From the NCBI GenBank assembly GCA_001304015.1, contig LJUY01000001.1, forward strand, positions 62,001-126,000: a stretch of DNA of 64,000 nucleotides, in the 5' to 3' direction. The translations under genes and the position numbers were made by a program. This DNA is from a candidate division Zixibacteria bacterium SM23_81. GTDB lineage: Bacteria; SM23-81. This document shows, piece by piece, positions 1-64,000 of this stretch. The stretch's first letter is position 1. Every line of letters starts with the position of its first letter. Below the pieces are notes generated by a model. That model was not told the DNA's origin, did no database searches, and saw nothing but the letters and a program-made list of their open reading frames with translations.

Positions 1-2
1 AC

Positions 3-755
3 TTGGTGATCATCGCTGGGAGGCCCTCTATGGGTAAAACCGCCTTGGCCCTTAATATTGCGCGTAATGCCTCCGTGGAGCATAAAAAGCCCGTTGCCAT
101 TTTCAGCTTGGAAATGGCAGGATACCAGCTGGCTCAGAGGATGTTGTGCAGTGAGGCTCGCGTGGACGCTCATCACGTGCGAAAGGGCACCCTTCCCGAC
201 CAAGATTGGTCCAAATTGAGCATCTGTGTGGGCGAATTGGCTGAGGCTCCCGTCTATATCGACGATTCGCCTGGATTGGGGGTCTTGGAAATTCGGGCCA
301 AAGCTCGTCGGCTGCTGGCTGAGAAGAAAATAGAGATGGTGGTCATAGATTATCTCCAATTGATGCACGGACCTAAAGGGGCAGAGAGTCGTCAACAGGA
401 AATTTCCATGATATCCCGATCGTTAAAAAGCCTGGCTAAAGAACTCCAGGTACCAGTACTAGCCCTTTCCCAGCTCTCAAGAGCCGTATTAACCCGGGGG
501 GGTGATCGGCGTCCCCAGCTTTCTGATTTGAGAGAATCTGGCGCCTTGGAGCAAGATGCTGACGTGGTCCTGTTCATCTATCGAGGCGAGTTGTATGATC
601 GCGATAATGAAGACCTGAAAGGTAAGGCGGAGATTATCATCGGCAAGCAGCGCAACGGCCCCATAGGGACGGTCAATCTGACCTTCAACAACCGATATAC
701 CCGTTTTGACGAGCCGGCTTTTGTGGAGGAACAGCCAATTATCGGAGAGGTCTGA
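3..755 (+). CDS. dnaB: Replicative DNA helicase DnaB, C-terminal part (5' end outside window)
   Basis: Walker [68 protein letters not shown]. Confidence 0.96.
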
Positions 756-1525
756 TGGCCAACCCGTTGGCCTTCATCGGTCGGAAATCCATCTCCTTCG
801 TCGAGCAGGTCGGCGGCGTGATCTTTCTCTTGGGGCGAATTTTCAAAAGCTTACCTAAGCTCTTTGGCAATTTCGGTCTGACTGTTGAGCAGATGTCGCA
901 GATGGGAGTGAGCTCTCTTCCTCTCGTTCTCCTGACCTCTGTCTTTACGGGAGCCGTCTCATCCGTTCAGGCAGCCTACCAGTTTCAGGACTTCGTTCCC
1001 ATGCGATATCTGGGTACCGCCGTGGGCAAGGCGGTGGTGATCGAGCTGGGTCCCGTTCTCACCGCCTTGGTTGTGGCAGGCCGAGTGGGGACTTCCATAG
1101 CCGCTGAGTTGGGGACCATGAAGGTCACCGAGCAAATCGATGCCCTAGAGACTTTAGCCATCGATCCGGTTCCTTTTCTGGTAACCCCGCGCTTCATCGC
1201 CGGATTAACGATGCTCCCCATTTTGACGATCATGGCCGATTTCGTGGCAATTATGGGCGGCTATACAGTCGCCCTTCTCTTTCTTGATGTCAGCTCGCAC
1301 ACTTTTTTGAGTGGCTTGAAGATGTTTTTTCACTTTCGGGATGTCATCGCCGGGCTGTTCAAGGCCTTCATCTTCGGAGGCATCATCGCCACCATTGGGT
1401 GCTATCAGGGATTTCAAACCAGGGGAGGCGCCAAAGGTGTGGGGCAATCCACCACCAGGGCTGTGGTGATTTCCTCGGTTCTGATCCTCATTGGAGACTA
1501 CTTCATCGCCTCACTGCTGTTCTAA
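755..1525 (+). CDS. mlaE: MlaE/YrbE-type ABC transporter permease
   Basis: ELGPVLTALVVAGRVGTSIAAELGTMKVTEQIDALETLAIDPVPFLVTPR motif typical of MlaE; overlaps dnaB stop. Confidence 0.93.
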   Translation: MANPLAFIGRKSISFVEQVGGVIFLLGRIFKSLPKLFGNFGLTVEQMSQMGVSSLPLVLLTSVFTGAVSSVQAAYQFQDFVPMRYLGTAVGKAVVIELGPVLTALVVAGRVGTSIAAELGTMKVTEQIDALETLAIDPVPFLVTPRFIAGLTMLPILTIMADFVAIMGGYTVALLFLDVSSHTFLSGLKMFFHFRDVIAGLFKAFIFGGIIATIGCYQGFQTRGGAKGVGQSTTRAVVISSVLILIGDYFIASLLF

Positions 1526-1552
1526 TTAAGCGAGGCACATCTTAGGGATGTC

Positions 1553-2299
1553 ATGATCCAGATCGTTGATCTGCACAAAAAATTCGGCGATAATCATGTG
1601 TTGCGAGGCGTTAACCTTACTTTCGAGCGATGCGAAACGACTGTTATCATTGGCAGAAGTGGATGTGGAAAAAGCGTTTTAGTGAAACACCTCATAGGGC
1701 TTCTTAAGCCGAATCAAGGCAAGATCATCGTAGACGGGGAGGATATCACGAACTACCGGGGAGCGAAGCTCTTCCGGCTGAGGAGAAAGTTCGGCATGCT
1801 CTTTCAAGGATCGGCGCTTTTGGACTCTATGACCGTTGGGGAGAACGTCGGCCTGGGACTGCGGCACCATACTGCCCTTGGCGAGGAAGCCATTCAAGAA
1901 CGGGTCAAATCTCGTCTTGCTCTGGTGGGCCTGTCGGGCTTGGAGTCTCTGTACCCAGCTGAGCTCTCCGGCGGCATGAAGAAGCGAGTTGGTTTGGCCC
2001 GAGCCATGGCTCTGGATCCCCAGTACGTGATCTTTGACGAGCCCACTACGGGCCTCGATCCCATCATGGCTGATGTGATCAACGAGCTCATCATCCGGCT
2101 TCAAAAGGAACTCTGCATCACCTCCATAGCCGTCACACACGATATGGTCAGCGCCACGAAGATCGCCGATCGTATTGCCATGCTCCACGAGGGCCGGATC
2201 ATCTTCGACGGTACCCCTGAACAGATACGCCAGTCCAAAGATCCGATCGTTCAACAGTTCATACAAGGCAGCGCATCGGGGCCCATTAAGCCCGTGTAG
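1553..2299 (+). CDS. mlaF: MlaF-type ABC transporter ATPase
   Basis: Walker A GRSGCGKSVLVKHLIGL, signature LSGGMKKRVGLARAMALDPQYVIFDEPTTGLDP. Confidence 0.93.
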   Translation: MIQIVDLHKKFGDNHVLRGVNLTFERCETTVIIGRSGCGKSVLVKHLIGLLKPNQGKIIVDGEDITNYRGAKLFRLRRKFGMLFQGSALLDSMTVGENVGLGLRHHTALGEEAIQERVKSRLALVGLSGLESLYPAELSGGMKKRVGLARAMALDPQYVIFDEPTTGLDPIMADVINELIIRLQKELCITSIAVTHDMVSATKIADRIAMLHEGRIIFDGTPEQIRQSKDPIVQQFIQGSASGPIKPV

Positions 2300-2313
2300 G
2301 TGGAGCCAAAGGG

Positions 2314-3678
2314 ATGGCCACAGGAAAATCCAGGTACATCTGTCAGTCTTGCGGATATATGACCCCTAAGTGGTTGGGTAAATGTCCTGATTGTGGACAA
2401 TGGAACAGCCTCATGGAGGAGCAGCTGGAATCCCCCGGGTCAAAGAAGAGGGCCGGGGAAAAGGCCGCAGCTCCGATCCCCATCACCCAAGTAAAATCCG
2501 AGAGTCAGAGCCGATTCCCCACTGGAATCGGGGAATTCGACCGCATACTCGGGGGTGGAGTGGTTCCGGGATCCCTGGTTCTGGTGGGAGGAGACCCGGG
2601 CATCGGAAAATCCACCCTATTGCTTCAGGTGGCCTCCAAACTCAGCTCGCATCACAAAGAGATACTCTACGTTTCCGGGGAAGAATCCGCCGCCCAAACC
2701 AAGCAACGGGCCGAGAGGTTGGGAACGCTGTCCCAAAAGCTTCTGGTGTTCACCGAGGTGGACTTGGAAAAAATCCTGGATTATGTGGAGGTCACGAATC
2801 CCCCGGTGACCATCGTGGATTCCATTCAGACTGTTTATCACCCAGAACTGAATGGAGCCCCGGGCAGTGTTAGCCAGATACGTGAGTGCACTGACCGATT
2901 TATGCGCCTGGCCAAGTCGCGAAACGTAGCCTTCTTTCTCATCGGTCATGTGACCAAATCAGGAGCCATAGCCGGTCCCAGGCTCCTGGAACATATTGTG
3001 GACACCGTTCTCTACTTCGAAGGCGATCGTCATCATGCCTTCCGTATATTGCGAGCGGTAAAAAACAGATTTGGTCCCACCAACGAGATCGGTGTTTTCG
3101 AGATGAGCCCTCGAGGATTGGCAGAGGTCTCCAATCCTTCCAAGATCTTCCTTGCTCAGAGAGGGGAAAGGCTGGCTGGCTCCGTGGTTGTGGGCAGCCT
3201 GGAGGGCACACGCCCACTGTTGGTGGAGCTACAGGCCCTGGTCAGTCGAAGCAATTACAGCATGCCCCAGAGAGTCGTCACAGGCGTTGAATATGGGCGC
3301 CTGGTGATGCTTCTGGCCGTGCTGGAGAAGAAGTATGGGATGCGCTTGGGAACTCAGGACGTCTTCGTCAACGCCGTCGGCGGCATTAAGGTGGATGAAC
3401 CGGCTGCCGATTTGGGCATCGTCGCGGCCATCGCATCCAGTTATCGCGACAAACCAGCGAATCCGGATACTGTTGTTATCGGAGAAGTGGGATTGGGAGG
3501 TGAGGTTAGGGCAGTAAGCCAACCGGAGAAAAGGATCAAGGAAGCCCAAAAACTTGGCTTCAAACGCTGCCTGATATCCGCTGGAAACCTATCGAGCCTG
3601 GCCAAGAAGGTCTCTCTCGAGATCGTTGGGGTGAAAACCGTTCAGCAAGCGCTGGAGAGTCTATTGGAAGCTACCTAG
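2314..3678 (+). CDS. radA: DNA repair protein RadA
   Basis: N-terminal C4 zinc finger CQSCGYMTPKWLGKCPDCGQWNS, Walker A GGDPGIGKSTLLLQ, KNRFG motif, Lon-like C-terminus. Confidence 0.97.
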   Translation: MATGKSRYICQSCGYMTPKWLGKCPDCGQWNSLMEEQLESPGSKKRAGEKAAAPIPITQVKSESQSRFPTGIGEFDRILGGGVVPGSLVLVGGDPGIGKSTLLLQVASKLSSHHKEILYVSGEESAAQTKQRAERLGTLSQKLLVFTEVDLEKILDYVEVTNPPVTIVDSIQTVYHPELNGAPGSVSQIRECTDRFMRLAKSRNVAFFLIGHVTKSGAIAGPRLLEHIVDTVLYFEGDRHHAFRILRAVKNRFGPTNEIGVFEMSPRGLAEVSNPSKIFLAQRGERLAGSVVVGSLEGTRPLLVELQALVSRSNYSMPQRVVTGVEYGRLVMLLAVLEKKYGMRLGTQDVFVNAVGGIKVDEPAADLGIVAAIASSYRDKPANPDTVVIGEVGLGGEVRAVSQPEKRIKEAQKLGFKRCLISAGNLSSLAKKVSLEIVGVKTVQQALESLLEAT

Positions 3679-4269
3679 GTGAGGGTACATTTGGCCAAGA
3701 AATTACTGGACTCGTCCACGATGCTCGTGCCCGTTCCGGCAGCCCTGATTAGTTGTCAGAAGCCGGGTGGAAGGCCTAACATCATCACCATCGCCTGGAT
3801 CGGGGTAGCCTGTTCTCGGCCGCCCATGCTGGCTTTGGGCATTCGTCCGGGGCGTTTCTCTCACGCGCTGATTCGGCAGGCAGGAGAACTGGTGGTCAAT
3901 ATTCCCCGGCGAGATCTGCTGGATAAAGTAGACTGGTGTGGATTGGTCTCGGGACGAGATAAGGACAAATTCCAGGAAACGGGTTTGACCGCCATTCCCG
4001 GCCAGAAGGTGACAGCACCTCTCATCCGGGAATGTCCCTTGAATATGGAATGCCAGCTTCGTCATGTAATTCCCCTGGGAAGCCATGACCTCTTCTTGGT
4101 CGAGGTAGTGGCCCTTTGGGCCGATGATGATATTCTCGACGAGAACAATCAGGTGAACGTGGCTCATATGGATCCCCTGGCATACTGCGCAGGTGTTTAT
4201 GAATATTGGGGACTGTCTCGACGCCTGGGAAGATTTGGGATTGGGAAAAAGCTCTCTGCGCAACGGTGA
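3679..4269 (+). CDS. Flavin reductase-like (FMN-binding split barrel) protein
   Basis: Family-like RPNIITIAWIGVACSRPPMLALGIRPGRFSHALI; GTG start abutting radA stop. Confidence 0.8.
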   Translation: MRVHLAKKLLDSSTMLVPVPAALISCQKPGGRPNIITIAWIGVACSRPPMLALGIRPGRFSHALIRQAGELVVNIPRRDLLDKVDWCGLVSGRDKDKFQETGLTAIPGQKVTAPLIRECPLNMECQLRHVIPLGSHDLFLVEVVALWADDDILDENNQVNVAHMDPLAYCAGVYEYWGLSRRLGRFGIGKKLSAQR

Positions 4270-4295
4270 GGGAACAAGTCTGAGAGAGGAGGGAC

Positions 4296-5435
4296 ATGGC
4301 TTTTTCATTCCGCCTGCTGGCTCAAGACAAAAGTACCTCTGCTCGTGCAGCGGTGATGATCACCAGCCACGGGGAGGTGCAAACGCCGGCCTTCATGCCC
4401 GTGGGAACCCAGGGGACGGTGAAAACCCTCTCACCCCGGGAACTGGGGGAGGTAGGCGCCCAGATCATACTCAGCAACTCCTATCACCTTTACCTCCGAC
4501 CCGGGCCGGAAGTGATCGAGCAAGCGGGTGGGCTGCATCGCTTTATCGGCTGGGACAAACCCATCCTCACTGATAGCGGAGGTTACCAGGTCTTCAGTCT
4601 AGCCGATTTAAACATGGTCGGCGAGGAGGGCGTGACCTTTCAGTCACATCTAGATGGGTCTCGCCACCTGTTCACTCCAGAAAAGATAATGGAGATACAG
4701 CATGCTCTAGGAGCCGACATCATCATGTGTCTCGATGAGTGTACGGCTTACCCTTGCACCCATCAGGAAGCGCAAACCTCAGCGGAGCGCACTTTTCGAT
4801 GGGCCTCCAAGAGCAAAGAGGCCCACAACCGCCTGAGCGCCGTCCGGGATCAAGACCAGTGCCTTTTCGGGATCGTCCAGGGAAGCACCTATCCCGATCT
4901 TCGAGAAAGGAGCGCTAAAGCTCTGGTTGAGCTGGATTTTCAGGGCTATGCCGTGGGAGGGCTCTCTGTGGGAGAGCCGAAGTTGGCCATGTATGAAATG
5001 ATAGACGCCACCATCCCGCATCTACCGGTTGAAAAACCTCGATATCTCATGGGAGTGGGCATGCCGGAGGACTTGGTGGATGCCGTCTCGCGGGGGGTAG
5101 ATCTGTTCGACTGCGTTATTCCCACCCGTAATGCCAGAAATGGATCTGTGTTTACTCACCAAGGGCAGTTGGTCGTCAAAAATGCTGAGTATGCAAGGGA
5201 TTTTACACCCATCGATTCCTCCTGCCAATGCTACACCTGCCGTCATTTCAGTCGGGCCTACCTGCGCCATCTGTTCCAGGCCGGCGAGATCCTGGCTCCT
5301 CGTTTAGCCACCCTGCACAGCGTTTACTTCTTTATGAGTTTAATGAGGGATATGCGCAGGGCCATCGTGGAAGGCCGATTTGATGTGTGGAGAAGGGATT
5401 TTCTCAAGGTATATAAAAACAACTCCAAAAATTAG
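4296..5435 (+). CDS. tgt: tRNA-guanine transglycosylase
   Basis: PVGTQGTVKTLSPRELGEVGAQIILSNSYHLYLRPG, DSGGYQVFSL, zinc site CQCYTCRHFSRAYLRHLF. Confidence 0.97.
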   Translation: MAFSFRLLAQDKSTSARAAVMITSHGEVQTPAFMPVGTQGTVKTLSPRELGEVGAQIILSNSYHLYLRPGPEVIEQAGGLHRFIGWDKPILTDSGGYQVFSLADLNMVGEEGVTFQSHLDGSRHLFTPEKIMEIQHALGADIIMCLDECTAYPCTHQEAQTSAERTFRWASKSKEAHNRLSAVRDQDQCLFGIVQGSTYPDLRERSAKALVELDFQGYAVGGLSVGEPKLAMYEMIDATIPHLPVEKPRYLMGVGMPEDLVDAVSRGVDLFDCVIPTRNARNGSVFTHQGQLVVKNAEYARDFTPIDSSCQCYTCRHFSRAYLRHLFQAGEILAPRLATLHSVYFFMSLMRDMRRAIVEGRFDVWRRDFLKVYKNNSKN

Positions 5436-5482
5436 GGCACTTTGTGAAAAGTCTGGGCGGGTCCTTTAACCGGAGGTGAACC

Positions 5483-5800
5483 TTGAATAACTTGGTCTTA
5501 GCCATGAGTTCGTCTGGTGGTGGCGGTGGTGGTGGAGCCTTAGGTTTTCTCCCATTTGTGCTGATGTTTGTGATTCTTTACCTTCTTTTAATCCGGCCTC
5601 AGCAGAAAAAGCACCGAGAGCACCAGCAGATGCTTCAGACCTTGAAAAAGGGCGACCAGGTCGTCACCACGGGAGGCCTTTACGCAAAGGTTTTGAATAT
5701 CAAGGAAAAGGAGAACATCGTGGTTCTACGGCTGGCAGAGAATGTTAAGGTGGAGATACAAAAGGGAGCCATCGCCGCAAAAATCGCCAAAAGCGAGTGA
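5483..5800 (+). CDS. yajC: Preprotein translocase subunit YajC
   Basis: Single TM, YLLLIRPQQKKHREHQQMLQTLKKGDQVVTTGGLYAKV. Confidence 0.95.
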   Translation: MNNLVLAMSSSGGGGGGGALGFLPFVLMFVILYLLLIRPQQKKHREHQQMLQTLKKGDQVVTTGGLYAKVLNIKEKENIVVLRLAENVKVEIQKGAIAAKIAKSE

Positions 5801-5804
5801 ACAG

Positions 5805-6737
5805 ATGCGTATTGTTTTTATGGGCACGCCCGAATTCGCGCTGCCCAGCTTAGAGAAATTGTTGGCCAGTGACCACGATGTCCTGGCTGTGGTCACCCGA
5901 CCCGATCGTCCTAGAGGGCGTGGCCTACGAGAGGCATCGCCTCCTATCAAGGTTCTGGCAGAGGGGCATGGGCTACCTGTATTACAGCCCGAGAAGCTTC
6001 GAGAAGAGTCCTTCGTCCGCAAGCTTTCTGAGTTGAAAGCAGACCTACTCGTGGTTGTCGCTTTCCGCATATTGCCCCGGGAAGTATACACCATGCCTCC
6101 CAAGGGCACCATCGATCTCCATCCATCCCTTCTGCCGAAATATCGAGGCGCCGCGCCGATCCACTGGGCCATCATCAACGGGGAACGCCAAACGGGCGTC
6201 ACCGTTTTTTACATCGGCGAGAAAGTAGATGCCGGCGATACCATCCTGCAGCGGACAGTTCCCATTGGGCCGGACGAAACTGCCGGAGAGTTGAGCCAGA
6301 GATTGGCCGACATAGGCGCCCAGGTCCTTCTAGAGGTGGTGGATGCCATAGATCTGGGTCAGGTCTCAGGAACGGTCCAGTCTGAAGGGGAGCCCTCGCC
6401 AGCGCCGAAGCTCAAAAGAGAGGATGGCCGCATCGATTGGACCAAGTCGGCCTCTCAGCTGAAGGACCTGATCAGGGGGCTCAATCCCTGGCCTGGGGCC
6501 TTTACCACCTATGGGGGGCAGATACTTAAGATTCATAGGGCTCTTGTGGTGGACCAATCTGATCAAGGAGCTAGGCCGGGTCAGGTGCTCAGGGCCGATC
6601 CCCGCCAGGGAATCTTGGTGAACACCGGAAAGGCGCAGCTCTATCTCCAAGAGGTTCAACTGGAGGGGAGAAAACGGATGAGCTCGGCGGAATTTCTGAG
6701 GGGCTTTCATCTCAAAGAGGGCGATCTCTTCGCTTGA
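5805..6737 (+). CDS. fmt: Methionyl-tRNA formyltransferase
   Basis: MRIVFMGTPEFALPSLEKLL, DLHPSLLPKYRGAAPIHWAIINGERQTGVT; start moved to ATG 5805. Confidence 0.97.
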   Translation: MRIVFMGTPEFALPSLEKLLASDHDVLAVVTRPDRPRGRGLREASPPIKVLAEGHGLPVLQPEKLREESFVRKLSELKADLLVVVAFRILPREVYTMPPKGTIDLHPSLLPKYRGAAPIHWAIINGERQTGVTVFYIGEKVDAGDTILQRTVPIGPDETAGELSQRLADIGAQVLLEVVDAIDLGQVSGTVQSEGEPSPAPKLKREDGRIDWTKSASQLKDLIRGLNPWPGAFTTYGGQILKIHRALVVDQSDQGARPGQVLRADPRQGILVNTGKAQLYLQEVQLEGRKRMSSAEFLRGFHLKEGDLFA

Positions 6738-6749
6738 GGAAGCAAGCAG

Positions 6750-7610
6750 ATGAAGGGCAAAGGCATATTCCTGGGTCTATCAGCCATCAGCTTATTTGTG
6801 CTCGTGTTTATGGCCATTTTTTTATGGTATCTTGTGGCCCCTCGGCTGGCCCAGATACACATAGGATTTCCTCTTCTGGTGGGTTTTGCCATGGCTCTGT
6901 TTGCTCTGCTGGTCTCCTTAGGCCTGGTCCTCATTCTCGTCTCCACGGCTACTGAAAGAAACCTCTTGTTTCCCGGCGAATATCAGCTGACGGTGAAAGT
7001 GCTGTTTCCCATCGCCGTGGCCGTGGGGAAAATGCTGGGCATCTCCAAGGATACCGTCAAAAGGTCGTTTATCCAGGTCAATAACGGTCTGGTCCGGTCT
7101 TTGAGAGGAAAGATCGACAGTCGTCGCGTGCTTCTTCTTTTGCCTCATTGTCTTCAGAATTACACCTGCATCTATAAGATCACAGCCACCATGGAGAACT
7201 GCCGTCGGTGTGGTCAATGCGTGGTGGGTGATTTGGCCAAGCTGGCCGAAAAGTACGGTGTGGTCGTGTCTATGGCAACAGGTGGTACTCTGGCTCGCAG
7301 GGTTATCGTGGAGACAAAACCCACGGCCATCGTGGGGGTGGCCTGCGAGACGGATCTGACCAGTGGCATTCAGGATGCCTATCCCATCCCGGTCTTGGGC
7401 GTGTTAAACCGGCGTCCTTACGGACCTTGTCGCAATACCACAGTGGACTTGATGAGGGTGGAGGAGGCCCTGCGCTTTTTCCACAATTCCAGGCCGCTCC
7501 GCGCTCACAAAGAAGAGTATCGCTCAGAAGTGCATAAAAGCTCAGCACAACATGAAGGGGATGAATCAGGGTTAGAAGAAAACCGTGAGTTTAATAAAGG
7601 TCAGGATTAG
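6750..7610 (+). CDS. DUF116 family membrane protein
   Basis: N-terminal TMs; LLLLPHCLQNYTCIYKITATMENCRRCGQCVVGDL and AVGVACETDLTSGI-like region; fmt-DUF116-rsmB neighbourhood. Confidence 0.85.
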   Translation: MKGKGIFLGLSAISLFVLVFMAIFLWYLVAPRLAQIHIGFPLLVGFAMALFALLVSLGLVLILVSTATERNLLFPGEYQLTVKVLFPIAVAVGKMLGISKDTVKRSFIQVNNGLVRSLRGKIDSRRVLLLLPHCLQNYTCIYKITATMENCRRCGQCVVGDLAKLAEKYGVVVSMATGGTLARRVIVETKPTAIVGVACETDLTSGIQDAYPIPVLGVLNRRPYGPCRNTTVDLMRVEEALRFFHNSRPLRAHKEEYRSEVHKSSAQHEGDESGLEENREFNKGQD

Positions 7611-7791
7611 AAAAAGAAGCCAATGGAGAGGAGATCATTGCTTCCCGAACTGGCAGAAAATTTGGCAGGAGGAGGATTAAATCCCTTTGCACAGGTGGTG
7701 ATTGGGAAAAACGCAGTAATTGGAAAGAGTATCGCCGATTTGACGCACCCTCTCTGTTGTTCTGGTGCGGCAAGGGTCTGAGGTGGGGGAG

Positions 7792-9150
7792 ATGACCGCC
7801 CGAGAGACGGCTCTACGTGTCTTGCATCGACTGGATGAAAGTGATCTGTTTGCCGATTGGGCCTTGGATTCTGCCCTGAGAAGATCCCATCTTCAACGGC
7901 GAGACAGAGCTCTGGTGACAGAACTGGTCAACGGCGTGCTGCGCTGGCGCAAATATCTTGATGGCGTTCTGGATTATCTTCTCAAGGGAACAAGGACTGC
8001 GGGTTTGACATCGTGGATCCGTAACATCCTGCGGATAGGCCTTTACCAAATCCTGTTCCTTGACAAAATCCCTCCGGCTGTTGCCACTCACGAATCCGTG
8101 TCCCTGGCGAAGAAGTTTGGCCACACAGGGACGGCTTCTCTGGTCAACGCTGTTCTGCGCAACGCTATCAAAGCTGGGCGGATCGAAACGTTCTATCCGC
8201 CTCTGGCAAAGGACCCCGTGGGACACATCGGAATGCGCTATTCCCATCCCGACTGGATGGTGAGGCGCTGGCTGGAGCGGTATGGCCAAGAGGATACTAT
8301 CGCTCTATGTCTGGCCAACAACCAGGTTCCCGGTGTTGTGGTGCGGGTGAATCCTTTGAAAACTACAGTGGATCGGTTGAAAGAGAACCTGCGCAGTGAA
8401 GGGTTAAAAGTCGATAACGGGAGCCTGGTGCCAGGTTATTTGCATCTCAAACGGGTTGGCGATATCCGCCGTCTGGAGGCATTTCGCCAGGGTTGGTTCC
8501 AGGTCCAGGACGAGAGCGCCGGCCTATCTTTGCTTCTGCTGGCTCCTGAACCGGGCGAAGTGATCCTGGACCTTTGCAGCGCGCCGGGAGGAAAGACGGC
8601 TCATATAGCGGGTTTAATGGGCGACCGGGGACTCATTCTGGCGGTGGACCGACATAAGAGACGACTCAAAGATCTTGTGGATAATTGCCATAGGTTGGGT
8701 ATTTCCTCAGCGCGTCCTCTTGTGGCGGACGGAAAAAACCTATGGGTTCAACCAGTGGATCGAGTGTTGGTCGATGCCCCTTGTTCGGGCCTGGGGGTGT
8801 TGGCCCGTCGTGTCGATCTTCGCTGGGGAAAAAAAGATGAGGACATCCCTCGCCTAGCGCAGCTTCAGCTTCAGCTTCTGATGACCGGTGCAAATGTGCT
8901 GAAACCAGGTGGGGTACTGGTCTACAGCACCTGCACAATTGAGGATCAGGAAAATGAAGAGGTGGTTGCCAGCCTTCTATTCCAACGTGACGATCTTCGG
9001 CTTGAGAGCGCCACTTCCTTTGTGCCCGCTGAGACTGTCACTGAAAAAGGGTTCGTGCGCACGTTTCCTCATCGAGACGGTCTCGATGGAACGTTCGCGG
9101 CTCGACTGAGAAAACTCAAGAGAGGATATTTTCCTTGGACCAAGTCGTGA
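7792..9150 (+). CDS. rsmB: 16S rRNA m5C967 methyltransferase RsmB
   Basis: NusB-like N-terminus plus VLDAPCSGLGVLARR, DLCSAPGGKTAHIAGLM, VYSTCTIEDQENEEVV; ATG 7792 follows GAGGTGGGGGAG. Confidence 0.94.
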   Translation: MTARETALRVLHRLDESDLFADWALDSALRRSHLQRRDRALVTELVNGVLRWRKYLDGVLDYLLKGTRTAGLTSWIRNILRIGLYQILFLDKIPPAVATHESVSLAKKFGHTGTASLVNAVLRNAIKAGRIETFYPPLAKDPVGHIGMRYSHPDWMVRRWLERYGQEDTIALCLANNQVPGVVVRVNPLKTTVDRLKENLRSEGLKVDNGSLVPGYLHLKRVGDIRRLEAFRQGWFQVQDESAGLSLLLLAPEPGEVILDLCSAPGGKTAHIAGLMGDRGLILAVDRHKRRLKDLVDNCHRLGISSARPLVADGKNLWVQPVDRVLVDAPCSGLGVLARRVDLRWGKKDEDIPRLAQLQLQLLMTGANVLKPGGVLVYSTCTIEDQENEEVVASLLFQRDDLRLESATSFVPAETVTEKGFVRTFPHRDGLDGTFAARLRKLKRGYFPWTKS

Positions 9151-9881
9151 GTATGCTGAAAAAGGGGTTCTTTGTGGTGGTCTTTTGGACCCTTCTGTCT
9201 ATTGGGATTGTTGTGGCGATAGATCGGGCGGTTATGCCGTGGCTGGTGCAACAAAACCAGCAGATCCAGGTGCCCGACGTGGTGGAGCTAAGCTTGTTCG
9301 AAGCCGATTCCATCCTGGTCCACGCAGGGCTGACCATGATCGAGGCAGCTCCGGAGTACGATCCGTTGGTCCCTCCTGGATTAATATTATCTCAAAATCC
9401 AGAGGGAGGTAGCTTCGTAAAAGGTAAGGGAAGGTGGGTCCGGGTAGTGGCCAGCAAGGGGAGGGAGAAGGTCACGGTGCCTAACCTGCAAGGGGTTTCC
9501 CTGCGTCAAGCTCAGCTACTTCTTCAGAGATCAAGACTGGTATTGGGGCACATCTCCTGGATGTATACAGAAGACTTTCCCGAAAGAGTGGTCATCTCCA
9601 GTGCTCCCGGATATAGGGCAGAGGTGTTTCAGGGAGAGACCATCGATCTTCTGGTCAGTCAGGGTTCTGTACCACCCACGGCCATCGTGCCTCATTTCGT
9701 GGGCCAGAGCCTAGAGGGAGCCATTCTGCTAGCTCGGGATGCCGGTTTGAAAATTGGAAAGATCACCTATCTACCAGACGAGGATCTCTTGCCAGAGACC
9801 GTTCTCGAGCAGTCGATAAAGGCGGGACAAGAGGTGAGCCGCGACGCGGTCATCGACGTAGTAGTCAGCACCATCGAGTGA
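9135..9881 (+). CDS. Single-TM PASTA-domain protein without kinase domain
   Basis: N-terminal TM then three PASTA-like segments (VPDVVELSLFEADSILVHAGL; VPNLQGVSLRQAQLLLQRSRL; VPHFVGQSLEGAILLARDAGL). Confidence 0.9.
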   Translation: MDQVVSMLKKGFFVVVFWTLLSIGIVVAIDRAVMPWLVQQNQQIQVPDVVELSLFEADSILVHAGLTMIEAAPEYDPLVPPGLILSQNPEGGSFVKGKGRWVRVVASKGREKVTVPNLQGVSLRQAQLLLQRSRLVLGHISWMYTEDFPERVVISSAPGYRAEVFQGETIDLLVSQGSVPPTAIVPHFVGQSLEGAILLARDAGLKIGKITYLPDEDLLPETVLEQSIKAGQEVSRDAVIDVVVSTIE

Positions 9882-9893
9882 AAGAGAGCACAT

Positions 9894-11186
9894 ATGCTCA
9901 CAGTGATAGCCGCCATTTTCGTCCTGGGTGTGTTGATTTTCATCCATGAGCTGGGCCATTTCTTGGTGGCCAAGGGCACTGGCATCCGGGTGGAACGCTT
10001 TTCCCTCGGGTTGCCGCCTAAGATGATCGGCAAAAAGCTAGGCGAGACGGAATACCTTATCTCCTGGATTCCTTTGGGAGGATATGTGAGGATGGCGGGG
10101 GACAATCCCGAGGAGCCTCTCACCGGAGAGCCGTGGGAGTTTTTATCTCGTCCCCGGTGGCAGAGGATGATGGTCATCGTTGCCGGTCCAGTTATGAATT
10201 ACCTTTTCGCCTTTCTGCTGGTCTGGTGGATCCTGTTCTTCGGAGGCATCGCCACCCTTGATCCGGTCATCGACCAAGTGGTGGAGGGCTCGCTGGCGGA
10301 AAGATCGGGGCTTGTATCTCAAGATAAAATTACGACCCTGAGCGGCAGGCCGGTCACTTCCTGGGACGAGATCTTTGAGATTTTGCTCCGGGAGCAAGGC
10401 AAACCTGTCTCTGCTGAAGTAGAGCGTGATGGACAAGTCCAACAACTCCTCCTCGACCTGAGAGGTATTTCCCAGGAGGAAATCCGAGATTTTGGGATAA
10501 CGCCTCTGATGACGACGATGGTCGGTGATGTGGAAACTGGCGGTCCAGCCGAGCAAGCCGGGATTCGGTCCGGCGACATCATCCTCACAATCGACGATGT
10601 GCCCGTGAGCCGTTGGTCAGAGATGGTCGCTCTCATTCACAACAAGACGGATACCACAATCTCCGTTCAATGGCTGCGAGGAGCCGAGACACATAAGGCT
10701 CTCATCAAAACCAAGGTCTTCAAAATTCCGGACGAGCACGGCAAAATGAAGCCCACGGCCTTCATCGGCATCACCTCTCGGGTCACCTACAAGAACATCG
10801 GAATCCTCCGCTCGGCTCTGGAGAGCAGCAAATGGACTTTTGATGTCACCAAACAGATCGCATTTTTTGTCAAAGGCTTGGTCACTGGAGAAGTTTCCGC
10901 CAGAATGGTGGGCGGGCCCATATTCATCGCCCAAGTGGCGGGACAGAGTGTCAAGCAGGGTTTCGCCTCTCTGCTTTCTTTTATGGCTTTGTTGAGCGTC
11001 AACTTGGCCCTGCTCAACTTGCTACCCATCCCAATTTTGGATGGCGGACACCTGCTGATTCTATTGGTGGAAGCGGCCAAAAGGAGCTCACTGAGTACCA
11101 AGCAGAGAATGGTCATTCAGCAGCTGGGCCTCGTTTTGATTATCTTTATGGTTCTGTTTGTGATATTCAACGACGTGACCCGCTGA
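9894..11186 (+). CDS. rseP: RIP metalloprotease RseP (site-2 protease)
   Basis: HELGHFLVAKGTGIRVERFSLG, two PDZ-like segments, NLLPIPILDGGHLLILLVEA. Confidence 0.95.
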   Translation: MLTVIAAIFVLGVLIFIHELGHFLVAKGTGIRVERFSLGLPPKMIGKKLGETEYLISWIPLGGYVRMAGDNPEEPLTGEPWEFLSRPRWQRMMVIVAGPVMNYLFAFLLVWWILFFGGIATLDPVIDQVVEGSLAERSGLVSQDKITTLSGRPVTSWDEIFEILLREQGKPVSAEVERDGQVQQLLLDLRGISQEEIRDFGITPLMTTMVGDVETGGPAEQAGIRSGDIILTIDDVPVSRWSEMVALIHNKTDTTISVQWLRGAETHKALIKTKVFKIPDEHGKMKPTAFIGITSRVTYKNIGILRSALESSKWTFDVTKQIAFFVKGLVTGEVSARMVGGPIFIAQVAGQSVKQGFASLLSFMALLSVNLALLNLLPIPILDGGHLLILLVEAAKRSSLSTKQRMVIQQLGLVLIIFMVLFVIFNDVTR

Positions 11187-11202
11187 TCTTTCCAAAAAGA
11201 GT

Positions 11203-11231
11203 TTGACAAATACCACTTGAGAGCGTATTAT
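11203..11231 (+). promoter_or_regulatory. Predicted sigma70-type promoter (TTGACA-N17-TATTAT)
   Basis: ttgaca 11203-11208, tattat 11226-11231, upstream of 11290 CDS. Confidence 0.75.
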
Positions 11232-11289
11232 GTGAATTCCACGGAAAAAACGAGAGCAGAAGGCTGTTGAATTTGGGAGGTTAGAGACT

Positions 11290-12453
11290 ATGAAATTGGC
11301 AAATCGTATGGGCAAGTTAGGCACAGAAACCGCCTTTGTGGTTTTGGCCAAGGCAAAAGCTTTAGAGGCTCAGGGCAAAGATGTGATCCACCTGGAGATT
11401 GGCGAGCCGGACTTCGACACTCCAAAGAACATTCGAGAAGCGGCCAAACGGGCTCTGGACGAGGGGTACACCCATTACGGACCTTCAGCAGGTTTCCCCG
11501 CCTTCCGTGAGGTGATCGCACAGGAGATCTCCAAAAGGTGGGGAGTATCTGTGACGCCGGAGCAGGTGGTGGTTACTCCAGGAGCTAAACCCATCATGTT
11601 CTTCGCTATATTGGCACTGATCAACTCCGGCGATGAGGTCATCTACCCTAATCCCGGTTTTCCCATCTACGAGTCGGTGATAAACTTAGTGGGTGCCAAT
11701 CCCGTTCCCATTCTCCTTCGGGAGGAAAACGATTTCGAGATGGACATCCAGGAGCTCAGGGACAAAATCACCTCTAAAACCCGTATGCTGATTATCAACT
11801 CGCCTGGAAATCCCACAGGGAGTGTATTGAGCAAGACGAACGTGGAGGCCATCGCCGAGATAATCCGAGGCAAAGAGATCATGGTGCTCAGCGATGAGGT
11901 TTATCACCGCATCCTCTATGAGGGAGAGCATCACAGTATCTTCTCTGTGCCGGGCATGCAGGAACAGACCATTCTCCTAAACGGTTTCTCCAAAACCTAT
12001 GCGATGACCGGTTGGAGATTAGGATTTGGGGTGATGAGAGAGGACCTGGCCCAGAAGATCGCCCAACTGATGACCAATAGCAACTCTTGTACCAGCAGTT
12101 TCACTCAGATGGCGGGTATAGAAGCCCTCCAGGGACCGCAGGATGAGGTCGACAGGATGGTGGCAGAATTTCGTCGTCGTCGCCAGGTTATCGTTGAGGG
12201 ACTTAACGCCATCGATGGCATCTCCTGCAAGAAACCCAAAGGCGCTTTTTATGTCTTCCCGAATGTCAAGGAGATCGGTTGGAACTGTGGTAAATTGGCC
12301 GACTACTTTCTCGAGAAAGCCGGGGTGGCGGTGCTATCTGGCCTCTCCTTCGGCCAATTTGGAGACGGCTACCTGAGGCTTTCCTATGCCAACTCAGTGG
12401 AGAACATCCAAAAAAGCCTGGAACGGATTCGGGATGCCATCGCGGCCATCTAA
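11290..12453 (+). CDS. Pyridoxal phosphate-dependent aminotransferase, class I (aspartate aminotransferase-like)
   Basis: HLEIGEPDFDTPKNI, HYGPSAGFPAFREVIA, NSPGNPTGSV, LSDEVYHRILYEG, GFSKTYAMTGWRLGF. Confidence 0.94.
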   Translation: MKLANRMGKLGTETAFVVLAKAKALEAQGKDVIHLEIGEPDFDTPKNIREAAKRALDEGYTHYGPSAGFPAFREVIAQEISKRWGVSVTPEQVVVTPGAKPIMFFAILALINSGDEVIYPNPGFPIYESVINLVGANPVPILLREENDFEMDIQELRDKITSKTRMLIINSPGNPTGSVLSKTNVEAIAEIIRGKEIMVLSDEVYHRILYEGEHHSIFSVPGMQEQTILLNGFSKTYAMTGWRLGFGVMREDLAQKIAQLMTNSNSCTSSFTQMAGIEALQGPQDEVDRMVAEFRRRRQVIVEGLNAIDGISCKKPKGAFYVFPNVKEIGWNCGKLADYFLEKAGVAVLSGLSFGQFGDGYLRLSYANSVENIQKSLERIRDAIAAI

Positions 12454-12487
12454 TTGAAGAGGATGGCCAGAAGAGAAAAGCCGGATA

Positions 12488-12518
12488 TAACAGAGGGCGG
12501 CTCACGGGGCCGCTCTTT
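12488..12518 (+). terminator. Probable Rho-independent terminator
   Basis: GC-rich imperfect hairpin agagggcggctcacggggccgctcttttg downstream of aminotransferase. Confidence 0.5.
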
Positions 12519-12544
12519 TGTGTATCAAAAGTGGGGGGAATTCG

Positions 12545-14878
12545 ATGGGGGGCAGTTTCGCGAATGACCTGATCATCGCCACAGAGAGCGGAAAGAGCCG
12601 GGAGTATGTGTATACCAACAAAGTGGCGGCCCATTTCAGCGGAGAGACGCGTTCTGGTCCCACCAGAAGCTACCATGGCCTGTGTGTGCGCATGCAAAAG
12701 CTCTTGGAAGATTGGAGGTTTCAACTTGGGGGCGTCGAGTGTAAACCCGAGGAAACCACCCAAGTACTCGCCTATCCACACCGTCTGGTCAGGATCTTTG
12801 AGCATCCTCCAGCCCGCGAGCACATATGCCTTCTGGATCGATGGAACGTTCTCGTAGTGGACTTGATGGCAAAGGACATGGACATAGGCGCCTTGTGGCC
12901 CCTGGTGGATATACGGCCTGTGCGTTTGGCTGTGAAGCCAGTTTATCAAGTAGCTTGGCAGCCCCATAACAACCTCTTATTGATTCGAGGCACTTGTGGA
13001 AGCAAAACCTCCTCTGGAAACTTCGTCTGGCTGGGAGTGACCTGCAGCGCACCTATGGATTTTTCTCCCCAGCAGCGTTATCTGCCCACCGTATATGTTC
13101 GCGGACAGCAGCGGGAAGTGATGGGGAGGGGCACTCCTTTTGTTCCCGGACTGCTACGCTTTCGTCCGGAGAGGGGTAGAGCCCGCTTTCTGTTCATCGC
13201 TGGCCGCAGCCAGCGAGAGGTGGCCACCACGGCAAGGGTCGTTTTGGACTCCGCAACCATACAAGTACACCGTAAAAAAGAGCGATTGGAGAGGCTTATA
13301 TCAAAAGCCTCTGTGAAGAGCCAGGATCTTCGCCTTAACGCCGCGCTGGCCTGGGCCCAGATATCCCTTGATGCCTTGTTGATGTGCCAGGAGGAACCAG
13401 GGATCTACGCCGGTCTGCCCTGGTTCGCAAACTACTGGGGGCGAGACACGGCCATTTCCCTACCGGGGGCCACCTGGGTTACCGGACAGTTCTCCTGGGC
13501 AAAAAAGATATTGGCAACCCTGGCTCGCCATCAAGATAGACGAGTCACTTCAAGGACCTATGGGAGAATTCCCAATATCCTGGAGCCCGACATCAAATTG
13601 TACAACACAGCCGATGGAACTCTCTGGTTCATACGCCAGGCGGAAGAATACGTTCGTTATTCTGGAGATGTAAGGACGATCCGGAATTTTTTTCCCGCTG
13701 TAAAAAGAGCTATTCGAGGGGAGCTCTCTTTGAGGACCGATCAAAATGGGCTGGTGGTTCACGGGCCGGCTGAGACCTGGATGGATGCTGGGGGAGAGGA
13801 CCATCCCGTCACGCCCAGGGACAATCGGGCGATAGAAATTCAGGCTCTCTGGTATGCGGCCCTTCTCTCTGGGGCACAGTTGGCCCTTTTGGTAAACCAG
13901 CCATCTCTCTCTGCGGAATGGACTCGTCTTTCTAAAGGAGTGCACAAAGCCATTATCGAACGCTTTTGGAATCCTAAGGGCCAATATCTCTATGACCATA
14001 TCAATCTCGATGGCAGCCCCGACGAGCAAATCCGTCCCAACCAGCTATTGGCCTTGACCGCCCCCCTCTATCCCCTTCTCTCCTGGGATCAGGAAAAGTC
14101 TATCTTAGATTTTATGCTGAGTCACTTGGTGTATTCTCATGGAGTGGCGTCTCTGGCTCCCGGAGATCCTCAATTCCGCCCTCGCCATCTGGGTTATGGC
14201 CGATATCACTTTGACCAGGCGTACCACAACGGAGACGTCTGGCTCTGGCTCACCGGACCTATGGTCACCGCGCTGGTGAGGCATGGCCGAAGAGAGATGG
14301 CACACATCCTCACCGAGACGCTAACCAATCACATTTTAGATAGGGGCGCTGTGGGCACTCTTGGGGAACTCTTCAATGCCTCTCCCACCAGAGAGAACGA
14401 CAATGAGGCAGGCACCTTCACCCAGGCCTGGAGCCTGGCCGAATATATCCGGGTCGTCTACCAAGATTACTTGGGCGTGAAGCCAAACGTGCCAAAGAAA
14501 GAGGTTGTCATCGAGCCATCAGTGCCGGCTCAATGGGGTGATGTGGATTTTCAATTTGTCGTATCCCGAGGGCGTGTGGAAGCTCAATACCGGTTTTCCG
14601 CAGGATCCCAGACATACATCTTTCAGCCAAAAGACCTCATTCAACCACTGCGAATCCGTCTACGAATTCATCTGCCCGGTGGAGTGCTCCTCACTCTTAT
14701 CCACCCCCTGAGATCTGACCGAAAGATAGAGATACAGGTGGTCTCTCATGGCCAAGGCTGGCTCGTCAGGGCGGACGGAAGGAGGGTGAATGGTCATTTC
14801 CAAAAGACAGACTTCGATGTCGGTAGGGAACAGAAAATCACCTTCAAGAAACCGCCCGTGTCGCGTAGCAGGATATAA
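12545..14878 (+). CDS. Glycogen debranching enzyme-like protein (amylo-alpha-1,6-glucosidase family)
   Basis: GDE N-domain-like TRSGPTRSYHGLCVR; catalytic domain GLPWFANYWGRDTAISLPG, GLVVHGPAETWMDAGGEDHPVTPR, RPNQLLALTAPL, VGTLGELFNA. Confidence 0.9.
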   Translation: MGGSFANDLIIATESGKSREYVYTNKVAAHFSGETRSGPTRSYHGLCVRMQKLLEDWRFQLGGVECKPEETTQVLAYPHRLVRIFEHPPAREHICLLDRWNVLVVDLMAKDMDIGALWPLVDIRPVRLAVKPVYQVAWQPHNNLLLIRGTCGSKTSSGNFVWLGVTCSAPMDFSPQQRYLPTVYVRGQQREVMGRGTPFVPGLLRFRPERGRARFLFIAGRSQREVATTARVVLDSATIQVHRKKERLERLISKASVKSQDLRLNAALAWAQISLDALLMCQEEPGIYAGLPWFANYWGRDTAISLPGATWVTGQFSWAKKILATLARHQDRRVTSRTYGRIPNILEPDIKLYNTADGTLWFIRQAEEYVRYSGDVRTIRNFFPAVKRAIRGELSLRTDQNGLVVHGPAETWMDAGGEDHPVTPRDNRAIEIQALWYAALLSGAQLALLVNQPSLSAEWTRLSKGVHKAIIERFWNPKGQYLYDHINLDGSPDEQIRPNQLLALTAPLYPLLSWDQEKSILDFMLSHLVYSHGVASLAPGDPQFRPRHLGYGRYHFDQAYHNGDVWLWLTGPMVTALVRHGRREMAHILTETLTNHILDRGAVGTLGELFNASPTRENDNEAGTFTQAWSLAEYIRVVYQDYLGVKPNVPKKEVVIEPSVPAQWGDVDFQFVVSRGRVEAQYRFSAGSQTYIFQPKDLIQPLRIRLRIHLPGGVLLTLIHPLRSDRKIEIQVVSHGQGWLVRADGRRVNGHFQKTDFDVGREQKITFKKPPVSRSRI

Positions 14879-14950
14879 AACAATGCGTTGTATGCAATGT
14901 AAAGAGCTTCGGCATGTCTGGAGCCCATTAATCTCGCCGGTTCGAAAGAG

Positions 14951-16654
14951 GTGAAGCGTATGAGATACTCCATGCCCTGGGGGATGTCTGCTGTTCTTTT
15001 CCTGTTGATGGGGATATGGTCGCTTTCATTTCTCAATTGCGGCCCCAAAGTACGCGTCCCCCGTCCGATAAAGCCAAAGGTGGAGCCTACCATTCGGGTA
15101 GGTATTCTCCAGAATAGTGACCAGATCTCCTTCCGCTGCCCCCTTGGATTTCGAGTAATCGATGATCAGGGTGCCGCTATCCTCTCCTCGGGCACCTCAG
15201 GGGGCAAATGGTCCGTGAGGGTGAAATTCGGTCAGCCCGCCGAGATGGTCTATAGAATTGGGCTATACGCGGGAGGGGATATGGCAACAGCCCTACGCCG
15301 TGTCGACGAGGTGAGCGCTCTGGGCCAACAGCCCAAAATCATTCAGGTGGGTCAGGAATTGCTTCTGGGGACCCGCGTGCTCAACGATAACCGAAAATAC
15401 TGGCTCACCATCGGACCATATGCCACCAAGGAGGAAGCTACGGCACATAGAGAAAACCTTCCTTCAGAGGCAGCGGGTTCGATCATCACGGAGATTTCCT
15501 CTCCACCCCTAGGAGTGTTAGACCTGGTGGACCCCGCGGGTCGAGTGGCCTTCTCTTCAGGAGAGCCCTTCGTTTTGGAGCTCAACGACCCAGAGGAGGG
15601 ATTGTTTACCCTCTTCGAAATACCTGTTGGTCGGGGTTTCTGGTGGGAGCGCCAGGAGGATCGATCGTATCGCGGTAAGATGGAGTTTCGTATGGGCAAC
15701 GATGGCAAGATGTTGGTGGTCAACGAGCTCGATTTAGAGGATTATCTTAAGGGCGTTCTACCTTCAGAGATGAATCCAGGTTTTCCCTCGGCGGCGCTGC
15801 GAGCCCAGGCCATCGCCGCAAGAAGTTATACTATTGCCAAACTGGGCATACAGCATCCCCTGGATCCCTTCGACCTCTGCGCCAATGTGCATTGTCAGGC
15901 TTACTCTGGCACCACAAAAGAGCATCCCACCACCAGCCAAGCTGTGGAGGAGACCAGAGGCCATGTGCTGTTGTACCAAGGTGAGGTGTGTGCGACGGTG
16001 TACAGCGCCGTATGTGGAGGACACACGGAGAACACCGAAAATGTGTGGGGCGGACAACCCCAGGCCTATCTTGTGGGCGTGCCCGATGCCTCGCCCGAGG
16101 AGAGCGCAACTTTGCCAAAGAATTTGAGCTCCAATGAGGAAGCCGTGAGAAGGTGGGTCACCAGCACACCGCCCGTTTTCTGCAACCACCTGTCTGAAGA
16201 AACTCCCTCAGCCTTACACTATGCCCGCAAGCACTTCCGTTGGAGTGTGAACTATTCTCGCCAGGAACTGGAGGAGATTCTGGCTCAGAAGACGAGGGAA
16301 AAAATCGGAAATCTGCTGGATATCATCCCCATCAGCAGGGGTCCTTCGGGGAGACTCATCAAAGTGAAAATTGTAGGCGATGCCGGCCATTTTATGGTGG
16401 AACAGGAGCTGAACATTCGTCGAGCCCTATCCCCGTCTCACCTGCGAAGCGCCTGTTTCGTGGTGGACAGAGAGATGGGATTCGATGGACTCCCCACTAC
16501 CTTTGTCTTTCGAGGCGCCGGTTGGGGCCATGGAGTGGGAATGTGCCAGTGTGGGGCGGCGGGTATGGCATTCCGTGGTATGGACCATCGGCAAATCCTT
16601 TCTCACTATTTTCAGGGCACCGAGGTGGCCAAAATATACGGCGTTCTCTTTTAG
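14951..16654 (+). CDS. SpoIID/LytB domain protein with N-terminal SPOR-like segment
   Basis: NELDLEDYLKGVLPSEMNPGFPSAALRAQAIAARSYTIAKL, CHCQAYSG-like region, GAGWGHGVGMCQCGAAGMA. Confidence 0.92.
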   Translation: MKRMRYSMPWGMSAVLFLLMGIWSLSFLNCGPKVRVPRPIKPKVEPTIRVGILQNSDQISFRCPLGFRVIDDQGAAILSSGTSGGKWSVRVKFGQPAEMVYRIGLYAGGDMATALRRVDEVSALGQQPKIIQVGQELLLGTRVLNDNRKYWLTIGPYATKEEATAHRENLPSEAAGSIITEISSPPLGVLDLVDPAGRVAFSSGEPFVLELNDPEEGLFTLFEIPVGRGFWWERQEDRSYRGKMEFRMGNDGKMLVVNELDLEDYLKGVLPSEMNPGFPSAALRAQAIAARSYTIAKLGIQHPLDPFDLCANVHCQAYSGTTKEHPTTSQAVEETRGHVLLYQGEVCATVYSAVCGGHTENTENVWGGQPQAYLVGVPDASPEESATLPKNLSSNEEAVRRWVTSTPPVFCNHLSEETPSALHYARKHFRWSVNYSRQELEEILAQKTREKIGNLLDIIPISRGPSGRLIKVKIVGDAGHFMVEQELNIRRALSPSHLRSACFVVDREMGFDGLPTTFVFRGAGWGHGVGMCQCGAAGMAFRGMDHRQILSHYFQGTEVAKIYGVLF

Positions 16655-16680
16655 GAAACACTTTCCTCAGGTATTTTTTG

Positions 16681-16709
16681 TTGACAAGCTCTCTTTTGTT
16701 TGCTAATTT
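16681..16709 (+). promoter_or_regulatory. Predicted promoter (TTGACA-N17-TAATTT)
   Basis: ttgaca 16681-16686, taattt 16704-16709, upstream of the 16765 small ORF. Confidence 0.65.
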
Positions 16710-16764
16710 GAGAGAGGGCCTTTCATCTTTTTCAGTTATCTCATACACACAAGTGGAGGATGTC

Positions 16765-16959
16765 ATGGCCAAGGATCACAGTTTCGCTGCCAAAGTAGCC
16801 CGCAGCACATCCAAAGGGCAGAGAAACTGTCCCGTGTGCGGCGGGCCCATTCAGACTATCAGATTGGTGACCTCAGAGATCTCTCCCCGTAATGCTTACA
16901 GGTTCAACCAAAAGATGGTAAATGTCTGCAAATGCAACAGCAAGGAGATTTACGGATAG
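16765..16959 (+). CDS. Small zinc-ribbon-like protein (64 aa)
   Basis: MAKDHSFAAKVARSTSKGQRNCPVCGGPIQTIRLVTSEISPRNAYRFNQKMVNVCKCNSKEIYG; CxxC...CxC, promoter upstream, overlaps radical SAM start. Confidence 0.7.
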   Translation: MAKDHSFAAKVARSTSKGQRNCPVCGGPIQTIRLVTSEISPRNAYRFNQKMVNVCKCNSKEIYG

Positions 16960-19571
16960 CGCATGCCAGCGAGGAGCTAGGGCAGAAGATTCATAGTATT
17001 TTGCCTCTGGTAACTAAGCCCAATCAATATTTAGGCAATGAGTTAAACATCTGTTCCAAGAAACATTCTGAGGTTGATCTCCGGGTTGTGCTGGCCTATC
17101 CCGATAGCTATACCATCGGGATGTCTCATCTGGGTCTCAGAATTCTGTACCACATACTGAACAGAAGGGACGATGTTCTCGTCGAACGGGCTTTTGCGCC
17201 ATGGGTGGACATGGAGAGTCAGATGCGAAAGAGGGGGATCCCCCTCTTTTCGTTAGAATCCCATACCCCCCTTGGTGAGTTTGACCTGCTGGGATTCACT
17301 CTTCAGTATGAACTGAACTTCACAAATCTGCTCAACATGTTAGATTTAGCGCAGATACCTCTGCGCACTGGGGAACGAGATGGGCGTCATCCTGTGGTCG
17401 TCGCCGGCGGGTCATGTGCTTCTAACCCAGAGCCTCTGGCTGAGTTCGTGGACGCCTTCGTCATCGGGGATGGGGAGGTGGTGGTGGAGGAGCTGGTCGA
17501 TCTGCTTATCCGCAGCAAGAGGGAAAGGTGGAGCCGGCGAGAGCTGTTGTTATGTCTGGCAGACCTTGAGGGAGTGTATGTACCCTCTCTCTATCGCGCT
17601 GAATATGACCAAGCCGGACAGTTTCAGGCCCTCACTTCCTTAGACCATTCTGTGTCCTTCAAAGTGAAGGCCAGGGTAATTGAGCACTTAGATCTGAAAA
17701 ACTATCCAGATCGTCCTCTGGTGCCGACGACCGAGATTGCTCACGACCGACTGAGCGTTGAAATCATGCGGGGATGCACACGGGGATGTCGCTACTGTCA
17801 CGCCGGCATGATCTATCGTCCCCTTAGAGAGAAGTCACCTGAGGACGTCTTACAAGAGGTAGTTTCAGGCATCGCCAACAGCGGTTGGGATGAAATCTCT
17901 CTGGTTTCTCTTTCAAGCTCCGACTATAGCTGTTTGCACCCTCTGGTTTCCGAGATCAATCGAGCTCTGACCAATAAGATGGTGGCCCTTTCTTTGCCCT
18001 CTATGCGACCGGAGACCTTTTCTGACAAGTTGGCCCAAGCCATCAAGGATGTGCGCAGAACTGGCCTTACCTTTGCCCCGGAAGCGGGGACTCAGCGTTT
18101 GCGCAAGGTCATCAACAAGAGTTTTCAGGAAGAGGATCTTCTGGAGACCATGCGCATCGCCTTTGAAAATGGATGGGAATCTCTCAAGCTGTATTTTATG
18201 ATTGGCCTGCCTACCGAGACTCAAGCCGATCTGGACGGCATCGTCGATCTGGGCAGCAAGGTTCATCGCATCAGCCAGAGGAGGGGCAGGAAAGACATCA
18301 ACGTGAGCATCTCACCGTTCACCCCCAAACCCCACACGCCCTTTCAGTGGGAGAGACAAGATTCCGTTGAGGTCTTGGCCCAAAAATCCAGATACCTGAA
18401 ATCTCGCCTTCCCCACCGAGGGATGCGCGTAAAATGGAGAGATCCTCACGTCTCATTCTTGGAGGGCGTCTTTGCCCGAGGCGATCGTAAACTGTGCAAA
18501 GTGCTGGCCTTGGCTTGGCAAGCAGGCTGCACCTTTGACAGTTGGTCGGAGCGGTTCCATTTTTCTCGCTGGGCCTCAGCTTTTTCCCGAGCTGGTGTCG
18601 ATGCGCAACGCTATGTGGCCGAATGGCCATTAGATAGGCCTCTACCATGGGATCATATCGATTATGGGGTTCGTCGGCAATTTCTCTTGCAGGAAAGGCA
18701 AAGAGCACTGCATGGCCAATTAACGGCAGACTGCCGTTCCGGTCGTTGTCTCAAGTGTGGCGTGCACCAGGAGGGAGGCCTCAAAAGAAAACCGGCTCTG
18801 GAGAGAGCTCAGACACTTGCGGTGAAAATCCAGCCCACTTATGGTCGCAAGAAGAAGATTCGGGCGCGGGGGAGGCCCCAAATAGCTCGGACCAGAATGC
18901 GGGTTCGTTATGCCAAGAGAACTCCTCTTCAATACCTTTCCCACCTGGACCTGATCCGCCTGTTTGAACGAGCTATTCGGCGAGCTGATCTGCCCATCGC
19001 TTATAGCGAGGGGTTTCACCCCCATCCCAAGATCGCTTTTGGGCCTCCTCTTCCCCTGGGATTGACCAGCCAGGCGGAGTATTTGGACATACAATTTGCC
19101 AAGCCCATGGTGGGGGACCTGACCTACAAATTGGGTTCTAATTTGCCCCCAGGTGTTGAGATTTTGGCCACCAAGGCGATATTTCGCAAAACGGAATCCC
19201 TGACGGCAGCCATTAACGTAGCTGAGTATCGAGCGGAGCTGAAAGATATTCATACGCCCGATAACTTCCAAGAAGTTCTGACCCGCCTGCTGGAGGATAA
19301 TCATCTGTCTGTTCGGCGGGTGACTCCTAAGGAGTCCAAGAAGGTCGACATAAGGGAGCACATCTTAGAAGTAAAACTTGAAGGTTCAAAAGAAAGGGAG
19401 ATCCTGAGCATGCGATTGAGAGTGGGGCAGAGTGGCCATGCACGTCCCCGTGAGATTCTGGCTGCGATCTTGAGCCACTCCGACGAGGAGCTTTTAAGGA
19501 TTCCCATCCAGAGGACAGGGTTGTTTATCGAGAGAAATGGGCAGCTGATCTCTCCTCTGGATGTCGTTTGA
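16932..19571 (+). CDS. TIGR03960-type B12-binding/radical SAM protein fused to DUF2344-like domain
   Basis: MRGCTRGCRYCHAGMIYRPLREKSPEDV radical SAM motif; C-terminal RMRVRYAKRTPLQYLSHLDLIRLFERAIRRADLPIAYSEGFHPHPKIAFGPPLPLG. Confidence 0.92.
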   Translation: MQQQGDLRIAHASEELGQKIHSILPLVTKPNQYLGNELNICSKKHSEVDLRVVLAYPDSYTIGMSHLGLRILYHILNRRDDVLVERAFAPWVDMESQMRKRGIPLFSLESHTPLGEFDLLGFTLQYELNFTNLLNMLDLAQIPLRTGERDGRHPVVVAGGSCASNPEPLAEFVDAFVIGDGEVVVEELVDLLIRSKRERWSRRELLLCLADLEGVYVPSLYRAEYDQAGQFQALTSLDHSVSFKVKARVIEHLDLKNYPDRPLVPTTEIAHDRLSVEIMRGCTRGCRYCHAGMIYRPLREKSPEDVLQEVVSGIANSGWDEISLVSLSSSDYSCLHPLVSEINRALTNKMVALSLPSMRPETFSDKLAQAIKDVRRTGLTFAPEAGTQRLRKVINKSFQEEDLLETMRIAFENGWESLKLYFMIGLPTETQADLDGIVDLGSKVHRISQRRGRKDINVSISPFTPKPHTPFQWERQDSVEVLAQKSRYLKSRLPHRGMRVKWRDPHVSFLEGVFARGDRKLCKVLALAWQAGCTFDSWSERFHFSRWASAFSRAGVDAQRYVAEWPLDRPLPWDHIDYGVRRQFLLQERQRALHGQLTADCRSGRCLKCGVHQEGGLKRKPALERAQTLAVKIQPTYGRKKKIRARGRPQIARTRMRVRYAKRTPLQYLSHLDLIRLFERAIRRADLPIAYSEGFHPHPKIAFGPPLPLGLTSQAEYLDIQFAKPMVGDLTYKLGSNLPPGVEILATKAIFRKTESLTAAINVAEYRAELKDIHTPDNFQEVLTRLLEDNHLSVRRVTPKESKKVDIREHILEVKLEGSKEREILSMRLRVGQSGHARPREILAAILSHSDEELLRIPIQRTGLFIERNGQLISPLDVV

Positions 19572-21148
19572 GAGAGACCTCCGCGTTCTTCCTTAAGAGG
19601 AGAGAAATTCTGGTGCATAATGAGATCGTGATCAATGTGGCCATTAACGAGACCAGAATTGCCATGCTTGAGGATGGTCATCTGGTAGAGCTTTGGGTGG
19701 AAAGACCGGAAAAAGAGCGCATGGTGGGCCACATTTATAAGGGCGTGGCCACCTCTATACTACCCGGTATGCAAGCGGCTTTTGTGGATATCGGGCTCCT
19801 CAAGAGAGCATTTCTTCACGCCTCCGATATAGATAATTCAGCCGTCGAATTTAGCAGTTTTGTGGACATGCCCGCCGAGGATGAATTTCTGGAACGACCT
19901 CGGGGACGAGGTGTTCCCATTCAAAACCTCTTACAAAAGGGTCAAGAGATCTTAGTTCAAGTTATAAAGGAGCAGATTGGGACGAAAGGTCCCCGGGTGA
20001 CCTCTCAAATTTCACTTCCTGGACGTTTTTTAGTCTTGATCCCCAAGGAGGAACATGTGGGGGTGTCCCGCAAAATCGAGGCCTGGTCGGAGAGGAAACG
20101 GCTGAAGAGATTAGTGGCCAACTTGAGGCCCCAGGGCTTTGGTCTCATTGTGAGAACCATTGGCAAGGACAAAACAGAAAAAGAATTCCGGCAAGATATC
20201 CACAATCTGATGAAGACCTGGAAGCGAATCAAACAGCGTGCAGAGAAAGTGAAAAGCCCCGCTCTGGTTCATCGAGAAATGGGCATTACCTCCAGTCTGA
20301 TTCGAGATCTGTTCTCTGAGGATATCGACCACTTAGTGTTGGATTCACAAAAGGAATACGACGAGATCATCTCCTATCTTAAGGTTGTTTCTCCAGATCT
20401 CTGCACTCGAGTGGATCTCTACACCGAGAGCGTCCCCATTTTTGATGCCTATCACATCGAGTCCGAAATTGACAAGACGTTCCATCGTAAGATCTGGTTG
20501 AAAAAGGGAGGCTATATCGTCATAGATCACACTGAGGCATTGGTGACTATCGACGTGAATACTGGGCGCTACGTGGGCAAAGGAAATCAAGCCGAAACCG
20601 TTCTGCGGACTAACTTAGAAGCAGCCAACGAGATTGCTCGACAACTGCGATTGCGGGATATCGGGGGTATCATCGTCATCGATTTCATCGATATGGAGGA
20701 CTCTCGCCACAAGCGAATGGTTTTGTCCGAGCTGAAAAAAACTCTCAAGAGAGATCGCGCTAAGACCTCGCTTTCAGAAATGAGCGAGTTTGGCTTGGTG
20801 GAGATGACCCGGCAGCGGGTTCGCCCCAGTCTTATTCACACTTTCAGCGATGCTTGCCCAACCTGCGATGGGACGGGCCGAGTGACGTCCATCATGACCG
20901 TGGTGACCAGAATCGATCGTTGGCTAAAGAGAGCCAAGGTAAACTCCACGGAGAAGCGTTTCCTTTTCATAGTTCACCCACTTGTACGCGAGCTCTTGCT
21001 CAAAAACAGAGAGGAACAGGTGGCCAGGCTTCGGCGACAATATCGTTTTCGAATACAGGTGGAAGGCGATTCCACCTTGAATATGGATCAATATAGGGTT
21101 TTTTCTTTGAGTTCCCAAAGGGATATCACCGACCAATTTAAGGCTTGA
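19568..21148 (+). CDS. rng: Ribonuclease E/G family protein (start may be GTG ~19613)
   Basis: S1-like YKGVATSILPGMQAAFVDIGLLKRAFLHASD, ALVTIDVNTGRYVGKGNQAETVLRTNLEAANEIARQLRLRDIGGIIVIDFIDM, CPTCDGTG. Confidence 0.95.
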   Translation: MRETSAFFLKRREILVHNEIVINVAINETRIAMLEDGHLVELWVERPEKERMVGHIYKGVATSILPGMQAAFVDIGLLKRAFLHASDIDNSAVEFSSFVDMPAEDEFLERPRGRGVPIQNLLQKGQEILVQVIKEQIGTKGPRVTSQISLPGRFLVLIPKEEHVGVSRKIEAWSERKRLKRLVANLRPQGFGLIVRTIGKDKTEKEFRQDIHNLMKTWKRIKQRAEKVKSPALVHREMGITSSLIRDLFSEDIDHLVLDSQKEYDEIISYLKVVSPDLCTRVDLYTESVPIFDAYHIESEIDKTFHRKIWLKKGGYIVIDHTEALVTIDVNTGRYVGKGNQAETVLRTNLEAANEIARQLRLRDIGGIIVIDFIDMEDSRHKRMVLSELKKTLKRDRAKTSLSEMSEFGLVEMTRQRVRPSLIHTFSDACPTCDGTGRVTSIMTVVTRIDRWLKRAKVNSTEKRFLFIVHPLVRELLLKNREEQVARLRRQYRFRIQVEGDSTLNMDQYRVFSLSSQRDITDQFKA

Positions 21149-21172
21149 CAATCCCCATGGAGATGTTATATT
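21145..21172 (+). promoter_or_regulatory. Predicted promoter (TTGACA-N16-TATATT) overlapping rng stop
   Basis: ttgaca 21145-21150, tatatt 21167-21172, upstream of rplU ATG 21229. Confidence 0.65.
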
Positions 21173-21228
21173 GGTTAGCGCCTTATGGGGAGATCTCTCG
21201 TTCACCAAATCGCACGAGGAGCTGTCTT

Positions 21229-21552
21229 ATGTATGCCATCGTTGAGACGGGAGGGATGCAATTCAAAGTTTTTCCCCGTCACATTATCAGGGTTCCCAAA
21301 CTTGATGTAGAGGAGGGCAAAAGGATTAACCTGGAGAAGGTGTTGCTTCTTCAAGACGGGAAAAAAACCTTGATCGGGTCACCTGAGGTGAAAGGCGCCA
21401 AGGTCATCGCTGAGGTTCTCAGTCATGGAAAAGAGGGTAAAGTGGTCGTCTTTAAAATGAAGAAAAGGAAAAACTACCGTCGCAAAAGAGGTCATCGCCA
21501 ATCCTATACCGATCTCCTTATCAAAGAGGTGCTCGGACCCAAGAAGACTTGA
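21229..21552 (+). CDS. rplU: 50S ribosomal protein L21
   Basis: MYAIVETGGMQFKVFPRHIIRVPKLDVEEG...VVVFKMKKRKNYRRKRGHRQSYTDLLIKEV. Confidence 0.97.
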   Translation: MYAIVETGGMQFKVFPRHIIRVPKLDVEEGKRINLEKVLLLQDGKKTLIGSPEVKGAKVIAEVLSHGKEGKVVVFKMKKRKNYRRKRGHRQSYTDLLIKEVLGPKKT

Positions 21553-21591
21553 AGGGTCTCGGTATCCAATCATAGTGTGGTGAGAATTACT

Positions 21592-23883
21592 ATGAATGAG
21601 AAAAGAAAATGCTGTTTATTTCTGACCGCCCGAATATTGTTGCTCGCGCCGACCATCATCCTGCTGGCTACCTCTCTTTCCGCTCAAGAGGGTTTGGTGA
21701 CAGATCTGGTTGTTCGGGGTAACACCCATGCTGACTCGGCTCTCATTGTGAACACAGCTGGCCTTAAAATTGGAGACGAGATCAATCCCGATGTAATTCA
21801 ACAAGTTATCCGAGGTCTCTATTCATTGGGATTATTCTCTGATGTGCAGGTAGAGGCCAAACCCCTGGAGGAAGGAGTGCAGTTGGCTTTGGTGGTGGAG
21901 GAGTTCCCTGTGCTGGAGAAATTGGTTGTGTCCGGTCATGATAAAGTGGACTTGGAGGATATCACAACCGTCATCGGGTTGGGGGAGGGACAGATTGTCG
22001 GTCCGGCCACCATCCAACAAAGAGGACAAAAAATTAAAGAGCTTTATGAATCTAAAGGATATCTTCTGACCACCGTCGAGGCTCAAGTCGCCGACGGCGA
22101 GCTCGAGGGACGCATCGTTCTGACCTACCTCATTCGTGAAGGTCATAAGGTACACGTGAAGAAAATTGAGGTGCAGGGCAATGAGGCCATCTCCGATAGC
22201 AAAATCAAAAAGGTCATGGACACGAAGGAGAAGCGATGGTGGCGAAGCGGAAAGTTCGATAGGGAGAAGTACGAAGAGGACAAAACAAAGATTGCCGAAT
22301 TCTATCGTAAGGAGGGATATATCGACGCCGCCGTCGTCTCGGACTCTCTTTGGTATAGCCCTTCTAAAAAAGACCTTTTCATCAGCCTAACCGTTGCGGA
22401 GGGAAAACGGTATCGGGTTGGTGAGATGACTCTGCAGGGGAATACACTGTTTTCCCACGACGAATTACGGAATAAGTTTAATCTCCAAGCGGGCGACATC
22501 TACGATCAGGAAAAGTACGACGAAACTTTGGCAAATTTATATACAGCCTACCAAGAACAAGGTTATCTTTACACCCAGGTGGTGGACCGGCGAGTGCCCA
22601 GCGACTCTCTGGTGAACATCGACTTCAACATCATCGAAGGCACCCCAGCGCGTGTCCATAAGATTCACATCACCGGCAACACGAAGACGAAAGAGAAGGT
22701 TATCCGGCGAGAGTTGGTGATCAAGCCCGGCCAGGTCTTCAAAAGATCGGCCTTTCTGAGGAGCCACAGAGAGGTCTATTATCTTAATTTCTTTAGCAAC
22801 GTTGTCCCAGATTACCAAACCTTGCCCAACGGAGATATCGACCTCATCTTTCGGGTAGAGGAGAAACCCACGGGGCAGGCTCAGGTAGGCGTGGGCTACA
22901 GTGAGAGAGATAAGCTCGTGGGCACCATCGGTCTGGGCATCCCCAACTTATTCGGCAACGGCCAGAGATTAGATTTTACTTGGGATTTTGGAAAGGTGCG
23001 GCAGAATGTGCGTATTGGTTTCACAGAACCGTGGCTCTTCGACACGCCCACAAGTGCCGGATTCGACCTCTATCAATCCAGCAGGCGGTGGACAAATTAT
23101 TACACTGAAGTCCGCAGGGGCGGTGACCTGAGAATCGGTAGGAGGTTGTCTTGGCCGGATGATTACTTTAGAATCTACTGGAAGTATCGGCTAGAAGATG
23201 TTGAGTATACTGATTTTGCCTCATCCTATGATCCGCCAGCGGCATATGACCTTTCATTGATTAAGTGGCCCCAACGGACCAGCAGCACCACGATCACATT
23301 GATTAGAGATAGTCGTGACCTGCCAGAATTCGCCACAATGGGTTCTGTGCATTCTTTAAGTTCAGAATTCGCAGGGGGCTTCCTCAGTGGGGATGTGGAC
23401 TATCACAAACACATTTTTGACTCTGCATGGTACTTCAGGAACTTTTGGAATCTTACCTTGATGTTTAAAACACGCCTGGGCATCGTCGATACTTACAAAA
23501 GCTCACAAACTGTTCCTTTCAGCGAACGCTTTATGCCTGGGGGCACAAGCTACGACGGAATGATCAGGGGATACGATAACCGCTCTGTGGGCCCGAGACA
23601 AGACAACACCGAAATAGGTGGCAAAACCATGCTTATCTTCACGCTGGAGTATCAGTTTCCCGTCGTCCAACAGCAAATCTACGCACTTTTCTTTGCAGAC
23701 GCGGGGAATGCTTGGAGGAGCGTGGGCGAAACAGACCTCACCGATCTGAAGCGATCGGCGGGGGTGGGGGTCAGGATCGTCGCTCCCATGCTGGGGGTAA
23801 TCGGATTCGATATGGCTTACGGTTTTGACAACGAATTTGGTGGCGAGTGGCACCCGCATTTCCAATTGGGCACCTCTTTTTAA
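21592..23883 (+). CDS. bamA: Outer membrane protein assembly factor BamA
   Basis: POTRA repeats and C-terminal barrel with RGYDNRSVGPRQ, FFADAGNAWRS, terminal aromatic Phe. Confidence 0.95.
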   Translation: MNEKRKCCLFLTARILLLAPTIILLATSLSAQEGLVTDLVVRGNTHADSALIVNTAGLKIGDEINPDVIQQVIRGLYSLGLFSDVQVEAKPLEEGVQLALVVEEFPVLEKLVVSGHDKVDLEDITTVIGLGEGQIVGPATIQQRGQKIKELYESKGYLLTTVEAQVADGELEGRIVLTYLIREGHKVHVKKIEVQGNEAISDSKIKKVMDTKEKRWWRSGKFDREKYEEDKTKIAEFYRKEGYIDAAVVSDSLWYSPSKKDLFISLTVAEGKRYRVGEMTLQGNTLFSHDELRNKFNLQAGDIYDQEKYDETLANLYTAYQEQGYLYTQVVDRRVPSDSLVNIDFNIIEGTPARVHKIHITGNTKTKEKVIRRELVIKPGQVFKRSAFLRSHREVYYLNFFSNVVPDYQTLPNGDIDLIFRVEEKPTGQAQVGVGYSERDKLVGTIGLGIPNLFGNGQRLDFTWDFGKVRQNVRIGFTEPWLFDTPTSAGFDLYQSSRRWTNYYTEVRRGGDLRIGRRLSWPDDYFRIYWKYRLEDVEYTDFASSYDPPAAYDLSLIKWPQRTSSTTITLIRDSRDLPEFATMGSVHSLSSEFAGGFLSGDVDYHKHIFDSAWYFRNFWNLTLMFKTRLGIVDTYKSSQTVPFSERFMPGGTSYDGMIRGYDNRSVGPRQDNTEIGGKTMLIFTLEYQFPVVQQQIYALFFADAGNAWRSVGETDLTDLKRSAGVGVRIVAPMLGVIGFDMAYGFDNEFGGEWHPHFQLGTSF

Positions 23884-24003
23884 CACGGCCGCTTGACCTA
23901 GAGCTTCTGGGAAGCTGTTGCTGCACAGGAGTGTTTTGGACTTGTGGAGATGGTGATTTTTTATTTTGGGCATTTATAGCTCCTATCAAAGGAGGAATAC
24001 AGA

Positions 24004-24573
24004 ATGTTCATGATACGGATGTTAAAGGCTGGATTTGTCGCGGGCTTGATGCTCTCTTTGGTCCTTTTTACCTCGGCGCTGGCTGACGAGATGAAATTTG
24101 GGTATGTGAACTCCGCTGAGATCTTTTCCAGATACAAATCCTTTGCCGATGCGCAACAGAAGTTCAACAAAGAAGTCGAGGATTGGCAAAACAAAGCCCA
24201 AACCATGAAGTCCGAAGTGGATAGCTTAGCGTTATACCTCAAAGGGGAAACGGATGTCATTCCACCCCGACTTCCCTTTCAAGCCCTCAGCGAGAACAAA
24301 CAGAGGGAGAAACAAGAGGAATACAAAGCGAAAGAAGCCGCCTACCTGGAATATGTGAACACCATCTTCGGCCCCGATGGCACAGCGGAGCGCAGAAATG
24401 CCGAGTTAACGCAGCCCATACTCGACAAAATTAATAGCATCATCGCCAAAATTGCCCAGGATGAGGATTATGCATTCGTATTTGACGCCGTCGGTGGTGC
24501 TATCGCTTACGCCGCACCTAAATATGACCTCACCGAGACAGTAATCGATGAGCTGAATAAAGAGATCGAGTAA
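24004..24573 (+). CDS. OmpH/Skp family periplasmic chaperone
   Basis: Signal peptide, MKFGYVNSAEIFSRYKSFADAQQKFNKEVEDWQ, coiled-coil, position between bamA and lpxD. Confidence 0.9.
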   Translation: MFMIRMLKAGFVAGLMLSLVLFTSALADEMKFGYVNSAEIFSRYKSFADAQQKFNKEVEDWQNKAQTMKSEVDSLALYLKGETDVIPPRLPFQALSENKQREKQEEYKAKEAAYLEYVNTIFGPDGTAERRNAELTQPILDKINSIIAKIAQDEDYAFVFDAVGGAIAYAAPKYDLTETVIDELNKEIE

Positions 24574-24597
24574 GGCACCTCGCCGTCAGAGGAATCC

Positions 24598-25623
24598 ATG
24601 GTCAAGACGGTAGCGGAAATAGCTCGCTTTCTCGATGGCCAACTCGTGGGAGATGGCACCGCCCAGATCAGCGCCGTCTCGGGAATCGCTGAAGCCAAGC
24701 CAGGAGAGATCACCTTTCTTGCCACCCCTCAATACCACCGTTTCCTGAGAACTACCGCTGCCTCAGCAGTCATCGTTCCTCCATCCGTTGAGTTTCCCCA
24801 GAAAACTTTGATCCGCGTGCACGATCCTCGCCTAGCTTTTGCCAGAGTGATGAGGCTTTTTTATGCATGCTTTCCCGAGGGGCCTCAGGGTATACACCAA
24901 ACAGCGGTGATAGGCCAGAGGGTGAATCTGGGGCATGGAGTGAACATTGGAGCCTTGGTTTGCATAGAGGACCAGGTCACCGTTGGCGATGACGTGACCA
25001 TCTTTCCCGGTGTGTTCATCGGCAGAGAATCGCAGATAGGGTCGGGCACAGTCATCTATGCCAATGCTACCATACGTGAGCAGACGGTTATAGGCAAAAA
25101 TGTCATCATCCACAGTGGCACTGTCATAGGCAGTGATGGCTTCGGATACGCCAAACAGGGGGATAAACACCTGAAAATACCGCAGAAAGGCATTGTGGTT
25201 ATTGAGGATGAAGTGGAGATAGGGGCCAATGTGGCCATCGACCGGGCTACCTTGGGAGCGACCCGTATCGGCAGGGGGGCCAAAATCGATAACCTGGTCC
25301 AGCTCGGCCACAATGTGGTCATTGGGCCTCATTGTTTGGTAGTGGCCCAAGTGGGCATATCCGGCAGCACGGAAATCGGATCTGGAGTCATTTTGGCAGG
25401 CCAAGTCGGCCTGGTGGGCCATATCAAGATAGGAGACGATAGCATCATCGGTGCCCAGTCAGGTGTTCGTAAATCGGTACCACCTGGCTCTGTGCTTTTC
25501 GGGTACCCTGCTCGGCCTCATGTAAAGGCAAAACGCATAGAGGCCTGCCTGAATCGTCTCCCGGAGCTATTTAAGAAGGTAAACGCTTTGGAAAGGGCAC
25601 TGAAGCTCCTTAAGAGGAAGTAG
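24598..25623 (+). CDS. lpxD: UDP-3-O-(acyl)glucosamine N-acyltransferase LpxD
   Basis: Hexapeptide repeats, [38 protein letters not shown]. Confidence 0.95.
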
Positions 25624-25624
25624 C

Positions 25625-27022
25625 ATGACCACGCTTACCAGAACCATTAAAAAACCGGTCTCCTATTCGGGAATCGGCCTCCATACGGGAAACAAGACGA
25701 CCATCACCTTTCGACCTGCCGCCGTGAACTCAGGAGTCACGTTTGTGCGCACAGACCTGCCTGAGCGTCCGGAGATTTCGGCGACCATCGAGCACGTGAC
25801 GGGCCTAGAGAGAGGAACAACCCTCGGCAAGGACGAGGCTAGAATTCACACCGTGGAGCACGTCCTGGCCGCTCTGGGAGGCCTTCAGATTGACAACCTC
25901 TTTGTGGAGTTGGACGCCAATGAACCGCCGGTGGGAGATGGGAGCTCAAAGCCTTTTGTGGACGCTCTGCTGAAGGCGGGCATTTTGGAACAGGATGTCC
26001 CCAAAGAATTTATGGAGATCGACACACCCATTTGGTATTCAAAAAAGAAAGAGAAGGGTGTTGAGTTGGTAGCCTTGCCCTCGGACGATTTTATGATCAC
26101 TTTCATGGTCGATTACAAACACCCAGCCCTGGGCACTCAATACACGGCCATGTATTCCCTGGAGAAAGAATTTGTCAAAGAGTTCGCCCCAGCCAGGACT
26201 TTCGGTTTTCTCCACGAAGTTGAGGCGCTAAAAGAACAGGGTTTGATAAAGGGAGGCACCCTGGATAATGCCTTGGTGGTGGGCGACCATGAGGTCGACG
26301 AAAAGGAGCTGGTCTATTTACAGAAGCTATTTGGTTTGAAGGATAGGGTGTTTATGGGCGAAAATGGTTTCCTAAATAACGCCCAGCTCCGTTTTCCCAA
26401 TGAACCTTGTCGGCATAAAGCTCTGGATTTAATTGGAGATCTCTTTCTTTTGGGTGTTCCCCTCAAGGCCCACGTTCTGGCAGCTCGCTCTGGTCACGCG
26501 GCTAATGTGGCTCTGGTGAAGGAAATTCGTAAGGTTTACGAGAAAAAACGCCTCCTCTCAAAATACCAGGGCAAGAAGACAGGGCAGTATCAGCTTGACA
26601 GTCAGGCTATCAGAAAGATCTTACCCCACCGGTACCCATTCCTGCTTATCGATAGGATCATCGATTTAGAGAGCAGCAAACGGGTGGTGGCCATCAAGAA
26701 TGTCACTGCAAATGAGCCCTTTTTCCAAGGACACTTCCCAAGCCATCCCATCATGCCCGGTGTGCTGATTATCGAGGCGATGGCGCAGGCAGGTGGCGTT
26801 TTGCTGCTCAACACGGTGAAGGATCCCGAGGATAAACTGGTTTATTTCACGGCCATCGATAAGGTCCGCTTGCGCAAGCCGGTGATGCCGGGTGATCAGA
26901 TTCGGTTTGAGCTAGAGATGCTTCAATTTCGCCTTAGCCGGTGTAAGATGGTGGGCAAAGCTTTCGTAGAAGGTCAACTAGTGGCTGAGGGAGAACTCAT
27001 GGCCGCCGTGGTACCACGATGA
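25625..27022 (+). CDS. lpxC-fabZ: Bifunctional LpxC/FabZ (UDP-3-O-acyl-GlcNAc deacetylase / 3-hydroxyacyl-ACP dehydratase)
   Basis: Lpx[46 protein letters not shown]; Fab[41 protein letters not shown] in one ORF. Confidence 0.96.
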
Positions 27023-27053
27023 ATTTTTCGATGAGGAGGCCAGAGAGGAATCG

Positions 27054-27824
27054 GTGAATATCCATCCATCGGTTATCGTGCACCCCAGTGCTGAGCTTGG
27101 TCGAGATGTGCATATTGGACCCAACTCCATCGTGGGGGAGAAGGTGATCATTGGCGATGGCACCTGGATTGCCAATGGGGTGGTGGTGCAGAGAAATACG
27201 CGCATCGGCTCGGCGTGCCGTATCTATACTGGAGCGGTATTGGGAACAGAGCCTCAGGATTTGAAGTACAAGGGCGAAGAAACCTTCCTCGAGATCGGAG
27301 ATCGAACGACCATTCGGGAGTTCACCACCGTTAATCTGGGCACGGCTCAAAGGGGTAAAACGACTGTTGGCAACGACGCCATGTTGATGTCCTATGTGCA
27401 CGTTGCCCACGACTGTGATATTAGAGACCATGTTATTCTGGCCAATGCCGTCAATATGGGCGGCCACGTTGAGATTCACGAGCATGCCGTGGTGGGGGGC
27501 GTGGTTCCCATCCATCAATTTGTGAAAATTGGTTGTCACGCCATGATTGGCGGGGGATACCGGGTCAACCAGGATATCTGTCCCTATGTTCGTGTGGCTG
27601 GTTATCCCCTTCGGGTGGTCGGTTTGAATACCATTGGGCTGAGACGAAAGGGATTTTCCTCGGAGACTTTGACCCTTCTTAAGAAGGCCTACTCCCTGCT
27701 CTTTCACAGCAACTTAAACGTTTCCCAGGCGGTGAAACGAATCACAGGCGAGCTGCCTAAAACTGAAGAGATTGAAAGAATTGTGCACTTCGTGACCAAC
27801 AGTCAGAGGGGCATCGTTCGGTGA
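27054..27824 (+). CDS. lpxA: UDP-N-acetylglucosamine acyltransferase LpxA
   Basis: IHPSVIVHPSAELGRDVHIGPNSIVGEKVIIGDGT, GTEPQDLKYKGEETFLEIGDRTTIREF, LMSYVHVAHDC. Confidence 0.96.
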   Translation: MNIHPSVIVHPSAELGRDVHIGPNSIVGEKVIIGDGTWIANGVVVQRNTRIGSACRIYTGAVLGTEPQDLKYKGEETFLEIGDRTTIREFTTVNLGTAQRGKTTVGNDAMLMSYVHVAHDCDIRDHVILANAVNMGGHVEIHEHAVVGGVVPIHQFVKIGCHAMIGGGYRVNQDICPYVRVAGYPLRVVGLNTIGLRRKGFSSETLTLLKKAYSLLFHSNLNVSQAVKRITGELPKTEEIERIVHFVTNSQRGIVR

Positions 27825-27855
27825 AGGAAAACGGCAGGGAAAAAACCCATGCGTT

Positions 27856-27890
27856 CGGCCTGAAAGGGGGAACACAGGCCGGTTTTTTTT
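27856..27890 (+). terminator. Rho-independent terminator after lpxA
   Basis: cggcctg (27856-27862) / caggccg (27875-27881) followed by 8 T. Confidence 0.8.
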
Positions 27891-27902
27891 GCCTAAAAGG
27901 TG

Positions 27903-27931
27903 TTGACACCGGCCCCACTTTTTGGTAAATT
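27903..27931 (+). promoter_or_regulatory. Predicted promoter (TTGACA-N17-TAAATT)
   Basis: ttgaca 27903-27908, taaatt 27926-27931, immediately after the lpxA terminator. Confidence 0.75.
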
Positions 27932-27968
27932 GATGCAGCTTTCCGGCTTTGCCGAAGAAAGGACTATC

Positions 27969-28988
27969 GTGGAACCCTGTAAGGTGGGTGTCATTGGAGT
28001 GGGCCATCTGGGCCGATGTCACGCTCGTGCATACGCCCAAATGCCAGAGGTACGCCTCGTGGGCCTGGTCGATATCAATCCGACTCGGGCCCAGGAGCTT
28101 GCTCAAGAATTGGGCATCGCAGCCATGACTGACTTGGATGAGCTGTTGAGCACCGTCAGCGCCGTTAGCGTGGCAGTTCCTACGCCACAACATCATCGAA
28201 TTGCCAAGAGATGTCTCGAGAGAGGAGTTCATGTATTGGTGGAGAAACCCATCGCCACCACGCTGGAGGAGGCAGATGACCTTATCGCCAATGCGCAACG
28301 GACTGGTGTGGTGCTGCAGGTGGGGCACATCGAGAGATTCAATCCCACCTTTCGGGCCATATCCAAGCTGAACCTGGCGCCTATGTTCATCGAGTCCCAT
28401 CGTTTAGCCCCCTATACCCCACGGGGAGCTGACGTCGCCGTCATTTTAGATCTTATGATCCATGACATCGACCTGACTCTGGCTTTGATCAAAGCCAAGG
28501 TGAATCATGTTTTGGCTGTTGGCGTAGCTGTGGTTTCGGACAGTGAGGATATCGCCAATGCCCGAGTGACCTTCTCCAACGGCACCGTGGCCAACTTGAC
28601 CACCAGCCGGATATCGCCCCGGGCTATGCGGAAGATGCGTCTGTTTCAGCGAGACGCCTATATCTCCGCGGATTTTCTAAACCACTCTGTGGACATTTAT
28701 CGGCTGCAAAACCAAGGTACAGGAGATGAGAAGGGAGATCATCCCCTGGGTTCCTCTGCTCAAACGGCGCTCCTCTCCAGAGGACAATTTGTGGTCTGTG
28801 AGCGCCCAAAGCTGGAGCAGGAAGATGCCCTTACAATGGAGTTGCGAGCCTTTCTCTACAGCATTCGGAAAGAGGAAAAACCCCTCGTGAGCGGTCAAGA
28901 TGGACGCAAGGCCCTATCGCTGGCGCTGAAGATCATGAAATGCCTTCAGGAGCATGCCCATTGGATTCAGAAGTCTGGTCATCCATGA
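27969..28988 (+). CDS. Gfo/Idh/MocA family oxidoreductase (lipid A locus)
   Basis: CKVGVIGVGHLGRCHARAY, HVLVEKPIATTLEEADDLI; GTG 27969 with AAAGGA upstream is preferred because the 27900 start lies in the promoter. Confidence 0.88.
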   Translation: MEPCKVGVIGVGHLGRCHARAYAQMPEVRLVGLVDINPTRAQELAQELGIAAMTDLDELLSTVSAVSVAVPTPQHHRIAKRCLERGVHVLVEKPIATTLEEADDLIANAQRTGVVLQVGHIERFNPTFRAISKLNLAPMFIESHRLAPYTPRGADVAVILDLMIHDIDLTLALIKAKVNHVLAVGVAVVSDSEDIANARVTFSNGTVANLTTSRISPRAMRKMRLFQRDAYISADFLNHSVDIYRLQNQGTGDEKGDHPLGSSAQTALLSRGQFVVCERPKLEQEDALTMELRAFLYSIRKEEKPLVSGQDGRKALSLALKIMKCLQEHAHWIQKSGHP

Positions 28989-30136
28989 GAGGGCCCTCCA
29001 TTCTCATCGTGGCCGGCGAAGCCTCAGGCGACCTACATGGTTCTCGCTTGGCATTGGAGCTAAAACATCTGAGACCTGACTGTCAACTGAAGGGCATTGG
29101 CGGTCCTAAAATGGAGCAGGCCGGTGTCCAACTCCTATATTCCCTCCAAGATTTCGCCTTCCTGGGTTTCAGCGAGGTGCTAAAACATCTGCCTTTCATA
29201 CGCCGGGTCTTGCATCGGCTGAATCGTCTTTTTCTCGAGGACAAACCCGATCTGCTTATTCTCATCGACTATCCGGGCTTCAACCTTAGGCTAGCCAAGC
29301 TGGCCAAGCAACGAAGTATCCCCGTTTTTTACTATATCAGCCCCCAGGTTTGGGCTTGGCATCCTCGACGAGCCCACGCCATCGCCCGAGTTGTGAATAA
29401 GTTGGCTGTGATACTTCCCTTCGAAGTGGATTTCTATAGAAGAAGGACGGGATTACAGGTTCATTTCGTCGGTCATCCACTGCTGGAGATTGTCCAGCCC
29501 CAACTGCCCAAGGAACGTTTTTGTCGACGCTGGAGTCTCGACCCGGAGAAGCCGGTGCTGGGTTTGTTGCCTGGAAGCCGAGAGCAGGAGATCGTCCGTC
29601 TGCTGCCCATCATGTTGAATGCGGGCCAAATCTTATGCCGAAGGATACCCGATCTTCAGATGGCCGTGGGTGCCGCCTCCTCCGTGAAAGTGGACCTTTA
29701 CCAGGATCTATTTGGCAAGCATAGCGTTGGGGCGGTTCTGGTCACCGATCAAACCTATGATTTGATGAGTCACGCCCGACTTCTGTTGGTGGCCTCCGGT
29801 ACAGCCACTTTGGAATCAGCTATTCTGAATACACCCATGATCGTCCTCTACCGTGTTTCCTTCCTCTCCTGGCTCCTGGCTCTTCTTCTGGTGAGAGTCG
29901 ATCACATTGGATTGGTCAATTTGGTGGCCGGAGAGAGGATCGTTCCTGAATTGGTTCAGCATCAGGTCACCGCGGCGAGGGTCGCCAGAGAGGCTTATGG
30001 TCTGCTCAAGGACGATCGCCGACGCGCTCAGATAAAGGATAAGCTGCTAACAATCCAACGCCGTTTAGGGGAGAGAGGTGCCTCTCGCAGGACCGCGAAA
30101 TTGGCCTTAAGCTTGATTGATCGGGAAGGTGATTGA
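28985..30136 (+). CDS. lpxB: Lipid-A-disaccharide synthase LpxB
   Basis: ILIVAGEASGDLHGSRL, IDYPGFNLRLAKLAK, YYISPQVWAWHPRRA, GLLPGSREQEI; ATGA overlap with upstream gene. Confidence 0.95.
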   Translation: MRGPSILIVAGEASGDLHGSRLALELKHLRPDCQLKGIGGPKMEQAGVQLLYSLQDFAFLGFSEVLKHLPFIRRVLHRLNRLFLEDKPDLLILIDYPGFNLRLAKLAKQRSIPVFYYISPQVWAWHPRRAHAIARVVNKLAVILPFEVDFYRRRTGLQVHFVGHPLLEIVQPQLPKERFCRRWSLDPEKPVLGLLPGSREQEIVRLLPIMLNAGQILCRRIPDLQMAVGAASSVKVDLYQDLFGKHSVGAVLVTDQTYDLMSHARLLLVASGTATLESAILNTPMIVLYRVSFLSWLLALLLVRVDHIGLVNLVAGERIVPELVQHQVTAARVAREAYGLLKDDRRRAQIKDKLLTIQRRLGERGASRRTAKLALSLIDREGD

Positions 30137-30817
30137 GTGAGAAGACGCGCCTCATTCAGAGAAAGAGTTTTCCTGTTTCTCATCTCTCGTCTGGGGGCTC
30201 TCTTTATATGGATCATGGGCAAGACTTGGCGTCTTCACTGGGCTGGACAGGAACATCTTCGCGCCATACGATCGGCGAGGGAAAACGTCATCTACGCTTT
30301 CTGGCACGGGCGTATGCTGGCTCTTTGCTTTAGTCACCGGCGACAAAACATACACATCATGGTCAGCGAACATCGGGATGGTGAGATTGTCGCCCAAACA
30401 GTGAATCTGCTGGGCTTTGTGCCCATTCGCGGATCAACTACCAAAGGGGGACGCAAAGCCCTCTTCCGAATCGCCGAGCGAGCCCGATCAGGCTACGATG
30501 TGGCCATTACTCCTGATGGTCCTCGAGGACCATGCTGGCGAGTGCAGCCCGGAGTGATCACTCTGGCTCAAAGGACGGGGATGCCCATCATACCTGTGGC
30601 CAACGGAGCCTCTCTGGGGAAAACTCTTTCATCCTGGGACAGGTTTCTCATCCCCATGCCCTTTTCCAGGGTGGCCATTTTTTTGGGGGCTCCCATCTCT
30701 GTGCCAAGGGAGCTCTCCGAAACGAGCTTTGAGGAAAAAAGGTTAGAACTGGAGCGAGCAATTCTGGCTTTGACTCAGAGGGCTGACCATCTCTTTTCAC
30801 GATCTCATAGCCGGTAG
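30137..30817 (+). CDS. DUF374 lysophospholipid acyltransferase-family protein (LpxJ-like candidate)
   Basis: NVIYAFWHGRMLAL, VSEHRDGEIVAQTVNLLGFVPIRGSTTKGGRKAL, AITPDGPRGP. Confidence 0.88.
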   Translation: MRRRASFRERVFLFLISRLGALFIWIMGKTWRLHWAGQEHLRAIRSARENVIYAFWHGRMLALCFSHRRQNIHIMVSEHRDGEIVAQTVNLLGFVPIRGSTTKGGRKALFRIAERARSGYDVAITPDGPRGPCWRVQPGVITLAQRTGMPIIPVANGASLGKTLSSWDRFLIPMPFSRVAIFLGAPISVPRELSETSFEEKRLELERAILALTQRADHLFSRSHSR

Positions 30818-30820
30818 AAT

Positions 30821-32098
30821 ATGCTATTTCTATACGATGTGATTCTTTCCATAGCCTTGTTGGTCGCGCTTCCATATCTGTTGCCCAAAGTGCTGTTGGG
30901 GCGCCACGGTCTGAAAGAACGCCTCGGTCTGTGGTCGAAGGAGTTTTTCCGAAGAGCTAAATCCGATCCCATTCTCTGGCTACACGCAGCCTCAGTGGGG
31001 GAGGTAAACAGCTTGGCGGCCTTTCTGCCGATCCTGAGGAAAAGAGCTCCTGGATACCAGTTTATACTGTCAGTTACCACCCGAACAGGAAAAGAACGAG
31101 CTTCCCGTCTACGAGGAGAAGTCCGCTGGATCTTTTACCTCCCCGTGGACCTCTCCTTTCTGGTCAGGCGAGTTCTGCATTGGACCAATCCGAAAGTCTT
31201 GCTGTTGGTCGAGACAGAACTGTGGCCCAATCTCATCCTTCAGGCTCAGCGAAGGGGAGTGAAGCTGGCTTTGATCAACGGTCGGCTGTCTGCCCGCAGC
31301 TTTTCACGTTACAGAATGTTCCCAGGACCTATGGCTCACATTCTCACCTCCTTGGATTTGCTCTGTGTTCAGACCGAGGAGGACGCCCATCGTTTTCGAG
31401 CATTAGGAGCGGAGGGCTCCAAGGTGATGGTGACGGGGAACTTCAAGGAGGACCTGCTGGCCGTTCCCCAAATGCGGGCGGAGCGGGAGCTGGTTCGCGG
31501 TGCCCTTGGCATACCAGATGGCACTCATGTGTTGGTGGCTGGGAGCACTCGTCCCGGAGAGGAGAATGAAATCGCAGAGACTATTGTAAGTCTCAGGAAT
31601 GAGAACAACACCTTCCGGGCTATCGTGGCTCCTCGGCATGTGAAGCGCGCCAAGAAAGTGGCACGCCTTCTTGCGACGAAAGGATTGGAGGTTCAACGAT
31701 ACAGCCTCGGAGAAAGACTTCAGGCGGCTCACTGGGATGTCCTGGTGGTGGATATATTAGGGCAGCTGATGCGCTTATATTCTGCTGCCGATGTGGCTTT
31801 TGTGGGAGGAAGTTTGTTGCCTTACGGAGGACATAATCCCCTAGAACCTGCCGCATATGGGATTCCAGTTCTCTTTGGCCACCACATGGAGCATTGTCGC
31901 CGCAGCGCACAATTGCTTTTGCATGGGGGAGGGGGTATTCAGGTGGCGAACGGAATTGAGTTGAAGAAAATAGCCTCTCGCCTATTCCACTCGGACCAGG
32001 AGCGTCGTCGACGAGGTCGGGCCGCCCTCCGAGCCGTTCAGGAAAGTCGAGGAAGCTCTGAAAAAACGGTTCAGGCGCTCAAGGAAACGGTACTGTAG
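30821..32098 (+). CDS. waaA: 3-deoxy-D-manno-octulosonic acid transferase
   Basis: WLHAASVGEVNSLAAFLPIL, LLVETELWPNLILQA, VGGSLLPYGGHNPLEPAAYGIPVLFGHHM. Confidence 0.95.
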   Translation: MLFLYDVILSIALLVALPYLLPKVLLGRHGLKERLGLWSKEFFRRAKSDPILWLHAASVGEVNSLAAFLPILRKRAPGYQFILSVTTRTGKERASRLRGEVRWIFYLPVDLSFLVRRVLHWTNPKVLLLVETELWPNLILQAQRRGVKLALINGRLSARSFSRYRMFPGPMAHILTSLDLLCVQTEEDAHRFRALGAEGSKVMVTGNFKEDLLAVPQMRAERELVRGALGIPDGTHVLVAGSTRPGEENEIAETIVSLRNENNTFRAIVAPRHVKRAKKVARLLATKGLEVQRYSLGERLQAAHWDVLVVDILGQLMRLYSAADVAFVGGSLLPYGGHNPLEPAAYGIPVLFGHHMEHCRRSAQLLLHGGGGIQVANGIELKKIASRLFHSDQERRRRGRAALRAVQESRGSSEKTVQALKETVL

Positions 32099-32146
32099 CT
32101 GGCCAGGCGGATTCACATACCCTCTGGATGGCATCACTTTTGGCAG

Positions 32147-33205
32147 ATGGCCATCCTGGAACATCGGAAAGGGCTGATTTTCTCGGTGATGAGGTGTCTC
32201 TGCGCCTTGCTCACCGTGCCCGTATCAGCAGCGGTGCTCATTCGTAGGCATCTTTACCGGGTTGGACTGATCCCGGTACATAGCCTCAGGGCTCGGGTGA
32301 TCAGCATCGGCAATATCTCCATGGGCGGTACCGGAAAAACGCCAGCGGTCCTCATGGTGGCCAAGCATCTGGCGGCCAGGGGCGAAAGGGTGGTGATCCT
32401 CACACGGGGTTATGGTCGAACCACTTCTCAAAGGAGAATCCTGGTCGGCGACCAATATCATTGGAAAGAAGTCGGGGATGAAGCTCGGATGTTATCTCGG
32501 CTCCTTCCTACGATCCCCATCGTGGTGGGCAAGAACAGGGTCTCCGGGGGCAGGCTGGCTGTGGAGAAGTTCCGGCCCCGATTCGTGATCCTGGATGATG
32601 GCTTGCAGTATCTTCGGCTGGCCAGGGATGTGGAGATGGTGATCATCGACGCTACCTATCCTTTTGGCAATGGCCGACTCTTCCCAGGGGGCATCCTGAG
32701 AGAAAACATCAGCGCCCTGAGACGTGCTCACATGTTTTTTGTGACTAAAGTAGACCAGGCCGAGAATGTAGGCGATTTACTGGCTTTTCTCCAGCGAACT
32801 TACCCCCATGCGCCGGTGGTACAAGGGACTTACCAGCCGTCAAGCTTACGAGACGTGCGTTCCCATGACCAAGTAAGCCTAAAGTTCTTGCGGGGAAAGC
32901 CCGTAGTGGCCATGTCTGGAATCGGAAATCATATCTCCTTTGAGCGGTCGCTGGAGCAAATTGGCGCCCGCCTGGCCGAGAGAGTGCGCCTCCCAGATCA
33001 CCATCCCTATCGCCGAGAGGAAGTATTAGCAACTGCCCGTCTAGCTCTGAAAGTAGGCGCTCAGTGCGTCGTCACCACGCAGAAAGACGAGGTGCGACTG
33101 CCAGACATGGAAAAGTTGGCCATTCCCCTTCTGTCCCTGGGCATTCAACTTCAGGCGGTATCTGGGGAGGAACAGCTGTGGGACTTCCTCGAAAGGGGGC
33201 TTTGA
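32147..33205 (+). CDS. lpxK: Tetraacyldisaccharide 4'-kinase LpxK
   Basis: VISIGNISMGGTGKTPAVLMVAKHL, RGYGR, VGDEARMLSRLLP, DDGLQYLRLARDVEMVIIDA. Confidence 0.95.
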   Translation: MAILEHRKGLIFSVMRCLCALLTVPVSAAVLIRRHLYRVGLIPVHSLRARVISIGNISMGGTGKTPAVLMVAKHLAARGERVVILTRGYGRTTSQRRILVGDQYHWKEVGDEARMLSRLLPTIPIVVGKNRVSGGRLAVEKFRPRFVILDDGLQYLRLARDVEMVIIDATYPFGNGRLFPGGILRENISALRRAHMFFVTKVDQAENVGDLLAFLQRTYPHAPVVQGTYQPSSLRDVRSHDQVSLKFLRGKPVVAMSGIGNHISFERSLEQIGARLAERVRLPDHHPYRREEVLATARLALKVGAQCVVTTQKDEVRLPDMEKLAIPLLSLGIQLQAVSGEEQLWDFLERGL

Positions 33206-33206
33206 A

Positions 33207-34202
33207 GTGGCAATCATTTTCAAAGAGCAACATGCCAACCTCAACATCCTCAGGGATAAGAAGATCGCGATTATTGGATACGGATCCCAAGGGAGTGCAC
33301 AGGCTCAAAATCTGCGGGATAGCGGACTGGATGTCCTGGTCGCCGATGTGCCCGACAGCTCGGCTTGGAGGAAAGCGGATGAAGACGGTTTTCATCCGCA
33401 TCTCGCCAAAGAGGCCTCCGCATTGGCCCAGGTTATCCTCATGCTTATCCCGGATCATCTTCATGGTCAGGTGTTTCGGAGCGAGGTGCTTCCCGGTTTG
33501 ATCGCCGGGGACGCTTTGATTTTCGCTCACGGTTTCAGCATTCACTACCGCCAAGTCATTCCTCCTTCAGGAGTGGACTGCCTCATGGTCGCGCCCAAGG
33601 GCCCCGGTGGATTAGTAAGAAATCTGTATCGACGAGGGCTGGGGGTGATCTGTCTATTGGCTGTCTGCCAGGATGCCACTGGTCATTCTCAGGAGATTGG
33701 GTTGGCCATTGCCAAGGGCATAGGCGGTACCCAAGCCGGAGTCATAGAGACCACCTTCTCGGAGGAGACGGAGACCGACCTGTTTGGCGAGCAGGTGGTA
33801 TTATGTGGTGGATTAACAGCTCTCATCAAGGCTGGATTCGAGACCCTGGTGGAGGCCGGATACCAGCCGGAAATCGCGTACTTTGAATGTCTCCACGAGG
33901 TCAAACAGATCGCAGATATGATCTATAGGTACGGGATCCAGGGGATGCGTGGTCGAATCAGCGACACGGCCCGATATGGCGATCTCACTCGAGGCCCTCA
34001 GGTTATCTCTTCGCTGATTAAGAAGAGGATGGCAGAAATCCTGGATGAGATAAGAGATGAGCGCTTTGCTCAGGAATGGCTGGCTGAAAATCGTGCTGGA
34101 AGACCTCGTTTCTCCAAGCTCATTCACGAGGATGATGACCATCCCATAGAGGGAGTGGGGAATAAGCTACGATCCTTGATGCCCTGGCTGGAGGAAGTTT
34201 AG
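33207..34202 (+). CDS. ilvC: Ketol-acid reductoisomerase, class I (divergent)
   Basis: IAIIGYGSQGSAQAQNLRDSG, MVAPKGPG, GVIETTFSEETETDLFGEQVVLCGGLTALIKAGFETLVEAGYQPEIAYFECLHEVK; GTG start. Confidence 0.93.
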   Translation: MAIIFKEQHANLNILRDKKIAIIGYGSQGSAQAQNLRDSGLDVLVADVPDSSAWRKADEDGFHPHLAKEASALAQVILMLIPDHLHGQVFRSEVLPGLIAGDALIFAHGFSIHYRQVIPPSGVDCLMVAPKGPGGLVRNLYRRGLGVICLLAVCQDATGHSQEIGLAIAKGIGGTQAGVIETTFSEETETDLFGEQVVLCGGLTALIKAGFETLVEAGYQPEIAYFECLHEVKQIADMIYRYGIQGMRGRISDTARYGDLTRGPQVISSLIKKRMAEILDEIRDERFAQEWLAENRAGRPRFSKLIHEDDDHPIEGVGNKLRSLMPWLEEV

Positions 34203-34272
34203 GGGAAAATCCTTATCCTCGAGAATCAACTGGTCACTTGTAGCCTTTTATAGACCAAAAGAGAGATAGGAG

Positions 34273-34902
34273 ATGAAGGACAATATCAAAAACGTACTTA
34301 TCGTCGGAGTGGGTGGACAGGGTGTGCTGCTGGTCAGCGAGATCTTGGCTGAGATCTGCATGGAGGCGGGCTACGATGTCAAGAAAAGCGAAGTGCACGG
34401 CATGGCCCAAAGAGGAGGCACTGTGGTAAGCCATGTCCGTTATGGACCCAAGGTCTATTCCCCATTGATTGAGATGGGAACTGCCCATGTGCTATTGGCT
34501 TTGGAAGAACTGGAAGCTCTTCGTTGGGTGAACTATTTGCGTCCGGATGCCGTGGTGATCGTCAATCGACAGCAGATTAAACCCCTGCCCGTGGCCGTGG
34601 GCTTGCAGGCATATCCGAAAGGAGTTTTGACCAGGCTCAGAAAAGCCGCCAGAGTGGTGGTTATAGACGGTGTCCGCATCGCTGGCCAAGTGGGAGACAT
34701 GCGAGCCATCAACATTGCCCTCTTAGGCGCTCTTGCGGTGCTCCTGAACTTAAGTCCCGCTCAGCTACGGCGAATTATCAAGAGGAAGTTACCTCAGAAA
34801 ACGCTCAAGGCAAATTTAGCCGCTTTTGAGAAAGGCAGGGACGCTATGGAAGTTGAGCAAAAACAACATCGTACACACCGCAAAAAGGAGCACACCAGAT
34901 GA
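34273..34902 (+). CDS. 2-oxoacid:acceptor oxidoreductase gamma/IorB-like subunit
   Basis: NVLIVGVGGQGVLLVSEILAEICMEAGYDVKKSEVHGMAQRGGTVVSHVRYG. Confidence 0.88.
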   Translation: MKDNIKNVLIVGVGGQGVLLVSEILAEICMEAGYDVKKSEVHGMAQRGGTVVSHVRYGPKVYSPLIEMGTAHVLLALEELEALRWVNYLRPDAVVIVNRQQIKPLPVAVGLQAYPKGVLTRLRKAARVVVIDGVRIAGQVGDMRAINIALLGALAVLLNLSPAQLRRIIKRKLPQKTLKANLAAFEKGRDAMEVEQKQHRTHRKKEHTR

Positions 34903-35945
34903 TGTATAAGTTAGCTTTCGTCGGCTTCGGAACTGTAGGCCAGGGTTTGGCTGAAATTCTCCTGAGCAAGAGGGAACTTCTGAGTCAGCATTACGATTTC
35001 CAATGCTCGGTGGTGGCCATCACGGATATTCACAAGGGCTCCATCTATCTGAAAGAAGGCCTTGATTTGGAGAGGGTTCTTGCTACAGTCAGGGAGACGC
35101 GACGGCTGGACGGCTATCCAGGGGCCACGGTAGGCTGGGATAGCCTTAAAACCATCAGGGACTGTGGCGCGGACATCGTTGTAGAAGTGACCTACACCGA
35201 CATAGAGACGGGAGAACCAGCCATCAGCCACGTTCGGGCAGCGCTGGAGAGCGGAAAACACGTGGTGACCAGCAATAAAGGGCCGGTTGCTCTGGCTGGA
35301 AGGGAACTAGTTCAACTAGCCGATCAGAAAGGCGGCAGCTTCCGCTATGAGGGCACTGTGCTCAGTGGAACTCCAGCGTTGAATCTGGCCTTGGAAACGC
35401 TGGCCGGAGTGGAAATCAAAGAGGTACGAGGCATCCTCAACGGGACGACCAACTACATTTTGAGCGAGATGGAAAAGGGCAAGGGATACCAAGAAACCCT
35501 CAAGAGGGCTCAGGATCTTGGCTACGCCGAGGCTAAGCCCGATGCCGATGTAGAGGGATGGGATGCCCTGGCCAAAATCCTGATCATCGCCAACCTCCTG
35601 ATGGGAGGAAATCTGAAAGTGAGCGATGTGGCACGAACGGGCATCACCGGAATCAGCCTTCAGGATGTGGAGACGGCCCGCCAGAACAACGAGAGATGGA
35701 AACTGATCGCTCACGCCTGGCGAGAGGCGGGTCAGGTGAGGGCCAAGGTTTCGCCCGAAAGGGTGCCCACAAAAGATTTTTTGGCCGGGGTGTGTGGTGT
35801 CACCAACGCTCTTACTTTTGGCACCGATCTTTTAGGTGAGGTGACCATCGTGGGCCCGGGCGCCGGAAAGCTGGAGACTGGTTTTTCCCTTTTGGTAGAT
35901 ATGCTCTCGATACATCGGAGAGATGTGTCCGCTGGCGGAGCATGA
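34899..35945 (+). CDS. Homoserine dehydrogenase-like NAD(P)-binding protein, no ACT domain
   Basis: LAFVGFGTVGQGLAEIL, TSNKGPVALAGREL, RGILNGTTNYILSEMEKG, ADVEGWDALAKILIIAN. Confidence 0.87.
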   Translation: MMYKLAFVGFGTVGQGLAEILLSKRELLSQHYDFQCSVVAITDIHKGSIYLKEGLDLERVLATVRETRRLDGYPGATVGWDSLKTIRDCGADIVVEVTYTDIETGEPAISHVRAALESGKHVVTSNKGPVALAGRELVQLADQKGGSFRYEGTVLSGTPALNLALETLAGVEIKEVRGILNGTTNYILSEMEKGKGYQETLKRAQDLGYAEAKPDADVEGWDALAKILIIANLLMGGNLKVSDVARTGITGISLQDVETARQNNERWKLIAHAWREAGQVRAKVSPERVPTKDFLAGVCGVTNALTFGTDLLGEVTIVGPGAGKLETGFSLLVDMLSIHRRDVSAGGA

Positions 35946-36001
35946 GCGACGAGAACATCAGCGAAAAGCGTAGAGGAAAAACTGATTGAGGAGGACGAAA
36001 G

Positions 36002-37414
36002 ATGAAAATGCTCATAGGCGGAAAGTGGGTGGATCGGGAGAAAAAAATAGAGGTCACAAATCCTTACGATAACTCTTTGGTTGACACAGTTCCCGCAGGC
36101 AGCGCCGAGGATATGAAAGCCGCCATCGCGGCAGCTGTGGAGGGATTTCAGGAAACGAAAAGACTGTCTACCCTGGAACGAATAACCATCTTGGCCAAAA
36201 CGGCTGGTCTGATGGAGGGGAAGCGAGACGAGTTGGCCCGGATGATTTCCTCTGAGGGCAGCAAAACTATACGAGAGGCTCGTTTTGAGGTGGGTAGGGC
36301 CATTACGACCATGACCGTTTCCTCCGAGGAGGCCAGAAGAATTGACGGTGAAACTCTCCCTTTCGATAGCCGGCCTGGCTCCCAGAACCGGCGGGGTTAT
36401 TACTATCGATTTCCCATCGGGGTCATCGGAGCCATAACGCCCTTCAATGATCCATTGAACCTGGTGGCTCACAAGCTGGGCCCCGCATTGGCCAGCGGCA
36501 ACTCCGTGGTCTTGAAGCCTGCTACGGTTACACCTCTGGTAGCTCTAAAGCTGGGAGAGCTGCTCCTAGAGGCTGGTTTGCCCTCCAAGGGTTTGAACAT
36601 CGTCACCGGTTACGGACATGAGATCGGCGACGCTCTGGTGACCGATGATCGGGTCAGAATGATTACCTTTACAGGCGGGCCTGAAGCCGGCCTGGATATC
36701 GTCAAAAAGGCAGGTTTGAAGAAAATTGGCATGGAATTGGGTTCAAACTCTGCGGTGATTGTGATGGATGATGCCGATTTGGAACGGGCCGTGCCGGCTT
36801 GTGTCGATGGCGCTTTTGGATGTGCTGGTCAAAACTGCATCGGGGTTCAGCGACTCTTCGTTCATGCCAAGATTTTTAGCGAATTTAAAGACGAGTTCGT
36901 TACCAAGACCAAAAAGCTGGTGGTGGGACCTCAACGCGACGAGAAAACCGACGTGGGTCCCATGATCACCGAGGGGGAGGCGGAGAGGATCGAGGCCTGG
37001 GTTCAGGAGGCCATCTCTCAGGGCGCCAAGGTCTTAACCGGAGGCATGCGCCGAGGGTCCGTCTATCAACCCACCATCCTTGCCGACGCTCCCCTCACCG
37101 CGAAGGTTGTGGCCGAAGAAGTCTTCGCCCCCACAGTGGCTCTTTTTGAGTTTCGAGATTTGGCTTCTGTTATCGAGATTATCAACAGCTCCAAATATGG
37201 GCTGCACGCCGGCATATTCACCCAGGACATCAACAACGCCTTCCAGGCCATCGAGGACATCGATGTTGGCGGCATCATGGTCAACGATACCTCCGATTAC
37301 CGCATTGATCAGATGCCCTTTGGAGGTGTTAAGCTAAGCGGTCTTGGCCGCGAGGGCATCAAATTTGCCATCTACGAGATGACCGAACCCAAGGTGGTGT
37401 GTTTCAATTTATGA
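36002..37414 (+). CDS. NAD(P)-dependent aldehyde dehydrogenase
   Basis: GVIGAITPFNDPLNLVAHKLGPALASGNSVVLKPA, MELGSNSAVIV, GCAGQNCIGVQR catalytic Cys. Confidence 0.95.
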   Translation: MKMLIGGKWVDREKKIEVTNPYDNSLVDTVPAGSAEDMKAAIAAAVEGFQETKRLSTLERITILAKTAGLMEGKRDELARMISSEGSKTIREARFEVGRAITTMTVSSEEARRIDGETLPFDSRPGSQNRRGYYYRFPIGVIGAITPFNDPLNLVAHKLGPALASGNSVVLKPATVTPLVALKLGELLLEAGLPSKGLNIVTGYGHEIGDALVTDDRVRMITFTGGPEAGLDIVKKAGLKKIGMELGSNSAVIVMDDADLERAVPACVDGAFGCAGQNCIGVQRLFVHAKIFSEFKDEFVTKTKKLVVGPQRDEKTDVGPMITEGEAERIEAWVQEAISQGAKVLTGGMRRGSVYQPTILADAPLTAKVVAEEVFAPTVALFEFRDLASVIEIINSSKYGLHAGIFTQDINNAFQAIEDIDVGGIMVNDTSDYRIDQMPFGGVKLSGLGREGIKFAIYEMTEPKVVCFNL

Positions 37415-37454
37415 GGAAACCCAGATTGTCCAAAACAGAGAGGGAGGTACGTTC

Positions 37455-38405
37455 ATGAAACTGAGTGATGTGGCGAAATTGATGGAAAAGCACGGTATTC
37501 CCGGCAGAGACGCTCATGATCTCCCTACCAGCACAAAGAGATTTCCCGACGGCGGCTGGTATCGTATAGAAATCTCTGGGGTAGAGAGACCTCATGTGCT
37601 GGCAGCTCTCATCGACGAGATGAATAAGCGTCGGGTCGCCATTCACCGCATCATATCCGTGGTGATGGGAGCTACCCTGTTGGACAAATCGGAGCTCAGG
37701 GATTTCGCGCAGATGGCTGCCGAGGCAAAGCTGGAGGTGATCCTCACCCCGGGCCCTCGTGCGTCATGGGATGTCGGTCGGCAATTGATCACTCCGGAGG
37801 GGGCCTTTTCGGGACTCAGGTATCGAGGCAGCGATCAGCTACGCCAGGTTATCACCGACATTTATCGATGTGTTGATCTGGGCTTTCGCGGTTTCCTGGT
37901 CTCCGACGAAGGCCTTCTCTGGCTTTTGAACGAGATGAAGAAAGGCGGCGATTTGCCCGAAGGAGTTACCTTTAAGGTTTCCATCTATGCCGGACATGCC
38001 AATGCGGCTGGGGGAAAATTGCTTCAATCCCTGGGAGCTGGCAGTTTCAATCCCGTGGCTGATTTGAGCTTAGCTCAATTTGCCAGTATACGTCAGATAA
38101 TCGACATCCCTGTGGATGTTCACATTATCCTGACTGATTCTTTTGGTGGATACATGCGCTTCTATGAGGCACCGGACATGGCACGTGTGGCGGCACCATG
38201 CTACTTTAAAATAGAGCCTGGCCCGGGCTGTGCTGCAGGCCCCGGAGCTCTCTACAAGCCATGGACCAACGCCCAGATGATGGCCGACTGGGCTCGAGAG
38301 AAAGTCAAGTACGCTCAAATTATTCATGAGCTTATCCAAGAGAACTTCCCGGAGGCCGCTATGTCCGGCCAGGGGCCAGATGATTTGGCAGTACCCAGAG
38401 TTTAA
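37455..38405 (+). CDS. U32-peptidase-like/TIM-barrel protein of unknown function
   Basis: 316 aa; LEVILTPGPRASWDVGRQLITPEGAFSGLRYRGSDQLRQVI, FRGFLVSDEGLLWLLNEM; resembles U32-like TIM barrels. Confidence 0.55.
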   Translation: MKLSDVAKLMEKHGIPGRDAHDLPTSTKRFPDGGWYRIEISGVERPHVLAALIDEMNKRRVAIHRIISVVMGATLLDKSELRDFAQMAAEAKLEVILTPGPRASWDVGRQLITPEGAFSGLRYRGSDQLRQVITDIYRCVDLGFRGFLVSDEGLLWLLNEMKKGGDLPEGVTFKVSIYAGHANAAGGKLLQSLGAGSFNPVADLSLAQFASIRQIIDIPVDVHIILTDSFGGYMRFYEAPDMARVAAPCYFKIEPGPGCAAGPGALYKPWTNAQMMADWAREKVKYAQIIHELIQENFPEAAMSGQGPDDLAVPRV

Positions 38406-38450
38406 GATGACGATCCGAGGGAATTTTTTTCCGGAACAGGTAAATCTACC

Positions 38451-38478
38451 TTGACATCAAGGAAATATTGGTTATATT
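38451..38478 (+). promoter_or_regulatory. Predicted promoter (TTGACA-N16-TATATT)
   Basis: ttgaca 38451-38456, tatatt 38473-38478. Confidence 0.7.
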
Positions 38479-38510
38479 ACTCAGAGATTTGACGTGAGAA
38501 GGAGGTTGAT

Positions 38511-38894
38511 ATGAGAAGCTTAGCTTTCGGGATGGCCTTGATCGCGACGTTGATACTTTTCCTGGGCGGCTGCGGCTCCAAAACGCCGGAGGAGCTCTTT
38601 AACTTGGCTCAGAAGGCGGAGAATGAAGGTGATTTTGAAGAGGCCATCGATTTTTACACCATGCTGTTGAACAAATATCCTCAAAACGAGCATAATTACA
38701 AGGCTCAGTTTATGGTTGGCTTTATCTACTCCGAGGAGTTAAAGGATTACGATAAGGCCAAGGTGGCCATGCAAAAGGTTATAGACGATTACCCGGATTG
38801 TGATTTGGCCGATGATGCCCGTTGGATGTTGGAGCACATGGGGGAGAATCTAGAGCAGATGGAGTTTATGGGGGAAGCGAAGGGAGGATCATAA
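38511..38894 (+). CDS. Tetratricopeptide-repeat lipoprotein
   Basis: Lipobox-like LILFLGGC after signal sequence; TPR-like EDFEEAIDFYTMLLNKYP / DYDKAKVAMQKVIDDYPD. Confidence 0.82.
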   Translation: MRSLAFGMALIATLILFLGGCGSKTPEELFNLAQKAENEGDFEEAIDFYTMLLNKYPQNEHNYKAQFMVGFIYSEELKDYDKAKVAMQKVIDDYPDCDLADDARWMLEHMGENLEQMEFMGEAKGGS

Positions 38895-39000
38895 CCGTTT
38901 CAAGACAATCTATTTTAGAGTCCTAAGCACGATTAATATCGCTGCCGAGCTTCTCATCTTTAAAGCACTTTTGCTCTGAAAGAGGACAAATTCCATCACG

Positions 39001-39032
39001 AAAAAGGCCGTTGCAACAGCATCGGCCTTTTG
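39001..39032 (+). terminator. Probable Rho-independent terminator
   Basis: aaaaggccg ... cggcctttt hairpin ~110 nt downstream of 38511 CDS. Confidence 0.55.
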
Positions 39033-39161
39033 TACTTCAGGATCAGCACGGTGTAAAATGTGCTTTCTCAATGTCACCGAGAATATCAGGATCAATGCAG
39101 TTGCTCTCTTGTGAGGAGCGCGGATCGAGAGAGAAAAACTCTCCTCGGAGATATTTTTCGC

Positions 39162-39190
39162 TTGACAAGTTGAGCCAGCCGCGATATATT
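39162..39190 (+). promoter_or_regulatory. Predicted promoter (TTGACA-N17-TATATT) for riboswitch transcript
   Basis: ttgaca 39162-39167, tatatt 39185-39190. Confidence 0.75.
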
Positions 39191-39210
39191 GAGCGGGAAA
39201 AGTAAAGTAG

Positions 39211-39407
39211 AGGGTGCAGGTGCCGCCCCAGCGGAGAATAGGGAAAACGGTTGAAAACCGTGCGGCCCCGCCACTGTGATCGGCAGAATTCTCGGACTTT
39301 GCTCAGCCCGAGAATTAAGAAACGAGCCCATGTTGGCCACTGGGGAGAAAATTCCGGGAAGGCCGGCTCGTTTCATCGCTGAGAGCCAGGAGACCTGCCT
39401 GTACCCT
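39211..39407 (+). ncRNA. Cobalamin (AdoCbl) riboswitch aptamer
   Basis: B12 box gagccaggagacctgcc (39383-39399); GCGGCCCCGCCACTGTGAT core; P1 agggtgcagg (39211-39220) / cctgtaccct (39398-39407). Confidence 0.95.
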
Positions 39408-39446
39408 GCGAAACATAAGCCTTCGAGGGAAGGTGACGTTACCAAT

Positions 39447-39472
39447 CCCAACTTTGAAGGTTGGGTTTTTTT
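39447..39472 (+). terminator. Riboswitch expression-platform intrinsic terminator
   Basis: cccaac tttgaag gttggg followed by TTTTTTT directly downstream of aptamer. Confidence 0.8.
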
Positions 39473-39506
39473 AATCTTCCCTCAGGGGAAGTTTTTTTAT
39501 GGAGTC

Positions 39507-40019
39507 TTGATTTTGGTCCGCGATCTGGTCCTCTGCGCCACCTTCGTGGCCTTAGCGGTTGCCTTGGGCTTCGCCTTGGTGCATATGCCCAATGTAGAGC
39601 TTGTTACGCTGGTGGCTTTCATGTCCGGTTATCTCTTAGGAGCCAGTCGGGGCTTCCTCATCGGTTTCATCTCCATGGCTTTTTTTACCATTCTCAATCC
39701 TCTGGGCATACCGGTGGTCCCGGTGGTAGCGGCTCAGGTCGGTGGGATGGCGGTCATCGGGTTCGTTGGAGGGCTGACAAAGAGGTGGTCGAAAAAGGGG
39801 CCAGCCTGGATTAAGCTGGGCTTTCTGGGATTAGCCTGTACCTTTTTCTACGACTTGACCACAAATGCGGCCATGGCCGTTTCTTTCGGGTTGATTTCCA
39901 AGCTATTCGCCGTGTTGGCAGCCGGACTGGCTTTTTCTGTCCTGCACATGGTTTCCAACCTGCTCATCTTTGCCGCGGCCGGTCCTTTTTTAATTAAACT
40001 TAAGCCCCCAACGAGATGA
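39507..40019 (+). CDS. ECF-type transporter substrate-specific (S) component, probably cobalamin-related
   Basis: Hydrophobic protein (LILVRDLVLCATFVALAVALGFALVHMPNVELVTLVAFMSGYLLGASRGFLIGFISMAFF); riboswitch-controlled; TTG start inferred. Confidence 0.75.
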   Translation: MILVRDLVLCATFVALAVALGFALVHMPNVELVTLVAFMSGYLLGASRGFLIGFISMAFFTILNPLGIPVVPVVAAQVGGMAVIGFVGGLTKRWSKKGPAWIKLGFLGLACTFFYDLTTNAAMAVSFGLISKLFAVLAAGLAFSVLHMVSNLLIFAAAGPFLIKLKPPTR

Positions 40020-40096
40020 AGCCATCGGCTTCGCTCAAAGGGGAAAAACGACGAGTCGCAGATGCGATTATTTATGACAGCTTTTTGGAGGGGGGT

Positions 40097-42016
40097 ATGA
40101 TGCGCTTTCGTCTACTGTTTGGGGCCTTCTTGCTCATGTCGACCATCAGTGTCCAAGCGGATATCATCGCGATGACCACGGGAATAGTGGATGAGCAAGT
40201 TGACTATCAGCTTCAGCCCATTGTGGTCACGGCGACCAGGACACCCCATACCCTGGGGGAAAGCGACGCCAATGTGGACGTGCTATCCAGCGCCGATATC
40301 CAGCAATCCACAGCCCTGCACCTTGGTGATGTCCTTAAGTTATTACCTGGAGTCAATATCGGGGCATTTGGAGGAATTGGGCAAAACCTCACTCTGGGGA
40401 TGCGCGGGAGTACCTCTGCGCAGGTCTTGATTATGGTGGATGGAGTGCCGGTCAACGATCCTCAATACGGCGGTCTGGATCTAAATCTCATCTCCTTAGA
40501 TAACGTGGAAAGGATAGAGGTCATTCGAGGAGGAGCCTCATCTCTCTATGGCGCCGATGCCTTGGGAGGTGTGGTTAATCTCATCACTCGATCGTCCACA
40601 TATGAGAAGCCCTTCTCGAGCATAGACTATCAAGAGGGAAATGATGACTTTGAGAAAGTTGTGGCTCGATTTGACAGCAGATCTGTCCATGGCGTGAGCC
40701 TGAACTTCATGGCCTCCTCCAAGGAGCATGGCGGCCATCGGATCAACAGCGATTATCTGGGACGACACCTATCCGGCAGGATCAACTGCGCCCTGGGCGA
40801 GGGGGGAAAGCTTAGCTACAGTACCCAGATCTACCGGGGGGAACTTGGCGTTCCCGGTATGGACATCATGCCCACACCCAAGGCCCGTCAGGAGGATCGC
40901 AGCTGGAATCAAGCTCTTGCTCTGCAAACCGTTCCGGCTCAGGGCCATCAGCTCCGAATGACCCTCTACCGAAATGACAACCAGCAGGAATACGTAAATC
41001 CTGATTGGTTCACAAAGGCAAGTCATCGACGCTGGACTCATGGGTTTGAGCTTCAACATAGCTTCGCCTTCAGTGATGTGCAAAAGCGCACAGCTGGACT
41101 AGAGCTCCAAAGAAGGAGTTTAGATTCCACAGAAAATGGTCGACATCACCTGGATCGAGGGGCTCTGTTTTTTCAGGAGGAGCTTGATGTGCATAGTGAA
41201 ATACGGCTGAGGCTGGCCGCCCGGTTTGATCATCATGCCAAATTCAAAGATCAGCTCAATCCCAATTTGACCCTCGCATGGCTTCCCAGTGACTTCACAT
41301 CAATTTTTATCTCCTTTGGGCGGTCCTATCGAGTTCCGACCTTCAACGACCTCTATTGGCCCACGAGTGAGTACGATAGTGACTTCAACGGCCAGCCGGA
41401 CTACAAGGAGAGCGGCAATGGCTCTTTAAAGCCAGAGTGGGCCACCGCCTTTCAGGGGGGTCTACGGGCGCAGGCTGGTGAGGTCTCAGGCAACGTGTGC
41501 CTCTTTTACCGGAAAGTTCGCGATCTCATCCAGTGGGACAATGTGGACCAAAGCTACTTGTATGGCTTCTGGATGCCGGTCAACAGGTCCCAGGCCACCG
41601 TGAGCGGTTTGGAATGCCAGACCACTGCTCTGTTGGGCAAAAATGGGCAAGCCTCTTTGACCTATACTTACTTGGACGCAAAGGATGACCTGCTGAACAA
41701 ACACCTGCCCTATCAGCCGGAGCATCAATTTGCCGCTCACCTTCAGTATGGGTTGAGCGTTATCAGAAAGCAGCTGGAGGTCATCTGTCGGTTGGGAGTC
41801 GAACATATTGGCGAACGTTATGCGGATGCCCGGGAAGGTGAGAAACTACCCTCCAGCACTGTCGTCAACGGAAAGCTGACCGCAAAGGTCCTGGACCGTG
41901 TTCGCGTCTATCTGGTGGGCAAGAATCTCCAAGATAAAGAATACTCCCTGCGGTCAGGATACCCTCTTCCTGGGAGGACCTTCTACGGGGGTATCTCTTG
42001 GGAATTTTGGGATTGA
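40097..42016 (+). CDS. btuB: TonB-dependent outer membrane receptor, BtuB-like
   Basis: Signal peptide, TonB-box-like QPIVVTATRTP, plug VLIMVDGVPVNDPQYGGLDLNLISLDNVERIEVIRGGASSLYGADALGGVVNLIT, C-terminal GRTFYGGISWEFWD; downstream of B12 riboswitch. Confidence 0.9.
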   Translation: MMRFRLLFGAFLLMSTISVQADIIAMTTGIVDEQVDYQLQPIVVTATRTPHTLGESDANVDVLSSADIQQSTALHLGDVLKLLPGVNIGAFGGIGQNLTLGMRGSTSAQVLIMVDGVPVNDPQYGGLDLNLISLDNVERIEVIRGGASSLYGADALGGVVNLITRSSTYEKPFSSIDYQEGNDDFEKVVARFDSRSVHGVSLNFMASSKEHGGHRINSDYLGRHLSGRINCALGEGGKLSYSTQIYRGELGVPGMDIMPTPKARQEDRSWNQALALQTVPAQGHQLRMTLYRNDNQQEYVNPDWFTKASHRRWTHGFELQHSFAFSDVQKRTAGLELQRRSLDSTENGRHHLDRGALFFQEELDVHSEIRLRLAARFDHHAKFKDQLNPNLTLAWLPSDFTSIFISFGRSYRVPTFNDLYWPTSEYDSDFNGQPDYKESGNGSLKPEWATAFQGGLRAQAGEVSGNVCLFYRKVRDLIQWDNVDQSYLYGFWMPVNRSQATVSGLECQTTALLGKNGQASLTYTYLDAKDDLLNKHLPYQPEHQFAAHLQYGLSVIRKQLEVICRLGVEHIGERYADAREGEKLPSSTVVNGKLTAKVLDRVRVYLVGKNLQDKEYSLRSGYPLPGRTFYGGISWEFWD

Positions 42017-42047
42017 AGAGGAAACAGGTACATTTTCTTAAATTCAG

Positions 42048-42074
42048 GCCCCCAAGTTTCCTTGGGGGCTTTTT
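42048..42074 (+). terminator. Rho-independent terminator after btuB-like gene
   Basis: gcccccaag tttc cttgggggc ttttt. Confidence 0.88.
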
Positions 42075-42100
42075 AGGGCTCTGAATAAGCTAAAAAAGCG

Positions 42101-42129
42101 TTGACAATTTTGGTAAAAAGTTGTAAATT
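42101..42129 (+). promoter_or_regulatory. Predicted promoter (TTGACA-N17-TAAATT)
   Basis: ttgaca 42101-42106, taaatt 42124-42129. Confidence 0.75.
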
Positions 42130-42165
42130 AAACAAAATTAGCGTTTTGAATCTCGTCTGAGGTCA

Positions 42166-43008
42166 ATGTTGAACTCTTGGGGATTGGTCAGGGTCAGCGT
42201 TGCCGATATCCACAGGGAGCCTGACCATAAGTCAGAACAGGTTACCCAGGCCATTATGGGGATGGCTCTGGAGATCTTGGATCAGCGTCAGAATTGGCGT
42301 TACGTCCGATTGCCAGACGGTTATCTGGGCTGGGTTAGCGAATCTCTGCTGCAGTTGGGGGATGAGAAGCTGGTTCAGCGCTGGCGAGCCAGTCCTAAGG
42401 TGATGGTGACATCTCAGGTGGCCCTTGTTCTGTCTCGGCGGCAAAGCGCATCGATCCCCGTGAGCGATGCAGTAATCGGAACGGAACTGCTTCGTTTGGA
42501 AACCGGACGGCGCTGGCACCGCGTCGCCTTACCAGATGGACGCCAGGGGTGGATAGCTCATAAGGACATCGCCGATGTGGGAAATCTCATTCACATAGAG
42601 GGTGGCAGTGCGGAGCAAATCCTCAAAACAGCTCATAGCTTCATGGGTCTTCCCTATCTGTGGGGGGGGACAACTCCTAAGGGATTTGATTGCTCAGGGT
42701 TTGTGCAGACGGTCTTCCGACTCAATGGGTTTTCCTTGCCGCGCGATGCCTCTCAGCAGTTCACTCAGGGCAGAGAGGTTTTCCACCGACAGCAATTAAG
42801 ACCGGCAGATCTGGTTTTTTTCAAATCCCCAGATGCCGACAGAATCACTCATGTGGCCATTCACATCCAGAAGGGTAAGTTCATTCACTGCTCCGCATAT
42901 ATCAGGACCAACAGCCTGGAACAATCCGCAGAGGATTATGATGCCTCTCTAGAGGCACAATATGTTGGGGCTAAGAGGGTTGTAGGAGGTTTGACTGGTC
43001 AATGTTAG
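42166..43008 (+). CDS. SH3-domain + NlpC/P60 cysteine endopeptidase
   Basis: YLWGGTTPKGFDCSGFVQTVFRLNG, LRPADLVFFKSPDADRITHVAIHI; two SH3b-like N-terminal segments; no evident signal peptide. Confidence 0.92.
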   Translation: MLNSWGLVRVSVADIHREPDHKSEQVTQAIMGMALEILDQRQNWRYVRLPDGYLGWVSESLLQLGDEKLVQRWRASPKVMVTSQVALVLSRRQSASIPVSDAVIGTELLRLETGRRWHRVALPDGRQGWIAHKDIADVGNLIHIEGGSAEQILKTAHSFMGLPYLWGGTTPKGFDCSGFVQTVFRLNGFSLPRDASQQFTQGREVFHRQQLRPADLVFFKSPDADRITHVAIHIQKGKFIHCSAYIRTNSLEQSAEDYDASLEAQYVGAKRVVGGLTGQC

Positions 43009-43505
43009 ACCGATATGTGCTTGTGCTTAATCAAAATTACGAGCCATTGAGCATTTGTACTGCCAAGCGGGCCATCGTGCTGGTTTTTTTGGGCAAGGCC
43101 GAAATCGTGGAGAAGCTCGCGCTAGAGGTACGGACTGTATCACGAGCTTATCCCATGCCCAGTGTCGTTCGCCTCTATATGTATATCACCATCCCTCGGA
43201 AAAAGATCTTATTGACTCGCAAAAACATCCTCAAGAGAGACGGATATCGTTGCCAGTACTGTGGCCAAAAAAGAAATCCCCTGACTCTAGACCATGTCAT
43301 TCCGAAAAACAAAGGTGGATCAGACAGTTGGGAGAATCTGGTGTGCGCCTGTGCCCGTTGCAACAACAGAAAGGGACAACGTACGCCTGAGGAGGCCAGA
43401 ATGACCTTGCATCGTCAGCCGCGAAGGCCAAACTATTTGATGTTCATTCGACATTTCGTGGGCATCAGTGACTATCGCTGGCGCCGGTATTTGTTTTTGG
43501 AATGA
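43002..43505 (+). CDS. HNH endonuclease family protein
   Basis: RDGYRCQYCGQKRNPLTLDHVIPKNKGGSDSWENLVCACARCNNRKGQRTPEEA. Confidence 0.92.
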   Translation: MLDRYVLVLNQNYEPLSICTAKRAIVLVFLGKAEIVEKLALEVRTVSRAYPMPSVVRLYMYITIPRKKILLTRKNILKRDGYRCQYCGQKRNPLTLDHVIPKNKGGSDSWENLVCACARCNNRKGQRTPEEARMTLHRQPRRPNYLMFIRHFVGISDYRWRRYLFLE

Positions 43506-43560
43506 CTGAGCAACTGCCTTATATCAATATGACGGTTGTCATCGACTTTACAAAAAAACT

Positions 43561-44544
43561 ATGGTCAAGAAAAGGATATTGAGCGGTATGCGACCCACGG
43601 GGAAGCTGCATCTGGGTCATTTTGCTGGTGCCCTGGAAAATTGGGTTCGTCTTCAGGGCGAGTACGAGAACTTCCACATGATAGCGAATTGGCATGCTCT
43701 GACGACATCCTTTGAGGATACCGCATCTATTCATGAGAACATCTTGGACATGACCATCGACTGGCTTTGTGCCGGCATCGATCTGGAAAAAAGTTTGATT
43801 TTTGTCCAATCGGATGTCCCAGAGCACGCTGAGTTGCATCTGTTGTTTTCCATGTTAGTCACCAGCGCGCGTCTGGAACGCAATCCTACTTTGAAAGAAG
43901 TTATACGAGACCTCCATCTGGGCGAAAACGTAAGCTATGGACTTCTTGGCTATCCTGTTCTACAGGCCGCCGATATTCTCATTTACAAAGCGGATGCGGT
44001 GCCCGTGGGAGAGGATCAAGCTCCTCATGTGGAGCTGACGCGTGAGATCGCCCGTAGGTTCAACAACCTATATGGTCAGATTTTCCCAGAACCAGTAGCC
44101 CTGTTGACACCATTCAGTCGACTTCCGGGCATCGACGGGAATCGTATGAGCAAATCGGTAGGCAATACTATTCTTCTTGCTGAGAAGCCAGATCACATCA
44201 AGAAAAAAATAATGTCCACCATCACTGACCCTCAGAAAATTCACGTTTCTGACCCGGGTCGGCCGGAGATCTGCACAGTTTTTACATATCACCAGAAATT
44301 CAATCCTGAGGAGACAGAACAGATCGCCCAAGATTGCCGAAGTGGGCGATTAGGTTGTGTGGCTGACAAAAAGCGCCTTGCTGAAAAACTGTCGGAATTC
44401 CTAGAACCCTTTCGAGAAAAGCGGAGCCGTTTAGAGTCCGATATTTCTCGGGTTGAGGAGATCCTTCAGGAGGGAGGTCAAAAGGCACGGGCCATTGCCC
44501 AAGAAACCATGGCCATGGTGCGAGAGGCGATGAGTGTCCGGTAG
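43561..44544 (+). CDS. trpS: Tryptophanyl-tRNA synthetase
   Basis: SGMRPTGKLHLGHFAGALENWV, GYPVLQAADILIYKADAVPVGEDQAPHVELTREIARRFN, NRMSKSVGN. Confidence 0.97.
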   Translation: MVKKRILSGMRPTGKLHLGHFAGALENWVRLQGEYENFHMIANWHALTTSFEDTASIHENILDMTIDWLCAGIDLEKSLIFVQSDVPEHAELHLLFSMLVTSARLERNPTLKEVIRDLHLGENVSYGLLGYPVLQAADILIYKADAVPVGEDQAPHVELTREIARRFNNLYGQIFPEPVALLTPFSRLPGIDGNRMSKSVGNTILLAEKPDHIKKKIMSTITDPQKIHVSDPGRPEICTVFTYHQKFNPEETEQIAQDCRSGRLGCVADKKRLAEKLSEFLEPFREKRSRLESDISRVEEILQEGGQKARAIAQETMAMVREAMSVR

Positions 44545-45358
44545 TGGCTCGGGGAGTATGCCGATGGCTGGCCATAAGACAGCAACCACTGAAGAGATGA
44601 GTTCTGCAACGGGCTATCAAGTAAAAATCCCCATTTTCGAGGGCCCACTGGATCTTCTTTTGTTTCTTATCCAGAAAGATCAGATCGAGATCCAAGACAT
44701 TCCCATCGCACGAATTACAGGGGAGTATCTTGCCTATCTCAGGCTCATGCGTCTCCTCCGTCTGGATGTGGTAGCCGATTTCTTGGTCATGGCCACCACA
44801 CTCATGTACATTAAGTCTCAGATGCTGTTGCCTCATTCGATTCAGGAGGAAGATATCTTCCAGGAGGATCCTCGTCGGGAGTTGGCGGATAAGCTTCTGG
44901 AGTACCGACTTTACAAAATGGCTGCTGAGACTCTTGATGAGAGGGAGCAGGAAGCTGCTCTTTTATTTACCAGGCCCTCCGAGCCTCAGTTAGCCGAGGG
45001 AGAAGAGGAGCAGGATCTCATAGAGGTGAGCCTCTTTGATTTGCTTGCGGCTTTTAAGGACATAGTGGAGAAAGAACCCGAGGGGGTCACTCATGAGATT
45101 TTACTTGAGGAAATCACTGTTAAAGAGCGCTTCGAGTATATATTAGATGCCTTAATACATAAAAAAAGACTTCCTTTTGTAGAGCTCATTCGATCCGATC
45201 CCCGAAAGATGGCCATGGTGGTCACATTTCTGGCCCTTTTGGAGCTAATCCGAGCTCAGCTCGTGTCCGTTAAACAGCAGAGGGCTTTTGGTCAGCTTTG
45301 GGTTTATAGGAAAGCATGTGTAAAAGTTGATCGTCATCCTTTTCGAGATACACGATGA
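44534..45358 (+). CDS. scpA: Segregation and condensation protein A
   Basis: IFEGPLDLLLFLIQKDQIEIQDIPIARITGEYLAYL, FLVMATTLMYIKSQMLLP. Confidence 0.94.
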   Translation: MSGSGSGSMPMAGHKTATTEEMSSATGYQVKIPIFEGPLDLLLFLIQKDQIEIQDIPIARITGEYLAYLRLMRLLRLDVVADFLVMATTLMYIKSQMLLPHSIQEEDIFQEDPRRELADKLLEYRLYKMAAETLDEREQEAALLFTRPSEPQLAEGEEEQDLIEVSLFDLLAAFKDIVEKEPEGVTHEILLEEITVKERFEYILDALIHKKRLPFVELIRSDPRKMAMVVTFLALLELIRAQLVSVKQQRAFGQLWVYRKACVKVDRHPFRDTR

Positions 45359-46005
45359 GTCAAACCGAGGGTATTGTTGAATCTCTGCTTTTCGCCTCCG
45401 ATCGTCCATTGACTGTGAGAGAATTCAAAACGCTCATGGAGGATGTAGGCACAAAGGACATCGAAGAGGCCATCGAGAGCTTAAAAAGGCAATACGAACA
45501 GGAGCGGCGCAGTTTTCAGATCGTGCAGGTAGCTGGAGGTTATCAGATTTGTACGCGTCCCCAGTACGCCAGATGGATTCGGGGACTTTTCCGCTCCCGA
45601 GCTCGCTCTCGACTTTCAAAGCCCGCCTTGGAGACGCTGGCCATAATCGCATATAAGCAACCGATTCTTCGCGCCGAGATCGAGTCTCTACGAGGAGTAT
45701 GTGTGGATAGCGTATTGCAGACTTTGCTGGAACGTGACCTCATTGCCGTAAAGGGTCGTAAGGCCACAGTGGGAAGACCTTTGCTGTATGGTACAACGGA
45801 CGGGTTTTTACGCTATTTTGGGCTGAACAAGATCACCGACTTACCTGCCGAGAGAGAGCTTCGGTCACTCATTGATGTTTCCAAATCCTCTGAGAGCTTG
45901 GTGACAGAATACGAAGACACGGCTGAACAAATTTTTAGCCCATCACGGCGGAATATCCAGACGTCAGGCGGATCGATCCATCCTGGAGGGGCGGGTTCAA
46001 GTTAA
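45355..46005 (+). CDS. scpB: Segregation and condensation protein B
   Basis: VESLLFASDRPLTVREFKTLM, GGYQICTRPQYARWIRGLF, LSKPALETLAIIAYKQPILRAEIESLRGVCVDSVLQTLLERDLI. Confidence 0.95.
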   Translation: MSQTEGIVESLLFASDRPLTVREFKTLMEDVGTKDIEEAIESLKRQYEQERRSFQIVQVAGGYQICTRPQYARWIRGLFRSRARSRLSKPALETLAIIAYKQPILRAEIESLRGVCVDSVLQTLLERDLIAVKGRKATVGRPLLYGTTDGFLRYFGLNKITDLPAERELRSLIDVSKSSESLVTEYEDTAEQIFSPSRRNIQTSGGSIHPGGAGSS

Positions 46006-46630
46006 TGGCCAAGAGGTGAGGGAGCTGGGTTTCCATGTGGATCCTGTAGCGGATGAGGTCTCCCTAGATGGTATAAAAGTCCTCTCCAAGAAAAATCGGC
46101 TCTACCTCTTGCTGAATAAGCCGGCTGGCTATTTGGTTACCTCCTCAGATCCACGGGGAAGACCGACAGTCTATGAGCTTCTGGGAGAGGTGAAAGACAG
46201 GGTTTTTCCTGTGGGGCGTTTGGATCGGGATACAGAAGGGCTTTTGCTTTTCACCAACGACGGAGAATTAGCCCATCGTCTGGCACATCCCAGATATGGG
46301 TTGACCAAGAGATATTGGGCTTTGGTCTCGGGAGCCGTGAATGATCGGAAGATCAAGAAGCTTCTGAAGGGTATCCGGCTTGAGGATGGCATAGCCCGAG
46401 CCACAGACGTGAAAGTTCTGGCATGTGAATCTGGCCATAGCGAAATCTGCTTGGAACTGACCACAGGAAAGAAAAGGCAGGTGAGAAGAATGTGCATGGC
46501 TATTGGTCATCCTGTGGTGAGGCTACGCAGAACGGCCTTCGCTGGTTTAAGTGACGACGGGTTGCCTTGTGGTCAATGGCGGCACCTTTCTTCGGTCGAA
46601 GTTCATAGGTTAAAATCGAGCAAGGGATAA
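45911..46630 (+). CDS. rluB: Pseudouridine synthase RluB family; S4 domain encoded inside scpB, non-canonical start (ACG at 45911 proposed)
   Basis: Frame read upstream of the GTG 46016 call: TKTRLNKFLAHHGGISRRQADRSILEGRVQVNGQEVRELG (S4 domain), then LLNKPAGYLVTSSDPRGRPTVYELL, FPVGRLDRDTEGLLLFTNDGELAHRLAHP. Confidence 0.85.
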   Translation, partial: TKTRLNKFLAHHGGISRRQADRSILEGRVQVNGQEVRELGFHVDPVADEVSLDGIKVLSKKNRLYLLLNKPAGYLVTSSDPRGRPTVYELLGEVKDRVFPVGRLDRDTEGLLLFTNDGELAHRLAHPRYGLTKRYWALVSGAVNDRKIKKLLKGIRLEDGIARATDVKVLACESGHSEICLELTTGKKRQVRRMCMAIGHPVVRLRRTAFAGLSDDGLPCGQWRHLSSVEVHRLKSSKG

Positions 46631-46688
46631 GGAGGATTTCTCCACCTCATCGTTTGGCCGATTGTTGCCTTTTGTCGGGAAAACCTGG

Positions 46689-47387
46689 ATGAGCCGTTCT
46701 CAGCCAATAGTGGCCATTGATGGTCCAGCCAGTAGCGGTAAGGGAACTATTGGATTACTTTTAGCCGAAGAATTGGGTTGTCCTTTTGTGGACACAGGTG
46801 CCATGTATCGAGCCCTGGCCGTTCACGCTCAAAAATTAGGTGTAAATATGGACGACCAAGTTCGTCTGGAGCGTTTGGCTAGAGAGGGTCAATTTCTTTT
46901 TCAGAAGCAAGTCGACCAGAGCCGCTGGGCCTACCGGGTGTTCATCAACGGCCAGGATGTCACCGAGGAGATTCGAACCCCAGAGATCGATATGGCTTCA
47001 TCACGGATCTCCGCGTATCCCGGGGTACATGCCGCTATGGTGGAAAAGCAGCGGGCCATGGCTCGGGTCAGTGGCGTTGTGATGGAGGGACGAGATATTG
47101 GCACGGTCGTTTTGCCAGATGCCGACATCAAGTTCTATCTCACCGCCTCGGTTCAGGAAAGGGCCAGGCGGCGTCATCTCCAGATGCAAAGCTGGGGTCG
47201 GACGGTTGATAGGCGGCAATTGGAAAAACAGCTTCGTCACAGGGACCGATCCGACAGTCTAAGAGAGGTCGCCCCGTTGTCCCAAGCGGCAGATGCCATC
47301 GTCATCGATACCACCAATCTGCCCATCGAAGAGGTTCTGGAAGAAATTTTGACCCAGCTTCGAGGAACACTTGGCCCGGAGATCTAA
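46689..47387 (+). CDS. cmk: Cytidylate kinase
   Basis: IVAIDGPASSGKGTIGLLLAEELGCPFVDTGAMYRALA, EGRDIGTVVLPDADIKFYLTAS. Confidence 0.96.
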   Translation: MSRSQPIVAIDGPASSGKGTIGLLLAEELGCPFVDTGAMYRALAVHAQKLGVNMDDQVRLERLAREGQFLFQKQVDQSRWAYRVFINGQDVTEEIRTPEIDMASSRISAYPGVHAAMVEKQRAMARVSGVVMEGRDIGTVVLPDADIKFYLTASVQERARRRHLQMQSWGRTVDRRQLEKQLRHRDRSDSLREVAPLSQAADAIVIDTTNLPIEEVLEEILTQLRGTLGPEI

Positions 47388-47389
47388 TA

Positions 47390-48019
47390 ATGTGGGCCAT
47401 GAGGTCTCTGTATAAATGGTCTTGGCTGTTCTTGAATCTACTTCTCAAAACTCTTTTCGGATTTCGGGTACAAGGCCAGGAGATGGTACCGACTGATGGG
47501 GCCGTCATCGTGGCCAGCAATCATATCAGCTTGCTAGATCCTCCTGTGGTGGGAGCGGCCATTCCGCGGGAGGCCCACTTTCTAGCCAAGAAGGAACTGT
47601 TTGAAAATCGCCTTTTGTCATGGGTTATCAAGACCTATAATACTGTGCCCGTCAGCAGGGGTAGGCCTGATCGCGCTGCCCTCCGGCGAATCGCGGAACT
47701 GCTCAGGCAGGGCCAGGCCGTTTTGCTTTTTCCCGAAGGCACGAGAGGGCCTGGAGATACATTGCTAAGTGGCAAACTGGGAGTGGGCAAGCTGGCCGTG
47801 GAGGGGCAGGTACCCATTGTACCCGCTTATATCTTCGCCTCCAATAGTCTCCGGCAGACCCTATTTCGGAAGCGAAGATTAACCGTTAGTTTTGGCTCTC
47901 CCATATCCAGAAGCTGGATTGGGACCCTCGGTCGGGATAAGTCAGCTTATCGCCGTGTTGTCCAAGAGGTGATGCAACGGATCGGAGCCTTGCAGCACTC
48001 CCAGGGAACAAAATCATGA
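47390..48019 (+). CDS. plsC: 1-acyl-sn-glycerol-3-phosphate acyltransferase
   Basis: IVASNHISLLDPPVVGAA, FPEGTRGPGDTLL. Confidence 0.93.
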   Translation: MWAMRSLYKWSWLFLNLLLKTLFGFRVQGQEMVPTDGAVIVASNHISLLDPPVVGAAIPREAHFLAKKELFENRLLSWVIKTYNTVPVSRGRPDRAALRRIAELLRQGQAVLLFPEGTRGPGDTLLSGKLGVGKLAVEGQVPIVPAYIFASNSLRQTLFRKRRLTVSFGSPISRSWIGTLGRDKSAYRRVVQEVMQRIGALQHSQGTKS

Positions 48020-48028
48020 TTTTATGCA

Positions 48029-48044
48029 CGGCTCTTCGGAGCCG
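48029..48044 (+). promoter_or_regulatory. cUUCGg-tetraloop hairpin in rpsA 5' leader
   Basis: cggctc ttcg gagccg perfect stem, no T-run, 29 nt before rpsA ATG. Confidence 0.6.
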
Positions 48045-48073
48045 AATCTCATAAAGAAAGGGGAAAGAGGACG

Positions 48074-50161
48074 ATGACGTTGGCAGAAGAGGTACAACCA
48101 AGCCAATCCTCCTCTGGCGAGGAGGAAAAGAGCAAAAAAGAGAAGAAAGGAGGTGAGCCCAAAGGGGCCAAACCTCGGACGACGAAAGCAAGACGGGCTA
48201 CCGCCCCAAAAGCGGCTGCTAAAAAAGAAAAAGGCTCTCCTGAATCCAAGATAAAAGAGGCCGTCGCCTCTAAACCTAAAAAGCAGGCGGAGATCGAGGT
48301 CGAGGAGAAAACTGCTGTTAAGCTGGTGGTCTACGACGATGAGGAGGGGTATTCCGAGGAGGAATACGCCGAGCTTCTCCAGATGTACGAGGAGACCATG
48401 CGCGACATAGGAGAAGGAGAGATCGTCAAGGGGAAGATCATTCAGGTCACCGAAACAGATATCTTAGTAGATGTGGGATTTAAATCTGAAGGAATCATTC
48501 CCATCACCGAGTTTGGCGAGCCTCTGAACGTCAAAGTGGGCGATGAAATCGAAGTTTATTTGGAGAATATTGAAAATCAGGATGGACAGCTGGTTCTCTC
48601 CAAACAAAAAGCTGACTTCATGAAGGTTTGGGATAAGATCAAGAATGCTTATGACAGTGGGGAGGTGGTTGAGGGGCGCCTTCTGCGACGGATCAAAGGT
48701 GGCATGGTGGTCGACCTTTTCGGGGTGGATGCCTTCCTTCCCGGTTCCCAGGTGGCTCTCAGACCCGTACCAGATCTAGATCAATTGATCGGCGAGGCGT
48801 TTCCCTTTAAGATCATCAAATTGAACAAGATGAGAAGGAACATCGTTGTCTCCCGTCGAGTCGTTTTAGAAGAGGAAAGGGCTAAGGCCAAATCTCAAAT
48901 CATTAAGGAATTAGAGGTGGGGCAAGTTCGCGAGGGCACGGTCAAGAACATCACCGATTTCGGAGCCTTTATCGACTTGGGTGGCATCGATGGACTGCTC
49001 CACATTACCGACATGTCTTGGGGCCGAGTCAGTCATCCTTCGGAGCTGGTGGCCATAAGCGATACTCTGAAGGTCAAAGTCCTCAGTTTCGAGCGGGAGA
49101 GGGAGCGCATCTCCTTGGGTTTGAAGCAGCTTACGCCATATCCGTGGGAAAATGTGGAGGAGAAATATCCTGTTTCGCAAAAGGTTCGTGGTAAAGTGGT
49201 CAGCATTACAGACTACGGGGCCTTCGTCGAATTAGAGAAAGGCATAGAGGGGTTGATCCATATCTCGGAGATGTCCTGGACGCAACACATTCGCCATCCC
49301 TCCAAGGTCGTGGCCATCGGAGATGTGGTAGAAGTGGTGGTCCTCAAGGTGGACAAAGAGGGCGAGAAAATCTCCCTAGGGCTGAAGCAGATTCAACCAG
49401 ATCCCTGGTTGACCCTGGAAGAGCGTCATCCTGTTGGCTCTCACGTGACAGGAAGGGTTAGGAACCTCACCAACTTCGGTGCTTTCGTGGAAATTGAAGA
49501 GGGCATAGATGGCTTAGTGCACATCTCCGATCTCTCCTGGACACGGCGCATTCATCATCCCAGCGAGGTTTTAAAAAAGGGCGACAAGGTGGAAGTGGCC
49601 ATCCTCAACATCGACAAGGAAAACAGACGCGTTTCTCTGGGATACAAACAGCTCATCGAGGACCCCTGGGATCACTTGGCCGAAGTCTATCCAGTGGGTG
49701 CAACCGTTTCGGGGAAGATCTTGAGACTTCTAGATCGGGGTGTCATCGTCGAGCTTCCAGAGGACGTAGAGGGGTTTGTTCCTCTCACTCAGCTAGGTTG
49801 TCCAGATATCCGCAAGCCCGCTGAGGCGTTTTCGATAGGGGAGGAAATACCCCTTAAGGTTATAGAATTCGACCTGAGCAATCGAAAAATTATCCTCAGT
49901 GCCAAAGCCTACTTCGAAGATCACGAAAAGGCTGAGCTGGAGACCTATCTGGCCAAACACCCAGTGAAATCCATTACCGTAGGCGAAGTTGCCGGAGAGG
50001 AGAGCACGGAAAAACCCACCGAGGCACCGTCAGAAAAGGAGAAACCTGCCCAACAGGAGGATAAAGAAACCGCTCGGCAGCAGGATGAAGAGCCGCCTTC
50101 CTCTGAAAAAGAAGAGGACGAGCCACCTGTCTCCGAGAAACCGGAGTCTTCTTCACCTTGA
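48074..50161 (+). CDS. rpsA: 30S ribosomal protein S1 with charged N- and C-terminal extensions
   Basis: Repeated S1 domains (VREGTVKNITDFGAFIDLGGIDGLLHITDMSWGRVSHPSE; VRGKVVSITDYGAFVELEKGIEGLIHISEMSW; etc.). Confidence 0.96.
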   Translation: MTLAEEVQPSQSSSGEEEKSKKEKKGGEPKGAKPRTTKARRATAPKAAAKKEKGSPESKIKEAVASKPKKQAEIEVEEKTAVKLVVYDDEEGYSEEEYAELLQMYEETMRDIGEGEIVKGKIIQVTETDILVDVGFKSEGIIPITEFGEPLNVKVGDEIEVYLENIENQDGQLVLSKQKADFMKVWDKIKNAYDSGEVVEGRLLRRIKGGMVVDLFGVDAFLPGSQVALRPVPDLDQLIGEAFPFKIIKLNKMRRNIVVSRRVVLEEERAKAKSQIIKELEVGQVREGTVKNITDFGAFIDLGGIDGLLHITDMSWGRVSHPSELVAISDTLKVKVLSFERERERISLGLKQLTPYPWENVEEKYPVSQKVRGKVVSITDYGAFVELEKGIEGLIHISEMSWTQHIRHPSKVVAIGDVVEVVVLKVDKEGEKISLGLKQIQPDPWLTLEERHPVGSHVTGRVRNLTNFGAFVEIEEGIDGLVHISDLSWTRRIHHPSEVLKKGDKVEVAILNIDKENRRVSLGYKQLIEDPWDHLAEVYPVGATVSGKILRLLDRGVIVELPEDVEGFVPLTQLGCPDIRKPAEAFSIGEEIPLKVIEFDLSNRKIILSAKAYFEDHEKAELETYLAKHPVKSITVGEVAGEESTEKPTEAPSEKEKPAQQEDKETARQQDEEPPSSEKEEDEPPVSEKPESSSP

Positions 50162-50228
50162 GAGCCTGGGAAGGTTGTAAAACTTTCACCCTCGTATTTG
50201 GATCGGGTTTTTCCCCATCAATTCTGAG

Positions 50229-50255
50229 CAAGCTGGTTCCAAACTGGCTTTTTCT
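50229..50255 (+). terminator. Probable Rho-independent terminator after rpsA
   Basis: aagctggtt cca aactggctt (G:U-containing stem) followed by T run. Confidence 0.5.
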
Positions 50256-50341
50256 GCGCCCCCGGTTACGTTTTGCAGTGGTCATCGCTGGAGCCGGGGG
50301 CTCTTGCTTTGGTTTTAACCTTTTAAGAAAGTGAACTTATA

Positions 50342-51970
50342 GTGGTAAGCGAATCTTTCACAATTCTCTCTTTTATCAGCCTGTTGGGAGGTCTGAGCCT
50401 TTTTTTGTTCGGATTGAGACTGGGCGGTGATCATCTCCAGAGCATAGCCGGAAACCGCCTGCGCTATATTATCAGCCGCTTGATCAGCAATAGGTATAAG
50501 GGCATCGCCGTGGGAGCCTTGTCCACATTTACCCTTCAGAGCAGCAGCGCGACCACGGTTATGTTAGTGAGCTTCGCCAGTGTCGGTCTGATTTCGCTAA
50601 CACAGTCTCTGGGTCTTATTCTGGGGGCAGACATCGGGACAACTTTTACGGTCCAGCTTATCGCGTTTCGAGTTGCCGATTATGCCCTGCTCATGATAAC
50701 CATAGGCTTTCTCCTTACCTTTTTGAAAAAAGAGAGTCGCAGCTATCGCTTGGGTGGAGTCATATTAGCTTTCGGGATGATCTTTTTCGGAATGAAGGTT
50801 ATGTCTGACTCGGTGGCCCCGCTGAAGTTTTATCCACAGGTCACAAAGCTGATGCTGTCAGTAAAAGAGAATCCGCTGGTAGGCATCCTTATAGCCACCG
50901 CATTCACCGCCATCGTACAAAGCAGCGCAGCCACACTGGGTCTGGTTCTCAGCCTCTCATTTCAAGGCCTGATAGATTTAGAAGGCGCTATTCCGCTGAT
51001 CTTAGGAGCTAACGTGGGCACCTGCGCCACAGCTCTGTTGGCCAGCTTGGGATCAAATACGGATGGGAGGAGGGTAGCTTGGGCTCACACTCTTTTCAAA
51101 GTCGTTGGCGTGATCCTTTTATATCCTTTTATAAACGGAGTTGCTGATCTCATTGCCCGGACATCGGAGAACGTGTCACGGCAGATTGCCAACATGCATA
51201 CCTTCTTCAATGTGGGAATGGCCATCCTGTTTGTGCCCTTCATCCGGCCTTATCGGGACTTTATCGTCAAGCTTTGGCCACAAAGAGAGCTTCCGCCCCA
51301 GGAATTCGCTCCAAAATATTTAGATAACAAGCTATTAAATGCCCCCAATCTGGCTCTCGGACAGGCCACTCGGGAAATTCTGCGCATGGCTGATATTGTC
51401 TTCAGCATGGTAAAAGAAACCATGACCGTCTTCAAAGACAACGATGAGCAATTGCGCCGTCACTTGGTTAGAGAAGATGATAAAGTAGACCTCCTGGAGG
51501 AATCGATCACTCCGTATTTAACCAAACTCTCCCAAAAGGAGCTGAGTACAGAACAGGGGGAGAGAGAAATTGCTCTGGTGTTTATCACCAGCGAGCTGGA
51601 ACAGATCGGGGATCTGATCAGCAAGAATCTCATGGTATATGCCGAGAAAAAGATCGCCCAGCCTTTCTACTTCTCCGATGAAGGCTTCCAAGAAATCACG
51701 CAGTTTCACTCTGAGGTGGCGGCCACCCTACAGATGGCCATCGATGCCTTTGCGGCCTGGAACAAAAAGCTGGCCCGGGAGGTCATAGAAAGACGCAAAA
51801 TGCTATCCCTGAAGCAAAACAGGCTCCATCGAGCGCACATCAATCGTCTTCACCAGGGTTTAAAAGAATCTCTGGATACCAGCACCATCCATATGGACCT
51901 CATCGGTGATCTGAACCGGATCAATCTGCATGCCTCAAAAATCGCCTACGCCATTTTGGGAAAGGTTTAA
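50342..51970 (+). CDS. Na/Pi-cotransporter family protein with PhoU-like C-terminus
   Basis: GALSTFTLQSSSATTVMLVSFASVGLISLTQSLGLILGADIGTTFTVQLIAF, TAIVQSSAATLGLVLSLS, C-terminal helical PhoU-like region; GTG start. Confidence 0.92.
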   Translation: MVSESFTILSFISLLGGLSLFLFGLRLGGDHLQSIAGNRLRYIISRLISNRYKGIAVGALSTFTLQSSSATTVMLVSFASVGLISLTQSLGLILGADIGTTFTVQLIAFRVADYALLMITIGFLLTFLKKESRSYRLGGVILAFGMIFFGMKVMSDSVAPLKFYPQVTKLMLSVKENPLVGILIATAFTAIVQSSAATLGLVLSLSFQGLIDLEGAIPLILGANVGTCATALLASLGSNTDGRRVAWAHTLFKVVGVILLYPFINGVADLIARTSENVSRQIANMHTFFNVGMAILFVPFIRPYRDFIVKLWPQRELPPQEFAPKYLDNKLLNAPNLALGQATREILRMADIVFSMVKETMTVFKDNDEQLRRHLVREDDKVDLLEESITPYLTKLSQKELSTEQGEREIALVFITSELEQIGDLISKNLMVYAEKKIAQPFYFSDEGFQEITQFHSEVAATLQMAIDAFAAWNKKLAREVIERRKMLSLKQNRLHRAHINRLHQGLKESLDTSTIHMDLIGDLNRINLHASKIAYAILGKV

Positions 51971-51984
51971 CTGGAACAAAGGCC

Positions 51985-52821
51985 ATGATCAAAAGCGTTC
52001 TGGCCACAGTTGATGGGTCCGCATATAGCGACGCCGTGGTCCGCCAGAGCATCCAACTGGCCAAGAAGTATAGTGCCCTATTGCGTTTTCTAACCATTGT
52101 TGACGTGCGCATTTTCGAGTGGGCCCTTTATATCGGGGCCGATGGTTTCATGCCCATGCTCTCGGCCTCCACCTATCAGAAGCAAACCCAGAGATTTTTA
52201 GAGGAAAAGGCCGCAGAAGTTCTTAAAAAATGTGCCCAAAAGGCTCATGCTGCTGAGGTGGACTTCGTGACGACACAAATTGCTGGCTCCCCGGTAGAGG
52301 TCATCTGTGAACAGGCTCGCATGGTGGATCTGATCGTCATGGGGCGACGTGGAGAATACGCCCGATGGGAGGGAAAGCTGATGGGGGCAACCTTGGATGG
52401 CGCCGTGCGCGAGACCAATAAACCAATTTTGGTTTTGCCCAAGGAATATCGAGCCATTCGGAGAATGCTCTTGGCGTATGATCGCAGCCCCCAGGCCAAT
52501 CATGCCCTCCAGATGGCCGCTGACTTTGCCTTACATCTGAAATGTCCGCTTTTCGTGCTGGCCGTGGATGACGATGCCGCATCGGGCCGGATTACCGTCG
52601 AGGAGGCCATGGAATATTTGCGGCCTTTTGGGCTGAAAGCGAATTCCCAGGTGAGCAAAGGGTCAGCAAGCGAAATGATACTTCGAGCCAGCGGAAGGGA
52701 GAATGTGGATCTGGTCATTATGGGAGCTCATGGACACACCAGGTTAAGAGAAGCCCTGCTGGGCAGCACCACCGAAGAGGTTCTCAGGGAGATAGATCTT
52801 CCCCTTTTGCTGGTCAGGTAG
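51985..52821 (+). CDS. Tandem universal stress protein (UspA) domains
   Basis: IKSVLATVDGSAYSDAVVRQSIQLAKK..., VDLIVMGRRG, second domain RRMLLAYDRSPQANHAL ... VDLVIMGAHGHTRLREALLGSTTEEVLREIDLPLLLV. Confidence 0.93.
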   Translation: MIKSVLATVDGSAYSDAVVRQSIQLAKKYSALLRFLTIVDVRIFEWALYIGADGFMPMLSASTYQKQTQRFLEEKAAEVLKKCAQKAHAAEVDFVTTQIAGSPVEVICEQARMVDLIVMGRRGEYARWEGKLMGATLDGAVRETNKPILVLPKEYRAIRRMLLAYDRSPQANHALQMAADFALHLKCPLFVLAVDDDAASGRITVEEAMEYLRPFGLKANSQVSKGSASEMILRASGRENVDLVIMGAHGHTRLREALLGSTTEEVLREIDLPLLLVR

Positions 52822-52875
52822 TTGAGATGGGAGCGAGCCTTTCTCACGGCTCAGGATATGAGGAGCTGTTTGCAG

Positions 52876-54168
52876 ATGTCTGATATCTATATCGACGAAG
52901 TCAGCAAGCACATCGGTACAGAGGTGACCATTAAGGGGTGGCTTTATAATAAAAGATCCAGTGGAAAACTAAGATTTTTAACATTTCGGGACGGAACTGG
53001 ACTCTTGCAAGGAGTGATGCTCAAAGGAGAGGTGGATGATGGCACTTTCTCTCTCTATGATGAACTCACCCAGGAATCCTCCTTGAAGGCCACCGGTATT
53101 GTCCGGTCCGACCCTCGAGCGCCTGGAGGGCACGAGCTGGGTATCCGCACCATCGAGCCAATCCAAATTGCCGCCGAATACCCCATCACTCCTAAAGAAC
53201 ACGGAGTCGCATTTTTAATGGATCATCGTCACCTGTGGCTGAGATCCTCGAAACAGCACGCCGTGCTGCGGGTGCGCGACGAGGTCATCAGAGCCTGCCG
53301 CGACTTTTTCACCGAGCGCGGTTTCGTGCTAGTCGATGCACCCATCTTCACCCCGGCACCAAGCGAGGGCACAACGACTCTCTTCGAGACGGGCTATTTT
53401 GACGGAAAGGCCTACCTTACACAAAGCGGACAACTCTATAACGAGGCCACAGCTATGGCCTTTGGTCGGGTGTACTGCTTTGGTCCCACATTCCGAGCCG
53501 AAAAATCCAAAACCAGACGGCACCTCACCGAATTCTGGATGGTGGAGCCAGAGATGGCCTTTTACGATCTGGAGGACACCATGGTTCTAGCCGAGGATTT
53601 TATCATTTTCATCGTCCAGCGGGTGCTTGAAAATAGACAAAAAGAACTTGCCGTTTTGGAGAGAGATCTGGAAAAATTGAGCAAGGTGGGGAAACCTTTT
53701 CCGCGCATCACCTATGGTGAAGCCGTCGAAATCCTGAAGGATGAGGGGAAGGATTTCGCCTGGGGCCAGGATTTTGGGGCAAAGGATGAGGAGACCCTAT
53801 CCCTTAGATTCGATCGTCCCGTCATCATTCATCGCTATCCTCTGAAGTGCAAAGCTTTTTATATGAAAACGGATCCCCAAAATTCTAAGCTAGCCTTGTG
53901 CCTTGATGTCTTGGCACCAGAGGGATATGGAGAAATCATCGGCGGCGGGCAGCGTGAGGACAGCCTGAGGGAATTGGAGGCCAAGATCAAGAAGGACAAA
54001 TTGCCCATGGAGGCTTTTCAATGGTATTTGGATTTGCGGAGGTATGGCAGCGTTCCACATGCCGGATTTGGGCTGGGGATTGAACGAACGGTCACTTGGA
54101 TCTGCGGACGGGATCATCTTCGGGAGGCCATTCCCTTTCCCAGGATGTTGTATAGAATCTATCCGTAA
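52876..54168 (+). CDS. asnS: Asparaginyl-tRNA synthetase
   Basis: [74 protein letters not shown]. Confidence 0.95.
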
Positions 54169-54213
54169 TTTCCTTTAAAATAACCAGAAGATGGGGCAAA
54201 TCGTAGGCGAGAT

Positions 54214-56667
54214 ATGATGGAGAACTATCCTTTTAGGGAAATCGAGGAAAAGTGGCAGAAGCGCTGGACGAAAAGCGGTCTGAACACAGTTGACCTCAAA
54301 GACGCGAGTCGCAAGCTATACTGTCTGGTGATGTTTATCTATCCGTCGGGTGAAAGGCTGCATACTGGTCATTGGTACAACTACGGCCCTACGGACACCT
54401 GGGCCCGATACCAGCGAATGCGCGGCTATAACGTATTCGAGCCCATGGGCTACGATGCTTTTGGCCTTCCAGCGGAGAACTACGCTATCGAGCATGGTGT
54501 CCATCCAGCCAACAGCACTGCCGAGAATGTCTCACAGATCAGAAAACAGTTACAAGCCATGGGAGCTATGTACGATTGGGACAAGGAGATCGACACCAGC
54601 TCTCCAGAGTATTACCGTTGGACCCAATGGCTTTTCTTACAGCTGTACAAAAAAGGATTGGCGGAACGCAAAAAAGCCCCGGTCAACTGGTGTCCCAGCT
54701 GTAAGACGGTATTGGCCAATGAGCAGGTCATCGAGGGTCATTGTGAGCGCTGCGAGAATCCTGTAACTCACAAGGATTTAGAACAATGGTTTTTCAAAAT
54801 AACAGCTTATGCCGATCGGCTCCTGGATGGTTTGGATGGTATCGACTGGCCGGAGAAGACCAAGACCATGCAGCGCAACTGGATTGGTCGCAGCGAAGGT
54901 GTCGAGGTGGTCTTCCGAATTGCCGAAACAGATCAAAAGATACCCGTTTTCACCACCAGGCCCGATACCCTTTTTGGGGTCACCTATATGGTTTTGGCTC
55001 CCGAACACCCGCTCGTGGAGGAGCTTACTCCTTCTGAAAAGAGAAAAGAGGTCTCGAAATACATCGAGAAAGCCAGAAAGGAGAGCGAGATTCAGAGGAC
55101 CTCAATGGTAAAGGAAAAAACCGGGGTGTTTATCGGCACCTATGCCGTCAATCCCATCAACGATGAAAAGGTGCCCATTTGGATAGCTGACTACGTCTTG
55201 GTGAGTTATGGAACGGGCGCTGTTATGGCTGTTCCTGCTCACGATCAACGCGATTTCGAATTTGCCAAAAAATTCGATCTGCCCATTCGGAAGGTGATCC
55301 TGCCCGAGGGATGTGATCAAGACCACGAGCTTCAGGAAGCTTTTATAGAACCAGGAAAAATGGCTAACTCCTCCAAGTATAACGGTTTGAACTCCAGGGT
55401 AGGGGGGGAGAGGATCGCAGATGCTCTAGAGAAAATGAAATTAGGACGGCGATGCGTGAACTACAAACTTCGCGATTGGCTTGTTTCCCGGCAGCGTTAC
55501 TGGGGAGCGCCGATTCCCATCGTCTACTGCCAGGCCTGCGGCACCGTACCAGTTCCCGAGGAAGATCTGCCGGTTTTATTGCCCAAAGACGTGGATTTTT
55601 CTCTTCAGGGAATGGGAAAATCTCCCTTGGCCACCAACCAAGATTTTGTTCAGACCGCTTGTCCACAATGTGGAGGCTCGGCGCGTAGAGAAGTGGACAC
55701 GATGGACACATTCGTTTGTTCTTCATGGTATTTCCTGAGATACTTGAGCCCTCATAACAACGAGCGTCCTTTTGATCCAGAGCTTGTCAGAAAATGGCTT
55801 CCAGTTGACCAATATGTTGGCGGCGCTGAGCATGCCGTCATGCATTTGCTCTATGCGAGGTTTGTTACAAAAGTCCTGTACGACATGGATTACATCCACT
55901 TTGAGGAGCCTTTCATAAAACTCGTTCATCAGGGGACCATCACCAAAGATGGTTCCAAAATGTCGAAATCCAAAGGCAATGTGGTTAGCCCAGACCAATT
56001 CATCGGAGGGTATGGCTCTGATACCTTTCGCATATACTTGATGTTCATGGGTTCGTATCAAGACGGCGGCGACTGGAGCGACGAGGGCATCGTGGGGATT
56101 TCTCGATTCCTGAACAGAGTCTGGAGACTGGTGCATATGGTTCAGGAAAATAGAGTTATGGCATCAGAAGTTTCCATCGAAGAACTGAATCGCATCAAGC
56201 ACTATACCGTTCAACAGGTAGGGCAAGATTTAGATCGATTTCACTTTAACACTGCCATCAGTAGAATTATGGAGTTCGTCAACGCTTTGTACCTTCACTT
56301 GGTCGAAACACCAACAGAGTTAACTCAAAAGGAATTTTTTCATGAAGCAATGCACACTCTTGTATTACTCATCTCTCCCTTTGCGCCTCATTTAGGTGAA
56401 GAACTGTGGGAACATTTGGGAAACAAAAATAGCGTTTTTCTTGAAAAATGGCCTACCTATGATCCCAGATTTTTAGAAAAAAGGGAGCTTACCATCGTCA
56501 TTCAAGTGAATGGAAAAGTCCGCTCACGTATTCTGGTTCCTGCAGATATCTCTGAGGGAGACTTAAAAGAACGTGCTTTAAACGATCAAAGAGTGAAGCT
56601 TTATGTGGACAAGGGTGTGAAAAGGGTGGTGGTGGTGCCAGGGAAGCTGGTCAATATAGTTATCTGA
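54214..56667 (+). CDS. leuS: Leucyl-tRNA synthetase
   Basis: MFIYPSGERLHTGHWYNYGPTDTWARY, editing-domain TTRPDTLFGVTYMVLAPEHPLV, SKMSKSKGNVVSPDQF. Confidence 0.97.
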   Translation: MMENYPFREIEEKWQKRWTKSGLNTVDLKDASRKLYCLVMFIYPSGERLHTGHWYNYGPTDTWARYQRMRGYNVFEPMGYDAFGLPAENYAIEHGVHPANSTAENVSQIRKQLQAMGAMYDWDKEIDTSSPEYYRWTQWLFLQLYKKGLAERKKAPVNWCPSCKTVLANEQVIEGHCERCENPVTHKDLEQWFFKITAYADRLLDGLDGIDWPEKTKTMQRNWIGRSEGVEVVFRIAETDQKIPVFTTRPDTLFGVTYMVLAPEHPLVEELTPSEKRKEVSKYIEKARKESEIQRTSMVKEKTGVFIGTYAVNPINDEKVPIWIADYVLVSYGTGAVMAVPAHDQRDFEFAKKFDLPIRKVILPEGCDQDHELQEAFIEPGKMANSSKYNGLNSRVGGERIADALEKMKLGRRCVNYKLRDWLVSRQRYWGAPIPIVYCQACGTVPVPEEDLPVLLPKDVDFSLQGMGKSPLATNQDFVQTACPQCGGSARREVDTMDTFVCSSWYFLRYLSPHNNERPFDPELVRKWLPVDQYVGGAEHAVMHLLYARFVTKVLYDMDYIHFEEPFIKLVHQGTITKDGSKMSKSKGNVVSPDQFIGGYGSDTFRIYLMFMGSYQDGGDWSDEGIVGISRFLNRVWRLVHMVQENRVMASEVSIEELNRIKHYTVQQVGQDLDRFHFNTAISRIMEFVNALYLHLVETPTELTQKEFFHEAMHTLVLLISPFAPHLGEELWEHLGNKNSVFLEKWPTYDPRFLEKRELTIVIQVNGKVRSRILVPADISEGDLKERALNDQRVKLYVDKGVKRVVVVPGKLVNIVI

Positions 56668-56735
56668 CCAGACAGGACAGCGTGATCGATTATTTAGTTT
56701 ACATAATATATCTTATAGGACTCAATATGGTGTTA

Positions 56736-56765
56736 AAAAGGAGCCGATCGCGGCTCCTTTTTTGA
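56736..56765. terminator. Bidirectional terminator between convergent leuS and 56772 CDS
   Basis: aaaaa ggagccg atcg cggctcc tttttt. Confidence 0.88.
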
Positions 56766-56771
56766 AACATT

Positions 56772-57464
56772 TTATTGAACAGTTTTGTCATTAGCACAAG
56801 TAATCTCGGCAGATGCCATTTTGGCCTCGTCGTGATAACGACTTTCTGGGTAATTATCAATGAGCATCTGATAGGCCTCTATCGCTTTATCTACTTCTCC
56901 TGCAGAGAAGTAGCTGCGTCCTGCATTCATCAATGCCTCAGGGGCAGCAAAAAACTCGGGAAAATCCTCAGCTGATTTCATATAGAATTCTCCCGCCTGA
57001 GCATATTGACCCAGCTGTTCATGACAAGCAGCGATTCCTATCAAGGCTGAGCTTGTCAACAGCTCATCACGACGATATTTATCAATATAGCTCTGGAAGC
57101 TTTTTATTGCCTTTTGGTAATCGTGCAGTTTAAGGTAGATGTCTCCCAGGAAAAAAGCCGCCATACTGGCCTCCTGAGTCCCCCCATGTAAATCTATAAG
57201 AGCTTGATAGTGCTGCATAGCCTCTTGAAAATTGGCTCGTTGATATGCAATGTTGGCCTCACCGGCAAGCCGCATCACCGTTTCCTGGGTACGACTGCGA
57301 CTAGAAGTGTATACAAAAATCACGATGACCAGCACGATCACGGCTGCCAGGACGGTTAAAAAGGTGTTCTGATGTTCGCGAACAAAAGATGTCAGCTGAA
57401 AGGTCGCTGTGACAAAACGATCCTCTTTGAGGTCATGTTTACGTATCCGTTTCTTTGCAGCCAT
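56772..57464 (-). CDS. Membrane-anchored tetratricopeptide repeat protein (YfgM-like)
   Basis: TM TFLTVLAAVIVLVIVIFVYTSS followed by TPRs (ANFQEAMQHYQALIDLHGG; HDYQKAIKSFQSYIDKYR; GEVDKAIEAYQMLIDNYPES). Confidence 0.88.
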   Translation of the reverse strand: MAAKKRIRKHDLKEDRFVTATFQLTSFVREHQNTFLTVLAAVIVLVIVIFVYTSSRSRTQETVMRLAGEANIAYQRANFQEAMQHYQALIDLHGGTQEASMAAFFLGDIYLKLHDYQKAIKSFQSYIDKYRRDELLTSSALIGIAACHEQLGQYAQAGEFYMKSAEDFPEFFAAPEALMNAGRSYFSAGEVDKAIEAYQMLIDNYPESRYHDEAKMASAEITCANDKTVQ

Positions 57465-57502
57465 ACCAAATCCTCTTATGATAAGGGCTTAGGAGAATAC
57501 AG

Positions 57503-57576
57503 TACCCCCGGCCCGACTCGAACGGGCGACACAGGGATTAGGAATCCCTTGCTCTATCCGCCTGAGCTACGGGGGC
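57503..57576 (-). tRNA. tRNA-Arg (anticodon CCT)
   Basis: Minus strand GCCCCCG TA GCTC...GAGC A AGGGA TTCCTAA TCCCT GTGTC GCCCG TTCGAGT CGGGC CGGGGGT A folds as a cloverleaf. Confidence 0.95.
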
Positions 57577-57700
57577 ACAAGGAGTTATGGTGTTTCGTTA
57601 TTGATTCATCAGTTTAATATTGCCAAAAACCTAGCTAAAATCAAGTCTTTTTTTACCCCTCTCCCCTATTGTGATGAACAATCAACTTGATTCACACTGC

Positions 57701-57743
57701 GAGTAAATTGAAATAGAAAAGGGGCTATGACAAACTTAGCCCC
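57701..57743. repeat. 43-bp dispersed direct repeat, copy 1
   Basis: gagtaaattgaaatagaaaaggggctatgacaaacttagcccc vs copy 2 at 58946-58988, 4 mismatches by eye. Confidence 0.85.
57721..57743 (-). terminator. Terminator hairpin, copy 1 of a duplicated element
   Basis: ggggcta...tagcccc; minus strand followed by TTTTCTATTT. Confidence 0.75.
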
Positions 57744-57815
57744 GATGGTATGGTATGATAAAAAGGGCGGATGCCAAAGGTTGGGCTCCATAATCGGTAG
57801 ATAGACGTTCGCTCC

Positions 57816-57959
57816 TCAAAATATACTTAACGCCACTCGCTTCCAGCCTGCATTTGTATTGATGTACACGTGGTTATCATCCCAAGCTATATCTTTCACA
57901 TTTCCATTTGTTTCGCCTGTTCCTTTGGGATCAATCCCCCAGTGGTTTGAGTTCAAACG
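57816..57959 (-). pseudogene. Remnant C-terminal module of a repeat/adhesin-type surface protein
   Basis: Minus-strand frame LNSNHWGIDPKGTGETNGNVKDIAWDDNHVYINTNAGWKRVALSIF* bounded upstream by in-frame TGA; resembles C-terminal modules of tail-fibre/YadA-head-like proteins. Confidence 0.6.
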
Positions 57960-58377
57960 TCAAAAGGGCTATAAGAACACACAGCCCAATTCCTAGGGCA
58001 GATGTTCCTAGAATACAGCCGATAGTTCTCCCTGCGTCAATTTTCTTGACTTTAACATAGCTAATATCGTTGAGTTTGATTTCCACATCTTTGGCATAGT
58101 ATTTTTCCACTCTTTCGGCATAGCCTCTAACTTGATAAGGACTAACGGATGTAGTATCTCGGATAGTCCCCTGAATAACTTGCTCTTCGGCGAAAAAAAC
58201 TCCCCCTGGTGCCTCAAAATTGATTTCCTCTCCTGAAGTAACCTTTGCAGCAAGGATTTTTTTCTGCGGTTGCCTCTTTAGTTCGTCTGGGGTGATAAGC
58301 ACGACGCTGGAACAACCGAGAATACCGTTAAGCAATGCTAAAAGCGTAATGACAGCAATTATTTTTTTAGTAGTCAT
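57931..58377 (-). CDS. Small lipoprotein of unknown function
   Basis: Signal peptide with lipobox LLNGILGC; 148 aa; 3' end overlaps the remnant module in another frame. Confidence 0.7.
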   Translation of the reverse strand: MTTKKIIAVITLLALLNGILGCSSVVLITPDELKRQPQKKILAAKVTSGEEINFEAPGGVFFAEEQVIQGTIRDTTSVSPYQVRGYAERVEKYYAKDVEIKLNDISYVKVKKIDAGRTIGCILGTSALGIGLCVLIALLTFELKPLGD

Positions 58378-58945
58378 GATGAATCCCTCCTTTTCAGCAA
58401 ATTATGCGAAAACTCCTGCAGCACCTCTTAAGATAAAACTCTAAATGGCCATTAGCTGAATATCATTGATGTGGAGATACTGTTACTTTAGGCAAATTAA
58501 AAGTACTAAGAATTCTCAAATATGTCAAGAAATATCAAAATTCTTTATTATCACAATCAATCAAAAACTATTCAAACAGGGTATGATCCTATGACGCTAC
58601 TACCGCTCGGTAACCCCTACCGGGGAGTCATTTTCTGCGGTCAAACCAGATTTTATCCTTTCCTCCAACAAAAGCTGCGCTATGTGTGACGAAATTTGAT
58701 CGAGGATTAGATATGATTCACTTATAAAAAGAAAAAAAAGCACAGACCCTAAAAAAAGCCCTTGTAAGTCATTTATATAAGGCCAAAATTAGGCGATTTT
58801 TAGGAAATGTATACTTTACCATGGGGAATTGAAAAACAAGTTGCAAATATTGCGTAACACCGTGATATCAAATATTATAGCAAAATTAATGAATCACACA
58901 AAATGTAAATAAAAGTGCCTCAGAATCCATCTCAGAGGGTCACGC

Positions 58946-58988
58946 GGGTAAATTGAAATAAAAAAGGGGCTATGAAAAACATAGCCCC
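58946..58988. repeat. 43-bp dispersed direct repeat, copy 2
   Basis: gggtaaattgaaataaaaaaggggctatgaaaaacatagcccc. Confidence 0.85.
58966..58988 (-). terminator. Terminator for the 59054-61261 CDS
   Basis: ggggctatg aaaaa catagcccc; minus strand followed by TTTTTTATTT. Confidence 0.88.
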
Positions 58989-59053
58989 ATCAAAAGGCAG
59001 ATACCAGAGCTTAGGGTCCAGAGGTGACAGTGCCAGTGGACTAGCTTTAACAA

Positions 59054-61261
59054 CTACCAGCAAGCTTGCCATATAGCCCCATCATAGACCATAAGCTTGT
59101 GAGTGACGCTGTCCATGTACATATCACCTTCCGCTGGGCTGGCAGGAGCAGATGATCTGGGTTCCAATCTCATTACATCATTGATATGCAATGCTCTCGC
59201 AGGCCTCGTCGTTCCAATACCCACATTCCCCGACACGGTGGAATGCAAATTGTTCCCCGAGATGGCCCAGTTGCCGACGTCACTCTTGGCAGCTTGCCAG
59301 CTGAGCGTGCCGCTGCCATCAGTCACAAGCAATTGTCCGTTGGACCTATCGGAAGCGGGAAACTCGTATCCATCGGTCTCATCGCCAAAGCGGATATGGG
59401 GCATATCGACCATAAAGGTTGAATCCTGAGTCAGCTTGCTCCCGATGCCAAAAAGATAGGAGTAATCTGCGGCAGCAGTGATGCTATCTTGATATCCTCC
59501 GAGGATTGCTGAATATGCACCTCCAACATAATTTCCACCTCCACCACCCACGGTGGCCCTACTACCGATGGCGGTGCTGTAACCTCCGCCGCCCACCGTC
59601 GCATATTGGCCGCTGACGGTGTTGCCCTTTCCGCCTCCTACGGTTGCATAGCTGCCGCCAGCGGTGTTTAAATGTCCGCCGCCCACGGTACCGGCTTCAT
59701 TGAACACGGTGTTACCTCCACCGCCGCCCACGGTCGCATAATCATCGCCGGCGTTATTGCCAGATCCGCCGCCCACAGTCGCCGAGAAGCCAGCGGCGTT
59801 GCCATAACCGCCACCGACAGTCGCACCGTTGTGTCTGGCGATGTTGCCTAACCCCCCGCCAACAGTACAGTACCTAGTAGTAATAATTGTATTCCCGGTG
59901 GTGCAGGCAACTCCTAAATTGATATGGGTATGAACACTATCACCAAACAGCATGTTACCGGCGTCACCACGGGCAACGCCGAGATAGTTAGCAGTAAACA
60001 GAACGCTATCCGGAGTGCCTCGAACCCAATCATTGTCAGTTGCTGAAGCCGAAGGGGTTTTCCAAGTCCCCTCACCCAAGGCATCGGAAGTCAACACATA
60101 ACCATCAGATGCACCCGTGGGCATCTTGAAGCCTTCCATCCGCACTGTTCCAGCCACATCCAGCTTCTCCGCCGGGTCTAGGGTTCCCAGGCCCACCTTG
60201 CTGGTGGAAAAATTGCCATAGATCAACACATCGCTAGTATCCGGTCCATTAGCGATGTAGAGCTTGCTGGAATCGGTCTCATTGTATCCGGCTTGATAGC
60301 CCAGGAAGACATTGCCGACACCAACCTGGTTGGAGTTGCCTGCATAGGTTCCCAGGTAAGTGTTCTCACTGCCCGTGGTGTTTAAGAGACCTGCTCCCCC
60401 TCCAATGAATGTGTTGTTATTGCCTTCGGTGTCAAAATAGCCTGCGATGGTTCCTAGGTACGTATTGATCGAACCTGTTGTGTGGTACTTGCCCGCCCCC
60501 CGACCCACGAAGGTGTTGTCGTTGCCTTCATTGTTTTCACCGGCTCCGAAGCCCACAAAGGTTTCGTTGCTTCCGGTATTGTTTTCTCCAGCACCAGCGC
60601 CCACGAGGACATTACCTGTACCCTCAGTGGAGAGAACTGTTTCTCCGCCGATCTTGTAAACCGAATTGATGTTGATGTCCCCGCTGACATCCAGTTTAGC
60701 CACAGGTGCAGTGATCCCGATGCCCACGGAATCAGTGTCCGTCTCCAGTCGCACGACAGTTCCATCATCGACCCATCCTCCGCTACCTCCACCACTCCGG
60801 GCATAATCTGCGCTATCCGCCTCAGCTGCCCAGAAGGCATACCCCACCGATGCGATCCGCTGCCGGGGAACCAGCTCCGGATCGCCACCTACCTGAACGC
60901 CCAGCCAACGAACAGGCTCGCTGAAAACTGTGTCCGGGATGCTATTCACACTACCCAATAGAACATTGAAAATGCCACTGCTCACCACCACCGCTGGCTG
61001 GGTTTCCGTCCATAAAGCAGTCCCTCCTACAGAAAGTGGGTAAATAGAAAAGGTCATGGAGACGGTGGTGTCCAGTGCCACACCGAATTCATCCGTGAGG
61101 GTGCCCTGATAGTTGATCAGGCCGGGGACGCCCTGGGATAAGTCCAGGTTGCGAGCGCCGTCATCAAGGCTCACCATCTTCCTGGCCGCCTGGGCAGTGG
61201 AGCAGAGAATGCAGATCAAGACAGCCAGAACCATGTTCATCGCAAGATTCCTCACTCTCAT
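59054..61261 (-). CDS. Secreted repeat protein: conserved N-terminal domain + 16/17-aa NTFVGxxAG array + ATVGGG array
   Basis: Signal peptide; GLINYQGTLTDEFGVALDTTVSMTFSIYPLSVGGTALWTETQPAVVVSSGIFNVLLGSV; GIGITAPVAKLDVSGDI; two distinct repeat arrays. Confidence 0.88.
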   Translation of the reverse strand: MRVRNLAMNMVLAVLICILCSTAQAARKMVSLDDGARNLDLSQGVPGLINYQGTLTDEFGVALDTTVSMTFSIYPLSVGGTALWTETQPAVVVSSGIFNVLLGSVNSIPDTVFSEPVRWLGVQVGGDPELVPRQRIASVGYAFWAAEADSADYARSGGGSGGWVDDGTVVRLETDTDSVGIGITAPVAKLDVSGDININSVYKIGGETVLSTEGTGNVLVGAGAGENNTGSNETFVGFGAGENNEGNDNTFVGRGAGKYHTTGSINTYLGTIAGYFDTEGNNNTFIGGGAGLLNTTGSENTYLGTYAGNSNQVGVGNVFLGYQAGYNETDSSKLYIANGPDTSDVLIYGNFSTSKVGLGTLDPAEKLDVAGTVRMEGFKMPTGASDGYVLTSDALGEGTWKTPSASATDNDWVRGTPDSVLFTANYLGVARGDAGNMLFGDSVHTHINLGVACTTGNTIITTRYCTVGGGLGNIARHNGATVGGGYGNAAGFSATVGGGSGNNAGDDYATVGGGGGNTVFNEAGTVGGGHLNTAGGSYATVGGGKGNTVSGQYATVGGGGYSTAIGSRATVGGGGGNYVGGAYSAILGGYQDSITAAADYSYLFGIGSKLTQDSTFMVDMPHIRFGDETDGYEFPASDRSNGQLLVTDGSGTLSWQAAKSDVGNWAISGNNLHSTVSGNVGIGTTRPARALHINDVMRLEPRSSAPASPAEGDMYMDSVTHKLMVYDGAIWQACW
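59500..59875 (-). repeat. ATVGGGxxNxA-type repeat array (YadA-head-like) within CDS
   Basis: ATVGGGYGNAAGFS / ATVGGGSGNNAGDDY / ATVGGGKGNTVSGQY / ATVGGGGYSTAIGSR / ... Confidence 0.85.
60262..60620 (-). repeat. 7-unit 16/17-aa NTFVGxxAG array
   Basis: NVLVGAGAGENNTGSN ETFVGFGAGENNEGND NTFVGRGAGKYHTTGSI NTYLGTIAGYFDTEGNN NTFIGGGAGLLNTTGSE NTYLGTYAGNSNQVGVG NVFLGYQAGYNETDSSK. Confidence 0.88.
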
Positions 61262-61281
61262 GGCCCACCTCTTTGAAGAGA

Positions 61282-61306
61282 TCGTGAATCGTGGTTCGTG
61301 AATCGT
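61282..61306. repeat. Tandem 11-bp direct repeat TCGTGAATCGT (period 14) between the two repeat-protein genes
   Basis: tcgtgaatcgt ggt tcgtgaatcgt. Confidence 0.85.
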
Positions 61307-61330
61307 TGCCCAAAACCACCCAGCACCTGA

Positions 61331-63991
61331 CTATATCTTCTTGACAGTAGAAAGCAGGTTGCCATCCAGATCACGAAACTCGCCATCCTCGGGCAGATAG
61401 ACCTCGAAGCGCTTGTCCTGGCCGTTCCAGAACAACACCGCCCCGTTTTGCTTGTCCTCAGGCACCTCCTCAGCGACTCGGTCGATGATGGCCGCTCTGG
61501 ATTCCTTATTGTAGAGCACATAAGGGGGGTCGTTGCCACCGACGCTGGTCAGCTTGCCGGTGCAGTAGATATTTCCAACGACGTGGAGCTCTTGTGTAGG
61601 CACCATCGTCCCGATGCCCACCTTGCCGGTTGAAAAATCGCCGTATATCAACACATCGCTGTTATCTTTGTCATTGGCGATGTAAAGCTTGTTGGAGCCG
61701 GTCTCATAATATCCTGCCTTATGGCCGACAAAGACATTGCCCGTGCCCGTAATGTTGGAATAGCCCGCATGTCGTCCCAGGAATGTGTTGTCAGAGCCGG
61801 TGGTATTTTTATAGCCGGAGGCGGAGCCCAGGAATGTGTTGTCAGAACCCTCGGTGTTGGAATAGCCTGCGGCCTGCCCCAGGTATGTGTTGGAACCGCC
61901 GGTGCTATTGCTGTAGCCCGCACGCCGTCCCACAAAAACGTTGTCCCCGCCTTGGTTGTTCAACCCGGCAGAGGCTCCCACAAAAGTCGCATACCCTCCT
62001 GTATTATTCCCCCCGGCACCGGCGCCAACGAACACGTTCTGTGAGCCCTCGGTGGAAAGCACAGTACTGCCGCCGATCTTATAGAGAGAATCGGTGTTGA
62101 CATCTCCGTCGACATCGAGCATGGCAGAAGGACTGGTGGTCCCGATGCCCACCTGGCCGGTTGAAAAATCGCCGTAGATTAAAACGTCGCTTGCTCCTGA
62201 ACCATTGGCGATATAAAGCTTGTCTGAATCCGTCTCATTGTATCCAGCCTGAAAGCCGAGAAAGACATTGCCCTGGCCGGTGGTGTTTTCATGGCCGGCC
62301 TTATACCCGACGAATGTGTTTTCATCGCCTGTTTCGTTCCGGTAGCCGGCATCACTTCCAACGAATGTGTTGTAATACCCTTCGGCGTTGTAGATGCCTG
62401 CGGCGGTTCCCAGGAACGTGTTGCTGTTGCCTGTCTCGTTATTGTGGCCAGCGGACATTCCTACAAATGTGTTCGAATGAGCCGTGGTATTGTTGCAGCC
62501 AGCTTTATTTCCCAGAAATGTATTGTATTGTCCTGTCGTGTTGGCGAAACCTGTGTACAATCCTACGAATGTATTGAAACTGGCCCCGATGTTGTTGTAG
62601 CCTGCATACCCTCCAACGAACGTGTTTTCATTGCCTGTTTCATTCGAGTATCCCGAATATGGTCCTAAAAGGGTATTGTCGTTTCCGACAGTATTGGAGT
62701 ATCCTGCCTTATACCCTACGAAGGCGTTTTCATCACCTGTTTCATTCGAGTAGCCGGCATCACTTCCAACGAATGTGTTGTAATACCCTTCGGTGTTATA
62801 GAGACCTGCAGCGGTTCCCAAGAATGTATTGCTGTAACCGGTCTCATTACTGTGTCCAGCAGACATTCCTATAAATGTGTTGGAATGGGCTGTGGTATTG
62901 TCATGACCGGCGTTATTGCCCACAAATGTGTTGTATTCACCTGTGGTATTATCGAAGCCGGTATATGATCCAACGAATGTGTTGGAACTGGCCCCGATGT
63001 TGTGCAAGCCGGCAGCCCTTCCCACGAATGTGTTGTAATCGCCTTCGGTATTGTCTGAGCCGGCGGCACATCCTATGAAAACGTTGTTGCTACCCTGGTT
63101 GGTTTTTCCAGTCTGATATCCTATGAAGGTTCCATAGCTTCCAGTATTATTTAGCCCAGCGTCAACACCTGCAAAGACATTCTGTGTGCCCGGGGCGGAG
63201 AGCACCGGATTTCCACCTATTGTATAAAGGGAATCCGTATTGACATCTCCATTGACATCGAGCCTGGCCGAGGGGCTGGAGGTTCCAATGCCCACATTGC
63301 CATCTTGCTGAACGACAAAATCTGCCTCCCAGGAGCTGCCCCCATTCTCACTGGTAGCAACCGTAAAGATATTGTTGGAACCGGCACCGTCGGTGAACAT
63401 CAACATCTGCCGTTGAGTGCCGTCGTTACTGCCGATACCAATACCACCATAATCGATGTAATCTTTCCAACCCCCGCCACTATATGGAGTCACCTCCTGA
63501 ATCTCATATTTGGCCGCTCCGCTACCCATCCTCAAGGCCCCCTTGACTTGCAGTTTCGCCTGCGGGCTGGCCGTCCCGATGCCCACATTACCGGAAACGG
63601 CCGAATACATGTTGCTTCCCGCAATCGTCCAGTCCCCGTCGCTGGCGGCAGTAGCACTTCGGGCATACTCGGCCGTATCGGCCCCTGTGGCTCGAAAGGC
63701 ATAGCCCGCAGCAACAATGCGCTGTCTTGGCTCTAGCTCGGGATCGCTCTCTACCTGAACTCCCAACCAACGTGACACCCCGTTAAACACCGTGTCCGAA
63801 ATGGCGTTCACCCGACCCAGAAGGACGTTGAACAGTCCGTGGTCCACCTCAACTGCAGGCTGAGTCTCAGACCATACCTGAGTACCTCCGGTTGAGTCAG
63901 TATAGATGGTAAAGGTCATGTCAACGGTGGTGTCCAACGCCACGCCGTACTCGTCTGTGAGTATGCCCTGGTAGTTAATCATACCAGGCAC
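61331..63991 (-). CDS. Giant secreted repeat protein, paralogue of 59054-61261; N-terminus continues beyond window
   Basis: PGMINYQGILTDEYGVALDTTVDMTFTIYTDSTGGTQVWSETQPAVEVDHGLFNVLLGRV; 19-unit and 7-unit NTFVGxxAG arrays; C-terminal NGAVLFWNGQDKRFEVYLPEDGEFRDLDGNLLSTVKKI; no S74 peptidase seen. Confidence 0.88.
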   Translation of the reverse strand: MPGMINYQGILTDEYGVALDTTVDMTFTIYTDSTGGTQVWSETQPAVEVDHGLFNVLLGRVNAISDTVFNGVSRWLGVQVESDPELEPRQRIVAAGYAFRATGADTAEYARSATAASDGDWTIAGSNMYSAVSGNVGIGTASPQAKLQVKGALRMGSGAAKYEIQEVTPYSGGGWKDYIDYGGIGIGSNDGTQRQMLMFTDGAGSNNIFTVATSENGGSSWEADFVVQQDGNVGIGTSSPSARLDVNGDVNTDSLYTIGGNPVLSAPGTQNVFAGVDAGLNNTGSYGTFIGYQTGKTNQGSNNVFIGCAAGSDNTEGDYNTFVGRAAGLHNIGASSNTFVGSYTGFDNTTGEYNTFVGNNAGHDNTTAHSNTFIGMSAGHSNETGYSNTFLGTAAGLYNTEGYYNTFVGSDAGYSNETGDENAFVGYKAGYSNTVGNDNTLLGPYSGYSNETGNENTFVGGYAGYNNIGASFNTFVGLYTGFANTTGQYNTFLGNKAGCNNTTAHSNTFVGMSAGHNNETGNSNTFLGTAAGIYNAEGYYNTFVGSDAGYRNETGDENTFVGYKAGHENTTGQGNVFLGFQAGYNETDSDKLYIANGSGASDVLIYGDFSTGQVGIGTTSPSAMLDVDGDVNTDSLYKIGGSTVLSTEGSQNVFVGAGAGGNNTGGYATFVGASAGLNNQGGDNVFVGRRAGYSNSTGGSNTYLGQAAGYSNTEGSDNTFLGSASGYKNTTGSDNTFLGRHAGYSNITGTGNVFVGHKAGYYETGSNKLYIANDKDNSDVLIYGDFSTGKVGIGTMVPTQELHVVGNIYCTGKLTSVGGNDPPYVLYNKESRAAIIDRVAEEVPEDKQNGAVLFWNGQDKRFEVYLPEDGEFRDLDGNLLSTVKKI
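61689..62041 (-). repeat. 7-unit 16/17-aa array
   Basis: NVFVGAGAGGNNTGGY ATFVGASAGLNNQGGD NVFVGRRAGYSNSTGGS NTYLGQAAGYSNTEGSD NTFLGSASGYKNTTGSD NTFLGRHAGYSNITGTG NVFVGHKAGYYETGSNK. Confidence 0.88.
62220..63184 (-). repeat. Expanded ~19-unit 16/17-aa (48/51-nt) array containing a 408-bp super-repeat
   Basis: Units from NVFAGVDAGLNNTGSY to NVFLGFQAGYNETDSDK; shared block ctggccccgatgttg at 62580 and 62988 (offset 408). Confidence 0.88.
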
Positions 63992-64000
63992 ATCTGCCAG

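Follow-up and report, generated by a model that had tools for sequence, protein, structure and literature searches.

In-frame duplication of a multi-unit block in the 17-residue repeat array of a MAT-like fibre gene from a candidate division Zixibacteria bacterium

The 17-residue repeats NTFVGxxAGxxNTTGxx at one end of the DNA analysed here (a stretch of 64,000 nt from candidate division Zixibacteria bacterium SM23_81, contig LJUY01000001.1, called the window below) raise the question of whether an array of 19 such units was built unit by unit or by the copying of a larger block. The first-pass annotation had proposed an exact 408-bp super-repeat of 8 units that arose by block duplication rather than by unit-by-unit slippage and then diverged at the xx positions. 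The gene and its surroundings have the following layout.

61331..64000, minus strand: gene for a putative MAT-like or tail-fibre-like surface fibre, 908 aa in full (ORF L021:2832-5558)
63812..64000, minus strand: N-terminal INYQG domain, resembling that of the MAT fibres in Bdellovibrio (NF053851); the match runs on to ~64021
62219..63181, minus strand: module 1 array, 19 units of ~17 aa, seen in the sequence; predicted to fold as a solenoid, roughly one strand to each 17 residues
61688..62038, minus strand: module 2, an array of the same type with 7 units, found by alignment to module 1
59054..61261, minus strand: neighbouring 735-aa paralogue that combines a 7-unit 17-mer array with ATVGGG repeats (Bdello_MAT_N E 2.9e-6, below the cut-off)

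The fibre gene starts at ~64057, its first 57 nt falling outside the window, and the N-terminus of the 908-aa protein, MKAIAFMVVLALLLLSTAVLA, is signal-peptide-like. In the genome search, NF053851 (Bdello_MAT_N) hit the gene with E 6.5e-6 and 26.8 bits, against a curated cut-off of 60 bits; scanning of the whole 908-aa protein with this model gave no match at E <= 1. Pfam and NCBIfam scans of the protein itself matched no family: neither S74 nor, in Pfam, YadA_head (PF05658) was found, and Pfam matched nothing at the C-terminus, where a YadA-type beta-barrel anchor would lie. The fibre capping-loop motif VGIGTxxPxxxL recurs in the gene and in its paralogues. The ATVGGG repeats of the 735-aa neighbour are 15 residues each. 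Elsewhere, the window holds a cobalamin riboswitch (39201-39416, plus strand, 86.7 bits) and a gene for a 230-aa protein (56772-57464) in which a membrane helix at the N-terminus was recognised by eye, as were TPR-like repeats.

The larger module that bears the array occurs twice in the 908-aa gene and once in the neighbouring gene. In the alignments, module 2 is shorter than module 1 by exactly 12 units (204 aa), and module 1 exceeds the module of the neighbouring gene by 204 residues, 12 units, too. Indeed, the offsets between the two modules are 1143 on the N side and 531 on the C side, and the difference of 612 (12 x 51) agrees with the 12-unit alignment gap.

Within module 1, the peptide series quoted in the first-pass annotation does recur on the minus strand with an offset of exactly 408 nt (8 x 51), and tggccccgatgttg is found at both 62581 and 62989. 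When every offset between 20 and 700 was compared, this one scored highest, with 63% identity over the whole array overlap; the runner-up, 102, reached 55%. The block is made up as follows.

62703..63044, minus strand: copy A, 342 nt, with 82% DNA identity to copy B at offset 408
62295..62636, minus strand: copy B, 342 nt, with 82% DNA identity to copy A
62637..62702, minus strand: stretch of 66 nt between the copies, which takes in half of unit 8 together with most of unit 9 (~1.3 units) and in which the identity at offset 408 drops to background

Thus, the spacing of the proposed super-repeat is exact but its sequence is not, and of the 8-unit period only ~6.7 units survive as a duplicate, with 92 of 111 residues identical. 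The unit pairs 2/10 to 7/15 are 80, 75, 75, 84, 84 and 92% identical, whereas other unit pairs average ~56%, and none of 20,000 unit-order shuffles matched the observed 6-unit diagonal. The block is also visible at synonymous sites, with a pS of 0.48 at lag 8 versus 0.64 to 0.74 at lags 1 to 7 and 9 to 11. The annotation had named the comparison of the two blocks with the other units as the one that could speak against duplication; in fact, the blocks are clearly more alike, and its claim of block duplication rather than slippage stands. At the block edges, only half of unit 8 is shared, and units 1/9 (43%) and 9/17 (39%) are unshared. The 66-nt stretch is unlike both the flank before copy A and the flank after copy B, and the junction between the copies does not have the perfect tandem structure expected from a fresh duplication.

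The block duplication accounts for 8 of the 12 extra units of module 1; the remainder would be older. A resemblance at lag 12 may also be present (150 nt, 70%). An older 4-unit duplication was considered as well and rejected, the lag-4 class mean of 61% versus ~57% being too weak to claim.

Over 111 aligned codons, copies A and B gave a dS of 0.73, a dN of 0.098 and a dN/dS of 0.13. The dN was 0.02 at the conserved framework positions and the dN/dS was 0.46 at the variable positions, these values per class being rough with so few sites in each. The proposed divergence at the xx positions holds for the amino acid changes, 20 of 23 of which lie there, but most of the differences between the copies (38 of 61) are synonymous. 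Moreover, the variable residues are kept in register, with a mean of 5.3 of 8 per unit between the copies versus 1.3 for other unit pairs. It follows from this retention and the dN/dS pattern that the copies are old and that the surface of each unit has been preserved, and we read their divergence as relaxed purifying selection, not diversification. One further feature lies within the copies.

62750..62793 with its partner 62342..62385, minus strand: identical tract of 44 nt, the longest exact repeat in 59054-64000

Codon shuffles rarely give a tract of such length (P about 0.0006 to 0.002, in a test made after the tract had been seen); it is therefore unexpected by chance and suggests a later local gene conversion between the copies.

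In our judgement, the array probably belongs to a MAT-like or tail-fibre-like surface fibre that was lengthened by in-frame tandem duplication of ~8 units through recombination between units. The ancestral module 1 would have been a short array of ~7 units, as module 2 and the neighbouring gene still have. A block of ~8 units was then duplicated in tandem and in frame, at least once, for which the simplest route would be that similar units of sister copies recombined; with the frame and the 17-residue phase preserved, the fibre merely became longer. Afterwards, purifying selection acted on the copies while they diverged at their synonymous sites, a local conversion tract would have passed between them, and ~1.3 units at the junction would have been lost or replaced. 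The data show the duplication with its phase, the pattern of selection and the gene family; that the fibre is a trimer, lies on the surface and adheres, and that recombination was the cause, are inferences. The product would be a secreted, probably trimeric fibre that carries a signal peptide, is exposed at the cell surface and may act in adhesion, with the conserved N-terminal domain anchoring it to the cell. Its shaft is predicted to be beta-rich with VGIGTxxPxxxL capping loops, and each 17-residue unit would form one beta-solenoid rung. The array was absent from one genome of the same family and two of the same phylum (60 genomes searched). Since no close relative carries it, the state before the duplication is not visible in an orthologue.

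A different source of the second block is conceivable, although we regard it as unlikely: recombination may have brought it in, with a paralogous gene of the fibre family or a tail-fibre gene of a phage as donor in place of its own neighbour. Donors of this kind are at hand, as ~25 paralogues and phage fibres have the repeat or its setting, and the 66-nt junction resembles neither flank. However, no paralogue carries anything more than 55% identical to the block, compared with 82% between the copies (the genome is incomplete and an unseen donor possible), and the best viral or genomic relatives reach 35 to 42% at the protein level. Less probable again is an old array that never underwent a duplication and in which gene conversion, or selection for a structural period of 8 units, maintained the similarity of units at lag 8. 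The 44-nt identical tract suggests that conversion does occur, but the similarity at lag 8 is limited to one contiguous stretch of 342 nt and includes synonymous sites, and in none of the other arrays examined is lag 8 the one that gives the best block. Ten arrays of at least 8 units were compared by shuffling: the block of module 1 alone was highly significant, none of 2,000 shuffles equalling it, and two further arrays were marginal at ~0.04 and would not survive correction.

Stepwise slippage of single units, with the resemblance at lag 8 being incidental, is contradicted by the data and very improbable: the arrays of Hymenobacter look homogenised in that way, but here the shuffles never reach the diagonal and units at lag 1 are only 56% identical, no closer than distant ones. 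There is equally little chance of an artefact of the fragmented draft assembly, in which several contigs end within these fibre genes: with differences at 18% of positions and a longest exact match of 44 nt, compared with 102 identical bases in the overlap of two contig ends, copies A and B could be separated by the assembler.

Where else does the 17-residue repeat occur? The array was matched by PHROG 6002 (E 1e-44) and PHROG 4636 (E 4e-39), one of which models a tail spike and the other a virion structural protein, and is present in 73 phage records, in Hymenobacter plasmids and in a tail-fibre-like gene of a viral contig. Phage tail fibres and tailspikes (PHROG 4636 and 6002; SPO1 gp2.52, Roseobacter phage CRP-1 gp37) have the same repeat as the 908-aa gene, with N at position 1, G at position 5 and N at position 12. 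Pfam scans of the phage examples revealed S74 at the C-terminus, one just under the cut-off, and two Zixibacteria paralogues end in S74 as well. In contrast to phage fibres, the 908-aa gene is cellular, with a signal peptide, a MAT-like N-terminal domain and no S74, and its neighbours in the window are cellular too, e.g., leucyl-tRNA synthetase. A DNA-level search in phages gave no match, and a search of the named genome relatives gave two weak matches only. The 'tail fiber domain-containing' proteins on plasmids of Hymenobacter volaticus (Bacteroidota) align with 90% of module 1 at ~42% identity and have the same unit length, but their arrays are homogenised (66 to 71% between all units) and have no significant long block, and the proteins end in S74. 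The H. volaticus plasmid NZ_CP095065.1 matched the array in 13 places, so the repeat has multiplied there too. A likeness to trimeric autotransporter adhesins is seen in those Zixibacteria paralogues that carry true YadA_head repeats (PF05658). The YadA_head repeats of autotransporters form left-handed beta-rolls. The repeat of the 908-aa gene itself differs in that Pfam does not match it, and a search for a YadA beta-barrel anchor found none.

No Pfam model in the release used covers the 17-mer, no solved structure was found for it by sequence, and a literature search for the motif returned nothing relevant. An AlphaFold model of module 1, a monomer built from 3 sequences, had a mean pLDDT of 67 (~70 to 85 in the array) and placed a short strand at intervals of about 17 residues. 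The model matched predicted models of viral adhesion or fibre type with a best E of 1.6e-8 and modest TM-scores (~0.3 to 0.5); a fold search of the PDB gave no match at E <= 0.001.

The comparison with Bdellovibrio concerns the gene family as a whole. The MATs of Bdellovibrio bacteriovorus are 21 trimeric fibres, 13 with and 8 without S74, that have a conserved domain of ~130 aa after the signal peptide (PMC10769870). The sole PDB match by sequence was 8OML (E 0.00087), with which one VGIGTxxPxxxL-type loop aligns and which is the MAT fibre Bd1334 (PMC10769870). Like the MATs, the Zixibacteria fibres form a large paralogous family with a signal peptide, a conserved N-terminal domain and a capping-loop motif; paralogues have the N-terminus in common, their distal parts are mosaic and their C-terminal tips variable, and members with and without S74 are both present. 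The published MAT capping-loop consensus is similar to VGIGTxxPxxxL, not identical letter for letter. Display on the surface and the binding of prey glycans are further traits of the MATs. Differences are that the Zixibacteria N-terminal domain scores under the curated cut-off of NF053851, that 17-mer and YadA-head arrays fill much of the shaft, that the C-terminal tips differ, and that the genome is not that of a demonstrated predator. Since Bdello_MAT_N nowhere in the genome reaches its family cut-off, we describe the 908-aa gene as MAT-like and not as a proven MAT; what the sequence suggests is likeness, not membership.

The genome (3.07 Mb, 99 contigs) encodes ~25 paralogous ORFs, several of which are cut by contig ends. 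These fibre paralogues lie on contigs C10, C17, C23, C26, C29, C30, C36, C40, C47, C51, C72, C80, C85 and C87 (loci L021-L035); their true number and lengths are uncertain because many contigs end inside them. Two of them, at the ends of L022 and L034 (C51 and C47), stop within a stretch of 270 nt that is 92% identical between them. Most paralogues share the INYQG-type N-terminal domain and the VGIGTxxPxxxL loops and differ distally, where 17-mer, YadA_head or ATVGGG arrays, S74 chaperones or other C-termini are found. Bdello_MAT_N matched 16 places in the genome at E <= 1e-3, all below 60 bits, including the best match, in a paralogue (E 4.7e-10). S74 (PF13884) was found in two paralogues, one in L027 and one in L030 (E 1.3e-17 and 4.6e-18), and YadA_head in 5 of the 10 paralogues scanned, down to E 1.7e-46. 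Other members of the family also contain in-frame duplications: in a 988-aa paralogue (L026:3-2966), a module of 458 nt is duplicated at 86% with the copies 1506 nt apart, and in a 524-aa paralogue (L030:1747-3318) the duplicated stretch spans 486 nt, is 85% identical and has a period of 76 aa. In the latter, the 76-residue segment is repeated ~3 times at 80 to 85% DNA identity, and S74 stands at the end.

The array of module 1 is a clear example of how a solenoid fibre is lengthened by a multi-unit in-frame copy whose unit surface residues then come under purifying selection, although a block this clear is seen in one of the ten arrays examined. In-frame block copying is an ordinary route of lengthening for phage-tail-like and adhesin fibres, and the MAT-like family context is more interesting than the duplication itself. 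More useful is the pointer that the locus gives to a large family of MAT-like fibres beyond Bdellovibrio; in it, a MAT-like anchor domain is joined to 17-mer arrays of the kind familiar from phage fibres. Tentatively, and with considerable doubt, this sparsely sampled Zixibacteria lineage may have an expanded repertoire of MAT-like fibres of the size seen in Bdellovibrio, the shafts and tips of which would be remodelled by in-frame block duplication and recombination, thereby tuning fibre length and surface to different partner or prey cells.
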